Positions 1 through 64,000 of a DNA stretch of 64,000 nucleotides are shown in pieces. The translations under genes and the position numbers were made by a program. The stretch's first letter is position 1, and every line of letters begins with the position of its first letter. Under the pieces are notes generated by a model that was not told the DNA's origin, made no database searches, and was given only the letters and a program-made list of their open reading frames with translations. This DNA is from Luteimonas mephitis DSM 12574 (GTDB taxonomy: Bacteria; Pseudomonadota; Gammaproteobacteria; Xanthomonadales; Xanthomonadaceae), in assembly GCF_000422305.1 (NCBI RefSeq), contig NZ_AULN01000018.1, forward strand, positions 1 to 64,000. The letters run 5' to 3'.

Positions 1-292
1 CCAGTTCCAGCGCCTGCTCGACGAGATGGGAATCACCTGCAGCATGAGCCGGGCGGGCAACTGCTGGGACAACTCGGCGATGGAGAGCTTCTTCAAGTCG
101 CTGAAGGCCGAGCGCACCGATCGCAAGGTCTATCGCACCCGCGACGAAGCCAAGGCCGATGTGTTTGATTACATCGAGCGGTTCTACAACACCCGTCGTC
201 GTCATTCGACCTTGGGTTACATCAGCCCCGCGCAGTACGAGCAGCAACTACAGATAGCTTAGGATGGTGTCCACGGAACCGGCAGCAGTCCA
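1..292 (+). mobile_element. Right end of an IS3-family insertion sequence (left part outside window)
   Basis: The end of a transposase OrfB is followed 2 bases later by a segment (265-292) that looks like an IS3-group terminal inverted repeat: it begins TGGTGTCCACGG and ends in CA. From 293 on, the sequence aligns with the signal-peptide region of the DUF4189 paralog at 1563-2051, so the junction lies at about 292/293. The element therefore inserted a few codons into a DUF4189 gene. The left end and any target-site duplication lie outside the window. The exact last base of the inverted repeat is inferred from the paralog alignment. Confidence 0.75.
2..262 (+). CDS. IS3-family transposase OrfB, C-terminal part (partial at window start)
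   Basis: The frame is open from base 2 to a TAG at 260-262, giving about 86 residues of the integrase-core C-terminus. The visible motif CWDNSAMESFFKSLKAE holds the last catalytic glutamate (E of MESFF) of the DDE triad. It is followed by the typical tail YIERFYNTRRRHSTLGYISP. OrfB normally acts as part of a frameshifted OrfAB transposase that cuts and joins the element ends. The catalytic aspartates and OrfA are upstream of the window, so whether the element is intact cannot be judged. An internal ATG at 26 is not the true start. Confidence 0.9.
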   Translation, partial: QFQRLLDEMGITCSMSRAGNCWDNSAMESFFKSLKAERTDRKVYRTRDEAKADVFDYIERFYNTRRRHSTLGYISPAQYEQQLQIA

Positions 293-771
293 ATGCTTGA
301 TCCTAGCTGCATCACTGTTGCTGGTATGGGGTTCTGCTTCTGCGCAAACAGTTTGCCCACAGGGGGTATCGGCAGGCAGTGCTCAGTGTGGCCCGTCATC
401 AATGACTGCTCCTGATCCGAGCGAAAATGCGCCGTATGTGCGAAGTCTCCCGCCGCTCTTCTGGGCCGACGGCTGGGGTGCCATTGCGACAGATGGCCAC
501 GGCGTAGCGGGTGCAGTCACTGATCTGGCCAGCAAGAGGGATGCGAAGAGAGCAGCAATCCAAGAGTGCAGAGAGGGGGCATTGCAAGCTCGAGTTTGCC
601 TATAAGAATCAATGCGCAGTGATCATTACAGGGGATTCTGGTTTTAATGCTGTGCGTGCCGCGACTTAGGAACGTGCTGTAGAGATTGGAATGAAGTCAT
701 GCGGCGAGAGAGGTGACACCAACTGCCGGATCTGCTACTCGGGCTGTAGTCTTGCGAGGAGGATTCAATAG
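293..771 (+). pseudogene. Broken DUF4189 gene, cut by the IS and decayed
   Basis: The reading frame matches the intact DUF4189 protein at 1563-2051. The signal peptide end (LLLVWGSASAQ) is followed by the shared block CPQG..AGSAQCGPSS, a WADGWGAIATDG block and the SKR..KRAAIQEC block. Three lesions are visible. The first codons are replaced by the IS end. One base is missing in the G run at 575-579, after which homology continues in another frame (YKNQCAVIITGDSG). A TAG at 667-669 lies where the paralog has a sense codon. The last homologous residues (YSGCSLARRIQ) end at the TAG 769-771. An ATG at 264 inside the IS end could start a 113-residue fusion, but it would stop at 605 without the second half of the domain. 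Confidence 0.85.
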
Positions 772-1057
772 ATCTTCGAGAATCTGGCAGGTCGAAGAAC
801 TCAAGAGTCCATTGGGAGTGTGAGCTGAAGGTCGAGCATTCGTTTGCGGCGGCGCTATTGAGAGCTCCGTTGTGATGAGCTGCGAAGTGTTGGCGCGGAC
901 GGCATATCCTCGAGAAGCAATCATGGGATGTAGTGCAGTTTGGCCAGGCTTCGTTGATGGACTCGAGAAATCTTGGCTATGTGTTCTTTGCCTGTCCGGG
1001 CCTGATGTCGTCTTGTACCTGCTGTTCGAATAGACCAACCGGGGCTTAAGTAAATAA
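772..1057. other. Gene-poor, lower-GC spacer
   Basis: No recognisable gene. The only forward frame of note is a 52-codon ORF at 875-1033 (ATG to TAG) without a convincing ribosome binding site or recognisable motif. A longer reverse frame covers most of the stretch but has no family features. Base composition is clearly lower in GC than the chromosomal genes after 2180. The spacer may be decayed DNA between two VirB6/DUF4189 units. Confidence 0.5.
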
Positions 1058-1561
1058 TTGTTCTACGACATGGGCACGATGTTCTCGCTGGCGCTGTTGA
1101 GCGTCATGGTCGCCATTGACTTGAAGATGGTGCTGGCGGTGTCCGCTGCATTCTGGGTGGGAAGATTCACCGGCGCGAGTACGGAAGGCGTCAACAGCAT
1201 GGCGTTGCAACAAGGTGGCCTGGGGCTGATTCTGACGGCCTTGATCGTGACGGCTCCGCCGATGGCTGCGGCCTTTTTCCAAGGCATGCTGGGTGCGTTC
1301 ACTCCCTATACCGCCTTCAGCAGCGATGGTGGCGCTCGTGCCTCGCGAGACGGTCGCTGGGGCGCAGGCAACAGCTATCCACCGGGGCATGGGGGGAATC
1401 CAGGGGGGGTGCAGCCGAGGTCATATAGCGAAACTCAACGCCAAGACTCGGCGTCAGTAACCTCGCCGTATGCACTCGGTGCTAGGATACAAGCTCATTA
1501 TGGAGCTCCTGAACTCAATTCCGTCATGCCAAAGAAAGATTTTAAGCCATCGGAGGCGTGA
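1058..1561 (+). pseudogene. VirB6/TrbL-like type IV secretion protein, 5'-truncated
   Basis: The 167-residue frame opens abruptly (TTG at 1058) with a hydrophobic segment, FYDMGTMFSLALLSVM. It continues with VirB6-like blocks: AFWVGRFTGASTEGVNS, ALQQGGLGLILTALIV and TAPPMAAAFFQGMLG. A hydrophilic tail ends PKKDFKPSEA. In the family these blocks are the C-terminal third of a polytopic inner-membrane channel component of about 300-400 residues. The N-terminal membrane segments are absent, and the bases before 1058 do not encode them. Its TGA (1559-1561) is one base before the next ATG, so it was cotranscribed with the DUF4189 gene. It is probably a remnant. A short functional form cannot be excluded. 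Confidence 0.65.
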
Positions 1562-1562
1562 T

Positions 1563-2051
1563 ATGCGAAATGAAATCATGGCAGCGGTACTCCTGCTGAT
1601 GGCGAGCAATATTGCTTTGGCGCAAACTGCTTGTCCTCAGGGGGTTGCTTCTGGCAGTGCGCAGTGCGGCCCTTCTTCTCAAGTTGATCCTGAGCACACA
1701 GGGGCGTCAGCGCCCATCAAGCCAAATATCATATGGGCGGATAGTTGGGGTGCAATTGCATCGGATGGCGTAAGTACTTATGGAATCGTTACCGACTTTC
1801 CGAGTAAACGGAAGGCGCGCAAGGCGGCGATCGAAGAGTGCAAGAGAAGAGGGGGAGGCAGGTGCGTATCTGCTAGAGAGTTTGTAAACCAGTGTGCGGT
1901 AGTCGTTGCTGGGAACTCAGGTACCAATATTGTGAATGCCGTAACAGTTGAACGGGCAACTGAATTGGCGATGCAAGATTGCAGGTCACAGGGCAATACC
2001 AGTTGTTGGACTTTTTGGTCTGGGTGCAGCCTCGCTTGGCGAGTTCAATAG
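1563..2051 (+). CDS. DUF4189-domain secreted protein
   Basis: 162 residues. A signal peptide (residues 1-20, ending ASNIALA before Q21) indicates export. The mature part has CPQG, AQCGPSS, a WADSWGAIASDG block, a basic SKRKARKAAIEECKRRG helix and several cysteines (NQCAVVVAG, MQDCRSQG, TSCWTFWSGCSLAW), consistent with a small disulfide-bonded periplasmic or secreted domain. ATG 1563 was chosen over an in-frame upstream ATG at 1470 because the latter lies inside the VirB6 frame and would bury the signal peptide. It follows a VirB6-like gene with a 1-bp gap, a pairing I recall from other Xanthomonadaceae. Function is unknown; a role as toxin, immunity or T4SS accessory protein is speculation. 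Confidence 0.85.
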   Translation: MRNEIMAAVLLLMASNIALAQTACPQGVASGSAQCGPSSQVDPEHTGASAPIKPNIIWADSWGAIASDGVSTYGIVTDFPSKRKARKAAIEECKRRGGGRCVSAREFVNQCAVVVAGNSGTNIVNAVTVERATELAMQDCRSQGNTSCWTFWSGCSLAWRVQ

Positions 2052-2179
2052 TCAAAGAATTGGGTGCAAAGCTGATCTTGAGTTGGTTGTAAGCTTCTAT
2101 AGGGCTCTGAAGCTTGATCAAGACGATCCAATCCAGACTTCAAGATTAAAGGCAGATAGTCCCGATACGTCTCGCGCGT

Positions 2180-3046
2180 TCAGGGTGTAGCCTGCGCGAG
2201 GCGAGCCAGTACTTGTCCAAGACGCACTGGCGATTCGGCGGAAAGACCCTCAGCCAGTTCTGCTGCGCCGTGCGGCAGCAGCACGATCACCGTCGATCCA
2301 TAGTTGAACCGCGCCATTTCCCCGAACCGCTCCAGCGTGATCGGTTCGCCGTCGTCGCCGGTGCGATAGTCCTTCACCGTGATCGTGTCGCCGTACTCGG
2401 GCACTTCTTCGCCGCTCCACACGGTTTCGATGCCCGAGACCAGCAGGGCGCCGACCATCACCACGGCCATGGGGCCGAAGTCGGTGTCGAAGTGGCAGGC
2501 CAGGCGCTCGTTGCGGGCGAACAGGCGCGGCACGTTGCGCACCGCGTCCGGGCCTACCGAGAACAGGCGTCCTGGCACGTGCACGGTTTCGCGCAGGGTG
2601 CCGGTCCACGGCATGTGCACGCGGTGGTAGTCCTTGGGCGACAGGTAGACGGTGGCGAACAGGCCGTTGGCGAAGGGTTCGGCGGCGGCTTCGTCGCCGA
2701 GCAGTTCGGCGGCGGTGAACGACTGGCCCTTGGCCTGGAAGATGCGGCCGTCTTCGATGCGGCCGCACTGGCTGATGCGGCCGTCGGCGGGCATCAGCAG
2801 GGCGCGCGGGTCGGGGTCGGGCGTGCGCACGCCGGGCTTCAGGGCGCGGGTGAAGAAGGCGTTGAACGTGGGGTAGGCGCGCGGATCAGGCTGCGCCGCT
2901 TCGGACAGGTTGACGCCGAACTTGCGGGTGACCGTGTCGATCAGCCACTGCTTGAGCCTGGGGTTGTCGGAATAGGCCAGGCGCCGCGCCAGCGTGGAGA
3001 GCAGGCGGTGCGGGAGGACGTAGGTGAGGGCGGTGACGAGGCTCAT
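2180..3046 (-). CDS. psd: Phosphatidylserine decarboxylase proenzyme
   Basis: 288 residues. It converts phosphatidylserine to phosphatidylethanolamine at the inner membrane. The family self-cleaves at a Gly-Ser bond to give a small alpha chain with an N-terminal pyruvoyl group. Here the site is RFNYGSTVI (G250-S251), so the usual LGST reads YGST; the cleaved bond and following T are kept. The charge-relay residues are visible as D88 (MPADGRIS) and H141/H144 ([12 protein letters not shown]). The start [16 protein letters not shown] was chosen because upstream residues in this frame are proline-rich intergenic translation. It lies convergent to the accessory scar and codirectional with the SCO1 gene. 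Confidence 0.95.
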
Positions 3047-3140
3047 GGGTGGTGTTGTATCCGAAATGCCACGGGAAGGTGAGGGCGGCGGCGGAGGGGC
3101 GACGCGCATGGGGCGAAGGGCGCCCCTCACCCCAACCCTT

Positions 3141-3305
3141 CTCCCGCACGCGGGAGAGGGGCTCGTATCCGGGGCAATGTCTCGCGGGGTAGGGGCTCGA
3201 ACCCCGGGTGACGTCCCGGCGGGAGAGGGGCTCGAATCCGGAGCGCTGTCGCGGCGGGAGAGGCCTCGAATCCGGGGCGATATCGCCGCGGGAGCGGGGT
3301 TCGGA
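3141..3305. repeat. Hairpin followed by 34-35 bp imperfect tandem repeats
   Basis: A short hairpin at 3141-3156 (CTCCCGC/GCGGGAG) opens the array. Its right half is the start of a unit of about 34-35 bp that recurs at 3151, 3185, 3220 and 3255, with a partial copy at 3289. Each copy begins CGGG(A/G)(G/T)AGGG or close to it and continues GCTCGAATCCGG. Copies differ at several positions. The array fills most of the 282-bp gap between psd and the SCO1 gene. No coding or terminator signal is evident. Confidence 0.8.
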
Positions 3306-3328
3306 CGGGGCAGCCCCGCCGGCAGGCG

Positions 3329-3973
3329 CTACTTGTACGAGGCCTGCGTCAATGCCGCCAGGTCGGCGGCAATCGCCTTGGGCTTCAGCGGCGGCTGGAT
3401 GATGCCGGCCATGCGGCCCTGCGGGTCGAGCACGGCGATGGTGGCTGAGTGGTCGATGGTGTAGCTCTCGGGCGGGGCGCCGTCGGCGGCCGGGGCCTTG
3501 GCGAACACCAGCGACAGCGAGCGGGCGAAGTTCTCCAGCGCCGGCACGTCCGCGGTCGCGGCGAGGGTGTCGCGGTGGAAGGCGTGGGCGTACTCGCCGA
3601 TGCGGTCGGGGTCGTCGCGCTCGGGGTCCACGGACACGAACAGCACCCGCGGGCGGGTCGATTCGGGCAGGGTTTCCCACTGCTTCTGCGCCTGCGCCAG
3701 CTCGGCCAGGGTGGTGGGGCAGACGTCCGGGCAGTAGGTGAACCCGAGGAACACCAGGGTCCAGTGGCCCTTGAGTTCGCCCGGCACCAGCTGGGTGCCG
3801 TCGGACTGCCGCAGCGCGAACGCGGGCAGTTCGCGCGGCTGCGGGAACAGCGTGACGGTCTGCATCGCCGGCCCCGCGGGCGCGGGCGTGGCGAAGAACT
3901 TCTGCGAGGCCAGCAGGCCGAGGCCGGCGGCCACGGCGATGACCAGGATGATCAGGGTGGTGCGATTGAACAT
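3329..3973 (-). CDS. SCO1/SenC-family copper chaperone/thioredoxin-like protein
   Basis: 214 residues. One N-terminal membrane anchor (residues 5-22, LIILVIAVAAGLGLL) places the rest in the periplasm. The thioredoxin-like fold carries the copper-binding motif C81-P-D-V-C85 (FTYCPDVCPTT) and the distal histidine H175 (YTIDHSA), the three SCO ligands. VSVDPERDDP is another family block. SCO proteins deliver copper or handle thiols during cytochrome oxidase CuA assembly. No oxidase genes are nearby. ATG 3973 is used; an in-frame ATG at 4012 would add 13 residues and has no better ribosome site. The frame stays open far upstream, but that translation is antisense to prmB. Confidence 0.93.
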   Translation of the reverse strand: MFNRTTLIILVIAVAAGLGLLASQKFFATPAPAGPAMQTVTLFPQPRELPAFALRQSDGTQLVPGELKGHWTLVFLGFTYCPDVCPTTLAELAQAQKQWETLPESTRPRVLFVSVDPERDDPDRIGEYAHAFHRDTLAATADVPALENFARSLSLVFAKAPAADGAPPESYTIDHSATIAVLDPQGRMAGIIQPPLKPKAIAADLAALTQASYK

Positions 3974-4072
3974 GGCGGGGGCTTCTTCACGCGATACTTG
4001 AAGTGAGGCCATGATAACCGCGCCACCGTTATACTTCCCGGCCCGGCTGCCCCGCCGAGCCCGTGCGCCGCA

Positions 4073-5023
4073 ATGACCGACGAACTGCACTCGATCATCG
4101 ACCTGATCCGCTACGGCGCCAGCCGCTTCAACGCGGCGGGGCTGACGTTCGGCCACAGCTACGACAACGCGATCGACGAGGCCACCCAGCTGGTGCTGCA
4201 CGCGCTGCACCTGCCGCACGACCTCGGCCCGGCCTACGGGCAGGCCAAGGTGACGCTGGCGGAGAAGGAAGAGGTGCTGGCGCTGTTCCTGCGCCGGATC
4301 GAGGAGCGCATCCCGGCGTCCTACCTCACCGGCGAGACCTGGTTCGCCGGCCTGAGCTTCAAGAGCGACCCGCGCGCGCTGGTGCCGCGCTCGCCGATTG
4401 CCGAACTGATCGAAGCCGGCTTCGAACCCTGGCTGGGCGGGCGCGAGGTGCGCCGTGCGCTGGACCTGTGCACGGGCTCGGGCTGCATCGCCATCGCCAT
4501 GGCCCACTACAACCCGGACTGGCAGGTGGACGGGGTGGACCTGTCCGACGACGCGCTGGCGCTGGCCGCCGAGAACAAGGCGCGGCTGCAGGCCGGCAAC
4601 GTGAAGCTGCTCAAGTCCGACCTGTTCGCGGGGCTGTCCGGGCGGCATTACGAACTGATCGTTACCAATCCGCCCTACGTCACCAACGCCGAGACCGACG
4701 CGCTGCCGAAGGAGTATTCCTACGAGCCGGAGATGGGCCTGCGCGCGGGCGACGACGGCCTGGACCTGGTGCTGAAGATCCTGCGCGACGCGCCGCTGCA
4801 CCTGAGCGAGGACGGCCTGCTGATCTGCGAGGTGGGCGAATCCGAGCGCGCGCTGGTGACATTGCTGCCGGACGTCGAGTTCGCGTGGATCGAGTTCAAG
4901 GTCGGGCAGATGGGCATCTTCGCGGTGGAGTGTTCCGAGCTGATCGCCCACCACCCACGGATCCGCGAGCTGGCCGCTGCGCGCGAACCGCGGGCAGCGG
5001 AGGCGTCGGGCGCGCTGTTTTGA
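4073..5023 (+). CDS. prmB: 50S ribosomal protein L3 glutamine N5-methyltransferase
   Basis: 316 residues, usual for PrmB. It methylates a glutamine of ribosomal protein L3 using S-adenosylmethionine. The SAM site is seen in [10 protein letters not shown] (131-140) and the acidic GVDLSDDAL. The substrate-glutamine motif NPPY is at 199-202. The N-terminal helical part ([27 protein letters not shown]-like block) separates PrmB from PrmC. A TATACT element at 4030-4035 may be its -10 box, but no good -35 is visible. It is followed by aroC, as in many gammaproteobacteria. Confidence 0.93.
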
Positions 5024-5049
5024 GCGCCGCAGCACTGCGACGCCCGGTG

Positions 5050-5096
5050 CCTTCCTTTGCCTTGAAGAAGCGGGGAAGGAAGGATTCCATTTTTTC
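5050..5096 (+). terminator. Possible intrinsic terminator between prmB and aroC
   Basis: CCTTCCTT (5050-5057) can pair with AAGGAAGG (5076-5083) and is followed by a T-rich run at 5091-5096. The loop is long and the T run starts about 7 bases after the stem, so this is weak. It would let aroC be partly uncoupled from prmB. Confidence 0.35.
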
Positions 5097-5105
5097 TGGG
5101 GGCCA

Positions 5106-6278
5106 ATGGCTGATCCACGCCGGCCCTCGTTTTCCAGTGGCAGGGGCACCAGCCAGGGGGCGAGCCTGAACACGTTCGGCCATCTGTTCCGCGTCAGCAC
5201 GTTCGGCGAGTCGCACGGGCCGGCCATCGGCTGCGTGGTGGACGGTTGCCCGCCCGGCATCGCGATCGCGGCGGACGACTTCGCCCATGACCTCGCGCGC
5301 CGCGCCACCGGCCGCACGCGGCACACGTCGGCGCGGCACGAGGCGGATGCGGTCGAGATCCTGTCAGGCGTCTACGAAGGCCGCACCACCGGCACCCCGA
5401 TCGCGCTGCTGGTCCGCAACACCGACGCGCGCAGCCGGGATTACGACCGCATCGCACGGCAGTTCCGGCCCGGCCACGCCGACTACACCTACTGGCAGAA
5501 GTACGGCACCCGCGACCCGCGCGGCGGCGGGCGATCGTCCGCGCGCGAGACCACGATGCGCGTGGCGGCTGCGGTGATCGCCAGGAAGTGGCTGGCCGAG
5601 CGCCACGGCGTGCGCGTGCGCGGCCACCTCGCGCAGATCGGCGACGTGGTCCCGCGCTCGCACGACTGGGCCGCGGTGGAGGGCAATCCGTTCTTCTGGC
5701 CGGATGCCGGGCAGGTGGCGGAACTCGAGGCGTTCGTGGATGCGCTGCGCAAGTCCGGCGACTCGGTGGGCGCGCGCGTCACCGTGGTCGCCGACGGCGT
5801 GCCGCCGGGCTGGGGCGAGCCGGTGTACGGCAAGCTCGATGCGGAACTTGCCGCGGCGATGATGTCGATCAACGCGGTCAAGGGCGTGGAGATCGGCGAC
5901 GGCTTCGCCTCGGTTGCGTCGAAGGGCAGCAAACATCGCGACGCGATGGCGCCCGGCGGCTTCCGCTCCAACCACGCCGGCGGCATCCTCGGCGGGATTT
6001 CCAGCGGCCAGCAGGTGGTGTGCTCGGTGGCGTTCAAGCCGACGTCGAGCCTGCGGTTGCCGGTCGAGGGCGTGGACGTGGACGGCAACGTGGTGGAGAT
6101 CGTCACCACCGGGCGCCACGACCCCTGCGTGGGCATCCGTGCCACGCCGATCTGCGAGGCGATGCTGGCGCTGGTGCTGATGGACCAGGCGCTGCGCCAT
6201 CGCGCGCAGTGCGGCGACGTGCGCGAGGTCGTGCCGCGGATCCCGGGGTGCGTCGGCCCGGAACCCCATGACGCGTAG
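5106..6278 (+). CDS. aroC: Chorismate synthase
   Basis: 390 residues with the ATG at 5106. It catalyses the last shikimate step, EPSP to chorismate, with reduced FMN. Family signatures are visible: [52 protein letters not shown]-type block, [15 protein letters not shown] and [16 protein letters not shown]. The conserved protein begins at about residue 21 (LNTFGH), so this start adds a 20-residue tail not usual in the family. A CTG at 5166, preceded by AGGGGGCG, is the only alternative close to the domain. The stop TAG (6276-6278) is formed by the GTAG edge of the downstream palindromic repeat. It feeds the aromatic pathway that trpFBA use further on. Confidence 0.95.
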
Positions 6279-6354
6279 GAGCGGCCCATGGCCGCGAGGT
6301 TTTCCCGGACTCGTGCGCGCACAGGAACAAGGCTCGCGGCCATGGGCCGCTCCT
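6275..6354. repeat. GTAG-type paired palindrome, copy A
   Basis: The arms at 6277-6298 and 6333-6354 are perfect 22-bp reverse complements (core GGAGCGGCCCATGGCCGCGA), separated by 34 bases. Related copies lie at 17787-17856, 19337-19362, 40251-40325 and 61271-61351. The left edge GTAG (6275-6278) contains the aroC stop codon. The structure resembles REP/BIME elements. No RAYT transposase gene is in the window. Confidence 0.9.
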
Positions 6355-6410
6355 GCACGTGAACATTCGCAAGACGACATTTCGGCCCGAGGGGCCCGCA
6401 GGAAGAATCG

Positions 6411-7457
6411 ATGAGCAGGCAGTACAAGGTTGCGGTAGTTGGCGCCACCGGCGCGGTGGGCGAGGTCATGCTGTCGGTGCTGGCCGAGCGCAACTTCCCG
6501 GTAGGCGAAGTGGTCGCATTGGCCAGCGAGCGCTCGGCCGGCGGAAAGGTGCACTTCGGCAATCGCGAACTGGTGGTGCAGGACCTGGCAAGCTTCGACC
6601 CGGCCGGCGTCGACATCGCGCTGTTCTCCGCGGGTGGCTCTGTGTCGAAGGAATACGCGCCGAAGTTTGCCGCGGCCGGCGCCGTGGTGATCGACAACTC
6701 CTCGGCCTTCCGCCAGGACGCCGACGTGCCGCTGGTAGTGAGCGAGGTGAACCCCGGGGCCGCGAAGGATCGCCCGCGCGGGATCATCGCCAATCCCAAC
6801 TGTTCGACCATGCAGCTGCTGGTCGCGCTGGCGCCGATCCACCGCAAGGCCGGCATCGAGCGCATCAACGTCGCCACCTACCAGTCGGTCTCGGGCACCG
6901 GGCGCAAGGCGCTGGAGGAGCTCGGCCGCCAGACCGCCGGGCTGCTCAACTTCCAGACGGTCGAGCCGGAGGTGTATCCCGTGCAGATCGCCTTCAACGT
7001 GATTCCGCACGGCGGCGAATTCACCGGCAACGGCTACACCACCGAGGAGATGAAGCTGGTCCAGGAGACCCGCAAGATCCTCGGCGACGACACGATCCGC
7101 GTGAACGCCACCGTGGTGCGGGTGCCGGTGTTCTACGGCCACTCCGAGGCGGTGAACATCGAAACCCGCGACAAGCTGGCCGCCGCCGACGCGCGTCGTC
7201 TGCTCGAGGCGGCGCCCGGTATCGAAGTGGTCGACGAGCACGTCGACGGCGGCTATCCGACGCCGGTCACGCATGCTTCGGGCAGCGACGCGGTGTACGT
7301 CGGCCGCATCCGCGACGACCTCTCGCACGAGCGCGGCCTGAACCTGTGGGTGGTGTCGGACAACATCCGCAAGGGTGCGGCGCTGAACGCGGTCCAGATC
7401 GCGGAACTGGTGGCCGGTGAAGGCGGAGCGTTGCGGATCGACGGGCGCGGCGGCTAG
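6411..7457 (+). CDS. asd: Aspartate-semialdehyde dehydrogenase
   Basis: 348 residues. It reduces aspartyl phosphate to aspartate semialdehyde with NADPH, feeding lysine/diaminopimelate, methionine and threonine synthesis. The NADP loop VVGATGAVGEVML is at 9-21. The catalytic cysteine is C131 in NPNCSTMQ, and VATYQSVSGTGRKA follows. The HGGEFTGNGYT and YPTPVTHASGSD blocks are also typical. It is preceded by an AGGAAG ribosome site. fimV starts 10 bp after the stop, an arrangement typical of Xanthomonadaceae and pseudomonads. No lysine riboswitch was recognised in the 132-bp upstream gap, which is mostly palindrome copy A. Confidence 0.97.
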   Translation: MSRQYKVAVVGATGAVGEVMLSVLAERNFPVGEVVALASERSAGGKVHFGNRELVVQDLASFDPAGVDIALFSAGGSVSKEYAPKFAAAGAVVIDNSSAFRQDADVPLVVSEVNPGAAKDRPRGIIANPNCSTMQLLVALAPIHRKAGIERINVATYQSVSGTGRKALEELGRQTAGLLNFQTVEPEVYPVQIAFNVIPHGGEFTGNGYTTEEMKLVQETRKILGDDTIRVNATVVRVPVFYGHSEAVNIETRDKLAAADARRLLEAAPGIEVVDEHVDGGYPTPVTHASGSDAVYVGRIRDDLSHERGLNLWVVSDNIRKGAALNAVQIAELVAGEGGALRIDGRGG

Positions 7458-7467
7458 AGTCGGGGCC

Positions 7468-9321
7468 ATGAACCGGGGGAAGGGCGTGACCAGGACACTG
7501 CACAAGGCATGGCTGCCATTGCTGGCGGTGCTGCTCCTCGCGCTGGCGATGCCGGCGTTCGCACTGGGGCTGGGCCAGCTCACGGTCAAGTCGCAGCGCG
7601 GCGAGCCGCTGCTGGCGGAAATCGCCATCGTTTCCAGCGATCCGGGCGAGCTGGAGAACCTGCAGGTGCGGCTGGCATCGCCGGAGACCTTCGCCCGCGT
7701 CGGCCTGGAGCCGCCGGGCGCCAGCGTGGCCACGCTGCAGTTCAGCGTCGCGCTGGACCCGCAGGGCAAGCCGGTGATCCGGGTGACCAGCGCCGCGCCG
7801 GTCGACGAGTCGCTGCTGACCTTCCTGCTTGAAGTGGACTGGGGCCAGGGGCGTCTGGTCCGCGAATACTCGGCCCTGCTCGATGCGCCACGGACGGTGT
7901 CCGCGCCCGCGCAGCCGCCGATCGAGGCGCCGGTGGCTGCGCCCGGCAACGCCATCTTCCGCGAACCCGTCGCGCCAACGCCGGCGGCTGCACCCGAACC
8001 ACCGCCCGCGGAAGCCGTGGCGCCCGCGCAGGAAACCGCGCCGCCCGCAGCGCCGGTGGCCGCGGAGCAGGCGAGCGAGGCTCCGCCGTCAGGTGCGATC
8101 GAAGCGACGCCCGCGCCGGCACCGGCTGTGGAAGCCGAACAGCGGGCGCAACCCGTGGCCGCGACGCCCGGTGAGTACGGGCCGGTCAGGATGGGCGACA
8201 CGCTGGGCAAGATCGCGCGCGAGATCGACCCCGACGGCCATTCGCTGGACCAGGTGATGCTGGCGCTGCTGCGCGCCAATCCCGACGCCTTCATCAAGGG
8301 CAATATCAACCTGGTGAAGAGTGGGGCGGTGCTGCGCATGCCCAATGCGTCCGAACTGTCGCAGTACAGCGCACGCGAGGCACGGGCGATCGTGCACGAG
8401 CAGGTCGGGCAGTGGCGCGAGATGCGCAAGCCGGCCAGCCAGCCGGCGGCCGTCGCCGTCGCCGATCAGGCGGATTCGAAGAGCACCACGGGCGATGCCG
8501 CGAACACGGCACGCACCGCGGATGCGCGGCTGGAAATCGTACCGCCGTCCGGCAAGGACGCGCGGCAGGCAGGAACACGGTCCGGCATCCAGGCCGGCGG
8601 CGAGGGCGACATGCTGCAGGAACTGCAACAGACCAAGGAAACCCTGGCGGCACGCGACGCCGAAGTGCAGGAACTGAAGGCGCAGGTGGCCGAACTGGAG
8701 AAGCTGCGGCAGGACCAGCAGCAGCTCATCGCGCTGAAGGACAGCAAGCTGGCGCAAACCCAGCAGGCACTGGCCGCGCGCCAGGCCGAGGCAAGCACGC
8801 AGCCGCAGCAGGCCGCGCCGGCCCGTGATGCGACGCCGGTCTGGCCGTGGGTGGGCGGTGCGCTGGTGGTGGTGGCATTGCTGGCGTGGCTGCTGATGCG
8901 GCGCAAGTCCGGCGAACCCAGGCGCACGGCGTTCGATGCGTCGCGGCTGGCGGCGAGCGTTCCCGCTACGCCGGCAGCGACGCGCGACGCTGTCGCAGTT
9001 CCGCAGGCGCCTGCCGGTGCCGCCGCAAGTGGTTCGCCAACGTGGCATGCCGGCGGTGCGGCGGCGAACGCGAGTGCGCCGAGTCCGGTGGCGCACGCAG
9101 TGCCGGATCCTGAGCCTGCGCCTGAACCCGGAATCGACGAAGTCGACGAAGCCAGCGAGGCGGAACCGGCGCCCGCGGGCCACGACCGCATCGAGCTGGC
9201 GCGCGCCTACATCGAACTGGGCGACGTCGACACCGCGCGCGGGCTGCTGCAGGAAGTGGCCGACCGCGGTGACGCCGCCGCCCGCGGCGAGGCGGCAAGG
9301 CTGCTGCGCGAACTGGTCTGA
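7468..9321 (+). CDS. fimV: FimV-like pilus assembly/polarity protein
   Basis: 617 residues. A signal peptide (ending MPAFALGLG) is followed by the FimV N-terminal domain (QLTVKSQRGEPLLAEI to about residue 135) and an Ala/Pro/Glu-rich linker. A LysM-like peptidoglycan-binding region lies at about 235-310 (GPVRMGDTLGKIAREIDP). A coiled coil at about 375-435 (QELQQTKETLAARDAEVQ) precedes a single membrane helix near 457-473. An acidic cytoplasmic tail ends in a TPR-like motif (ELARAYIELGDVDTARGLLQ). In Pseudomonas and Xanthomonas FimV localises at the pole and supports type IV pili and type II secretion. ATG 7468 was preferred to one at 7417, which lies inside asd. Confidence 0.9.
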   Translation: MNRGKGVTRTLHKAWLPLLAVLLLALAMPAFALGLGQLTVKSQRGEPLLAEIAIVSSDPGELENLQVRLASPETFARVGLEPPGASVATLQFSVALDPQGKPVIRVTSAAPVDESLLTFLLEVDWGQGRLVREYSALLDAPRTVSAPAQPPIEAPVAAPGNAIFREPVAPTPAAAPEPPPAEAVAPAQETAPPAAPVAAEQASEAPPSGAIEATPAPAPAVEAEQRAQPVAATPGEYGPVRMGDTLGKIAREIDPDGHSLDQVMLALLRANPDAFIKGNINLVKSGAVLRMPNASELSQYSAREARAIVHEQVGQWREMRKPASQPAAVAVADQADSKSTTGDAANTARTADARLEIVPPSGKDARQAGTRSGIQAGGEGDMLQELQQTKETLAARDAEVQELKAQVAELEKLRQDQQQLIALKDSKLAQTQQALAARQAEASTQPQQAAPARDATPVWPWVGGALVVVALLAWLLMRRKSGEPRRTAFDASRLAASVPATPAATRDAVAVPQAPAGAAASGSPTWHAGGAAANASAPSPVAHAVPDPEPAPEPGIDEVDEASEAEPAPAGHDRIELARAYIELGDVDTARGLLQEVADRGDAAARGEAARLLRELV

Positions 9322-9342
9322 GCCGGGCTGAAGAAGATCCCC

Positions 9343-10131
9343 ATGCGTTACGCGCTCGGCGTCGAGTACGACGGCAGCGGCCTGTTCGGCTGGCAACGGC
9401 TTGGAAAGCCCGGCGTCGAAGCCGTGCCGACCGTGCAGCAGCTGCTGGAGCAGGCGCTGTCGTCCGTCGCCAATGCGCAGGTCGAGACCGTCTGCGCCGG
9501 GCGCACCGATGCCGGCGTCCACGCACGCTGCCAGGTCGTCCACTTCGACAGCGACGCGGCGCGCGAACCGCGCGGCTGGATGCTCGGCGCCACCTCGCGC
9601 CTGCCGCAGGCGGTCTGCGTGCGCTGGTGCGTGCCGGTGGCCGACGACTTCAGTGCCCGCTTCTCGGCGCGCGCGCGGCGCTACCGTTACAGCATCCTCA
9701 ATCGCCCGATGCGGCCCGCGCTGGGCCGCCAGTACCTGTCATGGGTGCGGCAGCCGATCGATGCCGATGCGATGCACCGGGCGGCGCAGGCGTTGCTCGG
9801 TGAACAGGACTTTTCCGCCTTCCGCACCGTCCATTGCCAGGCCCCGCACGCGCGTCGCGACCTGCAGCGCATCGTGGTTTCGCGCGACGGCGAGTACGTG
9901 CACGTCGACGTGCAGGCCAACGCCTTCCTGCACCACATGGTGCGCAACATCGTCGGTTCGCTGCTGCTGGTGGGGCAGGGCGAGCGGCCGGAAACCTGGA
10001 TCGCGGAGTTGCTCGCAGGCCGCGACCGCACCCTGGCCGGCCCCACCGCACGGCCTGGCGGGCTGGTGTTCGTCGGGCCGCTGTATCCGCCCGCGTGCGG
10101 CCTGCCGCAGGAAGTGACGCTGCCGGACTGA
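9343..10131 (+). CDS. truA: tRNA pseudouridine synthase A (positions 38-40)
   Basis: 262 residues. It isomerises uridines 38-40 of the tRNA anticodon stem. The catalytic aspartate is D56 in [11 protein letters not shown], and [13 protein letters not shown] and [11 protein letters not shown] are conserved family blocks. The start is 21 bp after fimV with GAAGAAG upstream. In related genomes trpF usually follows directly; here a minus-strand beta-helix gene separates them. Confidence 0.97.
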
Positions 10132-10302
10132 GCAGAGCGGAGCCGGTTCCGATGCCCGGCGCGAATCGGTGCAGAGGCCGTGCGGGCCGCCCCATGCGGA
10201 CAGGCCGCGACTGTCAGCCGTGGCTCCAGTTGTTCATGGGCGACGTTCCCGAATCCCGGCGATGGCCCAACCCCGCCACCGTCCGCAGCGTTCCGCGCAA
10301 CG

Positions 10303-11130
10303 CTAGAGGTTGCCGACGCTCGCGCTGCAGCTGTAGCTGGTGGTGAAACTCGCCACCGTATTGTTGGCGCATGCCCGAATCGAGGAGATGCCAACTCCTT
10401 GCACCACGAAATACGCCGCGGCGACATGGTTGCCGACGGCGCTGCTGGCATTGGCCAGTCCGCTGATCCCGATTGCGCGGCCGGAACCGTTCGGAGTGAG
10501 GTTGCGAATCCGGTTGTCGCGCGCGGTCCCGGTCGCATCGGTCAAATCGATGCCGAACACGTAGGCATCTGCCCAGACCGCGAAAACGCCTTCGACCTGG
10601 TTGTCCACCACGTCGCCACCGGCGCTGATCGCGATGCTGCTGAAGCTGTCGGGCGCGCCACCGGTATCGAACACGCTGTTGTGCTGGATCAGGTTCCTGC
10701 TGCCCCGGACGTCGATACCGACAGCCAGGCTGTTGTCGATCCGGTTGTGCTCCACCAGATGACCGCCGGTGTCTCCCTGAAGCAGGATGCCATGATGGAA
10801 GCCGCGCAGGTTGCACCGGCGGATCGTGGTGTTCTGGCGCCCGTCGGCGAAGATGCCACTGGTCTTCGAGCCGTTGCCGGCGGCCAGCCCGCCCACCTTG
10901 AACCCGTTGCAGTCGATGGTCACGTTATTGGTGTTCACGGTGATGGCGGCGCCCGAGGTGACCGATGTCGATGCATCCTTGCGCAGGCACCAGACGCCCT
11001 GGGTATTGATGGTTGCGGGGATGGAATCGATGAAGCCCGTGCAGGTGGCATGGGTTTCGGCGCGCGCGCTGTTGATCGACAGGCTGCCGAGGAGCAGGAG
11101 CAGGACTGGCACGATTCGGTGGGTGCGCAT
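10303..11130 (-). CDS. Secreted right-handed parallel beta-helix protein
   Basis: 275 residues. A signal peptide (MRTHRIVPVLLLLLGSLSINSARA, cut before E) indicates export. The rest shows PbH1-type repeats with regularly spaced asparagines and glycines: NNVTIDCNGFKV, NTTIRRCNLRGFHHGI, GHLVEHNRIDNS, NLIQHNSVFDT and GTARDNRIRNLT. This is the sequence pattern of pectate-lyase-like beta helices, but no catalytic motif is recognised. The carbohydrate or surface target is unknown. ATG 11130 was chosen because it starts the signal peptide; an upstream ATG at 11169 adds a polar tail. It is transcribed away from trpF and lies where truA and trpF are normally adjacent, so it was probably gained. Confidence 0.8.
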   Translation of the reverse strand: MRTHRIVPVLLLLLGSLSINSARAETHATCTGFIDSIPATINTQGVWCLRKDASTSVTSGAAITVNTNNVTIDCNGFKVGGLAAGNGSKTSGIFADGRQNTTIRRCNLRGFHHGILLQGDTGGHLVEHNRIDNSLAVGIDVRGSRNLIQHNSVFDTGGAPDSFSSIAISAGGDVVDNQVEGVFAVWADAYVFGIDLTDATGTARDNRIRNLTPNGSGRAIGISGLANASSAVGNHVAAAYFVVQGVGISSIRACANNTVASFTTSYSCSASVGNL

Positions 11131-11302
11131 TGCCGGACCTCGGGTTGTGTTTGGATGTTGCTGGCTCAACGCGGGCCGCGGCGGGGACAGGACATCCGCC
11201 GGCGCCGCGCGATCTTCCCGGCAGCCGCTCCCGGAGCGTCAATGGCGGTAGCCTGCCATGTCACAATGCAGCCCTGACGTTTGCATCACCGGTACTTCCT
11301 GA

Positions 11303-12006
11303 ATGTCCCGCACCCTGTTTCGCACTCGCATCAAGTTCTGCGGCATGACCCGTGCCGGCGACGTGCGCCTGGCCAGCGAACTGGGCGCCGACGCGGTGGG
11401 CTTCGTCTTCGCCGACGGCAGCCCGCGCCGCGTCCACGCCGCCGAGGCGCGGGCGATGCGCAATGCGCTGGCGCCGCTGGTCGACGCGGTCGCGGTGTTG
11501 CGCGACAACGATGCAGACGAAGTGCGCGACGTGGTCAAGCAGGTGCGGCCGACGCTGCTGCAGTTCCATGGCGACGAGGACGACGCGTTTTGCCGCGGCT
11601 TCGGCGTGCCGTACGTCAAGGCGATCGGCATGGGTAATACGCTGGTCGCGGATGCCGTTGCGCTGCAGGTACGCTTTCCGGCCGCGGCGGCATTCCTGTT
11701 CGACAGCCATGGCGATGGCGTCGATGGCGGCAGCGGCCGCGGCTTCGACTGGTCGCGGATCCCGTCCGGGCTGGTCAAGCCGGTGATCCTCGCCGGCGGC
11801 ATCGGTGCCCACAACGTGTTCGACGCGATCCTGCACACGCTGCCGTGGGGCGTGGACGTGTCCAGCGGCATCGAGGCGTCGCCGGGCATCAAGGACGGCG
11901 ACCGCATGCGCGAGTTCGTCGAGGAAGTGCGGCGCGCCGATTGCCACGTCGCGCCGGACATCGAAGCGGGCACGGCCACCGCAGCCAAGGCCAACGGAAT
12001 CCGGAA

Positions 12007-12010
<4 letters not shown>
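11303..12010 (+). CDS. trpF: Phosphoribosylanthranilate isomerase
   Basis: 235 residues. It catalyses the Amadori rearrangement of N-(5-phosphoribosyl)anthranilate in tryptophan synthesis. The acid/base cysteine is C13 (IKFCGMTR). [21 protein letters not shown] and GVDVSSGIE are the other TIM-barrel family blocks. It overlaps trpB by 4 bp (GTGA), so the two are translationally coupled. The C-terminal tail after [10 protein letters not shown] is longer than usual (about 30 residues, Ala-rich). A divergent 172-bp region separates it from the beta-helix gene. No trp leader peptide with tandem Trp codons was seen. Confidence 0.96.
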
Positions 12011-13248
<1,238 letters not shown>

Positions 13249-13450
13249 CTCCGGTGTGGCGCAGCCGCTTTTCTCCATGCCCTTCAAGAGGAAGGCCGGC
13301 GAGGGGATGGGTTTCCCTTCAGCTGCCGCAAAACCCATCCCGATCCCGGCCCGTTCGGCCATGCGCAGCACGCGCGGCGTTCGTCGCCGTGCGGGCCGGT
13401 GGCTCGCAGGCGCTCCTCTTCATGCCCTTGAAGGGGAAAGAGCAAAATCC
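13249..13450. repeat. Degenerate paired repeat in the trpB-trpA gap
   Basis: Left arm: a GCCCTTCAAGAGGAAGG-like stretch (about 13280-13296), then GGGGATGGGTTTCCC (about 13303-13317). Right side: AAACCCATCCCGATCCC (about 13330-13346) and a CCCTTGAAGGGG stretch near 13425-13437. The same elements in better order form the inverted repeat after nuoN (34389-34558), so this is a diverged copy of that family. It holds no ORF of its own and provides only the trpA ribosome site region at its end. Confidence 0.6.
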
Positions 13451-14278
13451 ATGAATCGCATCGACACCAGGTTCGCCCAGCTCAAGGCCGCCAATCGCAA
13501 GGCGCTGATCCCGTTCGTCACCGCCGGTGATCCGTCGCTGGAAGCGCTGGTGCCGGTGATGCACGCGCTGGTGGACGCCGGCGCCGACGTGATCGAGCTC
13601 GGCGTGCCGTTCTCCGATCCGATGGCAGACGGCCCGACCATCCAGCGCAGCTCCGAGCGGGCGCTGGCGCGCGGCGCCGGGCTGTCGTATGTGTTCGACA
13701 GCGTGTGCGCGTTCCGCCAGCGCGACGCCGGTACCCCGGTGGTGCTGATGGGCTACCTCAACCCGGTGGAGGCGCGCGGCGCCGACGCCTTCGCGCGCGA
13801 GGCCGCGTCAGCAGGCGTCGATGGCGTGCTGCTGGTCGACTTGCCGCCCGAGGAATCCGGCGGCTTCCGCGAGGCCTTCGCCGCACACGGCGTGGCGCTG
13901 GTGCTGCTGGCCGCACCGACCACCACCGACGCGCGGCTCCAGGCGCTGTGCGCCCAAGTGCAGGGTTACCTTTATTACGTCAGCTTCGCCGGTGTCACCG
14001 GCGCATCGGAACAGCTTGATCCCGGCGCGGCTTCGGCGCGCCTGCGCACGATCCGCGGCATGAGCCGGGCGCCGGTGGTTGCGGGCTTCGGCATCCGCGA
14101 CGCCGCCAGCGCCGCCGCCATGGCCGTCGACGCGGACGGCGTGGTGGTGGGCAGCGCACTGGTGGCTGCGATGGCCGGCGCGGATAACGCCGGGGAAGCC
14201 GCGACGCGGGCCGCGGCCTTCCTGGCGCCCCTGCGGGCGGCGCTGGACGGGGCGGGCCGAAACGGCCCCGTGCGCTAA
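13451..14278 (+). CDS. trpA: Tryptophan synthase alpha subunit
   Basis: 275 residues. It splits indole-3-glycerol phosphate to indole and glyceraldehyde 3-phosphate and passes indole to TrpB. The catalytic residues E49 and D60 are visible in IELGVPFSDPMADGPTIQ, and LLVDLPPEE and GFGIRDAASA are family blocks. ATG 13451 was chosen; the frame extends upstream to 13220, but that part translates the repeat in the gap and the trpB end. trpD/trpC are not in this window. Confidence 0.96.
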   Translation: MNRIDTRFAQLKAANRKALIPFVTAGDPSLEALVPVMHALVDAGADVIELGVPFSDPMADGPTIQRSSERALARGAGLSYVFDSVCAFRQRDAGTPVVLMGYLNPVEARGADAFAREAASAGVDGVLLVDLPPEESGGFREAFAAHGVALVLLAAPTTTDARLQALCAQVQGYLYYVSFAGVTGASEQLDPGAASARLRTIRGMSRAPVVAGFGIRDAASAAAMAVDADGVVVGSALVAAMAGADNAGEAATRAAAFLAPLRAALDGAGRNGPVR

Positions 14279-14326
14279 ACTTTCACGCCTGACGCGGCCG
14301 AGGCCGCCCAAAGGCAACCTGACCGC

Positions 14327-15213
<887 letters not shown>

Positions 15214-15217
<4 letters not shown>

Positions 15218-16575
15218 GCAGGAAGTATTTTGGTACCGATGGCATCCGCGGCCGGGTCGGCGAGGGCGTGATCTCGGCCGATTTCGTGCTGCGGCTGGGC
15301 AACGCCTATGGCCACGCGCTGCGGGCGATGGTCAAGGGTGCCGGCGCGGGCCAATGGCGCCGCCCGACCGTGATCATCGGCAAGGACACCCGGGTATCCA
15401 ACTACATGTTCGAGGCGGCGCTGGAGGCTGGCCTGGTTGCCGCCGGCGTCGACGTGCAGCTGATGGGGCCGATGCCGACTCCCGCAGTGGCACACCTGAC
15501 GCGCTCGCTGCGTGCCGATGGCGGCATCGTCATCTCCGCCTCGCACAATCCGCATTACGACAACGGCATCAAGTTCTTCTCCGCCGAAGGCGAGAAGCTC
15601 GACGACGCCACCGAACTGGCGATCGAGGCGGCGCTGGACAATCCGTTCCGCACGGTGCCGTCCGAGCAGCTGGGCAAGACCACGCGCACCCGCGACGCCG
15701 TCGGCCGCTACGTCGAGGCCTGCAAGAACTCGGTCTCGCGCAACTTCGACCTGGGCGGCATGCGCATCGTCGTCGATTGCGGCCACGGCGCGACCTACCA
15801 GATCGGACCGCTGGTGCTGCGCGAGCTCGGTGCGCGCGTCGACGCCATGGGCGTGGATCCCAACGGACTGAACATCAACGACGGCGTCGGCTCGATGCAT
15901 CCCGAAGGGCTGGCCGCGCGCGTGCGCGAGACTGGTGCCGAACTCGGCATCGCCTTCGACGGCGACGGCGACCGCGTGCTGTTCGTCGACGGCGACGGCG
16001 TGGTGCGCGACGGCGACGACCTGCTGTTCCTGCTCGCCAGCGACTGGAAGGCCAGCGGCCGCCTGCATGGGCCGGTGGTCGGCACGCTGATGAGCAACTT
16101 CGGCTTCGAGCGCGCGCTGGGCGAAGCCGGCATCGGCTTCATCCGCGCCAAGGTCGGTGATCGCCACGTGCACCAGGCCCTGCTCGAACATGGCAGCAAC
16201 CTCGGCGGCGAAGCCTCGGGCCACCTGCTGTGCCTGGACCGGGCGACCACCGGCGACGGCATCGTCAGCGCGCTGCAGGTGCTGGAGGTATTGCATCGGC
16301 GCGGCATCAGCCTGCAGCAGGGGCTGCGCGGCATGGAGAAAGTGCCGCAGAAGACCGTCAACGTGCGCTATTCGAATGGCGCACGGCCCGCCGAGGCCGA
16401 AAGCGTGAAGACCGCGCTGGCCGCGGCCCAGGCCAGCGTCGCCGGCCGCGGGCGTGCATTCCTGCGGCCTTCGGGCACCGAGCCGGTGGTGCGGGTCACG
16501 GTCGAGGCCGACGACGCGGCGCTGGTGCAGTCGACGCTGGACACGCTCGCCGCCGCCGTTCGCGCCGCGGCCTGA
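15214..16575 (+). CDS. glmM: Phosphoglucosamine mutase
   Basis: 453 residues. It interconverts glucosamine 6-phosphate and glucosamine 1-phosphate for UDP-GlcNAc, peptidoglycan and LPS. The phosphoserine loop is S110 in [13 protein letters not shown]. The metal loop is [11 protein letters not shown], the sugar-binding GEASGHLL follows, and the C-terminal phosphate site is [13 protein letters not shown]. The N-terminus [15 protein letters not shown] is standard. It is coupled to accD by a 4-bp overlap. In E. coli glmM follows folP; here the partner is accD. Confidence 0.96.
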
Positions 16576-16808
16576 ACGCACCGGCCGGCAGCCGGCCCCG
16601 CCACGAGGCGGGTCCGGCACGAACAATGTCCGATACGAATCAGCTTCGGCGGGATCGCCGGCGGGCAATCGCCGACGGGCAGGTCGCGCCCGCGTGGATT
16701 AATCTATTGCCTGCGGCGCGAACCAGGCCGCCCCAGACTGCGCGCATCGCGCCAACTTCCCTGCCGGACATCCGTTGCCGCGGCCGGGAGCCAGACCAGA
16801 GCCATCGC

Positions 16809-17762
16809 ATGCCAGCCCGAATCCCGACGCTCGACATCCGCCGATTCACCCATCCTTCCAGTCCGCAGGACCGCCAGGCGTTCGTCGACGAACTCGGCGC
16901 GGCCTATCGTGAATGGGGCTTTGCCGGCATCCGCAACCACGGCATCGACCAGTCGCTGATCGACGGCTCGTACGAGGTGTTCAAGGCCTTCTTCGCGCTG
17001 CCGGAAGAGACCAAGAAGCGCTACCACGTCGCCGGTGGCGGCGGGGCGCGCGGCTACACGCCGTTCGGCGTCGAGACCGCCAAGGGTGCGAAGTATTTCG
17101 ACCTCAAGGAGTTCTGGCACATCGGCCGCGAGATCCCGGACGATTCGAAGTACCGCGATGCCATGCCGCCGAACCTGTGGCCGGCGGAAGTCGAAGGCTT
17201 CCAGGCGAAGGGTTACGCGCTGTACCAGGCGCTCGACGAACTCGGCACCCAGGTGCTGTCGGCGCTGGCACTGCACATCGGCCTGCCTGAGCACTGGTTT
17301 GCCGACAAGACCGACTTCGGCAACTCGATCCTGCGCCCGATCCACTACCCGCCGATCACCGCGGACGACATCCCCAACGTGCGCGCCGGCGCGCACGAGG
17401 ACATCAACCTGATCACCCTGCTGGTCGGCGCCAGCGCCGCGGGGCTCGAGGTGCTGTCGCACGACGGCGAATGGGTGCCGTTCACCTCCGACGCCGACAC
17501 CATCGTGGTCAACATCGGCGACATGCTGCAGCGCCTGACCAACCACGTGTATCCCTCGACGACCCACCGCGTGGTCAACCCGCCGGGCGAGCAGGCGCGG
17601 CAGCCACGCTATTCGGTGCCGTTCTTCCTGCACCCGAACCCGGACTTCGTGATCGACGTGCTGCCGTCGACGATCAGCGCCGACAACCCGAGCCGCTATC
17701 CCGAGCCGATCACCGCGCAGGGCTACCTCGATGAGCGGCTGCGCGAGATCAAACTGAAGTAA
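16809..17762 (+). CDS. Isopenicillin-N-synthase-like 2OG-Fe(II) oxygenase
   Basis: 317 residues. The DIOX_N domain comes first (PTLDIRRFTHP, YREWGFAGIRNHGI, FFALPEETKKRYHVAGGGGARGY). The double-stranded beta helix follows, with iron ligands H196 and D198 (AHEDINLITLL) and H253 (STTHRVVNPP). R267-x-S (QPRYSVPFFLHP) should bind 2-oxoglutarate. It is a cytosolic oxidase or hydroxylase of unknown substrate; relatives include isopenicillin N synthase-like and ethylene-forming enzymes, but no such cluster surrounds it. ATG 16809 fits the domain start; the longer frame overlaps glmM. The 233-bp upstream gap holds GC-rich hairpins just after glmM (about 16580-16615) but no T run. Confidence 0.88.
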   Translation: MPARIPTLDIRRFTHPSSPQDRQAFVDELGAAYREWGFAGIRNHGIDQSLIDGSYEVFKAFFALPEETKKRYHVAGGGGARGYTPFGVETAKGAKYFDLKEFWHIGREIPDDSKYRDAMPPNLWPAEVEGFQAKGYALYQALDELGTQVLSALALHIGLPEHWFADKTDFGNSILRPIHYPPITADDIPNVRAGAHEDINLITLLVGASAAGLEVLSHDGEWVPFTSDADTIVVNIGDMLQRLTNHVYPSTTHRVVNPPGEQARQPRYSVPFFLHPNPDFVIDVLPSTISADNPSRYPEPITAQGYLDERLREIKLK

Positions 17763-17786
17763 CCCCGAAGAAGCGTGGGCCTCCCG

Positions 17787-17856
17787 CAGGAGCGGCGGGA
17801 GCCGCGAGTTCTTCGGCACGAAAAGATCAAGAGCGCGCGGCTCCCGCCGCTCCTGC
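17787..17856. repeat. Paired palindrome, copy B
   Basis: The arms at 17787-17807 and 17836-17856 are perfect 21-bp reverse complements (GCAGGAGCGGCGGGAGCCGCG), with a 28-base spacer. The outer GCAGGAGCGGC matches copies A and C. The inner part is GGGAGCC instead of CCATGGCC, changed in both arms together. It lies between the oxygenase and tpiA. Confidence 0.88.
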
Positions 17857-17931
17857 AGGGACGGGCAGCGCCGTGGGCCCAGTTCCGGCCCCATCGGCTA
17901 TCCTTGTGCGCCTTTTCACAGGAGTCGCCCG

Positions 17932-18684
17932 ATGCGTCGCAGGATCGTTGCCGGAAACTGGAAGCTGCATGGCAGCCGCGCCTTCGCCACCGAACTGCTG
18001 GGTGCCGTGGCCGCAGGCCTGCCGGTGGCCGGCGTCGATGTCGTGGTGCTGCCCCCGCTGCCCTACCTGGGCGACCTGATCGAGGATTTCGAGGGGCGCG
18101 GCATCGGCTTCGGCTCGCAGGACGTGAGCTGCAATGAGAAGGGCGCCTACACCGGCGAGGTCTCCGCGGCCATGATCGCCGACGTCGGCGCGCGCTATGG
18201 GCTGGTGGGGCATTCCGAGCGTCGCCAGTACCACCAGGAAGACAGCGAGCTGGTGGCCCGCAAGTTCGTCGCCGCCAAGGCCGCCGGGCTGACTCCGATC
18301 CTGTGCGTCGGCGAGACCCTGCAACAGCGCGAGGCGGGGCAGACCGAATACGTGATCGCCGGCCAGCTCGAGCCCGTGTTCGAACTGGCCGGCCCGCGGG
18401 CGCTGGAGGGCGCCGTGGTGGCTTACGAGCCGGTCTGGGCGATCGGTACCGGCCGCACCGCGACCCCTGACCAGGCGCAGGCCGTGCACGCATTCATCCG
18501 TGGCGAGGCCGCGGCGCGCGATGCTACAATCGCCGGCTTGCTACCGCTGCTGTACGGCGGCAGCGTGAAGCCCGACAACGCGGCCGAGCTGTTTGCGCAG
18601 CCGGACGTGGACGGCGGGCTGATCGGCGGCGCTTCGCTGGTGGCCGCCGATTTCCTGGCCATCGCCGAAGCGGCGGCTTCCTGA
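17932..18684 (+). CDS. tpiA: Triose-phosphate isomerase
   Basis: 250 residues. It interconverts dihydroxyacetone phosphate and glyceraldehyde 3-phosphate. Catalytic residues K11 (AGNWKLHG), H94 (GHSERRQ) and E166 (VAYEPVWAIGTG) are all present, as are the phosphate-binding LYGGSVKPDN and IGGASL. A strong AGGAG ribosome site precedes the ATG, and TATCCT at about 17898-17903 is a possible -10. secG follows after 49 bp, the common order in this family. Confidence 0.97.
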   Translation: MRRRIVAGNWKLHGSRAFATELLGAVAAGLPVAGVDVVVLPPLPYLGDLIEDFEGRGIGFGSQDVSCNEKGAYTGEVSAAMIADVGARYGLVGHSERRQYHQEDSELVARKFVAAKAAGLTPILCVGETLQQREAGQTEYVIAGQLEPVFELAGPRALEGAVVAYEPVWAIGTGRTATPDQAQAVHAFIRGEAAARDATIAGLLPLLYGGSVKPDNAAELFAQPDVDGGLIGGASLVAADFLAIAEAAAS

Positions 18685-18733
18685 ACCGATTGAGCGGTTC
18701 CCGACCCGGAACCCACTACCCAGAGTCCTTCCG

Positions 18734-19156
18734 ATGTTGATGTCGATCCTCAACGTGTTGTTCGTGCTGGTCGCGGTCGCGATGATCGCGCTGATCCTGA
18801 TGCAGCGTGGCGCCGGTGCGCAGGCCGGTTCCGGCTTCGGCGGCGGCGCTTCGGCGACCGTTTTCGGCTCCCAGGGCTCCTCGAACTTCATGTCCAAGGC
18901 CACCAAGTGGCTGGCGATCGTGTTCTTCGCGATCACCCTGTTCATGGCCTGGCACGCCACCCGCAGTGCGCAGCCGGGCCAGGCACAGCAGGACCTGGGC
19001 GTGATGGCGCAGGTGCCGGCCGCGCCGGCTGCCGGCGCGCCCGTCGCGCCGTCGCCCGCCGTGCCCTCGGCACCGGCGCAGCCCGCCGACTCCGCGCCAG
19101 CGCAAACGCAATCACAGCCGCCCGCGCAGAAGCAACCGGTTCCGCAGGGCGATTGA
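18734..19156 (+). CDS. secG: Preprotein translocase subunit SecG
   Basis: 140 residues. It is a small inner-membrane partner of SecYE. Two membrane helices are seen (about 4-22, and 55-72 KWLAIVFFAITLFMAW), joined by a loop with the family motif LMQRGAGAQAGSGFGGGA and TVFGSQGSSNF. The C-terminal 60 residues are an Ala/Pro/Gln-rich tail. ATG 18734 gives the standard start; the next in-frame ATG is at codon 3. It sits between tpiA and tRNA-Leu. Confidence 0.95.
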   Translation: MLMSILNVLFVLVAVAMIALILMQRGAGAQAGSGFGGGASATVFGSQGSSNFMSKATKWLAIVFFAITLFMAWHATRSAQPGQAQQDLGVMAQVPAAPAAGAPVAPSPAVPSAPAQPADSAPAQTQSQPPAQKQPVPQGD

Positions 19157-19162
19157 GACACT

Positions 19163-19168
19163 TACAAT
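19163..19168 (+). promoter_or_regulatory. Candidate -10 box for tRNA-Leu
   Basis: TACAAT lies 46 bases before the tRNA. The matching -35 position (about 19140-19145) is poor, so this is tentative. Confidence 0.35.
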
Positions 19169-19213
19169 GCCGGGGTTTCGCGCCCGGGACGCGGTGCGAA
19201 CGGCAACAGATTT

Positions 19214-19298
19214 GCCCAGGTGGCGGAATTGGTAGACGCACTACCTTGAGGTGGTAGCGGCTTAGGTCGTGGGGGTTCGAGTCCCCCCTTGGGCACCA
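19214..19298 (+). tRNA. tRNA-Leu (anticodon GAG)
   Basis: 85 nt with encoded CCA. The acceptor GCCCAGG pairs with CTTGGGC (one G-U pair). The D-loop GAATTGGTAGACGC is typical. The anticodon stem CTACC/GGTAG closes the loop TTGAGGT with anticodon GAG, and a long class II variable arm follows. The T arm GGGGG/CCCCC holds TTCGAGT. Its place between secG and nuoA is conserved in gammaproteobacteria. Confidence 0.97.
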
Positions 19299-19336
19299 CT
19301 GGCGGAAAGCCTGCGCAGGGACGTGCAGGTTGAATG

Positions 19337-19362
19337 CAGGAGCGGCCGTCATCGCCGCTCCT
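19337..19362. repeat. Short palindrome related to the GGAGCGGC family
   Basis: CAGGAGCGGC (19337-19346) pairs with GCCGCTCCTG (19353-19362) around a 6-base loop. It is a minimal copy in the 214-bp gap between tRNA-Leu and nuoA. The same gap also holds a 14-bp perfect palindrome, ATCCGTGCACGGAT (19386-19399). Neither is followed by a T run. Confidence 0.75.
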
Positions 19363-19512
19363 GGCAAGAAACAGGGAATCCGCGCATCCGTGCACGGATT
19401 CGCACAAGACGCCCGCTGCGAGCAGGATGCCCGCGACGGAAAATGGGTTCCGGCAGCGATGCGGAGCCCGAGCAATGGCCGCTGGCGCGGCCAGTAGCCG
19501 AGAGTAACAAGC

Positions 19513-19869
19513 GTGCTGGCCGAATACCTGCCGACCCTGCTGTTCCTTTTCGTTGCCACGGGCATCGGCATCGCCCTGATCGTGATCGGCAACCTGCTCG
19601 GGCCCAAGCGGCCGACGGCGGAGAAGCTCTCGCCGTACGAATGCGGCTTCGCCGCGTTCGAGGACTCGCGGATGCAGTTCGACATCCGCTACTACCTCAT
19701 CGCCATCCAGTTCATCGTCTTCGACCTGGAAATCATCTTCATCATCCCCTGGGCCACGGTGTTCCGGCAGCTGGGCGTGCTCGGCTTGATCGAGATGGGC
19801 ATCTTCGTGGGCATGTTGCTGCTCGGGTTCATCTACGTGTGGAAGAAGGGAGCGCTGGAATGGGAGTGA
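19513..19869 (+). CDS. nuoA: NADH-quinone oxidoreductase subunit A
   Basis: 118 residues from a GTG start. It is a membrane subunit at the quinone-site end of complex I with three helices (about 8-30, 62-82, 90-110). The conserved block [24 protein letters not shown] is followed by [10 protein letters not shown], both diagnostic. First gene of the 14-gene operon; its end overlaps nuoB by 10 bp. Confidence 0.96.
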
Positions 19870-20447
19870 TCCAGTCCATCCAGAAGGCGGCGGATTTCAT
19901 CAGCAATCCGCTGCCGGAAGGCCGCGTCGACGACATCCTGCGTCCGGAAGGCGACAATCCGCTGACCGAGCGCGGCTTCGTCACCACCAGCTCCGACGTG
20001 CTGCTCAACTGGGCGCGCACCGGCTCGATGTGGCCGATGACCTTCGGCCTGGCCTGCTGCGCGGTGGAGATGATGCATGCCGGCGCCTCGCGCCTTGACC
20101 TGGACCGTTTCGGCGTGGTGTTCCGCCCGTCGCCGCGCCAGGCCGACGTGATGATCGTCGCCGGTACCCTGGTCAACAAGATGGCCCCGGCGCTGCGCAA
20201 GGTCTATGACCAGATGCCCGACCCCAAGTGGGTGATCTCGATGGGCAGCTGCGCCAACGGCGGCGGCTACTACCACTATTCGTATTCGGTCGTGCGCGGC
20301 TGCGACCGCATCGTGCCGGTCGACATTTACGTGCCCGGCTGCCCGCCGACCGCCGAAGCACTGGTCTACGGCATCCTGCAGCTGCAGAAGAAGATCCGCC
20401 GTTCGACCAACTTCGGCGACAACAAGACGGGGCAGCGCAATGGCTGA
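19860..20447 (+). CDS. nuoB: NADH-quinone oxidoreductase subunit B
   Basis: 195 residues. It carries cluster N2, the last iron-sulfur centre before quinone. The ligands are visible: tandem C66-C67 ([10 protein letters not shown]), C131 (MGSCANGGG) and C161 (VPGCPP). The start ATG overlaps the nuoA end by 10 bp. A longer in-frame extension upstream crosses nuoA and is not real. It overlaps nuoC by 8 bp. Confidence 0.96.
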
Positions 20448-21246
20448 GCAGTACGTCGGCCACGAGTCGGCGACGGTGTTCGCCGATCGCCTGCGCGCCC
20501 GCTTCGAAGGTGCCGAGGTCAGCGTGGCGATGCCGCGCGGCGAAGTCGGCATCGTGTTGTCGCCCGAGGCCTGGCACGACGGTTGCCGCGCGCTGCGCGA
20601 CGAGTTCGGCTTCGAAATGCTGGCCGACCTGTGCGGCATCGACTACCTCGGCTACGGCAGCGACGAGTGGGACACCGAGGTGTCTTCGCTGGGCTTCAGC
20701 CGCGGCGTCGAGGGCAGGGGGCCGGGACGCTTCAAGTATGGCGAGCGACCCAGCCGGCAGGCGGCGCAGCCCGATGCCGTCGAGATCACCCCGGTTCCGC
20801 AGCGCCGCTACGCGGTGGTCGCGCAGCTGCTTTCGGTCGAGCACAACCGGCGCGTGCGCGTGACCTGCTTCGCCTCCGACGACAGCCTCCCGGTCGTGGC
20901 TTCGGTCACCGACCTGTGGCCGGGCGCGAACTGGTTCGAGCGCGAGGCGTTCGACCTGTTCGGCATCGTCTTCCCGGGCCACCCGGACCTGCGCCGGATC
21001 CTGACCGACTACGGTTTCGTCGGCCATCCGTTCCGCAAGGACTTCCCGCTGATCGGCAACGTCGAAGTCCGCTACGACGCCGAGAAGCAGCGCGTGGTGT
21101 ACGAGCCGGTCACGTCGGTGGAGCCGCGCGTCGGCGTGCCGCGCGTGGTCCGCGACGACGCGCGCTACGCCACCGCCATCGGCGAGGACCACGACCTGAA
21201 GATCCACAGCGGCATCGGGCCGGCCGACGCAGGAGCCGCGAAATGA
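20440..21246 (+). CDS. nuoC: NADH-quinone oxidoreductase subunit C
   Basis: 268 residues. It is a peripheral-arm subunit. The 30-kDa signature is visible as [19 protein letters not shown], then [19 protein letters not shown]. It is a separate gene here, not fused to nuoD as in E. coli. A 40-residue insert (about 84-110, [19 protein letters not shown]) sits before the beta-sheet core and looks lineage-specific. It overlaps nuoD by 4 bp. Confidence 0.95.
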
Positions 21247-22553
21247 GCGCCCATCCGCACGTTTCCAGCACGCCTTTCGCCAGCAGCGTGGCCGAGGCGC
21301 GGCAGGAGATCCGCAACTACACGCTGAACTTCGGCCCGCAGCACCCGGCCGCGCACGGCGTGCTGCGCCTGATCCTGGAAATGGACGGCGAAGTCGTGCA
21401 GCGCGCCGACCCGCATATCGGCCTGCTGCACCGGGGCACCGAGAAGCTGGCCGAATCCAAGCCGTTCAACCAGTCGATCGGCTACATGGATCGCCTCGAC
21501 TACGTGTCGATGATGTGCAACGAGCATGCCTACGTGCTCGCGATCGAACGACTGATGGGGATCGAGGCGCCCGAGCGCGCGCAGTGGATCCGCACGCTGT
21601 TCGACGAGATCACCCGCATCCTCAACCACCTGATGTGGATCGGCTCCAACGCACTCGACCTGGGCGCGATGGCGGTGTTCCTTTACGCCTTCCGCGAGCG
21701 CGAAGAGCTGATGGATGTGTACGAGGCGGTGTCGGGCGCGCGCATGCACGCGACCTACTACCGCCCCGGTGGCGTCTATCGCGACCTGCCCGAGCGCATG
21801 CCGCAGTACCGCGAGTCGAAGTGGCGCAAGGGCGCATCGCTCAAGCGCTTCAACGCCTGGCGCGAGGGCTCGATGCTGGATTACCTGGAGGCCTTCGCCA
21901 AGGACTTCCCGGATCGCATCGACGAATACGAGGTCCTGCTGACCGACAACCGCATCTGGAAGCAGCGCACCGTGGGCATCGGCGTGATTCCGCCGGAGAA
22001 GGCGCTGGCCTGGGGCATGACCGGGCCGATGCTGCGCGGATCCGGCGTGGCCTGGGACCTGCGCAAGAAGCAGCCCTACGCGAAGTATGCCGAGGTCGAT
22101 TTCGACATCCCGGTCGGCGTCACTGGCGACTGCTACGACCGGTATCTCGTGCGCGTCGCCGAGATGCGCCAGTCGGTGCGGATCATCGAACAGTGCGTGC
22201 GCTGGCTGAAGGCAAACCCCGGCCCGGTCATGCTCGACAACTACAAGGTGTCGCCGCCCTCCCGCGAGGAGATGAAGGACGACATGGAAGCGCTGATCCA
22301 CCACTTCAAGCTGTTCTCCGAGGGCTATTGCGTACCTGCCGGCGAGACCTACGCGGCCGTCGAGGCGCCGAAGGGCGAGTTCGCCTGCTATCTGGTGTCC
22401 GATGGTGCAAACAAGCCGTTCCGCGCACACCTGCGCGCGCCGGGGTTCGTCCACCTGTCATCGATGGACGAGGTGGTGAAGGGACACATGCTGTCCGACG
22501 TGGTGGCGATGATCGGCACCTACGACATCGTGTTTGGCGAGGTTGATCGATGA
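21243..22553 (+). CDS. nuoD: NADH-quinone oxidoreductase subunit D
   Basis: 436 residues. It is the 49-kDa subunit lining the quinone pocket with NuoB. Blocks seen are [40 protein letters not shown]-type [12 protein letters not shown] and, at the C-terminus, DIVFGEVDR. The pocket histidine lies in the PQHPAAHG loop. Start ATGA overlaps the nuoC stop; the stop overlaps nuoE by 4 bp. Confidence 0.96.
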
Positions 22554-23077
22554 AGGCCACCGGCAATTTCGAGAATGCGCGCAATGTCGACCCGATGGTC
22601 GTGCTGTCGGATGACGTGCGTGCGTACATCGACCACTGGGTGGCCAAGTTCCCGCCGGATCGCAAGCGCTCGGCGGTGATCCAGGGCCTGTTCGCCACCC
22701 AGCAGGCCAACGGCGGCTGGTTGAGCGACGAGTTGATCGCCGCGGTGGCCAAGTACCTTGGCATCCCGCCGGTGTGGGCGTACGAGGTCGCGACGTTCTA
22801 CTCGATGTTCGAGACCAAGCCGGTCGCCCGCAACAACGTCGCGTTCTGCACCAACATCAGCTGCTGGCTCAACGGCGCCGAGGACCTGGTGAGGCACGCG
22901 GAGCAGAAGCTCGGCTGCAAGCTCGGCGAGTCGACTGCCGATGGCCGCGTGTACCTGAAGCGCGAGGAAGAATGCGTGGCCGCGTGCTGCGGCGCGCCGG
23001 TGGTCGTGATCAACGGCCATTACCACGAGAAGCTCGACGCGACGAAGGTCGACGAGCTGCTCGACGGACTGAAGTGA
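22550..23077 (+). CDS. nuoE: NADH-quinone oxidoreductase subunit E
   Basis: 175 residues. It is a thioredoxin-like subunit holding the [2Fe-2S] cluster N1a beside NuoF. The four ligands are C100 and C105 (FCTNISCW) and C142 and C146 (EECVAACCG). [17 protein letters not shown]-like [17 protein letters not shown] is the family block. It ends 14 bp before nuoF. Confidence 0.96.
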
Positions 23078-23091
23078 GGCTGGACGCAGGC

Positions 23092-24462
23092 ATGGCGCAT
23101 CAACACACCCACGTCTCCGAAGGCTACGGCCCCGTCGGCCCCGCGCCGAAGGAGCACCAGGCCGTCTACACCACGCTGCATTTCGACAAGCCGTGGTCGT
23201 ACGAGAACTACCTCAAGACCGGCGGCTACAGCGCGCTGCGCAAGATCCTGGAAGAGAAGATCCCGCCGGCCGACGTGATCGACATGGTCAAGCAGTCCGG
23301 CCTGCGCGGACGCGGCGGCGCGGGCTTCCCGACCGGCCTGAAGTGGAGCTTCATGCCCAAGGGTTCGGGCATGCAGAAATACATCCTGTGCAACTCCGAC
23401 GAATCCGAGCCGGGCACCTGCAAGGACCGCGACATCCTGCGCTACAACCCGCACTCGGTGATCGAGGGCATGGCGATCGCCTGCTACGCCACCGGCAGCA
23501 CCGTGGCCTACAACTACCTGCGCGGCGAGTTCCACCACGAGCCCTTCGAGCACCTCGAGGAAGCCACCGCCGAGGCCTATGCCAACGGCTGGCTGGGCAA
23601 GGACATCCTTGGAAGCGGCATCGACATCGACATCCACAATGCGCTTGGCGCCGGCGCGTACATCTGCGGCGAAGAGACTGCGCTGATGGAGTCCCTGGAA
23701 GGCAAGAAGGGCCAGCCGCGCTACAAGCCGCCGTTCCCGGCCAACTTCGGGCTGTTCGGCAAGCCGACCACGATCAACAACACCGAGACCTACGCCTCGG
23801 TGCCGGCGATCGTGCGCAACGGCGCGCAGTGGTTCCTCGACCTGGGCAAGCCCAACAACGGCGGCTGCAAGATCTTCTCGGTCTCCGGCCACGTCGCGCG
23901 GCCGGGCAACTACGAGATCCGCCTGGGCACCCCGTTCTCCGAATTGCTGGAGATGGCCGGCGGCATCCGCGCGGGCCACAGGATCAAGGCCGTGATCCCC
24001 GGTGGCTCGTCGATGCCGGTGCTTCCGGGCGAGACGATGATGCAGCTGACCATGGATTACGACAGCCTGCAGAAGGCGGGTTCCGGGCTCGGCTCGGGCG
24101 CGGTGATCGTGATGGACGAGACCGCCTGCATGGTGCGGGCGTGCCAGCGCATCGCGCGCTTCTATTACCAGGAAAGCTGCGGCCAGTGCACGCCGTGCCG
24201 CGAAGGGACGGGCTGGATGTATCGCATGCTGACCCGCATCGTCGAAGGGCAGGCCACCGTCGACGACCTGCAGATGCTGCGCGCCGCGGCCGGGCAGATC
24301 GAAGGCCATACGATCTGTGCCTTTGGCGAGGCGGCCGCATGGCCGGTGCAGGGTTTCCTGCGCCATTACTGGGACGAATTCGAGTACGCGATCGTGAACG
24401 GGCGTTTCCTGGTGGATGACGAGAAGGCCGGGACCGTGGTCCCGAAGGTGGCAGCGGCATGA
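23092..24462 (+). CDS. nuoF: NADH-quinone oxidoreductase subunit F
   Basis: 456 residues. It binds NADH, FMN and cluster N3. The FMN/NADH glycine loop [16 protein letters not shown] is near 71-86, and [15 protein letters not shown] and [19 protein letters not shown] follow. The N3 ligands are C363, C366 and C369 ([12 protein letters not shown]), plus the cysteine of GHTICAFG. The ATG was chosen at the start of [13 protein letters not shown]; the frame runs upstream through nuoE without meaning. It overlaps nuoG by 4 bp. Confidence 0.96.
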
Positions 24463-26699
24463 GTGCGCAGCCCGTCAACCCGAACCTTCCGCCGGACCAG
24501 GTCACCATCTTCATCGACGGCGTCGAGATGGCCGCGCCCAAGGGCTCGATGATCATCCAGGCCGCCGACAAGGCCGGCATCCCGATCCCGCGCTTCTGCT
24601 ACCACGACAAGCTTGCCATTGCGGCCAACTGCCGCATGTGCCTGGTGGACGTGGAGAAGATGGGCAAGCCGGCGCCGGCCTGCGCCACGCCGGTGATGGA
24701 CGGCATGAAGGTGTCCACGCGCAGCGAAAAGGCCCTCAAGTCGCAGCGCAACGTGATGGAGTTCCTGCTGATCAACCACCCGCTCGACTGCCCGATCTGC
24801 GACCAGGGCGGCGAATGCGAGCTGCAGGACCTGTCGCTGGGCTACGGACGCTCGGTGTCGCGCTTCTCCGAGCGCAAGCGCGTGGTGGCCGACGAGGACA
24901 TGGGCCCGCTGGTCGCCACCGACATGACGCGCTGCATCCACTGCACGCGCTGCATCCGTTTCACCGCGGAAATCGCCGGCACCTACGAGCTGGGCGGCAT
25001 GCAGCGCGGCGAGAGCCTGCAGATCGGCACCTATGACGGCAAGCCGCTGACCACCGAACTGTCCGGCAACGTCATCGACGTGTGCCCGGTGGGCGCGCTG
25101 ACCAACAAGGTGTTCCGCTTCCGCGCGCGCCCGTGGGAGCTGATCGCCAAGGAGTCGCTGGGTTACCACGACGCGCTGGGCAGCAACCTGTTCCTGCACG
25201 CGCGCCGGGGCGACGTGCTGCGCGCGGTGCCGCGCGACAACGAGGCTGTCAACGAGTGCTGGCTGTCCGACCGCGACCGTTATTCGCACCAGGGCCTGCA
25301 TGCCGAAGACCGCGCAGTGAAGCCGCTGGTCAAGGATGGTGACGCGGAAGGCGGCTGGCGCGAAGCCTCGTGGGAGGAAGCGCTGGCGAAGGCCGCGCGG
25401 ATCCTGCGCGACAATGGCGCCGACGACCTCGGCATCCTCGTCCATCCCGCGACCTCCAACGAGGAAGGCGCGCTGCTGGCGCGCATGGCCGAGGCGCTCG
25501 GCACCGGCAACCTCGACCACCGCATCGCCCAGCACGACCTGTCCGACGGCGCCAGCGCCGAGGCGTTCGGCATGCCGGTCGCGGAGATCGAGCAGGCGGA
25601 CGTGATCCTCATCGTCGGCAGCCAGCTGCGTTTCGAAGTGCCGCTGCTGCACCAGCGCGTGCGCAAGGCATGGACGCGCGGCGCGAAGGTGCACGTGGTC
25701 AACCCGGTCGATTTCGACTTCGCGTTCGACATCGCCGGCAAGCAGATCGTCGCGCCGTCGCGCATCGCCGATGCGCTGGCTTCGGCGGAGCTGGCCGAAG
25801 CATTCAAGTCCGCGACGCGCGGTGTCGTCATCGTGGGCGCGATCGGCGAGAACGGCGCGCATGCTTCCGCGATCCGCAAGGCCGCAGCGCAGTTTGCGAG
25901 CGCGAACAACGCCGCGCTGTGCCGGATCCCGCAGGGGGCGAACGCGGTTGGCCTGTCGCGCCACGGCGTACTGCCGGCCTCGCGCGATGCCGGTGCCATG
26001 CTCGCACAGCCGCGTGGCGCATACGTGGTCTACGGCATCGAGCCGGGCCTCGATTTCGCCGACCAGGCGGTCGCGCTGAAGGCACTCGGCGCAGCGCAGG
26101 TCGTGGCCTTCAGCCAGTTCGCCTGCCGTTCCACGCGCGCGGTTGCCGACGTGATCCTGCCGATCGGCGCGCTGCCCGAGATCGATGCCACGCTCACCAA
26201 CCTGGACGGCCGCGAGCAGTTCGCGGTGGCCGCCGGCAAGCTGCCGGGCGAGGCGCGTGCCGGCTGGCGCGTGCTGCGTGCGCTGGCCGGGGAGCTCGGG
26301 ATTCCCGGTTTCGACTTCACCGACTTCGCCGGCCTGCGCGAAGGCCTGGCGCCGCGCGAAGTCGCCGTGGCGGCCTCCGCTGCCGCGGACGCGACGGGCG
26401 AGGGGCTCGAACTCGCGGTTTCCGAAGCGATCTACCGCGTCGACGCGGTCACCCGCCGCGCTGCCGCGCTGCAGGCACATCCGTTGACGGTCGGCCCGCG
26501 GGTCGGCCTGCATCCTTCCGATGCCGCCGCCGCGGGTGTTGCCGATGGCGCGATGGCAAAGCTTTCCAATGCGGCCGGCACCGCGACCCTGCAGGTCGCG
26601 ATCGACGACCGCGTCGCGGCCGGTTCGGCGTGGATCGAACGCGGCTACGGTGCCACCGCGGCGCTGGCCGCCGGCAAGATCAAGGTGGTGGCCGCATGA
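24459..26699 (+). CDS. nuoG: NADH-quinone oxidoreductase subunit G
   Basis: 746 residues, shorter than the E. coli protein (about 900). The ferredoxin domain binds [2Fe-2S] N1b through C47, C58, C61 and C75. The His-Cys3 cluster N5 uses H107, C111, C114 and C120 ([14 protein letters not shown]). N4 uses C159, C162, C165 and C209. The following molybdopterin-oxidoreductase-like part lacks the CxxCxxxC set that would bind the extra cluster N7. It is overlapped by nuoF and nuoH by 4 bp each. Confidence 0.96.
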
Positions 26700-27772
26700 A
26701 CACGGCGACCGTCCTTGCCGAGGTGTTCGGCCCGCTGCACGAATGGCTGCTGTCGCTCGGCGCGATCGGCGTGGTCGCCTGGATCGTGCTGAAGATCCTT
26801 GCCATCGCGGTACCGGTGATCCTTGCCGTTGCCTTCTACGTGGTCTGGGAGCGCAAGCTGATCGGCTGGATGCACGTACGCCACGGGCCGATGTACGTCG
26901 GGCTGGGCGTGTTCCAGGCATTCGCCGACGTGTTCAAGCTGCTGTTCAAGGAAGTCATCCAGCCGACCAATGCGCAGCGGGTGCTGTACATCCTCGCGCC
27001 GCTGATCACGCTGGTCCCGGCGTTCGCGGCCTGGGCCGTGGTGCCCTTTGATGCGCAGTTGGCACTGTCGAACGCCAACGCCGGCCTGCTGTACCTGCTG
27101 GCGATGACGTCGCTGGGCGTCTACGGCGTCATCATCGCCGGTTGGGCGTCGAACTCGAAGTATGCCTTCCTCGGCGCGATGCGCTCGGCCGCGCAGGTGA
27201 TCAGCTACGAGATCGCGATGGGTTTCGCGCTGGTCGGCGTGATGATCGGCGCGGGCAGCCTGAACATGACGCAGATCGTGATGGCGCAGGCCGGCAACGG
27301 CGGCTTCACGGAATGGTTCTGGCTGCCGATGCTGCCGCTGTTCGTGGTGTACTTCGTGTCCGGCGTGGCGGAGACCAACCGCGCGCCGTTCGACGTGGTG
27401 GAAGGTGAGTCGGAAATCGTCGCCGGGCACATGGTCGAGTACTCGGGCGCCGCGTTCGCGCTGTTCTTCCTGGCCGAGTACGCCAACATGATCCTGGTCA
27501 GCTTCCTGGCCGCGATCTTCTTCCTCGGCGGCTGGCTGTCGCCCTTCCACGGCTGGGGCGTGCCGCTGCTGTCGGTCGACGGCTGGTGGTGGCTGTTCCT
27601 GAAGGTCGGCTTTTTCGCCAGCTGCTTCATCTGGTTCCGCGCCACGTTCCCGCGCTACCGCTATGACCAGATCATGCGGCTGGGCTGGAAGGTGTTCATT
27701 CCGCTGAGCATCGCGTGGATCGCGGTGACGGCGCTGATGGCGTACTACGGCGTGTTCGAGGCGGGCAAGTAA
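26696..27772 (+). CDS. nuoH: NADH-quinone oxidoreductase subunit H
   Basis: 358 residues. It is a polytopic membrane subunit (about eight helices) joining the two arms at the quinone site. Conserved blocks are [59 protein letters not shown] and [19 protein letters not shown]. The frame extends back through nuoG; the ATGA at 26696 is the real start. It overlaps nuoI by one base (TAATG). Confidence 0.96.
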
Positions 27773-28260
27773 TGCGCAAGATTGCATCCTGGTTCAAGGG
27801 CCTGCTGCTGCTGGAACTGTTCGCCGGCATGTGGCTGACGCTCAAGTACCTGTTCAAGCCGAAGTACACGCTGATGTACCCGATGGAGAAGACGCCGCAG
27901 TCGCCGCGCTTCCGCGGGTTGCACGCGCTGCGCCGCTATCCCAACGGCGAGGAGCGCTGCATCGCCTGCAAGCTGTGCGAGGCGGTGTGCCCGGCGCTGG
28001 CGATCACCATCGATTCGGAACAGCGTGCCGACGGCACCCGCCGCACCACGCGCTACGACATCGACCTGTTCAAGTGCATCTTCTGCGGGTTCTGCGAGGA
28101 ATCCTGCCCGGTGGACTCGATCGTCGAAACCCACGTGCTCGAGTACCACTTCGAGAACCGCGGCGAGAACATCGTCAACAAGCAGCAGCTGCTGGCAATC
28201 GGGGACCGGCTCGAAGCCGAGATCGCCGAGCGCCGCGCCGCCGACGCTCCTTTCCGCTGA
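27772..28260 (+). CDS. nuoI: NADH-quinone oxidoreductase subunit I
   Basis: 162 residues. It carries two [4Fe-4S] clusters, N6a and N6b, between NuoG and NuoB. Both ferredoxin motifs are intact: C63, C66, C69, C73 ([12 protein letters not shown]) and C102, C105, C108, C112 ([12 protein letters not shown]). The amphipathic N-terminal helix anchors it to the membrane arm. nuoJ follows after 7 bp. Confidence 0.97.
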
Positions 28261-28267
28261 GGACCGC

Positions 28268-28915
28268 ATGGACTTCACACTGCTTGCCTTCCTCGCCTTT
28301 GCCGTCGTGACCGTGGTCGCGGCCGGTGCGGTGATCAGCGTCCGCAGCCCGGTGCATGCCGCGCTGTGCCTGGTGCTGACGTTCTTCACGGTCGCCTGCA
28401 CCTGGATCCTGGCCGACGCGGAATTCCTCGGCATCGCCCTGGTCGTCGTCTATGTCGGCGCGGTGATGGTGCTCTTCATGTTCGTGGTGATGATGCTGGA
28501 CATCGACGAAGTGAAGATGCACGAAGGCTACGTGCGATACCTGCCGGTCGGGCTGCTCGTGGCCGTGGTGATGCTGGTCGAGATGGTGATGCTGATCGGC
28601 ATCAAGTCGCGTGCGACGCCGTTCGGCGCCGATCCCGCGCTCGCGGCCGGCAAGCCCAACATCGAGTGGCTGGCCGAGCGGTTGTTCACCGGCTACCTGC
28701 TTCCGTTCGAGGTCGCGGCGTTGATCCTGACGGTGGCGGTGATCGCGGCGGTCACGCTGACCCTGCGCAAGCGTGAAGGCACCAAGCACCAGGTGCCCAG
28801 CGCGCAGGCGCGGGTCAGGGCGGGCGACCGTTTCCGCATGGTGCGGATGGACGCGGCGAAGCCTGCTCCCGACGCGCCGGCATCGGCCCGCGAAGCTGAC
28901 GGGGAGGCCAGGTGA
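28268..28915 (+). CDS. nuoJ: NADH-quinone oxidoreductase subunit J
   Basis: 215 residues. It is a membrane subunit with five helices. The conserved helix-3 block [22 protein letters not shown], with its pi-bulge residues, is intact. The C-terminal 45 residues (after LRKREGTKH) form a polar tail rich in Arg and Ala that is longer than in E. coli. GGAGG near its end serves as the nuoK ribosome site. Confidence 0.95.
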
Positions 28916-29238
28916 TGGATCTGTTCGTGCAAGGCCTTTCGCTGGGCCATTACCTCGCGCTGGGCGCGGCGCTGTTCTGCATCAGCGTTGCGGGCATCTT
29001 CCTCAACCGCAAGAACGTGATCATCGTGCTGATGTCGATCGAGCTGATGCTGCTCTCGGTGAACATCAACTTCGTCGCGTTCTCGCGCGAGGCCGGCGAC
29101 GCGGCCGGGCAGGTGTTCGTGTTCTTCATCCTCACCGTGGCCGCGGCCGAGGCCGCGATCGGCCTTGCAATCCTGGTCACGCTGTTCCGCAACCGGCGCA
29201 CGATCAACGTCGCCGAAATCGATACCTTGAAGGGCTGA
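28915..29238 (+). CDS. nuoK: NADH-quinone oxidoreductase subunit K
   Basis: 107 residues, three helices (MrpC-like). [19 protein letters not shown] and [24 protein letters not shown] carry the conserved membrane glutamate of the proton path. ATG 28915 was chosen over GTG 28912 because it lies 7 nt after GGAGG. It overlaps the nuoJ stop by one base. Confidence 0.95.
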
Positions 29239-29241
29239 GTG

Positions 29242-31320
29242 ATGCCGGGCATGGAATTCGCGATCTCGAAAACGGTGCTGCTGGCCATCGTGCTGGCGCC
29301 GCTGCTCGGCGCGCTCGTGGCCGGCCTGTTCGGCCGCCAGATCGGTCGCGCCGGTTCGCACTCGATCACCATCCTCGGTGTGGCGGCCAGCTGCGCGCTG
29401 TCGATGTACGTGCTGTGGCAGCTGGTCGGGCAGGGCGCTGCGCCGTTCAACGAGAACGTCTACACCTGGTTCCAGGTCGGAGGCCTCGATGCCCACGTCG
29501 GCTTCATGGTCGACAAGCTGACCGCGATGATGATGGTGGTGGTGACCTTCGTCTCGCTGCTGGTGCACGTCTACACCATCGGCTACATGGCCGACGATCC
29601 GGGCTACCAGCGATTCTTCAGCTACATCAGCCTGTTCACGTTCTCGATGCTGATGCTGGTGATGTCCAACAACTTCCTGCAGCTGTTCTTCGGCTGGGAA
29701 GCGGTGGGCCTGGTGTCGTACCTGCTGATCGGCTTCTGGTTCAAGCGCCCGACCGCGGTGTTCGCCAACCTCAAGGCGTTCATGGTCAACCGCGTCGGCG
29801 ACTTCGGCTTCATCCTCGGCATCGCCGGCGTGATGTACTGGTTCGGCACGCTGGACTACGCGACGGTATTTGCCAACGCCAGCGACAAGGTGGGCGGCGG
29901 CCAGCTGGTTTCGATCATCTCCGGCCACGAGTGGTCGGTGGCAACGGTGATCTGCATCTGCCTGTTCATCGGCGCGATGGGCAAGTCGGCGCAGGTCCCG
30001 CTGCACGTGTGGCTGCCCGACTCGATGGAAGGCCCGACCCCGATCTCCGCGCTGATCCACGCCGCGACGATGGTCACGGCCGGCATCTTCATGGTGGCGC
30101 GCATGTCGCCGCTGTTCGAACTCAGCGAGACCGCGCTGAACTTCGTGCTGTTCATCGGCGCCACCACCGCCTTCTTCACCGGCCTGATCGGCATGGTGCA
30201 GAACGACATCAAGCGCGTGGTCGCGTATTCGACGCTGTCGCAGCTGGGTTACATGACCGTCGCGCTGGGTATCTCGGCCTACAGCGCGGGCGTCTACCAC
30301 CTGATGACCCACGCCTTCTTCAAGGCGCTGCTGTTCCTCGCCGCGGGCTCGGTGATCATCGGCATGCACCACGAGCAGGACATGCGCCGCATGGGCGGCC
30401 TGCGCAAGTACATGCCGGTCACCTACTGGACCATGCTGATCGGCACCCTGGCGCTGGTCGGTACGCCGTTCTTCAGCGGGTTCTATTCCAAGGACGCGAT
30501 CATCGAGGCCGCGGCGCACCACGCGCACGAATCCGGCAACTGGATCGCGACCTACGGCTACTGGGCTGTGCTGCTGGGCGCGTTCGTCACCTCGTTCTAC
30601 AGCTTCCGCCTGCTGTACCTGACCTTCCACGGCAAGGAGCGCTTCCGCGACGCCCATGCCGCCGGCGACGGCCATGATGCCCACCACGACGACCATGGCC
30701 ATGGCGTGCATGAGCCGCACGAATCGCCGTGGGTGGTGACCGTGCCGCTGGTGCTGCTGGCGATCGCATCGATCGGAGTCGGCTTCGTCACGGCCGGGCC
30801 GATGCTGTTCGGCACCGATGTGATGGGCCACGCGAAGCAGCTGCCGTTCTTCCTCGGGTCGATCGACGTTGCGGGTCCGCGCGACGTCATCGCCATGATC
30901 GGCGCGGCCAACTGGCACGGGCCGGTCGAGTTCGCCCTGCACGGCTTCAAGGCGCCGCCGTTCTGGCTCGCGCTCGCCGGGTTCGCCGTGGCGACGGTGA
31001 TGTACCTGCTCAAGCCGGAGCTGCCGGCAAAGGTGGCGCGCGTGCTGGCGCTGCCGATCCGCGTGCTGAACAACAAGTACGGCATGGACGACCTGTGGAT
31101 CAAGGGCCTGGCCGGCGGCAGCGTGCTGCTGGGCAAGCTGTCGCGTCGTGGCGACGAGAAGGTGATCGATGGCGCCTTCGTCAACGGCAGCGTGCGCCTG
31201 GTCGACCTGTGCGCGGGCGTGCTGCGGCGCACCCAGTCCGGACTCCTCTACCACTACGCTTTCGTGATGATCCTCGGCCTGATCGTGCTGCTGGCCGCGC
31301 TCATTCGCTACTGGCGCTGA
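29242..31320 (+). CDS. nuoL: NADH-quinone oxidoreductase subunit L
   Basis: 692 residues. It is a distal antiporter-like proton-pumping subunit with a long lateral helix at the C-terminus. Blocks seen: FVSLLVHVYTIGYMADDPGY, FFGWEAVGLVSYLLIGFWF, LPDSMEGPTPISALIHAATMVTAG (core family motif) and VAYSTLSQLGYM. A histidine- and aspartate-rich stretch of about 25 residues lies near 470-495 (HDAHHDDHGHGVHEPHE). ATG 29242 has AAGGG 7 nt upstream; GTG 29239 and ATG 29251 are alternatives. Confidence 0.96.
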   Translation: MPGMEFAISKTVLLAIVLAPLLGALVAGLFGRQIGRAGSHSITILGVAASCALSMYVLWQLVGQGAAPFNENVYTWFQVGGLDAHVGFMVDKLTAMMMVVVTFVSLLVHVYTIGYMADDPGYQRFFSYISLFTFSMLMLVMSNNFLQLFFGWEAVGLVSYLLIGFWFKRPTAVFANLKAFMVNRVGDFGFILGIAGVMYWFGTLDYATVFANASDKVGGGQLVSIISGHEWSVATVICICLFIGAMGKSAQVPLHVWLPDSMEGPTPISALIHAATMVTAGIFMVARMSPLFELSETALNFVLFIGATTAFFTGLIGMVQNDIKRVVAYSTLSQLGYMTVALGISAYSAGVYHLMTHAFFKALLFLAAGSVIIGMHHEQDMRRMGGLRKYMPVTYWTMLIGTLALVGTPFFSGFYSKDAIIEAAAHHAHESGNWIATYGYWAVLLGAFVTSFYSFRLLYLTFHGKERFRDAHAAGDGHDAHHDDHGHGVHEPHESPWVVTVPLVLLAIASIGVGFVTAGPMLFGTDVMGHAKQLPFFLGSIDVAGPRDVIAMIGAANWHGPVEFALHGFKAPPFWLALAGFAVATVMYLLKPELPAKVARVLALPIRVLNNKYGMDDLWIKGLAGGSVLLGKLSRRGDEKVIDGAFVNGSVRLVDLCAGVLRRTQSGLLYHYAFVMILGLIVLLAALIRYWR

Positions 31321-31334
31321 CGGAATAAGAACAC

Positions 31335-32846
31335 GTGTCGAACTGGCCCCTCCTGAGTTTGTTGATCTGGCTGCCGATCATCGGCGGCGGACTGGTGCTC
31401 GCGCTCGGCAACCAGCGCGCCAGCGCTGCGCGCTGGCTGTCGCTGCTGATTGCATTCGTGACGTTCGTGCTCAGCATCCCGCTGTTCACCGGCTTCGATT
31501 ACGCCAACGCCGGGCTGCAGTTCATCGAACGCCGTGAATGGATCCCGGCCTACGACATCCAGTACCACCTGGGCGCGGACGGCATCTCGATCGCGCTGAT
31601 CCTGCTGACCACGATCACCTCGGTGCTGGTGCTGATCGGCGCCTGGGGATCGGTGAGCAAGCGCGTGAGCCAGTACTTCGCCACGCTGCTCATCCTCGAA
31701 GGCGTGATGATCGGCGTGTTCTGCGCGGTCGACTCGATCCTGTTCTACGCCTTCTTCGAAGGCATGCTGATCCCGATGTTCATCATCATCGGCGTCTGGG
31801 GCGGCCCGCGCCGCGTCTACGCGGCGATGAAGTTCTTCCTGTACACGTTCCTCGGCTCGGTGTTCATGCTGATCGGGCTGATCTACATGTACCTGAAGGG
31901 CGGCAGCTGGCAGATCCCGGACCTGGTGCAGCTGTCGCTGACGGCCACCGAGCAGGCCTGGCTGTTCTTCGCGTTCTTCCTCGGGTTCGCGGTCAAGATC
32001 CCGATGTTCCCGGTGCACACCTGGCTGCCGGATGCGCACGTCGAGGCGCCGACGGGCGGCTCGGTGGTCCTGGCGGCGATCATGCTGAAGATCGGCGGGT
32101 ACGGATTCCTGCGCTTCTCGCTGCCGATCGTGCCCGATGCAAGCCACGAGTTCGCGATGCTGATGATCGTGCTCTCGCTGATCGCGATCGTGTACGTCGG
32201 CATGGTGGCGCTGGTGCAGGACGACATGAAGAAGCTGATCGCCTATTCGTCGGTCGCGCACATGGGCTTCGTGACCCTGGGCATCTTCATCGCGCTCGCG
32301 CTGGTGCGCGACGTCGACAACCTCGATGCGGCCAGGCTGGGCCTGCAGGGCGCGATGGTGCAGATGGTCTCGCACGGTTTCATCTCGGGTGCGCTGTTCT
32401 CCTGCGTCGGCGTGCTCTACGACCGGATGCATACGCGCCGGATCAGCGACTACGGCGGCGTCGCCAATACGATGCCGTGGCTGGCGATGTTCTGGATCCT
32501 GTTCTCGATGGCCAACTCGGGCCTGCCCGGCACCAGTGGTTTCGTCGGCGAGTTCATGATCATCCTGGCCAGCTTCCAGCAGCACCCGCTGATTGCGTTC
32601 GCAGCGGCGACCACGCTGATGATCGGCGCGGGCTATTCGCTGTGGCTGGCCAAGCGGGTCATCTGGGGCGAGGTGGGCAATGCCCACGTCGCCGAGCTGA
32701 AGGACATCAACGGCCGCGAGTGGATCGTGCTCGGCGTGTTCGCCGCCGGAACGCTGCTGATCGGCCTGTGGCCGAAGCCGCTGACCGACCTGATGGAACC
32801 CTCCATCGCGCAACTGGCGGCCCAGCTCGCCGCAAGCAAGCTTTGA
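31335..32846 (+). CDS. nuoM: NADH-quinone oxidoreductase subunit M
   Basis: 503 residues from a GTG start. It is the second antiporter-like subunit, 14 helices. YHLGADGISIALILLTT, FYAFFEGMLIPMFIIIGVWG (with the key glutamate) and LPDAHVEAPTGGSVVLA are conserved, as is IAYSSVAHMGFVTLG. It ends 43 bp before nuoN. Confidence 0.96.
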   Translation: MSNWPLLSLLIWLPIIGGGLVLALGNQRASAARWLSLLIAFVTFVLSIPLFTGFDYANAGLQFIERREWIPAYDIQYHLGADGISIALILLTTITSVLVLIGAWGSVSKRVSQYFATLLILEGVMIGVFCAVDSILFYAFFEGMLIPMFIIIGVWGGPRRVYAAMKFFLYTFLGSVFMLIGLIYMYLKGGSWQIPDLVQLSLTATEQAWLFFAFFLGFAVKIPMFPVHTWLPDAHVEAPTGGSVVLAAIMLKIGGYGFLRFSLPIVPDASHEFAMLMIVLSLIAIVYVGMVALVQDDMKKLIAYSSVAHMGFVTLGIFIALALVRDVDNLDAARLGLQGAMVQMVSHGFISGALFSCVGVLYDRMHTRRISDYGGVANTMPWLAMFWILFSMANSGLPGTSGFVGEFMIILASFQQHPLIAFAAATTLMIGAGYSLWLAKRVIWGEVGNAHVAELKDINGREWIVLGVFAAGTLLIGLWPKPLTDLMEPSIAQLAAQLAASKL

Positions 32847-32889
32847 GGACGATGCCGCGATGATCCTTGGCGTACTGATGGAAGGAACG

Positions 32890-34341
32890 ATGAACCCGCA
32901 GGTGAGGACCCTGGCAGACATCGCGCCGCTGGCGCCCGAACTGCTGGTGATCCTCGGCGCGTTCGGCCTGCTGATGCTCGACCTGTTCCTGGAGGAGCGT
33001 CGCCGCATCGTCACCCATGTCGGCGCGATCGGCGTGCTGCTGGCCGCCGCGTGGATGGTCGCCGCGGGCACGGGCGGGCAGGGCGCGGTGATGCACGACA
33101 TGTTCATCCGCGACGGCATCGCCGACGTGCTCAAGATCTCGCTGCTGCTGGTTTCGGCCACGGCGCTTGGCTACATGTGGACCTTCATGCGCGAGCGCGG
33201 CCTGTACAAGGGCGAGCTGCCGGTGCTGGTGCTGTTCGCGAACGTGGGCATGATGCTGCTGGTATCGGCCGGCAACCTGACCATGGTCTACGTGGGCCTG
33301 GAACTGCTGGCGCTCAGTTCGTACGCACTGGTGGCGATCGACCGCGACAGCCCGCTGTCGTCGGAAGCGGCGATGAAGTATTTCGTGCTGGGCGCGCTGG
33401 CCTCGGGCATGCTGCTGTACGGCATGTCGCTGCTGTACGGGGCCACGCACTCGCTGGACCTGGCGACGATCCATGCCGTCGCCGGCACGCTGGCCGGAGA
33501 CGACCGCGTGCTGATGCTCACCGGCACGGTGTTCCTGGTCGTCGGCATCGCGTTCAAGTTCGGCGCGGCGCCGTTCCACATGTGGCTACCCGACACCTAC
33601 CACGGCGCGCCCACGCCGATCACGCTGTTCATCGGTTCGGCACCGAAGCTTGCGGCGTTCGGCATGACCTACCGCCTGCTCGAAGCGGGGCTTGCCCCCG
33701 CGGGCGACCAGTGGCACCTGTTGCTGGCGGGGCTCGCGGCGCTGTCGCTGGTGATCGGCAACGTCGTCGCGATTGCGCAGACCAACCTCAAGCGCATGCT
33801 GGCGTATTCCACCGTCTCCCACGTCGGCTTCATTTTCCTCGGCTTTGCCGGCGGCGGCGCCGAGGGCTATGCGGCGGCGATGTTCTACGCGATCAGCTAC
33901 GCGATCATGGCGGCCGCTGGCTTCGGCGCCATCGTGATGCTTTCGCGCAACGGCTTCGAGGCCGACCGCATCGACGACTTCAGGGGACTCAACGCGCGCA
34001 ATCCGTGGATGGCGGCGCTGGTGCTGTGCGTCATGGCGTCGATGGCCGGCGTGCCGCCGTTCCTCGGCTTCTGGGCAAAGCTGGCGGTGCTGCGCGCGGC
34101 GATCCATGGCGACATGATGTGGCTGGCGATCGTCGGCATCGTGTTCGCGGTGATCGGCGCCTTCTACTACCTGCGCGTGATGAAGGTGATGTACTTCGAC
34201 GAACCGGAGGGCGAACCGATCCAGGTCCGCCCCGGGCGCCCGCTGCAGGTGGTGTTCTCGATCAACGCGATCTCGCTGCTGGTACTGGGTTTCGCCTGGA
34301 GCCCGCTGATGGCGTGGTGCCAGCGCGCCTTCGGAGTCTAG
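32890..34341 (+). CDS. nuoN: NADH-quinone oxidoreductase subunit N
   Basis: 483 residues. It is the third antiporter-like subunit. MVYVGLELLALSSYALVA holds the conserved glutamate; FKFGAAPFHMWLPDTYHGAP and AYSTVSHVGFIFLGFA follow. Three in-frame ATGs compete (32860, 32878, 32890). 32890 is preferred because AAGGA lies 5 nt upstream and the protein then starts just before the first helix, as in relatives. It closes the nuo operon; no T-rich terminator follows directly, only the paired repeat at 34389. Confidence 0.94.
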   Translation: MNPQVRTLADIAPLAPELLVILGAFGLLMLDLFLEERRRIVTHVGAIGVLLAAAWMVAAGTGGQGAVMHDMFIRDGIADVLKISLLLVSATALGYMWTFMRERGLYKGELPVLVLFANVGMMLLVSAGNLTMVYVGLELLALSSYALVAIDRDSPLSSEAAMKYFVLGALASGMLLYGMSLLYGATHSLDLATIHAVAGTLAGDDRVLMLTGTVFLVVGIAFKFGAAPFHMWLPDTYHGAPTPITLFIGSAPKLAAFGMTYRLLEAGLAPAGDQWHLLLAGLAALSLVIGNVVAIAQTNLKRMLAYSTVSHVGFIFLGFAGGGAEGYAAAMFYAISYAIMAAAGFGAIVMLSRNGFEADRIDDFRGLNARNPWMAALVLCVMASMAGVPPFLGFWAKLAVLRAAIHGDMMWLAIVGIVFAVIGAFYYLRVMKVMYFDEPEGEPIQVRPGRPLQVVFSINAISLLVLGFAWSPLMAWCQRAFGV

Positions 34342-34388
34342 CGCGGCGAAGCTGCGCAAGGGAATGCCGCGCGAAGCGCGCCAGATTT

Positions 34389-34558
34389 CCCTCCCCTTCA
34401 AGGGGAGGGCAAGGGTGGGGATGGGTTTCCGGGCCAGTAGTTGAGGCTGAACAGTCCACGCCCTTGGCTTGAGCCACGATGCTGAGAAACGGCGTGCGTG
34501 ATCGGCACCACCCCCTCGGGCTGGACAACCACCCCACCCTTGCCCTCCCTTGAAGGGG
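34389..34558. repeat. Large inverted repeat after nuoN
   Basis: The left arm at 34393-34424 (CCCCTTCAAGGGGAGGGC, then AAGGGTGGGGATGG) is matched by the right arm at 34529-34558, with one single-base gap. The left arm also forms a local hairpin (34389-34409). The stretch between the arms (about 104 bases) has no ORF. With the rest of the 296-bp gap up to the tRNA, it contains only this repeat and the tRNA promoter. A diverged copy lies in the trpB-trpA gap. Confidence 0.8.
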
Positions 34559-34597
34559 CGTGAAACCGGACGCGCTTGCGCGCGACATCCTCAAGGG

Positions 34598-34626
34598 TTG
34601 CATTAAATTCCCGCAGTCACCATAAT
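34598..34626 (+). promoter_or_regulatory. Sigma-70 promoter for tRNA-fMet and probably rimP-nusA
   Basis: TTGCAT (34598-34603), a 17-base spacer and CATAAT (34621-34626). The expected start of transcription is near 34633, just ahead of the mature tRNA 5' end at 34638. This is one of the best-matching promoters in the window. Confidence 0.75.
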
Positions 34627-34637
34627 CCCGCTCCTGA

Positions 34638-34714
34638 TGCGGGGTGGAGCAGTCTGGCAGCTCGTCGGGCTCATAACCCGAAGGTCGCAGGTTCAAATCC
34701 TGCCCCCGCTACCA
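34638..34714 (+). tRNA. Initiator tRNA-fMet (anticodon CAT)
   Basis: 77 nt with encoded CCA. Initiator marks are present: three consecutive G-C pairs closing the anticodon stem (CGGG CTCATAA CCCG) and an unpaired 1:72 position. Here the end bases are U1 (34638) and U72 (34710), a U-U mismatch, whereas E. coli has C-A. Pairs 2-71 to 7-66 are all Watson-Crick. The location before rimP-nusA matches metY of E. coli. Confidence 0.95.
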
Positions 34715-34735
34715 GCTTTTCGCGGTCGACGAAAA

Positions 34736-34756
34736 GCCTCCACGGAGGCTTTTTTT
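34736..34756 (+). terminator. Intrinsic terminator after tRNA-fMet
   Basis: Stem GCCTC/GAGGC (34736-34740, 34745-34749) with loop CACG, followed by seven T. It is preceded by a second pairing, GCTTTTCG/CGAAAAGC, at about 34715-34737. It would end the tRNA transcript or act as the first of two attenuators ahead of rimP. Confidence 0.85.
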
Positions 34757-34822
34757 GATGGCGGCAAGTCGGGCTTGATCGAGGCAGGCTTCATGCCTCG
34801 GTGCCGAAATCCAGTGGTATCG

Positions 34823-34855
34823 GACAAGGGGCCCAATGGGCCCCTTGTCGTTTTT
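34823..34855 (+). terminator. Strong intrinsic terminator/attenuator upstream of rimP
   Basis: A perfect 12-bp stem (GACAAGGGGCCC at 34823-34834, complement at 34838-34849) with a 3-base loop is followed by G and five T (34851-34855). It lies 54 bases before the rimP ATG, with no obvious promoter between, so rimP-nusA transcripts from the tRNA promoter must read through it. This is a plausible site of autoregulation by NusA. Confidence 0.85.
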
Positions 34856-34908
34856 GGGGCCCTTCCGCGACGAATCGTCATGCAGGCAGCAGGATCTTCA
34901 CGGAACAG

Positions 34909-35511
34909 ATGACCGACAAGGCAACCCAAATCGCGACGCTCCTCGCGCCGACCGTCCGCTCCCTCGGGGTGGAACTGCTCGGCATCGAGTACCTGCCGGC
35001 CCCCGGCAGCGCGGTGCTGCGCCTGTACATCGACGTCCCGGCCGATGCCGGCGACGGGCGCCAGGTCGGCATCGAGGATTGCGAAGCGGTCAGCCGCGAA
35101 GTGTCGGCGCAGCTCGACGTCGAGGATCCGATCAGCGGCAACTACACGCTGGAAGTGTCCTCGCCGGGCGTCGACCGGCCGCTGTTCGCGCCGGAACAGT
35201 TCGCGCGGTTCCTGGGCGAGCGCGCCAAGGTCGGTCTCAAGCTGCCGCAGGACGGGCGGCGCAGGCTGCAGGGCGTCATCGCCGCAGTCGACGGCGATCG
35301 CATCACCTTCGACGTCGACGGCGCGCCCGTGCAGGTCGGCTTCGACAACATCGACAAGGCGCGCCTGGTCCCGGACTGGGCGGCCATGGGCCTGGCGCCC
35401 GCGCAGGACAAGTCGGGGCGCGACGCGCGTCCGGGCAAGCAGGCCAAGAACAAACCCACAGACAAACGAACCAACAAGACGGCGGCGGCAAAACCGTCCC
35501 CCGCGGAGTGA
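34909..35511 (+). CDS. rimP: Ribosome maturation factor RimP
   Basis: 200 residues. It assists late 30S assembly. RimP N- and C-domain blocks are visible: [34 protein letters not shown]-like [36 protein letters not shown] and [13 protein letters not shown] lysine/threonine-rich tail (about 30 residues) is extra. ATG 34909 was chosen; an in-frame GTG at 34801 would translate the terminator stem. nusA follows after 7 bp. Confidence 0.95.
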
Positions 35512-35518
35512 GAAACAG

Positions 35519-37030
35519 ATGAGCAAGGAACTGTTGCTGGTCGTGGATGCGGTTGCCAACGAAAAGGGCGTGCCGGAGTCCGTGATCCTCGAGGCGATCG
35601 AAGCGGCGCTGGCCACTGCGGCCAAGAAGCGCTATCTCGAGCAGGACGTGCTGACGCGCGTCGAGATCGATCCCAAGGACGGCAACTACCAGACCTATCG
35701 GCGCTGGGAAGTGGTGGCCGACGACGTGGTGATGGAGTCGCCCGACCGCCAGATCCGCCTGATGGATGCGCTCGACGAAAGCGAGGGCGCCGAGGTCGGC
35801 GACTACATCGAGGAACAGATCGACAACGTCGATTTCGGCCGCATCGCCGCCCAGGCCGCCAAGCAGGTGATCGTGCAGCGCGTGCGCGAGGCCGAGCGCG
35901 CGCAGGTCGTCGATGCATGGAAGGACCGCGTCGGCGAACTGGTGACCGGCATCGTCAAGCGCGTCGAGCGCGGCAACGTCTACGTCGACCTGGGCGGCAA
36001 CGCCGAGGCGTTCATTCCCAAGGACAAGGCGATCCCGCGCGACATCGTGCGCGCAGGCGACCGCATCCGCGGCTACCTGTACGACGTGCGCACCGAGCCG
36101 CGCGGCCCGCAGCTGTTCATCAGCCGCGCCGCGCCGGAATTCATGATGGAACTGTTCAAGCTCGAAGTGCCGGAAGTCGGCCAGGGCCTGGTCGACATCA
36201 AGGCCTGCGCGCGCGACCCGGGCGACCGCGCCAAGATCGCCGTGCTTGCCTACGACAACCGCACCGACCCGATCGGCGCCTGCATCGGCATGCGCGGGTC
36301 GCGCGTGCAGGCGGTGTCGAACGAGCTCAACGGCGAGCGCGTGGACATCGTGCTGTGGTCGGACAACCCGGCGCAGTTCGTGATCAACGCGATGGCGCCG
36401 GCCGAAGTGCAGTCGATCGTGGTCGACGAGGACAAGCATTCGATGGACCTGGCCGTGGCCGAGGACCGCCTCGCGCAGGCGATCGGCAAGGGCGGCCAGA
36501 ACGTGCGCCTGGCCAGCCGCCTGTCGGGCTGGCAGCTCAACGTGATGACCCAGGACCAGGTCGCCGAAAAGTCGGAGGCCGAGCAGGCCGCCGCGCGTGC
36601 GCTGTTCCAGGACAAGCTCGAGGTCGACGAGGAAATCGCCAACATCCTGGTCACCGAGGGCTTCAGCACGGTCGAGGAAATCGCCTATGTCCCGGTCGGC
36701 GAGCTGCTGGCCGTGGAGGGCTTCGACGAGGACATCGTCGAGGAGCTGCGTGCCCGCGCACGCGACGCGCTGCTCAACGACGCGCTCGCGGTCGAGGAAG
36801 AGCTCGACGAAAACGCGCCCGCCGACGACCTGCTGGCGCTGGAAGGCATGGACGAGGAGACGGCGTTCGCGCTGGCTTCCCACGGCGTGCGCACCAGCGA
36901 GGACCTGTCGGACCTGGGCGCGGACGAAGTGGTCGAGTTCGGCATCGAGGGCGTGGATGAATCACGCGCCGCGGCGCTGATCCTGGCCGCGCGTGCGGAG
37001 GAAATCGCGCGCCTGGAACGCGAAAGCTGA
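35519..37030 (+). CDS. nusA: Transcription termination/antitermination factor NusA
   Basis: 503 residues. It binds RNA polymerase and stimulates pausing and intrinsic termination. The N-terminal polymerase-binding domain is 1-125, followed by S1 (about 133-200, GIVKRVERGNVYVDLGG). Two KH domains follow (ACIGMRGSRVQAV, AIGKGGQNVRLAS). Two C-terminal acidic repeats (about 360-495, ILVTEGFSTVEEIAYVP and ALASHGVRTSEDLSDLG) are of the alpha-CTD-binding type found in proteobacteria. Coupled to rimP. A 245-bp gap to infB is unusual. Confidence 0.97.
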   Translation: MSKELLLVVDAVANEKGVPESVILEAIEAALATAAKKRYLEQDVLTRVEIDPKDGNYQTYRRWEVVADDVVMESPDRQIRLMDALDESEGAEVGDYIEEQIDNVDFGRIAAQAAKQVIVQRVREAERAQVVDAWKDRVGELVTGIVKRVERGNVYVDLGGNAEAFIPKDKAIPRDIVRAGDRIRGYLYDVRTEPRGPQLFISRAAPEFMMELFKLEVPEVGQGLVDIKACARDPGDRAKIAVLAYDNRTDPIGACIGMRGSRVQAVSNELNGERVDIVLWSDNPAQFVINAMAPAEVQSIVVDEDKHSMDLAVAEDRLAQAIGKGGQNVRLASRLSGWQLNVMTQDQVAEKSEAEQAAARALFQDKLEVDEEIANILVTEGFSTVEEIAYVPVGELLAVEGFDEDIVEELRARARDALLNDALAVEEELDENAPADDLLALEGMDEETAFALASHGVRTSEDLSDLGADEVVEFGIEGVDESRAAALILAARAEEIARLERES

Positions 37031-37077
37031 CCGGGCGGAACCGGCAGGCGCATCGCGCTGCCGGCCACGTTCACCAA

Positions 37078-37119
37078 TGCCCGGGCTTGGAGGCCCGGGA
37101 TGGCATCCTGCGGGATGCC
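37078..37119 (+). other. Two tandem hairpins in the nusA-infB gap
   Basis: GCCCGGGC...GCCCGGG (37078-37099) is followed at once by GGCATCC/GGATGCC (37102-37119, loop TGCG). No T run follows, so these are not standard terminators; RNA processing or a REP-like origin is possible. TAGAAT at about 37214-37219 in the same 245-bp gap could be a -10 box, but no -35 partner was found. Confidence 0.5.
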
Positions 37120-37275
37120 GGAGTCCGGCCATGGAGGGTGGCAGGAGAGGCAGGAGAGGCCGATCCGGCGGAAGGCAGCCACGACTGGCGCCACCCCGGG
37201 CCGTTTTCCCCACCGCAGTAGAATCGTTCCATCTTGCGCAGGGCCAAGGCCCCCGCCAAAGGACACGGAAACCGA

Positions 37276-39867
37276 ATGTCGCAGCAAACCACCATCCGCA
37301 AGCTTGCCGCACTGGTGAATACACCGGTCGAAAAATTGCTGGAGCAGCTGGCCGAGGCCGGCATGAGCTTCAACGATCCGGACCAGGTCGTCACCAGCAC
37401 CGAGAAGGTCAAGCTTCTGGGCTTCCTGCGCCGCACGCATGGCAAGGCCGACAGGCCTGCCGATGACGCGGTCGTGCCGAAGAAGATCACGCTCAACCGC
37501 AGCCGCAAGCAGGAATTGACGGTCGGCGGCGGCAAGAACCGCGCCACGGTCGATGTCGTCGTGCGCAAGAAGGTCACCCTGGTCAAACCGGGGCAGGGCG
37601 AGGCCGCGCCCGGTGCCACCGTGGCGGCCGGTGGCGACGACGAACGCGCCGAGATCCTGCGCAAGCTGGAGGAATCGCGCCTGCGCAACCTGACCGAGCA
37701 ACAGCGCCTGGCCGAAGAGGACAAGCGCCGCGCCGAAGAGGCCGCCGAGCGCAAGCGCAAGGAAGAAGAGGAAGCCGCGCGCCTGCGTGCCGAGGCCGAA
37801 CTCGTGGCTTCCGCGGCACCTGCCGAGGACGAAGCCGTTGCGCGCAAGCCGCATGGCCACGGCCATCCGAAGCCTGCCGCCCCGCGCGCCGATGATCGCG
37901 GCGGCCACAAGCACAAGACCCGCGGCTCGCACGCGATGGTCGCGGGCGTCGAGGACGACGAGAGCGCCGCGCGCTTCGCCGGCCAGCTGCACCTGAGCGC
38001 CGCCGATCGCGCGCGCCGCAGCACCGCGCGCCCCAAGTCGCGCTCCACGCGCCAGAACCGCGACCAGGCCCGCACCGGTACCGGGTTCAACCGGCCGACC
38101 GCGCCGGTCGTGCGCGAGGTGGCGATCGGTGAGGCGATCACCGTGGCCGACCTCGCCCAGAAGCTGGCGATGAAGGGCGGCGACGTGGTCAAGGCGCTGT
38201 TCAAGATGGGCGTCATGGCGACCATCACCCAGACCATCGACCACGACACCGCGGTGCTGGTCACCGAGGAGCTCGGCCATACCGCGGTGCGCGCCGACGC
38301 CGACGACGCCGAGACCGAGCTGCTGGCGCGCGTGGAAGACATGCAGGGCGACAAGGTCGTGCGTCCGCCGGTGGTCACGATCATGGGCCACGTCGACCAC
38401 GGCAAGACCTCGCTGCTCGACTACATCCGCCGCACCAAGGTGGCCACCGGCGAGGCCGGCGGCATCACCCAGCACATCGGTGCGTACCACGTCAAAACCG
38501 GCAAGGGCGTCATCAGCTTCCTCGATACGCCAGGCCACTCGGCGTTTGCCTCGATGCGCGCGCGCGGCGCGAAGCTCACCGACATCGTGGTGCTGGTGGT
38601 CGCCGCCGACGATGGCGTGATGCCGCAGACGATCGAGGCCGTGCAGCATGCGCGCGCCGCGGGCGTGCCGCTGATCGTGGCGATCAACAAGATCGACAAG
38701 TCCGAAGCCGATCCTTCGCGGATCAAGAACGAACTGCTCGGTCAGGAAATCGTCGCCGAGGAATTCGGCGGCGACACCCAGATGGTCGAGCTTTCGGCGA
38801 AGACCGGACAGGGCGTGGACGCGCTGCTCGACGCGATCTCGCTGCAGGCCGAAGTGCTCGAACTCAAGGCCGTGCCCGAGGGTCGCGCCACCGGCGTGGT
38901 GATCGAATCCGCGCTCGACAAGGGCCGCGGCCCGGTCGCGACGGTGCTGGTGCAGCAGGGTTCGCTGCAGAAGGGCGACTACCTGGTCTGCGGCGTGCAG
39001 TACGGCCGCGTGCGCGCGCTGTTCGACGAGAACGGCAAGCAGGTGGCCAGCGCGGGTCCGTCGATCCCGGTGCAGGTGCTCGGCCTGTCCGGCGTGCCTG
39101 ACGCGGGCGACGATTTCGTCGTCGTCGAGGACGAGCGCCTGGCCAAGGACGTTGCCCAGCAGCGCGATGCCAAGCGCCGCGAGACGCGCCTGGTGGGCCA
39201 GGCCGGCAACCGCATGGAAGACATCATGGCGCAGATGGGCGCGGGCGAGGCCCAGCTGAGCCTGCCGCTGATCATCAAGGCCGACGTGCAGGGCTCGGTG
39301 CAGGCGCTGCGCGAGGCGCTGACCGCGCTGTCGAACGAGCAGATCCGCATCAACGTGCTCGCCGCCGGCGTCGGCGGCATCACCGAGTCCGATGCGCAGC
39401 TGGCCGCGACCTCGAAGGCAACGCTGATCGGCTTCAACGTCCGCGCCGATGCCTCGGCGCGCAAGGTGATCGAGGGCAATGGCGTCGACCTGCGCTACTT
39501 CTCGATCATCTATGACGTGATCGACCAGGTGAAGCAGGTCGCATCCGGCATCCTCGGCGTCGAGATCCGCGAAGAGATCATCGGTACCGCGGAAGTCCGC
39601 GACGTGTTCCGCAGCTCCAAGTTCGGCGCCGTCGCCGGCTGCATGGTGGTGGAGGGCGTGGTCAAGCGCCACAAGCCGATCCGCGTGCTGCGCGACAACA
39701 CCGTCATCTTCGAGGGCGAGCTGGAATCGCTGCGCCGCTTCAAGGAGAACGTCGACGAAGTGCGCAACGGCACCGAGTGCGGCATCGGCGTGAAGCAGTA
39801 CAACGACGTGCAGCCGGGCGACCAGATCGAGTGCTTCGAGCGCATCGAAGTGCAGCGCACGCTCTGA
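37276..39867 (+). CDS. infB: Translation initiation factor IF-2
   Basis: 863 residues. It is a GTPase that brings fMet-tRNA to the 30S subunit. The N-terminal IF2_N motif ([20 protein letters not shown]) is followed by a long charged region with coiled-coil arginine/glutamate runs and a His/Lys basic linker. A second IF2_N ([19 protein letters not shown]) precedes the G domain: G1 GHVDHGKT (371-378), G3 DTPGH (417-421), G4 NKID (471-474). The C-domains follow ([17 protein letters not shown]). ATG 37276 replaces an upstream in-frame start at 37234 that lacks IF2 homology. It overlaps rbfA by one base. Confidence 0.96.
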
Positions 39868-40229
39868 TGCCGCAGAAGTCCTTCCACCGCACCGACCGCG
39901 TTTCAGCCCAGCTCCGCCGCGAGCTGGGCACCCTGGTGCGCGATGCCGTGGCCGAGCACGGCCTGCCGTCGGTCAGCGTGTCGGACGTCGAGGTCACGCG
40001 CGACCTGGCGCATGCCAAGGTGTTCGTGACCGCGCTTCAGTCCGAGCGTGCGCAGGAGGCGATGAAGGGGCTCAAGGCGGTCGCGCCGGAAGTCCGCTAC
40101 CGGCTCGCGCGCGCCGTGAACCTGCGCCATGTGCCCGAGCTGCACTTCCACTACGACGATTCCGTCGACCGCGGCGAGCGCATCGACAACCTGCTGCGCG
40201 ACCTGCCCGACAGCGGCGGCGACGGCTGA
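39867..40229 (+). CDS. rbfA: 30S ribosome-binding factor A
   Basis: 120 residues. It is a KH-type factor for 16S 5'-end maturation and cold growth. RTDRVSAQLRRELGTLVRD, VSVSDVEVTRDLAHAKVFVT and VPELHFHYDDSVDRGERID are standard blocks. It starts on the infB stop (TGATG). The next gene, truB, comes after palindrome copy C. Confidence 0.96.
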   Translation: MPQKSFHRTDRVSAQLRRELGTLVRDAVAEHGLPSVSVSDVEVTRDLAHAKVFVTALQSERAQEAMKGLKAVAPEVRYRLARAVNLRHVPELHFHYDDSVDRGERIDNLLRDLPDSGGDG

Positions 40230-40250
40230 GCTGTCTTCATCAAGACTTTT

Positions 40251-40325
40251 GCAGGAGCGGCCCATGGCCGCGAGCTTTTCGCGTTCACCGCCAAGCAAGA
40301 GGTCGCGGCCATGGGCCGCTCCTGC
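40251..40325. repeat. Paired palindrome, copy C
   Basis: The arms 40251-40273 and 40303-40325 are perfect 23-bp reverse complements with the same GGAGCGGCCCATGGCCGCGA core as copy A, 34 kb away. The 29-base spacer is unrelated to that of copy A. It sits between rbfA and truB, breaking the otherwise tight operon. Confidence 0.9.
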
Positions 40326-40376
40326 GAGAGCGTGCGTACAGCGGCGTGCGCCGCGCCACGACCCTACAATGCCTCG

Positions 40377-41348
40377 ATGAGCAAGCCGCCACGCACGCGA
40401 TTCCGCAGCCTCGACGGCATCCTGCTGCTCGACAAGCCGCGCGGGCTGAGTTCCAACCAGGCGCTGCAGCGCGTGCGGCACCTGTTCCGAGCGCAGAAAG
40501 CCGGCCACACCGGCAGCCTTGATCCGCTGGCCACCGGCTTGTTGCCGGTCTGCTTCGGCGAGGCGACCAAGATCGCCGGCGGCCTGCTGGGCGCACGCAA
40601 GGCCTACGATGCGGTCGCGCGGCTTGGCATCGTCACCGACACCGATGACGCCGACGGCCAGCCGCTGCGCGAGCGCCCGGTGCCCGCGTTGTCCATCGAC
40701 ACCATCGACGCCGCCCTGGGTGCGCTGACCGGGCGCATTCGCCAGCGCCCGCCGATCTATTCGGCGCTCAAGCGCGGCGGTGAGCCGCTGTATGCCAAGG
40801 CCCGCCGCGGCGAGGTCGTGGAAGTGGACGAGCGCGAGGTCGACGTGCATGCGTTCGAGCTGCGGGCCGCCGCCGACCTGCTCGATGACGGTGAACCGCT
40901 GCTGCGGCTGCACGTCGAATGCGGTTCGGGGACGTACGTGCGCAGCCTGGTGCGCGACCTGGGTGAGGCGCTCGGCTGCGGTGCGCACGTCGCCGAGCTG
41001 CGCCGGCTCTGGGTCGATCCTTTCCGCGAACCGAAGCTGTGGACGCTGGACGACCTGCAGGCGCTGGCCGGCCGCGGCGAGCGCGGCCTCGACGCTTGCC
41101 TGCTGCCGGTGGAGAGCGGCATGGCGTCGTGGCCGGAGGTGGAGGTCGATGCGGCCCAGGCAGGCCGACTGTCCCACGGGCAGGGCGTGTCCGGGGGGTT
41201 TCGGCCGGCCGGCGCCGTGGCGATCTTCGATCCGCGCGGTCGCGCGCTGGGGCTGGGCGAGGTCGATGGCGAGGGACGCCTGCGGCCGCAACGGCTGTTC
41301 AGCTGGGCCTGCGCCCAGCCCGGCACCCCGGCTGCCGATGCGCGCTGA
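40377..41348 (+). CDS. truB: tRNA pseudouridine-55 synthase
   Basis: 323 residues. It makes the T-loop pseudouridine of all tRNAs. The catalytic aspartate is D49 in [20 protein letters not shown]-like [39 protein letters not shown] and [19 protein letters not shown] follow. ATG 40377 was chosen, as the frame upstream crosses copy C. TACAAT at 40365-40370 lies only 6 bases before the ATG, so a transcript from it would be leaderless or nearly so. Confidence 0.95.
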
Positions 41349-41350
41349 AC

Positions 41351-41379
41351 TTGTGGCCAGCGCCGCCAGGCGCTACAAT
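41351..41379 (+). promoter_or_regulatory. Sigma-70 promoter for rpsO
   Basis: TTGTGG (41351-41356), a 17-base spacer and TACAAT (41374-41379). It lies 129 bases before the rpsO ATG, leaving a leader long enough for S15 autoregulation, though no specific fold was identified. Confidence 0.65.
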
Positions 41380-41508
41380 TTTGCGGCTTTTTCAAGCACT
41401 TTCGCATCATCCATCCCGCAAACGGCGAGCCGAGCGGTGCGTGGACCATGCCGCCGGCATGGCGCCGCGTTCCTGCAAGCCACGCATCTACCCCGAGGCA
41501 GACACCAG

Positions 41509-41769
41509 ATGTCCATCGACACCAGCACCATCATCAGCGAACACAAGCGCGGCGACAGCGACACCGGCTCGCCGGAAGTCCAGGTCGCCCTGCTCACCGC
41601 ACGCATCGTGCACCTGACCGAGCACTTCAAGACCCACAAGCACGACCACCACAGCCGTCGTGGCCTGCTGAAGATGGTCAACCGCCGCCGCAGCCTGCTC
41701 GACTACCTGCACCGCAAGGACGTCGCGCGCTACAAGTCCCTCATCGAGAAGCTTGGCCTGCGCCGGTAA
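41509..41769 (+). CDS. rpsO: 30S ribosomal protein S15
   Basis: 86 residues. It is a primary 16S rRNA binder in the central domain and part of bridge B4. [40 protein letters not shown] and [13 protein letters not shown] are hallmark blocks. GAGGCAGACACCAG precedes the ATG. An intrinsic terminator follows after 12 bases, and then pnp, the conserved rpsO-pnp order. Confidence 0.98.
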
Positions 41770-41781
41770 CCCCGGACAACA

Positions 41782-41816
41782 CCGCGGCGCAGCAATGCGC
41801 CGCGGTTCTTTTTTTT
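41782..41816 (+). terminator. Intrinsic terminator between rpsO and pnp
   Basis: A 10-bp stem CCGCGGCGCA/TGCGCCGCGG (41782-41791, 41796-41805) with a GCAA tetraloop is followed by TTC and eight T. It is a very strong signal. In E. coli the equivalent site gives partial readthrough into pnp. Confidence 0.93.
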
Positions 41817-41896
41817 GGATCGCTTCGCGCGGTCCGCCCGGCGCGGGCAAGGGTCCGCCTCCGGTCCATCGCTAGAGTCATCCAAGGAATACAGAC

Positions 41897-44005
<2,109 letters not shown>

Positions 44006-44035
44006 GCCACCGCGACATCGCTGCACGATACGAGA

Positions 44036-44059
44036 AAGCGGGCTTCGGCCCGCTTTTTC
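44036..44059 (+). terminator. Intrinsic terminator after pnp
   Basis: Stem AGCGGGC/GCCCGCT with a TTCG tetraloop, extended by A-T pairs, followed by TTTTTCT. It begins 30 bases after the pnp stop. Confidence 0.92.
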
Positions 44060-44110
44060 TATGATTTTCTCCCGACTGGGGAAGAAACACGCGTCCAGGT
44101 GACCGGGCGC

Positions 44111-44201
44111 CGGGTGCGAATGCCCTTGCGCGCGAATGTCTTCCGGCGCCGGCCTGCGGCCAACGCCTCATTGATTTCGCACCCAAGGGCATTCGCACCC
44201 G
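44111..44201. repeat. 17-bp inverted repeat with long spacer
   Basis: CGGGTGCGAATGCCCTT (44111-44127) is perfectly complemented at 44185-44201. The 57-base spacer has no pairing to match. It is unrelated in sequence to the GGAGCGGC copies but has the same architecture. It lies between pnp and the DUF5671 gene. Confidence 0.8.
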
Positions 44202-44329
44202 CGTTCCGACTTGCACGGCGGTTCAAGAGCAAAAGGCGAAGGGGGTTACGGCGACCCATTGAAACTGGCGTGAACGATCTGTCGTGCCGCCTGCTACAGT
44301 CGCCGCCATCGCAATCACGGAGTGCGGGC

Positions 44330-44968
44330 ATGGCGGCCGGTGTACAGGAGCTTGAAATCTTCGTGCGCGAGGCGCTGCTGCGCGGGCAATCGCGCGAAGC
44401 CATTGCGCAGGCGCTGGCCGCGGCCGGCTGGACCGAAGCGCAGACGCGCGACGTGCTGTCGGCCTATGCCGATGTCGACTTTCCCGTGCCGGTGCCGCGT
44501 CCACGGGCCTCGCTGTCGGCGCGCGAGGCGTTCCTGTACCTGGTGCTGTTCGCCTCGCTGTACTACGCGGCCTTCCACGTCGGCAGCCTGCTGTTCGACC
44601 TGATCAACGCCGCCTTCCCGGATCCGGCTTCACGCGGCTACGGCCTGTTCGGCTCGTCGATGCGCTGGTCCACGGCCTCGGTGATCATCGCCTTCCCGGT
44701 CTTCGCGCTGCTCGCGCGGCACCTTGCGCGCGAGGTGGCGCGCCAGCCGATCAAGCGGCTCTCGCCGGTGCGCCGCTGGCTGACCTACCTGACCCTGTTC
44801 CTGGCTGCCATTGCGCTGATCTGCGACGTCACCACGCTGGTCTTCAACCTGCTGGGCGGCGAACTGAGCATCCGCTTCGTGCTCAAGGTGCTGGTGGTGG
44901 GGGTGATCGCCGGCAGCGTGTTCGGCTATTACCTGCGCGACCTGCGTCGTGAGGAAGTGGCGGCATGA
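44330..44968 (+). CDS. DUF5671-type membrane protein
   Basis: 212 residues. A short soluble N-terminus forms a helix-turn pattern (ELEIFVREALLRGQSREAIAQALAAAGW, similar to other small N-terminal helical domains). It is followed by the DUF5671-like membrane part with four helices: AREAFLYLVLFASLYYAAFHVGS-type first helix, then ones near 120, 155 and 187. SLLFDLINAAFPDP is the most characteristic stretch. Function is unknown. ATG 44330 was chosen at the start of MAAGVQELE; the longer frame crosses the inverted repeat. It overlaps the next gene by 4 bp. Confidence 0.7.
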   Translation: MAAGVQELEIFVREALLRGQSREAIAQALAAAGWTEAQTRDVLSAYADVDFPVPVPRPRASLSAREAFLYLVLFASLYYAAFHVGSLLFDLINAAFPDPASRGYGLFGSSMRWSTASVIIAFPVFALLARHLAREVARQPIKRLSPVRRWLTYLTLFLAAIALICDVTTLVFNLLGGELSIRFVLKVLVVGVIAGSVFGYYLRDLRREEVAA

Positions 44969-45396
44969 ATGGCCGGCCGGTCGGGACCTGGCTGCTGGTG
45001 CTGGCCGGGATCGTGGTCGTGGCGACGGTGGCCGGTGCCATCGTGGTGATGGGCTCGCCGGCCGAACAGCGGCGCATGCGCATCGACGAGCGGCGCGTGG
45101 ACGACCTGCGGCGGATCGAAGCGGCAGTACGGCTCTACCATGGCGATGCGGACGCGTTGCCGGGCACGCTCGACGTGCTTGCTGCGCGGCCGGGCGTTGC
45201 CTTGGACGCCGCCGACCCGGAAACCGGATCGAGTTACGGGTACCGAAAAGCGGGAGGCGATGCGTTCGAACTGTGCGCGACCTTCGCCACCGATACCGCG
45301 GCCCGGAAGCCCGGCGAGCACTGGCAGGAGCCGCGCTGGGCGCATGGCGCCGGGCGGCACTGCTTCACGTTCCGCATCGAGGAACCGAAGGACTGA
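44965..45396 (+). CDS. Single-pass membrane protein of unknown function
   Basis: 143 residues. One N-terminal helix (9-29, LLVLAGIVVVATVAGAIVV) is followed by a soluble domain: DERRVDDLRRIEAAVRLYHG, then a Cys-containing C-terminal half (FELCATFATD, GRHCFTFRIEE). The DLRRIEAAV..YH..AL pattern resembles the segment after the helix of pseudopilins and similar periplasmic proteins. It is translated together with the DUF5671 gene (ATGA overlap), so the two probably act as a unit. I do not recognise a named family. Confidence 0.7.
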   Translation: MNGRPVGTWLLVLAGIVVVATVAGAIVVMGSPAEQRRMRIDERRVDDLRRIEAAVRLYHGDADALPGTLDVLAARPGVALDAADPETGSSYGYRKAGGDAFELCATFATDTAARKPGEHWQEPRWAHGAGRHCFTFRIEEPKD

Positions 45397-45438
45397 AGGA
45401 TTGCGCGGGCGCTGGCCGCGCGGTGCCAGGCTTCGCCG

Positions 45439-45459
45439 ATATATCACGATGTTGTATAT
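45439..45459. promoter_or_regulatory. Imperfect palindrome, candidate MarR operator/promoter
   Basis: ATATATCACGATGTTGTATAT is an AT-rich imperfect palindrome of 20-odd bases (7 of 10 positions symmetric) in otherwise GC-rich DNA, 26 bases before the marR ATG. TATATT at its right end could be a -10 box. This fits an autorepressing MarR site, by inference. Confidence 0.45.
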
Positions 45460-45484
45460 TCCGCGTCCTTCACCGGGTGCGCGC

Positions 45485-45925
45485 ATGGACAAGAAGCAAT
45501 ACATGGCCCTGTCGGAATTCCGGTTCCGGCTTGCACGGTTCCTCCACTTGAGCCAGGCAGCGGCGCGGGCGGAGGGAATCACGCCGGCGCAGTACCTGCT
45601 GCTGTTGCACCTGCATGGATTCCCCGGCCGCGCCTGGGCCACGGTCGGCGAGCTGGCCGAGCGCCTGCAGGCCAGCCACCAGGGCACGGTGGCTTTGGTG
45701 CAGCGCTGCGTCCGCAACGGCTTGGTTGCAAAGCGCCGCAGCGGCAGTGATGCCCGCTGCGTCGAGATCCGCCCGACGCCGCGCGCGCGGACGCTGGTGC
45801 GGCGGATCGCGAAATGCCACGCCGAGGCGCTGGCGCAGATGGACACGGTGTTCCGCGCCGCGAGCGCCGCGGGCGAAAGCGTCGGCCGCCGCGTTCCGCG
45901 CAAGAACGTGCGCACGGCCGATTAG
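45485..45925 (+). CDS. MarR-family transcriptional regulator
   Basis: 146 residues. The winged-helix DNA-binding part is visible: ITPAQYLLLLHLHGFPG, then TVGELAERLQASHQGTVALVQRCVRNGLVAK (recognition helix) and the wing RRSGSDARCVEIRPT. N- and C-terminal helices should form the dimer interface. The ATG at 45485 starts MDKKQYMAL; the upstream frame overlaps the previous gene. It lies 10 bp before the CLC gene, with which it is probably cotranscribed. The effector is unknown. Confidence 0.88.
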   Translation: MDKKQYMALSEFRFRLARFLHLSQAAARAEGITPAQYLLLLHLHGFPGRAWATVGELAERLQASHQGTVALVQRCVRNGLVAKRRSGSDARCVEIRPTPRARTLVRRIAKCHAEALAQMDTVFRAASAAGESVGRRVPRKNVRTAD

Positions 45926-45935
45926 GGGCAACGGC

Positions 45936-47663
45936 ATGCACAAGCGCGATTTTTCCGGCAGCAACCGCCTGCTCCTGCTGTCCGCCTTCGCGGTGGTGAT
46001 CGGGGGCCTGAGCACGCTCGGGGCGTGGCTGCTGCTGGCGATGATCAGGTTCTTCACCAACCTGTTCTTCTACCAGGCGTTCTCGCTGGCGCAGTCGTCG
46101 CCGGCCGACAACCGGCTTGGCGCGTGGGTGATCCTGGTGCCGGCGCTCGGCGGGCTGATCGTCGGGCTGATGGCGCGCTACGGCAGCGACAGGATCCGCG
46201 GCCACGGCATCCCCGAGGCGCTCGAAGCGATCCTGTTCGGCAAGAGCCAGATGTCGGCGAAGGTCGCGGTGCTCAAGCCGCTGTCGTCGGGCGTTGTGAT
46301 CGGCAGCGGCGGGCCGTTCGGCGCCGAAGGCCCGGTGATCATGACCGGCGGCGCGGTGGCGTCGCTGCTGGCGCAGGCATTTCGCCTGACCTCGGCCGAA
46401 CGCAAGGCGCTGCTGGTGGCCGGCGCCTGCGCGGGCATGACGGCGGTGTTCGGCACGCCGCTGGCGGCGATCCTGCTGGCGGTGGAACTGCTGCTGTTCG
46501 AACTGCGCCCGCGCAGCCTGCTGCCGGTGGCGCTGGCCTGCACGGTGGCCGGCTTCCTGCGGCCGCTATGGGCAGAACCAGGACCGCTGTTCGCGATGCA
46601 GACGCCGCACGCGGACACGATCGCGCTGGTGTCGTGCGTGGTCGCGGGGCTGGCCTGCGGAATGCTGTGCACCGCGATGAGCAGCATCCTGTACAAGGTC
46701 GAGGACGGCTTCGCACGCCTGCCGATCCACTGGATGTGGTGGCCGGCGCTTGGCGGGCTGGTGGTGGGCCTCGGCGGCTGGCTCGAGCCGCGCGCACTGG
46801 GCGTGGGCTACGACGTGATCGGCGACCTGCTGGCCAATCACCTCGCGCTGCAGGTGGTGGTGGCGCTGGTGCTGGTGAAGGCGGTGATCTGGGTGGTTGC
46901 GCTGGGGTCGGGTACGTCCGGCGGCATCCTTGCGCCGCTGCTGATGATCGGCGCGGGCCTTGGCTGCGTGCTCGGGCCGTGGCTGCCCGGCGGCGACGTG
47001 CGGCTGTGGGCGCTGGTGTGCATGGCCGCCACGCTGGGTGGCACGATGCGCGCGCCGCTGATGGCGGTGGTGTTCGCATTCGAGCTGACGTACGACACCA
47101 ACGCACTGCTGCCGACGATCCTGGGCTGCGTGGTGGCCTATGGCTTCTCTGTGGTGGCGATGCCGCGCTCGATCCTGACCGAGAAGATCGCCCGCCGCGG
47201 CCTGCACGTGTACCGCGAGTACGGGGTTGATCCGCTGGAACGCCACTTCGTCAGCGAGGTGATGACCGGCGAAGTGGTTGCGATTCCCGCGGCCATGCCG
47301 GTGCCGGAAGTGCAGGCGCGCTACTTCGGCGCCGGCCAGAAGCATCGCGCGTATCCGGTGGTCGATGGCGAGCGCCTGGTCGGCATGATCGACCGCGACG
47401 ACCTGCCGCCCGGCGTGGTGCAGGACGATGCGCAGCCCGTCGCCGAACTGCTGCAGGGCATCGCCGCGCCGCACGCGCTGGCCCAGGAAACCTGTCGCGC
47501 GGTCGCCTCGCGCATGGCCGCGCTGGGATTGCAGCGGCTGCCGGTGGTGGAATCGGCGCAATCACCGAAGCTGGTGGGCGTGGTCAGCCGCAGCGACCTG
47601 CTCAAGCCATCGCGGCAGCTGCACGAGGAGGAGTCGCGGCGCGAGCGCTTCCTGCGCCGATAG
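45936..47663 (+). CDS. CLC-family chloride channel/transporter with CBS domains
   Basis: 575 residues. It is a polytopic CLC core (about 1-430) plus two cytoplasmic CBS domains (about 445-565, SEVMTGEVVAIPAAMPV and LPVVESAQSPKLVGVVSRSD). Signature loops are GHGIPEALE, GSGGPFGAEGP with the gating glutamate E131, and GSGTSGGILAP. Aligned by eye to E. coli ClcA, the internal proton glutamate (second E of IIEE) corresponds to L185 here (AVEL), which would favour a channel rather than a 2Cl/H antiporter. It follows the MarR gene by 10 bp. Confidence 0.88.
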   Translation: MHKRDFSGSNRLLLLSAFAVVIGGLSTLGAWLLLAMIRFFTNLFFYQAFSLAQSSPADNRLGAWVILVPALGGLIVGLMARYGSDRIRGHGIPEALEAILFGKSQMSAKVAVLKPLSSGVVIGSGGPFGAEGPVIMTGGAVASLLAQAFRLTSAERKALLVAGACAGMTAVFGTPLAAILLAVELLLFELRPRSLLPVALACTVAGFLRPLWAEPGPLFAMQTPHADTIALVSCVVAGLACGMLCTAMSSILYKVEDGFARLPIHWMWWPALGGLVVGLGGWLEPRALGVGYDVIGDLLANHLALQVVVALVLVKAVIWVVALGSGTSGGILAPLLMIGAGLGCVLGPWLPGGDVRLWALVCMAATLGGTMRAPLMAVVFAFELTYDTNALLPTILGCVVAYGFSVVAMPRSILTEKIARRGLHVYREYGVDPLERHFVSEVMTGEVVAIPAAMPVPEVQARYFGAGQKHRAYPVVDGERLVGMIDRDDLPPGVVQDDAQPVAELLQGIAAPHALAQETCRAVASRMAALGLQRLPVVESAQSPKLVGVVSRSDLLKPSRQLHEEESRRERFLRR

Positions 47664-47974
47664 CGCATTCGCCGGCGGTGGACGAGGCCGTGCGGATATC
47701 CCGAAGTTGCCCGTGGCAGCGGGCAGCGGGAAGGTGGTCGTTCCGGGCATGGCGAGGACTCTGCCCCTGTTGCTCCGACGGGAAGCGGATTCCTCGCCAT
47801 GCCGGGAAAGACTTGGCTGGGCGTCTCCAAGGCCACCGGCCGTGGCGACTGGACCAGTAGCGGGCCGGGCGTGTCAGCGGTGCCGGCAAAGGGATCCGCC
47901 GATGGCGGCGGTATCCTTGCAGTTGCGGAAAACGGCCGGCACTGCCGGCATCGAAGCGTGCGGAGCGCGAATCC
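47664..47974. repeat. 311-bp gap with an inverted repeat
   Basis: TCCGGGCATGGCGAGGA (47742-47758) is complemented, with one mismatch, by TCCTCGCCATGCCGGGA (47791-47807). The spacer is 32 bases. No ORF with coding features was seen in the gap; promoter elements for the next gene were not identified. Confidence 0.7.
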
Positions 47975-48595
47975 ATGAACGAAACCCTGTTGTTCACGGC
48001 GCTGGACATGGCGGGCACCTTCGCCTTCGCGATCAGCGGCGCGGTGGCCGCGCGGCAGAAGAACCTCGACCTGTTCGGCATCATCGCGATCGCCTACATG
48101 GTCGCCTGCGGCGGCGGCATCATCCGCGATGTCTGCATCGGCGCGATCCCGCCGGTGGGCCTGGCGGATTGGCGCTACCTGGCGCTGGCGCTGGTCGCAT
48201 CCGCGCTGGTCATGGTCGCGTACCCGCTGGCGCAGCGGCTGGATCATCCGGTGCAGATGTTCGATGCGCTCGGGCTGAGCTTCTTCGCCGTGTTCGGCGC
48301 CCACAAGGCGCTCGAGCATGGCCACAACGTGCAGGTCGCGATCGTGCTTGGCGTGGTCAGTGCGGTCGGCGGCGGGGCGCTGCGCGACGTGCTGCTCAAT
48401 CGCACGCCGCTGATCCTGCGCAAGGAAATCTACGCCTCCGCGGCGCTCGTCGCGGCGGTGGTGCAGGTGACGGGCGAGCGGCTGGCGCTGTCGATGGACT
48501 GGCTGCCGTGGCTCGGCATCGTCCTGTGCTTCGGGCTGCGCTATCTTGCGATGCGCTACCACTGGAACCTGCCGCGGTTCTCGCGGGACGAGTAG
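47975..48595 (+). CDS. TRIC/UPF0126 family cation channel
   Basis: 206 residues, seven helices. The duplicated glycine-rich pore motif appears twice, as ACGGGIIRDVCIG and VGGGALRDVLLNRTP, which is diagnostic of the UPF0126 repeat. LDMAGTFAFAISGAVAA and DALGLSFFAVFGAHKAL are the paired first helices of each repeat. Structures of bacterial homologs show homotrimeric potassium-type channels. No regulator is adjacent. Confidence 0.9.
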   Translation: MNETLLFTALDMAGTFAFAISGAVAARQKNLDLFGIIAIAYMVACGGGIIRDVCIGAIPPVGLADWRYLALALVASALVMVAYPLAQRLDHPVQMFDALGLSFFAVFGAHKALEHGHNVQVAIVLGVVSAVGGGALRDVLLNRTPLILRKEIYASAALVAAVVQVTGERLALSMDWLPWLGIVLCFGLRYLAMRYHWNLPRFSRDE

Positions 48596-48634
48596 GCGCA
48601 CGCGTGGGCCGGTGCGCTTGCATGCGGGCAGCGC

Positions 48635-48664
48635 GTCAGCGCCAGTCAGCGCCAGTCAGCGCCA
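48635..48664. repeat. Three perfect copies of a 10-bp repeat
   Basis: GTCAGCGCCA occurs at 48635, 48645 and 48655. The third copy contains the stop codon (TGA, minus strand, 48656-48658) of the next gene, so slippage here would not change that protein but extends its 3' flank. Confidence 0.9.
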
Positions 48665-49960
48665 GAAGGGGATGCGCCACGGGCGACCTGAAGCCGCATC
48701 GGTTTCGCCCGCGACGGCGCGCGCGACCTGCAGTTCATGCCGTCCGGGCGCAAGCGTGCGCACGTCGATCATTGCGGCCAGCGCCGGACGATCGGTCCGC
48801 GGGTCGCTGCCCAGGTCGTATCGCAGCGCGGCCAGCGGCTTGCCGTCCAGCGTGACGGCATGCAGCCGCTGCAGGCAATCGAGCAGCGAGGCTGCGCGCG
48901 CATCGCCTTCCAGTGATTGCGCCGCGGCGCAGGTTCTTCGCAGCGCGGCCGCATCGCTTCCGGGCTGGTAGGGCACCACCAGGCGCACGTAGGCCCGGCC
49001 TGCGATCGCGGAGTCGATGAAGGGAACGGCCGGGTCCCGCGCGGGATTGCGCTGGTCATCGTAATGCGCCGCATCGAGCATTCGCGAATCGTCGGAGAAG
49101 GCGGGAAACAGCGAATAGCTGCCGAGGTTCCGTGGATCCCGGTCGGCATGCATGGCGAACAAGATGGTGGCGCCGGCGACCAGGAAGATGCACATGGTCA
49201 CCAGGTTGGCGCGGTGCTCGCCGCCATGGCTCGACAGCAGCGAGAACGTCGGATTCGACGCACGCTGCATGATTCCGATGCGGCCGTATGCGCCCAGCAC
49301 GGCGGCAAGCAGGCGCTTGGCCATCCCGCCCTCGCGCAGGCGGTGGGCCAGGTGGCGGTCTGCCAGCATTGCGACGAGGACGGGCAGGAAGACCAGGGTC
49401 GTGCACCAGCCGAAGACGGCACCGACGTCCATCCGAATTTGCGTCAGCATGGCCAGGCCGATGACGAGGACGAAGACACAGGAAACGACCAGGGTGATCA
49501 GCAGCAGCGTCGAGGCGAGCGTGACACCGATCGAGAACACGATGGTCGCGCGGTTGTCGGCGCGTTCGATGGTCGCATCCCGGCCCTTGTAGAGCCGGGT
49601 CTCGATCTCGCGCTGCACCGGCCCCATCCGCAGCCGTTCCCAGCGGATGCCATCGGGAAAGACCGAGAACATGCCGACCCGCGCGATCCATTGCGCGCGC
49701 AGCAGCAGGTGCAGCGAGAACGTGGCCGCAAGGATCAGCGCCGCCGACTTCAGGTAGATGTAAACGAGCTTGAGCGGATCGGCCCAATCCTGGTCGAAGC
49801 GCGGGAGCAGGGCGAAGAAGCGGTCGTCCAGCCATTCGGGCAATTGCAGCATCGCGAATACCGCCACGCCGGAGATCAGCAGTTCGACTTCCCAGGTCGG
49901 CGTGGTGTGGCGTGGCAGGCGGGAAGCGGCGTCGCCCGCCGGTGGCGATGGTTCGGTCAT
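48656..49960 (-). CDS. Multi-pass membrane protein of unknown function
   Basis: 434 residues. Predicted helices are near 25-42, 72-92, 142-170, 175-195 and 255-275. Between helices 2 and 3 is a charged cytosolic stretch (DGIRWERLRMGPVQREIETRLYKGRD). The C-terminal 150 residues are soluble (SYSLFPAFSDDSRMLDAAHYDDQ, then a Cys-containing domain ending GRPWRIPFWR). ATG 49960 follows a good GGGGGAA ribosome site; the longer frame adds an unsupported tail. I do not recognise a family. It lies beside, and in the same orientation as, the DUF1501/DUF1800 pair. Confidence 0.75.
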   Translation of the reverse strand: MTEPSPPAGDAASRLPRHTTPTWEVELLISGVAVFAMLQLPEWLDDRFFALLPRFDQDWADPLKLVYIYLKSAALILAATFSLHLLLRAQWIARVGMFSVFPDGIRWERLRMGPVQREIETRLYKGRDATIERADNRATIVFSIGVTLASTLLLITLVVSCVFVLVIGLAMLTQIRMDVGAVFGWCTTLVFLPVLVAMLADRHLAHRLREGGMAKRLLAAVLGAYGRIGIMQRASNPTFSLLSSHGGEHRANLVTMCIFLVAGATILFAMHADRDPRNLGSYSLFPAFSDDSRMLDAAHYDDQRNPARDPAVPFIDSAIAGRAYVRLVVPYQPGSDAAALRRTCAAAQSLEGDARAASLLDCLQRLHAVTLDGKPLAALRYDLGSDPRTDRPALAAMIDVRTLAPGRHELQVARAVAGETDAASGRPWRIPFWR

Positions 49961-50110
49961 CGTGTTCCCCCGATCGAGCGCGCAGGCTGGCAAAGCGTCC
50001 GGCGAGATGCAAGCGCTGTGCGGCAACGCCCGTGCAGGAATCCGCCAGCGCGTGATTGCGTGCTGGCGTGGCGAGGCTGGGGGAGCCGGCGGTGCGCCCG
50101 GGAGCTGGAG

Positions 50111-51634
50111 TCAGCGTGCCCGGCGGACCAGCGTGCGGTCGACAGGCCCGCGCCTTTGCCAGTCGGGCGCGGCGTTGCCGGCATCGCCGCGTACCGGCCG
50201 CAGCGATTCGCCGTAGGCCGGTTGCGGGATGTCGGGCAGCCGCGCGGCGGGCAGCGTTGCGGTCGCCATCGCCGCACCCGCGTACTGCGGCGCCATGTCG
50301 CTGCCCTGCACGATGCCCAGTGGCGAGTAGCCGGCGTAGCCCGGGAACACCGCGCCCAGCCGGTTGTTGCCCATGCGCCGGATCAGCAGTTCCGACAGTA
50401 CGCGGCGGAAGTCGGTGGTGACCGGGACGTCGCCGAAGTAGGGCGAGAGGATCTCGGGGTCCAGCCCCTTCCAGCTGCCGTACAGCTTGCGCCCGTTGAC
50501 TGCGCCGCCGAACACCAGCAGCGGATTGCCGTAGCCGTGGTCGGTGCCGCGGCTGCCGTTCTGGCGCACGCGGCGGCCGAACTCGGACTGCACCACCACC
50601 GTCACCCGGCCGATCTCGCCGCCGGCCTTGAGTTCGCCGTAGAACGCGGCCAGGGCCTGCGACAGCTCCGCGATCCGGTCCTGGTAGTAGTGGTAACCGG
50701 CGCCCGCCGTGCCCTGGCCGTCGTGGGTATCCCAGCCGCCGAGGTCGACCGCTGCGTAACGCATGCCGAGGTTGAAGCGCACCGACTGCGCCACCGTCCA
50801 CAGCTGTCGCGCGAACGTGCCGGTCGGCCAGCTTGCCGGCAGGTCGCCGTACGGCTGCCCGGCGATCACGCGCAGCGAAGCATCGGCCGCACGGCCCGCG
50901 CCTTCCAGCCCGGTCCTGCCTTTCCACAGGGTGGCGAGCGTTTCGTTCACGCCCTTGAGGCCGGCCGGCGAATCCTCGCGCGTGCGCTGCCACGCCCACG
51001 CGCCCGAGTTGAGCGCGAAGTCCGACGGGCTGCCCATCGTCAGCGCCTGGGTGGCGCCGAGCAGGTTGGTCGGCGTGCGGCTGTTGACCGCCAGCGCCGG
51101 CATGGTGACGCTGCCCGGCGCGCCGGGCTGCGATTCCCACGCGCGGGTGATCCAGCCGCTGCCGATGCCGTGCTGGCCGGGCGTGCCGAGGTCGAGATAG
51201 AGCTGGGCGTCGAAATGGCTGCGCGTGACCGTGGTCAGCAGGCCGCAGCCGTGGACGATCGCGAGTTTGCCGTCGGTCCAGATGTCGCGCAGCCCGGTGG
51301 CCGAGGGATGCAGGCCGAAGCCGGTGGCGGCGCCGCTGGCGAGCGTGAGCGGCAGCGCGCCGTAGGTGCCCGACGCGGCGATCGACAGGTCCGGGCGCGC
51401 TTCCTCGTAGAAGACGCGGTCGTTGCCCGACACCGGCGGTACCAGGTTCAACCCGTCGAGGCCGCCGCGCAGGAACACGTGCACGATGGTGTCGTAGGGA
51501 TTGGCTGCGGCGTGCGCGGGGTCGGAGAACAGCAGCGAAGGCCCGGCGACGGCGCCGACCGCGGCGGTCGCGCAGCAGCCCTTGAGGAATTCACGGCGGT
51601 CGAGGAGCAGGCGGTCCTTGGATGAGCTTGGCAT
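50111..51634 (-). CDS. DUF1501 family secreted protein (Tat signal)
   Basis: 507 residues. A twin-arginine signal (DRREFLKGCCATAAVGAVAG, RR at 13-14) is followed by the DUF1501 core: VHVFLRGGLDGLNLVPPV, HPSATGLRDIWTDGKLAIVHG, DLGGWDTHDGQG, SEFGRRVRQNGSRGTDHGYG and PEILSPYFGDVPVTTDFRRVL. The fold is sulfatase/alkaline-phosphatase-like in the clan, but metal ligands are only guessed (D and H of WDTHD and GTDHG). It starts 10 bp after the DUF1800 gene, its usual partner. Substrate unknown. Confidence 0.9.
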   Translation of the reverse strand: MPSSSKDRLLLDRREFLKGCCATAAVGAVAGPSLLFSDPAHAAANPYDTIVHVFLRGGLDGLNLVPPVSGNDRVFYEEARPDLSIAASGTYGALPLTLASGAATGFGLHPSATGLRDIWTDGKLAIVHGCGLLTTVTRSHFDAQLYLDLGTPGQHGIGSGWITRAWESQPGAPGSVTMPALAVNSRTPTNLLGATQALTMGSPSDFALNSGAWAWQRTREDSPAGLKGVNETLATLWKGRTGLEGAGRAADASLRVIAGQPYGDLPASWPTGTFARQLWTVAQSVRFNLGMRYAAVDLGGWDTHDGQGTAGAGYHYYQDRIAELSQALAAFYGELKAGGEIGRVTVVVQSEFGRRVRQNGSRGTDHGYGNPLLVFGGAVNGRKLYGSWKGLDPEILSPYFGDVPVTTDFRRVLSELLIRRMGNNRLGAVFPGYAGYSPLGIVQGSDMAPQYAGAAMATATLPAARLPDIPQPAYGESLRPVRGDAGNAAPDWQRRGPVDRTLVRRAR

Positions 51635-51644
51635 GACGGGCTCC

Positions 51645-53663
51645 TCAGCGGGCCAGGAATTCGGGCGACATCAGCACCAGCGACACCATCGAGCGCAGGC
51701 GTTGCTGGTTGTAATGGCGTTTGAGATCGTTGCCGGCCCACGCATCGGTGTCGGAGATGACATCGCCGGCAGCGCCGTTCTGGCGCATGAAGTCGACCAG
51801 CACGCTGCGCCGTGCGGGAAGGTAGCCCAGCAGGCGCTTGCACCAGAAGTCGACCAGCGCGGTCGACGTCCACTGCGACACGCCGCTGCGCGTGGCGTCC
51901 AGGATCGGCAGCAGCGGCACCTCGCCGTCCTTCGTTTCGGCCAGCCAGTTGAGCAGCTTCCAGGTCATGCCCAGGCTGTTCGAACCGGACCACGCGACCG
52001 CGGTGTCCGGATAGCCGTTCGGCGCCGGCCAGTCGTAGGGCATGTGGCCGGTGAAGCCCATGCGCCAGCTGAACTCGTCGCTCTTGCCGTCGCCCACGCG
52101 CGGCGTCCAGTTGCTGCCCGACATGCGCAGCGCGGCGGCCACGGCCTCGAACGGCCGCCGGCGCTTCTCGCCCCAGCCGTTGAACGCCGCGTCCGACAGC
52201 AGGATGTGGCGCAGCGTGCGCTTGATCTGGTCCGGCTTCTGCCAGTTGGCGCGGAACACCGCTGCGGCGCTGTCGATCAGCTGCTGGCTGGGGCGGTCGG
52301 CGCAAAAGCGGCGGATCAGCTTCTTGCAGATGAACTTCGCCACGCGCGGATGGCTGGCGAGGCGGTCGAGGATGTCGCGACCGTCCTTGAGCGCCGGCTG
52401 TTCGGGATTGAGGAACATGCCCAGCGGGAACTTCGGCCCGGCATCGTGCCAGCTCGAGCGGTAGACGAACGTGCCGTCGTCCTCGGCCGGGAATTCCCAG
52501 TGCCCGTCCTTCACCGTCCAGCCGGTGAATGCGGCGGCGGCCTCGTACACGTCGACGTCGGTGTAGCCGATCGGATACGACGGGTCTTCCGGGCAGGGCG
52601 GAACCTTGAACGGATCGACGAAGCCGAGGTAATTCTCGGTGCCGAAGGTGTGCAGTTCCATCAGTTCGCGGGCGAAGTTCTCGTTCGGGCCGGCGCGGGT
52701 GTTGGAGCGGTTGTCGAGGTAGTACAGCATCGCCGTGCTCTGGGCGACCGCCTCGAGCATGGTGCGGAAGTTGCCGAAGGCGTTGGCGCGGATCACGTCG
52801 CGGTCGTAGTGCACGTAGACGGGGCCGGCCGAGTAGTCGGTGGCCATGACGTTGAAATGGTCGTGCCAGAAGGTGACCAGCAGCTCGCGCAGCTGGCGCT
52901 TCGAATGCACTGCGCGCACCAGCGACGCGCGCTGGATTTCCCACGCCGGGCGCATGCGCACTTCCCAGGCCGGGTCTCCCAGCACGTGGTCGGTCCAGAG
53001 CTGCTGCAGGCTCTTGCCGAGCGTGGTGTAACCGGCGGATGCCAGGCGCGATTCGACCGCGCTGTCGTCGATCGATTCCCAGTCGAGCTGGCGGTCGACG
53101 TAGGCGGTCATGCGCGCAGTGTCGGTGCTGCCCAGCGCGTTGAACGCGGCGATGTCGGCGGCGGTGGCGCCGTAGCTCATGTTGCCCAGGGCGCGGATCG
53201 CCAGCGCGGGCTTCGGCAGCGTGATCAGTACCGGGGCCGACATGCCGCCGGTTGCCGGCGCGCCGAAGGGCTCGCCCAGGCCTGGCGGCGCGTTCGCGGC
53301 GACGTCGGCATCGCCGGAGGCGAGGAAAGGCGTGACCGCATTGGAGACCGCGGCGCGCGACGGAGGCAGGGCGAATGCGTCGCTCGCGCCTGCCGCATCG
53401 TCGCGGTGCGCGGATGGAAGGGACTGGTAGTGCAGCGGCTTGCCGCTGCCGTAGCGCTGCTCGAGGATCTCGCGTGCGCGCGGCGTATCGACTTCGCGCC
53501 GGAGGTTGGCCACCTGGCGCGGCCGCGGCGATGCTGCAGGGACATGCGCGGGCGCCATCGGCGCGGGCGCATCGAGCAGGAAGTCGGCAGGCGCCGGGCA
53601 CTGCAGCCCGGCTTCGGCAAGGCTCGCGGTCGGCATCGCGCCGGGCGACAACGGATTGGACAT
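51645..53663 (-). CDS. DUF1800 family protein
   Basis: 672 residues. The N-terminal 125 residues are Ala/Pro-rich and variable. The DUF1800 core follows: RALGNMSYGATAADIAAFN, LLVTFWHDHFNVMATD, NENFARELMELHTFGTEN, AAAAFTGWTVKDGHWEF, FICKKLIRRFCADRPSQQL and QQRLRSMVSLVLMSPEFL. No clear signal peptide starts the protein, unlike many relatives. ATG 53663 lies about 7 nt after GGGGAA; ATG 53669, two codons upstream, is too close to that site. Paired with DUF1501 downstream. Function unknown. Confidence 0.9.
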   Translation of the reverse strand: MSNPLSPGAMPTASLAEAGLQCPAPADFLLDAPAPMAPAHVPAASPRPRQVANLRREVDTPRAREILEQRYGSGKPLHYQSLPSAHRDDAAGASDAFALPPSRAAVSNAVTPFLASGDADVAANAPPGLGEPFGAPATGGMSAPVLITLPKPALAIRALGNMSYGATAADIAAFNALGSTDTARMTAYVDRQLDWESIDDSAVESRLASAGYTTLGKSLQQLWTDHVLGDPAWEVRMRPAWEIQRASLVRAVHSKRQLRELLVTFWHDHFNVMATDYSAGPVYVHYDRDVIRANAFGNFRTMLEAVAQSTAMLYYLDNRSNTRAGPNENFARELMELHTFGTENYLGFVDPFKVPPCPEDPSYPIGYTDVDVYEAAAAFTGWTVKDGHWEFPAEDDGTFVYRSSWHDAGPKFPLGMFLNPEQPALKDGRDILDRLASHPRVAKFICKKLIRRFCADRPSQQLIDSAAAVFRANWQKPDQIKRTLRHILLSDAAFNGWGEKRRRPFEAVAAALRMSGSNWTPRVGDGKSDEFSWRMGFTGHMPYDWPAPNGYPDTAVAWSGSNSLGMTWKLLNWLAETKDGEVPLLPILDATRSGVSQWTSTALVDFWCKRLLGYLPARRSVLVDFMRQNGAAGDVISDTDAWAGNDLKRHYNQQRLRSMVSLVLMSPEFLAR

Positions 53664-53764
53664 GGACATTCCCCGTGAAACTCCCCTGTACGGCGAGTAT
53701 GGGGTGAATTCCACAGGGAGTTGTGATCGCCTTCGCAGAGCCGGCCGCGGACCGGCCGTCGCCC

Positions 53765-55168
53765 TCAAATCAGGCCGGTGGCGTAGAACACGCCGATCAC
53801 CACGAATACCGCAAGCGTCTTGATGATGGTGATCGCGAACACGTCCTTGTAGGACTGGCGATGGGTCAGCCCGGTGACGGCCAGCAGGGTGATCACCGCG
53901 CCGTTGTGCGGCAGCGTGTCCATGCCGCCGGAGGCCATCGCGGCCACGCGGTGGAAGACTTCCAGCGGAATCCCGGCCGCCTGCGCGTTGGCGATGAACG
54001 TCTCCGACATCGCCGCCAGCGCGATGCTCATGCCGCCGGAGGCCGAACCGGTGATGCCGGCCAGCGCGGTCACGGTGACCGCCTCGTTGACCAGCGGGTT
54101 GGGGATCGCGCCCAGCGCGTTGGCCACCACCAGGAAGCCGGGCAGGGCAGCGATCACCGCGCCGAAGCCGTATTCGGAGGCGGTGTTCATCGACGCCAGC
54201 AGCGCGCCGCCGATCGCCGACCTGGTGCCCTCGGCGAAACTCGCCAGCACGGGCTTCCATGCGAACGCAAGCACGGTGAGGATGCCGACCAGCAAGGCGC
54301 CTTGCACCGCCCAGATCGCGGAGACCTTCGAGATCTCCTGCACCACCGGCGCGGCGTTGCCGACCACGGCCGGCACGAACTCATGGCTGTCGCCGTAGGC
54401 GCGGGGGATCCAGTCGGTGAACAGCTTGTTGGTCACGCCCACCAGCACCAGCGGCAGGATCGCGATGAAGGGGTTGGCGAGCCTGCCGCCGGTGAACTCG
54501 GCCGGTTCGTTCGCCAGCGTTGCCGCGTCGCCGTAGCCTTCGCCGGCTTTCAGGGCGTTGCGCCGGCGCCAGTCGAGGTAGCCCATGCCCACGACGAGGA
54601 TGAACACGCCGCCCAGCGTGCCCAGCCACGGCGCCGCCCAGGTATTGGTACCGAAGAACGAGGCGGGGATGATGTTCTGGATCTGCGGCGTACCCGGCAG
54701 CGCGTCCATGGTGAAGGTGAATGCGCCCAGCGCGATGGTGCCGGGGATCAGGCGCTTGGGGATATCGCTCTGGCGGAACAGCTCGGCCGCGAACGGGTAC
54801 ACCGCGAACACCACCACGAACAGCGACACGCCGCCGTAGGTCAGCAGCGCGCACACCAGCACGATCGACAGCATTGCGCGCTGCGCGCCGACGATGCGGA
54901 TGGTGGCTTTCACGATCGCCTTGGAGAAGCCGGAGATCTCGATCAGCTTGCCGAACACCGCGCCGAGCAGGAACACCGGGAAATACAGCTTCAGGAACCC
55001 GACCATCTTGTCCATGAACAGGCCGGTGAACATCGGCGCGACCAGCGAGGGGTCGGTGAGCAGCACCGCGCCGAGCGCCGCGATCGGCGCGAACAGGATC
55101 ACGCTGTAGCCGCGATAGGCGACGAACATCAGGAAACACAGCGCGGCCAGCACGATCAGGAACGCCAT
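53765..55168 (-). CDS. GntP-family permease
   Basis: 467 residues, about 12 helices. It resembles gluconate/organic-acid permeases: VAPMFTGLFMDKMVGFLKLYFPVFLLGAVFG-like helix pair, LLTYGGVSLFVVVFAVYPFA, TFTMDALPGTPQIQNIIP, GITGSASGGMSIAL and GGMDTLPHNGAVITLLAV. The substrate is probably a small carboxylate, not specified by the sequence. ATG 55168 was chosen at MAFLIVLAALCF; the frame upstream is antisense to the receptor gene. It is divergent from the TonB receptor with a 189-bp shared region. Confidence 0.87.
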   Translation of the reverse strand: MAFLIVLAALCFLMFVAYRGYSVILFAPIAALGAVLLTDPSLVAPMFTGLFMDKMVGFLKLYFPVFLLGAVFGKLIEISGFSKAIVKATIRIVGAQRAMLSIVLVCALLTYGGVSLFVVVFAVYPFAAELFRQSDIPKRLIPGTIALGAFTFTMDALPGTPQIQNIIPASFFGTNTWAAPWLGTLGGVFILVVGMGYLDWRRRNALKAGEGYGDAATLANEPAEFTGGRLANPFIAILPLVLVGVTNKLFTDWIPRAYGDSHEFVPAVVGNAAPVVQEISKVSAIWAVQGALLVGILTVLAFAWKPVLASFAEGTRSAIGGALLASMNTASEYGFGAVIAALPGFLVVANALGAIPNPLVNEAVTVTALAGITGSASGGMSIALAAMSETFIANAQAAGIPLEVFHRVAAMASGGMDTLPHNGAVITLLAVTGLTHRQSYKDVFAITIIKTLAVFVVIGVFYATGLI

Positions 55169-55357
55169 TGGCTTACCCCAGCACGAGTCCGTTGCGCGAC
55201 CCAGGGCCGTGCATCCTCGGGGCGACAGTGTCGTCACCGGTGGCGTCCGAGGCCCATTGTCCGAAGGTACGATGCCGCGCGCCGCGCCGCGGCCATAGCC
55301 TTGCGACCAATCTGCGGCGCATGCCGCGCGGCGTGCATCCTGAGGGGAGAAGATTCG

Positions 55358-57640
55358 ATGAAGCGCAAGCATTTGAGCCTGGCGATCGGTTGCGTCCTGT
55401 TGTCGCCGGCGGCGTGGGCACAGCAGGCCGGCGATCCCGTCGCGCAGGACGCCCAAGTACAGGCGCAGCCCCCGGCCACGTCTGCGCAGGCCGACGCCGA
55501 CGCCCGCACCCTGGACACGGTGACGGTCACCGCGCGTCGCCGCACCGAGTCGATCCAGGACGTGCCGGTCGCTGTCAGCGCCTTCGGCGAAGAGCAACTC
55601 GCCGACCTGCAGGCCAGCGACATCAGCGGTCTGCAGGGCGCGGTGCCGAACATGAACATGGTGCAGGGCCGCGGTTCGGCCAACAGCGTCAACGTGTTCA
55701 TCCGCGGCATCGGCCAGCCCGACGCGCTGCAGACGTTCGATCCGGGCGTGGGCATGTACGTCGACGACGTCTATTACTCGCGCATCAACGGCGCGATGTT
55801 CTCGCTGTTCGACATCCAGCAGGTGGAAGTGCTGCGCGGCCCGCAGGGCACGCTGTACGGCAAGAACTCGACCGGCGGCGCGATCAAGCTGACCACGAAG
55901 AATCCGTTCGACAACGAGGGCGGCTCGTTCGAACTGACCGCGGGTGACCATGGCCGCAACGAGGCGCGGTTCTACGCCAGCGGCAAGTTCAGCGACACGC
56001 TGGCGGCGAGCATCGCCGGCGCTTCGATCCGCAACGACGGCTACGTGCGCGACGCGGCCACCGGCCGCCATTTCAACAACGACGACACCCAGGCGCTGCG
56101 CGCGAAACTGGCGTTCGCGCCGAGCGACAACTTCCGCGCGACGCTGTCGCTGGACCACACCGAGCAGGACGTCGCGCTGACCCTGGGCCGGCCGATGGCG
56201 CCGCTGCGCCAGACCGACCTGGCGCTGGGCGTGGTGGTGCTGCAGCCGGGTGAAACCGGCGACTGGGACTACCGCGCCCGCACCTCGTTCGGCCCGCCGG
56301 GCCACGGCCAGACGCTGGAGCACTCCGGCGGCTCGCTGTCGATGGAATGGGACATCAACAGCCAGTGGCTGTTCAAGAGCATCAGCTCGTACCGCAAGCT
56401 CAGGACCCATTCGTTCATCGACATCGACGCCTCCGAGTTCGAACTGGGCGACGTGCTGGTGGCCCTGGACCAGAAGCAGGCCAGCCAGGAGTTCCAGCTG
56501 CAGTACGACAACGGCAGCAACCTGCATGCCACCTTCGGCGCGTACTACATGCGCGAGAACGTACCGTCGTACCAGGAGGCCTATGCCGACGACCTGTTCG
56601 CGCTGGCCGGCATGCCGATCAGCTTCCTGCGCACCATCGACGACGACCTGACCACCACGAGCGTGGCAGCCTTCGCCCACGCCAGCTGGGAATTCGTGCC
56701 GACCTGGACCCTGGCCGCAGGCGTGCGCTGGACCCGCGACAACAAGGAGTACGACCGCAGCACCAGCACGTTCTGGGGCGCCCCGTTCGGCGCGCTGAAC
56801 GAGACCGTCGCCTTCCGCGCCGAACATGACTGGACCGCCGTCACGCCGTCGGTCAGCCTGCAGAAGGCCTTCAGCGACAACCTGATGGGCTACGTGTCGG
56901 CCAACCGCGGCTTCAAGTCGGGCGGCTTCAACGGCCGCGCCAACACGGTGTACGACACCCAGCACGCGCAGTTCGATCCCGAGTACGTGTGGACGTACGA
57001 GGTCGGCCTGAAGGCCAGTTCCACCGACAAGCGCCTGCGCGGCAGCGTGGCGGCGTTCAAGAGCGATTACAGCGACTTCCAGGCGCGCGTGTCGCAGGAC
57101 GTGGGCACCTTCCCGGTGCTCAACGCCGCCGAGCTCGACATCCAGGGCATCGAGCTCGAGGGCAGCGCGCTGCTGGGCGAATCGACCACGCTCAGCGCGC
57201 AGGTGGGCTGGCTGGATGCGAAGTACAAGAAGTTCGACGACTTCCGCCTCGACCCGTCATATCCGGGCTACGACCCGACGGTGAACCACGACCACGTGCC
57301 GTTCTCGCCCAAGGTCACCGCGCGGCTGGCGCTGCAGCACAGCTTCAGCCTCGGCGACAGCGGCACGCTGGGTGTCGGTGGCGACGTCTCGTATCGCGAC
57401 AAGACCTGGTTGAGCGTGGACAACCGCGACGTGCTCAGCCAGGACGCGTACACCCTGGTCGGCCTGTTCGGCGTGTGGGACTCGCCGCAGTACAGTTGGC
57501 AGGTGCGCGCCGGCGTGCGCAACCTGACCGACAAGAACTACAAGACCGAAGGCCAGGAGTTCGCCAGCGTGGGCAACATCCAGACCGCTTACTACGGCCT
57601 GCCGCGCAACTGGTACATCTCGGCGCGCTACAACTTCTGA
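55358..57640 (+). CDS. TonB-dependent outer-membrane receptor
   Basis: 760 residues. Signal peptide 1-21 (LAIGCVLLSPAAWAQ). A TonB-box-like stretch, LDTVTVTARRR, is near 52-62. The plug domain has IQDVPVAVSAFGEEQL, VFIRGIG and QQVEVLRGPQGTLYGKNSTGGAIKL. The 22-strand barrel ends in aromatic F760 (NWYISARYNF). The GAGGGGAGAAG ribosome site is excellent. Transport substrate unknown; the divergent GntP permease suggests an organic acid or a ligand linked to one. Long frames upstream are artefacts. Confidence 0.93.
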   Translation: MKRKHLSLAIGCVLLSPAAWAQQAGDPVAQDAQVQAQPPATSAQADADARTLDTVTVTARRRTESIQDVPVAVSAFGEEQLADLQASDISGLQGAVPNMNMVQGRGSANSVNVFIRGIGQPDALQTFDPGVGMYVDDVYYSRINGAMFSLFDIQQVEVLRGPQGTLYGKNSTGGAIKLTTKNPFDNEGGSFELTAGDHGRNEARFYASGKFSDTLAASIAGASIRNDGYVRDAATGRHFNNDDTQALRAKLAFAPSDNFRATLSLDHTEQDVALTLGRPMAPLRQTDLALGVVVLQPGETGDWDYRARTSFGPPGHGQTLEHSGGSLSMEWDINSQWLFKSISSYRKLRTHSFIDIDASEFELGDVLVALDQKQASQEFQLQYDNGSNLHATFGAYYMRENVPSYQEAYADDLFALAGMPISFLRTIDDDLTTTSVAAFAHASWEFVPTWTLAAGVRWTRDNKEYDRSTSTFWGAPFGALNETVAFRAEHDWTAVTPSVSLQKAFSDNLMGYVSANRGFKSGGFNGRANTVYDTQHAQFDPEYVWTYEVGLKASSTDKRLRGSVAAFKSDYSDFQARVSQDVGTFPVLNAAELDIQGIELEGSALLGESTTLSAQVGWLDAKYKKFDDFRLDPSYPGYDPTVNHDHVPFSPKVTARLALQHSFSLGDSGTLGVGGDVSYRDKTWLSVDNRDVLSQDAYTLVGLFGVWDSPQYSWQVRAGVRNLTDKNYKTEGQEFASVGNIQTAYYGLPRNWYISARYNF

Positions 57641-57663
57641 GTGCGGGAGCGGTGGGGAACGAT

Positions 57664-57688
57664 GGCGGGCTTCGGCCCGCCTTCTTTC
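57664..57688 (+). terminator. Intrinsic terminator after the TonB receptor
   Basis: Stem GGCGGGC/GCCCGCC (57664-57670, 57675-57681) with a TTCG tetraloop, then TTCTTTC. It is the same design as the pnp terminator, with a weaker T run. Confidence 0.75.
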
Positions 57689-57895
57689 CCGGTCCACCGG
57701 GACGGGCAAGCAGATCAACCGCGCAGGCCCCGGTCGGGACGTCGCTGCCTCCGTAGCCCGCGCACAGGCCACCTGTTCTTGGATGTGGAGGTTCGGCCTG
57801 TCGCGGAGATCGACGGCGACGGATATGCTCGCCCGTGACGGGGAAGCACGTTTGGACGACAGCCTGAAATCGCCGCGCACACTAGGACCACGCCG

Positions 57896-60800
57896 ATGCT
57901 GAGCATCGGCGTCGTCGTGCTGGCCGCGGTGCTGTGGCTGGCGTTGATGTTCGGCACCGCGCTGTACGGCGAGCGCCATCCTGCGTTGCTGGCGCGGCAC
58001 TGGCGGCACGTGTACGCGCTGTCGCTGGCGGTGCACTGCACCTCGTGGTCGTTCTACGGCACCGTCACCCAGGCTGCGCGCTACGGCTGGCCGCTGCCGC
58101 CGACCTTCCTCGGCGCGATCGCGTTCTACGCGCTGGCCGTGGCCTTCATGGTGCGGCTGGTGCGGCTGGCGCGCGAGACCAACGCTACCTCGCTCGCGGA
58201 CCTGATCGCCACGCGCCTAGGCAAGGACGCGTGGCTGGCCGCGGTGGTGACACTGGTCGCGGCGCTCGGGCTGATTCCTTACATCGCACTGCAGCTCAAG
58301 GCGGTGACGATGAGCTTCGTCACCCTGACCGGCGACGGCGCGCGCGGCGACGTGTCGCTGTGGCGCGACGGCTCGCTGTACGTGGCGCTGGCGATGGCGC
58401 TGTTCGCGATGCTGTTCGGCACCCGGCGCGCGAGCGCGGTCGAGCACAACCGCGGCCTGGTACTGGCGATCGCGTTCGAGTCGATGTTCAAGCTCGCGGC
58501 GATGCTCGCGCTGGGCGCGTTCGTCTGGTTCGGGCTGGGTGAGCTGCCCGAGGCGCCGCCGCCGATCGCGCAGCAGACCACCGACGGCTTCGCGCCGCTG
58601 GTGCTGCTCGGCGCGCTGGCGATGTTCATCCTGCCGCACCAGTTCCACGTCGGCGTGGTCGAGTGCCGCGACGAGGGCGACGTGCGCACCGCGCGCTGGC
58701 AGTTCCCGCTGTACCTGCTGCTGATCGCGCTGCCGGCGCTGCCGCTGGCGCGCGCGGGCGGTGCGCTGCTCGGCGACGGCGTGCCGTCGGACATGTACGC
58801 GCTGGCGCTGCCGTTCTCGCGCGGGCACGAAGGCGTGGCGCTTTTCGCCTTCCTTGGCGGGCTCAGCGCGGCCACCGGCATGGTGGTGGTGAGCACGCTG
58901 ACGCTGAGCCTGATGATCGGCAACCACTGGTTCGCGCCGGGGCTGCTGCGCGGGGCGTGGTCGCGGGGCGGAGACGACGGAGACCGCCGCGGCGACGTGC
59001 TGCTGCTGCGGCGGGTCGGTATCGCCGCCACCATGCTGCTGGCCTGGGCCTACAGCCGTCAGGTCGCCGGCAGCGATGCGCTGGCGGACGTGGGCGCGGT
59101 GTCGTTCTCGGCGCTGGCGACGCTGGCGCCGGCGCTGGCGTTCGCGGTGTGGCGGCCGCAGACGCCGGCGCGCGCCGCGACCGTCGGCATCGTCGTCGCC
59201 TTCGTGGTCTGGGCCTGGGTGATGCTCGTGCCGATGTGGGTGGCCGCCACCGGCGGCGATGCGGGCTGGCTGCAGCGCGGTCCGCTGGGCCTGGCGTGGC
59301 TGTCGCCCGATGGACTGTTCGGCCTGACCGGCTGGAGCCGGCTCGGGCGCGCGGTGGGCGCGAGCCTGTTCTCCGGCACGCTGGCGACGATCCTGGTCGC
59401 CACGGCGCGCGTGGCGCCCGACCGCCGCACTGCACGCGGCTCGGACCTGCGCACGCTGCGCAGCGCCGGGCGGCGCTTCCTGCCGGCGCGCAGCGTCGAC
59501 GAGCTGCTTGAAGGTGCGCCGGCGACCGGGCCGGTGCCGGCGCGGATCGAGGCGCGGCTCGAACGCGAACTGGCCGCGGTGCTCGGCAGCGCGTCGGCGC
59601 GGCTGCTGCTCGATGCCGCGCGCCGCCAGGCGGGGCCGGACCTCGACACCGTCGCCGCGATCGTCGGCGAGGCCTCGCAGGACCTGCGCTTCAACCAGCG
59701 CGTGCTGGAGGGTGCGCTGGAGAACATGAGCCAGGGCATCAGCGTGGTCGACGCGCAGCTGCGGCTGGTGGCGTGGAACCGGCGCTACGCGGAGCTGTTT
59801 GATTTCCCGCCGGAGCTGCTGCAGGTCGGCCGCCCGATCGCCGACCTCAGCCGCTGGGCGCTGTCCCGGCTGCCGCCCGGCGGCGACCTCGAAGGCGCGC
59901 TGCAGCGGCGCCTGGCGTACATGCGCGCCGGCAGCCCGCACCTGACCGAGCGGGTGATGCCCGACGGCAGCATCGTCGAGATCCGCGGCAACCCGATGCC
60001 CGGCGGCGGATTCGTCGCGACGTACACCGACGTCACCGAGTTCCGCAGCGTCGAGCGCGGGCTGCGCCAGGCCAACGAGACGCTGGAACAGCGCGTTGGC
60101 GAGCGCACGGCGCTGCTCGAATCAGCCAAGCGCGAGGCCGAGCACGCCAATGATGCCAAGAGCCGCTTCCTCACCGCGATCGGCCACGACCTGATGCAGC
60201 CGCTGCACGCCGCGCACCTGTTCACCGACACGCTGTCGCAGCAGCTCGCCGACCCCGCGCAGCGCGACGCGGTGGTGCAGATCCGCGGCGCGCTCGATTC
60301 GACCACCGACCTGTTGACCGGGCTGTTCGACATGTCGCGGCTGGAGGCGGGCGGGCTGGTGCCGCAGCCGCGCGAGTTCCCACTGGCCGAGGTGCTGGAG
60401 CCGCTGGCGTCGGAGTTCCGCGCCATGGCCGGCGAGCGCGGGCTCGCGTTCGCCTGCGTGCCCACGGCGGCCTGGGTGCGCAGCGATCCGCAGCTGCTGC
60501 GGCGGGTGCTGCAGAATTTCCTCGCCAACGCGGTGCGCTACACCGCAAGCGGCGGCATCCTGCTCGGCGTGCGCCGCGCCGGCGGTTCGCTGCGGGTCGA
60601 GGTGCACGACACCGGACCGGGCATCGAACCGGCGCAGCAGGCGGCGATCTTCGAGGAGTTCCGCCGCGGCGACGGCGCGGTCGGGCAGGGGCTCGGATTG
60701 GGCCTTGCGATCGCCGACCGCATCGCGAAGCTGCTGGAAGCCCCGCTGACGCTGCGCAGCCGCGTCGGTCGCGGCACGGTGTTCGCGCTGGAAGTCCCGC

Positions 60801-61219
60801 GCGTGCCGACGCGCGCGAGCGCCGCCGCAGCCGGAAGGCGGGGCATTGCCGGCACCCGCGTGCTGATCGTCGACAACGAGCCCGCGGGCCTGCAGTCGCT
60901 GCGCGTGCTGCTGGAAGGCTGGGGATGCGAGGTGGACGCCGTGGCCGACGGCGATGCGGCGGAAGCCGCCATGGCCGCGAACGACGCATCGCTGTGGCTG
61001 TTCGACTACCACCTCGACGACGGCGACACCGGCGCGGCGCTGCACGCGCGGCTGGCGCGGCGTTTCGGCGCGCGGCCGGCGCTGATCCTCAGCGGCGATG
61101 GCGGCGATGCGGTGCGTCGTGCGGTGCACGAGGCCGGCCTGCCGCTGCTGGCCAAACCGGTCAAGCCGCTGGCGCTCAAGTCGGTGCTCGACCGCCTGCT
61201 GGCCGCGCGTGCGGCGTAG
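57896..61219 (+). CDS. SSS-type hybrid histidine kinase (CrbS-like)
   Basis: 1107 residues. The N-terminal 500 residues form 12-13 membrane helices of the sodium:solute symporter (SLC5/PutP) fold (HCTSWSFYGTVTQAARYG, VRLARETNATSLADLIATRLG, ALGLIPYIALQLKAV). A PAS domain follows (about 605-720, NMSQGISVVDAQLRLVAWNRRYAELF) and then HisKA with H764 (FLTAIGHDLMQPLHAAH). HATPase_c (VLQNFLANAVRYT, HDTGPGI, GLGLGLAIADRI) and a C-terminal receiver with D1037 (LWLFDYHLDDGDTG) complete it. CrbS in Vibrio and Pseudomonas has this layout and controls acetate use. The stop TAG belongs to a GTAG repeat edge. Confidence 0.93.
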   Translation: MLSIGVVVLAAVLWLALMFGTALYGERHPALLARHWRHVYALSLAVHCTSWSFYGTVTQAARYGWPLPPTFLGAIAFYALAVAFMVRLVRLARETNATSLADLIATRLGKDAWLAAVVTLVAALGLIPYIALQLKAVTMSFVTLTGDGARGDVSLWRDGSLYVALAMALFAMLFGTRRASAVEHNRGLVLAIAFESMFKLAAMLALGAFVWFGLGELPEAPPPIAQQTTDGFAPLVLLGALAMFILPHQFHVGVVECRDEGDVRTARWQFPLYLLLIALPALPLARAGGALLGDGVPSDMYALALPFSRGHEGVALFAFLGGLSAATGMVVVSTLTLSLMIGNHWFAPGLLRGAWSRGGDDGDRRGDVLLLRRVGIAATMLLAWAYSRQVAGSDALADVGAVSFSALATLAPALAFAVWRPQTPARAATVGIVVAFVVWAWVMLVPMWVAATGGDAGWLQRGPLGLAWLSPDGLFGLTGWSRLGRAVGASLFSGTLATILVATARVAPDRRTARGSDLRTLRSAGRRFLPARSVDELLEGAPATGPVPARIEARLERELAAVLGSASARLLLDAARRQAGPDLDTVAAIVGEASQDLRFNQRVLEGALENMSQGISVVDAQLRLVAWNRRYAELFDFPPELLQVGRPIADLSRWALSRLPPGGDLEGALQRRLAYMRAGSPHLTERVMPDGSIVEIRGNPMPGGGFVATYTDVTEFRSVERGLRQANETLEQRVGERTALLESAKREAEHANDAKSRFLTAIGHDLMQPLHAAHLFTDTLSQQLADPAQRDAVVQIRGALDSTTDLLTGLFDMSRLEAGGLVPQPREFPLAEVLEPLASEFRAMAGERGLAFACVPTAAWVRSDPQLLRRVLQNFLANAVRYTASGGILLGVRRAGGSLRVEVHDTGPGIEPAQQAAIFEEFRRGDGAVGQGLGLGLAIADRIAKLLEAPLTLRSRVGRGTVFALEVPRVPTRASAAAAGRRGIAGTRVLIVDNEPAGLQSLRVLLEGWGCEVDAVADGDAAEAAMAANDASLWLFDYHLDDGDTGAALHARLARRFGARPALILSGDGGDAVRRAVHEAGLPLLAKPVKPLALKSVLDRLLAARAA

Positions 61220-61437
61220 GTCGGGGCTACGCCCCAGACGTTTTGAACCGCGGGTCTACGCCTGGTGTGCGCAGGAGCGCCCCATGGGCGCGACGCTTCA
61301 TGATGTCCGATCAAATCCCGGAAAAGCATCGCGCCCCTGGGGCGCTCCTGCGGAATTCGGGTCAACCGATGCGGCGGGCCAATCGATGCGCCCGCATTCC
61401 CGATGGCCAACGCGTCGGGGGCGTAGCCCCGACCTAC
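61216..61437. repeat. Nested GTAG repeats between convergent kinase and regulator genes
   Basis: The outer arms 61217-61235 and 61418-61436 are perfect 19-bp reverse complements (TAGGTCGGGGCTACGCCCC), each preceded by G to give GTAG. Each arm is itself a hairpin (GGGGC..GCCCC). Inside lies copy D of the GGAGCG family, arms 61271-61293 and 61329-61351, matching except one base (C instead of A). The kinase stop TAG (61217-61219) and the regulator stop TAG (minus, 61434-61436) are both the TAG of the GTAG edges. The segment probably also separates the convergent transcripts. Confidence 0.92.
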
Positions 61438-62099
61438 GGCTCCAGATGCCGCGCCGGGTCGCTGAGTTCGAGTTCGCGCAGCACCACGCCGGCCTGGGTG
61501 CGGTTGCGCACGCCGAGGCGGTCGAAGATCGCCGACAGGTGCGCCTTCACCGTGCGCTCCTGCACGTCGAGGCGGTCGGCGATCTGCTTGTTGAGCAGGC
61601 CCTCGGCGACCAGCACCAGCACCCGGAACTGCTGCGGCGACAGGCTGGCCAGGCGCGCGGCCAGCGCGCTGTCGTCGGCGGAAGACTGCGCGCGCGTCAC
61701 CGCCGCGCGCAGCGACGCCGGCAGCCACTGTTCGCAGGCCATCACGCTGCGGATCGCGTCGCGCAGCTCGTCCAGCCCGGCGCTCTTGGGCAGGTAGCCG
61801 GCGGCGCCGTGGTCAAGCGCGCGCCGCACCACGCGCGGGTCGTCGTTGGCGGACACCACGATCACCGCCACGCCCGGATGCTGGGCGCGGATCGCGGCCA
61901 GCCCGGCGAGGCCATGGTTGCCGGGCATGTGCAGGTCGAGCAGGACCAGGTCGATGCCCGGTTCGGCGTCGAGCGCGGCCAGCACGCTGTCGAGCGAATC
62001 GGCTTCGCGCACCTGCAGCGCGTCCACGGCGTCGGCCGCGGCCTGGCGCAGGGCGGCGCGGAACAGCGGGTGGTCGTCGGCGATCAGCAAGGTGGGCAT
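61434..62099 (-). CDS. LuxR/NarL-family response regulator (CrbR-like)
   Basis: 221 residues. The receiver domain has the acidic pair DD8-9 (LLIADDHPLFR), the phosphoacceptor D55 (LVLLDLHMPGNHG) and K105-type lysine in YLPKSAG. The C-terminal GerE helix-turn-helix is visible (LSPQQFRVLVLVAEGLLNKQIADRLDVQERTVKAHLSAIF region, about 155-200). It is convergent with the SSS hybrid kinase and the obvious partner, as CrbR is for CrbS. Start MPTLLIADD was chosen; the frame continues 15 residues upstream. Likely targets are acetate/carboxylate genes such as acs, not present in this window. Confidence 0.92.
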   Translation of the reverse strand: MPTLLIADDHPLFRAALRQAAADAVDALQVREADSLDSVLAALDAEPGIDLVLLDLHMPGNHGLAGLAAIRAQHPGVAVIVVSANDDPRVVRRALDHGAAGYLPKSAGLDELRDAIRSVMACEQWLPASLRAAVTRAQSSADDSALAARLASLSPQQFRVLVLVAEGLLNKQIADRLDVQERTVKAHLSAIFDRLGVRNRTQAGVVLRELELSDPARHLEP

Positions 62100-62196
62100 T
62101 GCCGCGATTCTCGCAGGAATCCGCGCGCTGGCGGCCCGCGGCACACTGGTACCAAAGTACGATGATCGAACCGACCGGGCTTGCTACTGTCGCGGC

Positions 62197-64000
62197 ATGA
62201 CCAGAATTCCTGCCCGTGCCGCGACCGTCCTGTCCCTTGCCCTGCTGCTGGGCGCCTGCGCCAGCGGGCCGCAGCGTGATGCCACGGAGGCCCCGATGTT
62301 CACGTCCGAACGCAGCAGCGACCATCGCGGCAGCGACGACCTGCTGACCGCGGGCCTCGGCCTCGACGGCCTGCGTGCGATGGTGCCGCCGGCCTTTGCC
62401 GATGCAGCGCATCCGACCGCGGCCGAACTGCGCCGCCGTGCGATCTGGAGCAACTGGCGCGGCATCGCCGACCTTGCCCCGGGCGGCGGCTACGGCACGC
62501 TGTACGGCACCACGCAGGCGGTGCCGGGACGCGAATTCTCTGCGCTGGCGAAGATAGAAGGCGCGAACCAGCCGCATCGCGTGCTGGTGCAGGTTCCCGA
62601 CGCTTTCGACACGGCCAAGCGTTGCGTCGTGGTGGCGCCGGCCTCGGGTTCGCGCGGCGTGTACGGCGCGATCTCCATCGCGGCGGCCTGGGGCTTGCCG
62701 AAGGGCTGCGCGGTCGCCTACACCGACAAGGGCGCGGGGAGCGATTACTTCGACCTCGATGCGCGGGCGGGCGTGCGCGTCGACGGCACGGCGGGCTCGC
62801 CAGCGGACGGCGACGTGGCCTTCGTGCCGGACGCGCCGGCAGTCGCCAGCGGCGTCGCGTTCAAGCACGCGCATTCGAAGGACAACCCGGAGGCCGACTG
62901 GGGCCGGCACGTGAAGCAGGCGGCGCAGTTCGCGCTGCACGCGCTGGACGAAGCCATGCCCGGCGCGGCGCCGTTCACTTTCGACAACACCCGGGTGATC
63001 GCAGTCGGCATCTCCAACGGCGGCGGCGCGGTGCTGCGGGCGGCCGAGCTTGACGGCGACTGGCTGGATGCGGTCGTGGCCGGCGAGCCCAACGTGTTCG
63101 TCGAGGGCGGGCGTCCGATCTACGACTTCACCACCGAGGCCGCGCTGCTGCAGCCGTGCGCGCTGCTGCACCTGGCGCCGGAGTCGCTGGCGCAGCCGCC
63201 GATGCGCGCGCAGGTCGAGCCGCTGTGGACACTGCGCTGCGCGGCGCTCAAGGCTGCCGGTCTGGTGTCCGGGGACGATACGGCCGCGCAGGCGAGATCG
63301 GCCTACGACGCGATGCGCGCCAGCGGCTGGACCGACGAGGCTCTGCGCTCGGGCGCCGCTTCCAGCGGCTTCGACCTGTGGCGTTCGGTGGCCGCGACCT
63401 ATGCCTCCGCCTATGGCCGCTATGGCGTTGGCGAGCACCCCTGCGGCTACGGCTTTTCGGCGCAGAACGCGGACTTCAGCCCGCGCGCCGCGACCGCGCA
63501 GGAGCGTGCCGCCTGGTGGTCCGACGCTGCCGGCATCCCGCCGGGCAACGGCGTCGGCCTCGTCGACACGAAGGTCGCGGCGCCCGATTTCACCCTGCCG
63601 GGCCTGCAGTGCCTGCGCGCGCTGTGGGACGGGCAGGGCGCCGACGCCGACCGCGTGCGCAAGGGCATCGCCGAAACCCGCGCTTCGCTGCCGCGCGCCG
63701 GCCTGCCGGTGATCGTGGTGCACGGGCTCGATGACGGCCTGGTGCCGCCGGCTTTCAGCAGCGCACCCTACGTGGCCGCGGCGCAGGCCGCCGGACGCGA
63801 AGTGCGTTACTGGCAGGTGCGCAACGTCGAGCACTTCGACGCCTTCCTCGGATTCCCGGACTACGCGGCGCGCTACGTGCCGTCATTGCCGTACGTGTAT
63901 GCGGCGCTGGACCGCGTCGACGCCTACCTGGACGGCAAGGCGACGCTGCCGGCCGACGCGGTGATCACCACCGTGCCGCGCGGCGCGGGCAAGCCGCTGG
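62197..64000 (+). CDS. 3-hydroxybutyrate-oligomer hydrolase, lipoprotein (partial at window end)
   Basis: 601 residues are visible; the frame is open at the window end and the family is about 690 long. The signal peptide ends in a lipobox, LLLGAC (C21), so it should be a lipoprotein. The nucleophile elbow is GISNGGG with S273. Family blocks seen are APASGSRGVYGAISIAAAWG, VAYTDKGAGSDYFDL, FKHAHSKDNPEADWG, AVVAGEPNVFVEGG and IVVHGLDDGLVPPAFSS (acid D). NVEHFDAFLGFP likely gives the catalytic histidine. It would split 3HB oligomers released from polyhydroxybutyrate. It is divergent from the response regulator with a 97-bp gap. Confidence 0.85.
   Translation, partial: MTRIPARAATVLSLALLLGACASGPQRDATEAPMFTSERSSDHRGSDDLLTAGLGLDGLRAMVPPAFADAAHPTAAELRRRAIWSNWRGIADLAPGGGYGTLYGTTQAVPGREFSALAKIEGANQPHRVLVQVPDAFDTAKRCVVVAPASGSRGVYGAISIAAAWGLPKGCAVAYTDKGAGSDYFDLDARAGVRVDGTAGSPADGDVAFVPDAPAVASGVAFKHAHSKDNPEADWGRHVKQAAQFALHALDEAMPGAAPFTFDNTRVIAVGISNGGGAVLRAAELDGDWLDAVVAGEPNVFVEGGRPIYDFTTEAALLQPCALLHLAPESLAQPPMRAQVEPLWTLRCAALKAAGLVSGDDTAAQARSAYDAMRASGWTDEALRSGAASSGFDLWRSVAATYASAYGRYGVGEHPCGYGFSAQNADFSPRAATAQERAAWWSDAAGIPPGNGVGLVDTKVAAPDFTLPGLQCLRALWDGQGADADRVRKGIAETRASLPRAGLPVIVVHGLDDGLVPPAFSSAPYVAAAQAAGREVRYWQVRNVEHFDAFLGFPDYAARYVPSLPYVYAALDRVDAYLDGKATLPADAVITTVPRGAGKPL

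Follow-up and report, generated by a model that had tools for sequence, protein, structure and literature searches.

A conserved leader domain with a predicted antiterminator/terminator switch ahead of rimP-nusA in Luteimonas mephitis and its relatives

Genes, promoter and terminators of the window

The window is the whole stretch of DNA that was analysed, 64,000 nt from Luteimonas mephitis DSM 12574, and the promoter, tRNA, terminators, leader elements, rimP and nusA described here all lie on its forward strand. An initiator tRNA-Met with a CAT anticodon (34638-34714) is followed by rimP (34909-35511) and nusA (35519-37030), with infB further 3′ as read from the list of open reading frames. 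The nusA assignment rests on TIGR01953 (414 bits, cut-off 253). For rimP the best NCBIfam RimP model gave 276 bits (E = 1.1e-82), which is under its own cut-off of 293, and NF000927 gave 169 bits, over its cut-off of 162. The tRNA was the sole full-length initiator copy found in the 3.4-Mb assembly. Initiator tRNAs are marked by a mismatch at 1:72 and three G-C pairs in the anticodon stem, and by eye the window tRNA has both. Upstream of the tRNA and its promoter lies nuoN (named by eye), and between nuoN and that promoter is a REP-like inverted element (34364-34600) whose arms carry CCCTCCCCTTCAAGGGGAGGGCAAGGGTGGGG. One arm of ∼42 nt recurs in the genome, and a 221-base query from the element gave 24 genome matches, a figure that includes the self-match and the match to its inverted arm.

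A sigma-70-like promoter, TTGCAT-17-CATAAT, is located at 34598-34626 ahead of the tRNA, where the earlier note had placed it. On a simple consensus scale weighted by hexamer frequencies, this site scored 7.6, more than any other promoter-like site ahead of the leader, while the best site in the tRNA-rimP gap scored 2.7 and the best site after the second terminator, i.e. between 34855 and 34909, where a separate promoter had been named as a possible refutation, scored 0.7. The same pattern was found in 87 loci with a tRNA no more than 500 nt from rimP (some genomes counted twice): all 87 had a site above 5 in the 100 nt ahead of the tRNA, and these upstream regions averaged 9.4 compared with 3.5 after letter shuffling, whereas the best sites of the gaps averaged 3.1 compared with 4.5 when shuffled, with only 10 of the 87 above 5. 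In the window, no good promoter-like site was seen between tRNA and rimP. The consensus scan is weak evidence of such an absence, because a stricter sigma-70 scan of 34300-35400 listed no promoter at all and also missed the site ahead of the tRNA. The well-scoring sites all lie upstream of both terminators, which supports the proposal that rimP-nusA transcription passes through the two of them.

Both intrinsic terminators that had been reported between the initiator tRNA and rimP are present, with the coordinates and base counts correct. T1 (34732-34756) is a GCCTC/GAGGC hairpin, AAAAGCCTC-CACG-GAGGCTTTT, whose scored stem (34732-34753) ends inside a run of seven T at 34750-34756. T2 (34823-34855) has a perfect stem at 34823-34849, GACAAGGGGCCC-AAT-GGGCCCCTTGTC, with 12 pairs of which 9 are G-C, around the core GGGGCCC-AAT-GGGCCCC. 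The stem is followed by an interrupted U tract, GTTTTT, to 34855, so that the last T precedes the rimP ATG at 34909 by 53 bases. The scored stems of T1 and T2 are 69 nt apart. A mechanical terminator scan listed T2, omitted T1, and listed one more weak site on the opposite strand. On our own terminator scorer T1 reached 26 and T2 38; when the 194-nt gap was dinucleotide-shuffled 1,000 times, no shuffle reached 38, 20 reached at least 26, and none contained two hairpins of at least 26. Folding of the RNA from 34715 to 34911 gave z = −4.8 against 200 shuffles.

A conserved structured domain ahead of rimP

The two terminators had been described as the only clear signals in the gap. This description overlooked a conserved structured domain of ∼95 nt, which lies 3′ of T1 and extends into T2. 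In the window it occupies 34765-34860 and scores 102.2 bits with covariance model R2, of which the window is one of the 15 seed sequences. The aligned leaders contain [UC][CU]GGGCU, which is followed by a sequence-variable hairpin, then by CCGA-AUCCAG, CGGACAAGGGGCCC and finally T2. The corresponding window elements are the GGGCUU block (34771-34776), the covarying hairpin, or helix 2 (34778-34802), and a CCGA..UCGG hairpin with the conserved AUCCAG in its loop (34804-34823), which belongs to the antiterminator form proposed below. A previous model, R1, was dropped; its MAFFT alignment had misaligned the variable hairpin and left just 2 compensatory pairs.

Among 151 genomes of the order, R2 gave 31 matches at E ≤ 1e-3, which comprised 23 of the 25 genomes of the same family (the window's own included) and 8 outside it. 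In all 23 same-family genomes the match was followed by rimP, while tblastn found no rimP at the 7 outside loci that were fetched. The two same-family genomes missed by R2 have before rimP a GGGCCC..GGGCC hairpin (G090) and a GGGGC..GCCCC hairpin with a T tract (G127). Searching 229 genomes of the class gave 19 matches at E ≤ 1e-3, three in the own family (E of 9.4e-9 or better) and 16 others whose best E was 4.7e-6; for the best three of these 16 (G248, G270 and G278) rimP lies elsewhere in the genome. The matches outside the family are taken as chance. By eye, 24 loci from other families of the order lack the domain and have before rimP varying combinations of the tRNA, a hairpin like GCCTC/GAGGC and a terminator like GGGCC..GCCC. 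In two loci of family f11 (L154 and L157) no T2-like hairpin was seen before rimP, where a single GCCTC/GAGGC terminator stands near the start codon and the tRNA is absent from the 600 nt examined 5′ of rimP. The two hairpin types may thus substitute for each other.

We collected rimP loci in two sets, one of the window's own genome and 29 relatives of the same genus (L001-L030), and the other of 80 contigs, largely of Luteimonas, Lysobacter, Thermomonas, Pseudoxanthomonas and Stenotrophomonas (L031-L110). The two sets have 15 loci in common, which leaves 95 non-redundant ones, and counts given for 103 distinct loci include some genomes twice. When R2 was run against 94 relatives' loci (two genomes twice, 15 being model seeds), the match had E ≤ 1e-5 in 93 and 3.7e-4 in L078, whereas the E. 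coli locus (L111) and a locus from another family (L113) gave no match. Because the T2 palindrome alone reaches 33.5 bits on the minus strand, a score carries information on the domain only above this level, which was exceeded in 91 of the 94; the scores of L078 (25.1 bits), L037 (31.2 bits) and L095 (33.6 bits) are near or below it, and for these three the whole domain is not proven.

Pair changes were counted in an alignment, A4, drawn from 85 of 96 sources with an E limit of 1.8e-6 (left out were L044, L045, L069, L073, L078, L083, L086, L093 and L100, and from outside the family L111 and L113); 83 of the 85 matched, 82 of them distinct, while L037 and L095 did not. The weakest rows were thereby removed before counting, and the alignment is fitted to the model, which favours the R2 structure. 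In the 82 distinct rows, all nine pairs of the central hairpin showed compensatory changes. Over the whole structure the covariation score was 0.302 compared with 0.131 in shuffled alignments and the double-changed cells numbered 222 compared with 59, neither value being reached in any of 500 shuffles; when pair partners were shifted by 1-3 columns the covariation score was at most 0.065. In contrast to this hairpin, the T2 core is near-invariant.

Terminator conservation with and without the initiator tRNA

The strict core GGGCCC-N3/4-GGGYCC was found no more than 420 nt from rimP in 106 of the 110 loci, or 91 of the 95 non-redundant ones, and the remaining four (L037, L059, L060 and L062) carry a variant of T2 instead. 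The invariance of T2 may have another cause than the switch proposed below, because other families have GGGc..gCCC-like stems before rimP without the domain. Within the 3.4-Mb genome the 17-nt core occurs at a single place with at most one mismatch, which means that it is not a dispersed repeat; this rarity proves nothing further, because the backward control of the core pattern itself has 3 matches per strand. Tails of T2 were read in 102 of 103 loci. Bases 2, 3 and 10 were T in all 102, G was found at base 4 in 84 and at base 7 in 77, and the longest T run was at least 3 in 100 loci (3-5 in 91, 6-7 in 9, and 2 in the other 2). Distal interruptions of the U tract have been noted at NusG- and NusA-dependent terminators of B. 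subtilis (PMC8060035), and the resemblance of the T2 tract to these is only suggestive. Eight loci (L051, L055, L067, L070, L077, L080, L103 and L106) have the end of T2 110-170 nt before rimP instead of the usual ∼50, which leaves room for additional leader sequence.

The tRNA is located no more than 500 nt from rimP in 77 of the 95 non-redundant loci. Among the 18 others, L037 and L040 were set aside as their contigs start close to rimP, leaving 16 genomes without a rimP-adjacent tRNA. T2 is kept in all 16, and the best promoter-like site of each, in a scan of up to 330 nt run with no shuffle control, scored 6.5-10.9 and lies 115-202 nt 5′ of T2. The R2 domain exceeds ∼34 bits in 14 of them, L078 and L095 being the exceptions. 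Since T2 and an upstream promoter-like site persist without the tRNA, the element is a leader of rimP and not just a terminator of the tRNA gene. The tRNA, its neighbour in most loci, is not essential to it. For the account first put forward, with initiator tRNA as an insulated first product, the conservation of T2 is a point in favour, while the place given to the tRNA needs correction.

In the 21 tRNA-less loci searched for a tRNA 3′ end (some genomes counted twice), it was found intact 0.5-2.5 kb upstream of rimP in eight (L034, L044, L052, L064, L069, L018, L095 and L110), as though an insertion had moved the tRNA away from the leader, and as a remnant close by in L017; in the other 12 it was not found within the upstream sequence searched. 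By eye, several of the displaced loci have a new 5′ part of the leader with a hairpin like a worn acceptor stem (CAGCGG..CCGCTG). L169 (G030, GCCCCCGCTACCAG) resembles L017 (G002, CTGCCCCCGCTACCAG) by eye, and in both the initiator tRNA is reduced to its 3′ end behind a promoter-like site, a decayed tRNA.

T1 behaves differently from T2. It scored at least 20 in 32 of the 81 loci that have a tRNA close to rimP and in 9 of the 22 that do not (some genomes twice), and in 7 of the 16 genomes lacking the adjacent tRNA. Because T1 reaches this score in only part of the loci and T2 persists, T1 is an optional companion and T2 the constant part. Both terminators of the original two-terminator view are real, and the view itself gives way to that of a structured leader with a probable antiterminator, to which T1 is optional. 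In the window T1 may let much more initiator tRNA than mRNA be made, a role suggested by the tRNA being the only full-length initiator copy found.

These distributions bear on two other accounts. T1 and T2 could be ordinary tandem terminators of the initiator-tRNA gene, with rimP fed by unregulated leakage; both do stand directly 3′ of the tRNA in the window and T1 has the shape of a plain terminator, yet T2 and its promoter-like site are kept in the 16 genomes without the adjacent tRNA, in 14 of those the domain scores more than the ∼34 bits of the T2 palindrome, and 23 of 23 same-family R2 matches lie ahead of rimP, so we hold this account to be very unlikely. The domain could also be mainly a processing or stability element, e.g. 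an entry site for RNase III or RNase E that separates tRNA from mRNA, with T2 as a by-product. RNase III sites do release the tRNA from E. coli metY-nusA transcripts, according to PMC6511841. However, most loci have a T-rich tail after T2 for which a processing site has no need, and T2 is kept where the tRNA is gone; we give this possibility hardly any weight.

Predicted antiterminator, possible effectors and known rimP leaders

When the window transcript was folded after being cut behind the 5′ arm of T2 (GGGCCC, 34829-34834), the GGGCUU block paired with this arm and enclosed two hairpins. Of 91 loci whose transcripts were cut in this way, 75 had a block-arm pairing with P > 0.5 (mean 0.79), and the mean fell to 0.22 when the eight-base block was permuted; an earlier, looser pairing measure gave 81 of 91. 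Dropped from these counts were the 12 of 103 loci, or 12 of 95 non-redundant ones, without a [TC][CT]GGGC[TC] block, three of which (L095, L108 and L110) have no GGGC whatever at this position. Tandem rimP-leaders are described with a possible antiterminator (see below), and folding predicts one in 66 of the 83 non-redundant loci (P > 0.5, mean 0.78), the other 17 not favouring the pairing. Its strands are near-invariant (GGGCU is conserved at 98/98/96/94/87% per base, and opposite the G at the block end the two positions carry U or C in 76 of 80 and in 68 of 77 lettered rows), which fits the pairing but cannot prove it, covariation being uninformative and no test there. Moreover, the nested fold of R2 (UCGG/CCGA with UCC/GGA) is a competing structure that pairs just the first two G of the GGGCUU block and fits equally well, with 94.8% compared with 93.2% of cells paired. 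We consider the GGGCUU-T2 pairing a likely antiterminator from these predictions.

In the full window leader the calculated energy was −46.3 kcal/mol for the terminator form and −36.7 kcal/mol when the antiterminator was forced. As this favours the terminator form by ∼10 kcal/mol, the default would be termination, and the antiterminator could act only kinetically or with help.

Three other candidate features were rejected. A short ATG frame just after T1, read by eye as a possible leader peptide (MAASRA, stop), is not conserved in relatives, L007 among them. The leader sequence GTCGGGCT, considered as possible tRNA mimicry, is identical to 8 nt in the anticodon arm of the tRNA, but in its place relatives carry TCTGGGCT, CTTGGGCT or CCGGGCTT, and the likeness was put down to chance. 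Finally, GGGGCCCTT at 34856, seen in a fold as an alternative partner of GGGCUU, is absent from most relatives.

From these data we think it probable, with some reserve, that 34765-34860 is an attenuator leader of rimP-nusA in which an antiterminator competes with T2 and NusA tips the balance toward T2. In this model the nascent leader would first fold into a three-way junction, with GGGCUU (34771-34776) on the 5′ arm of T2 and enclosing the covarying hairpin and the CCGA/UCGG hairpin, i.e. the antiterminator form. Once the 3′ arm GGGCCCC has been transcribed, the more stable T2 hairpin could take over and would end transcription at its imperfect U tract, ∼53 bases 5′ of rimP, and the proportion of RNAP that escapes would set rimP-nusA expression. 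NusA would most likely shift this balance to T2 and thereby exert negative feedback on its own operon. In the window genome T1 would keep most transcripts of the initiator tRNA apart from the operon, a function not required in the family. Here the switch is predicted from folding, and NusA is a plausible effector from homology of context.

Leaders of this kind are known. The name rimP-leader comes from Naville and Gautheret (2010, PMC2965389), who suggested NusA as its effector. It is termed there the most ubiquitous transcription attenuator, with a terminator whose 5′ arm is rich in G and whose 3′ arm is rich in C (GGGc..gCCC), followed by a T stretch, 4-130 nt before rimP-nusA-infB. T2 fits this general motif as given there: the T2 leader stands directly 5′ of rimP-nusA-infB, its GGGc..gCCC stem is followed by a T stretch, and the stem ends 59 nt before the rimP ATG, within the 4-130 nt range. 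For several Gammaproteobacteria the same paper describes a tandem form, with an upstream terminator CCCg..cGGG and a possible antiterminator. The window differs from this form as described, since its T1 is GCCTC/GAGGC instead of CCCg..cGGG and stands apart from the antiterminator proposed here, and from rimP-leader in general by the family-specific covarying domain that precedes T2. The Rfam family RF01770 (Gammaproteobacteria rimP leader), which scored 102 bits on E. coli as a positive control (gathering score 47 bits), gave no match in the window region even at E ≤ 10 and none at the gathering score in four relatives (L034, L036, L095 and L106). In 61 genomes including the window's own, nothing exceeded the cut-off under strict filters that lose some weak matches; G051, of another family, reached 39.5 bits, below the cut-off.

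Two model organisms offer further comparisons. The gene order tRNA-fMet, two terminators, rimP and nusA on one strand is shared by the window and the metY-nusA-infB locus of E. coli. E. coli also has a promoter, P2, on the 3′ side of metY (PMC6511841), whereas none is visible in the window gap by the consensus scan (best site 2.7). The leader of E. coli K-12, cut at the same point, is predicted to pair the 5′ arm of its t2 with a strand upstream of t1 and to enclose two hairpins, and forbidding this arm costs 5.4 kcal/mol; the topology would be that of the window with other letters, in a folded piece whose start was our choice. In B. subtilis, NusA autoregulation through termination in the leader, on which the proposal for this locus had drawn, is stated in a review (PMC12288461, citing Mondal 2016). 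As described there, the B. subtilis nusA leader has an intrinsic terminator as does the window, and termination stimulated by NusA is reported to give feedback; the NusA idea is reasonable here, but largely the known rimP-leader story.

The main rival to NusA feedback is antitermination by RNA chaperones of the CspA cold-shock family, which would melt T1 and T2 and raise rimP-nusA-infB in the cold. Cold induction of the operon is reported for E. coli (PMC6511841). These data come from other leader sequences, and such control need not exclude NusA; we regard it as rather unlikely that Csp proteins, not NusA, are the switch. A further reading takes the Lysobacteraceae leader as a separate class of regulatory RNA, with its three-way junction, near-invariant AUCCAG loop and closing stem on the 5′ arm of T2, where a bound protein or small molecule, and not merely NusA at the hairpin, decides transcription of rimP-nusA-infB. 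This reading appears quite unlikely to us.

No description of the Lysobacteraceae domain was found in the literature searched, mostly without subscription papers. What this analysis adds is a leader domain that covaries across the family, does not depend on the tRNA, contains a probable antiterminator and went unrecognised here by Rfam, whose family found the rimP-leader neither in the window nor in the 61 genomes searched, ubiquitous as the element is said to be. The leader we favour as a NusA-responsive attenuator offers a compact predicted antiterminator/terminator pair together with natural examples of a leader kept without its tRNA neighbour, and it could test whether NusA feedback is general or limited to two model species.
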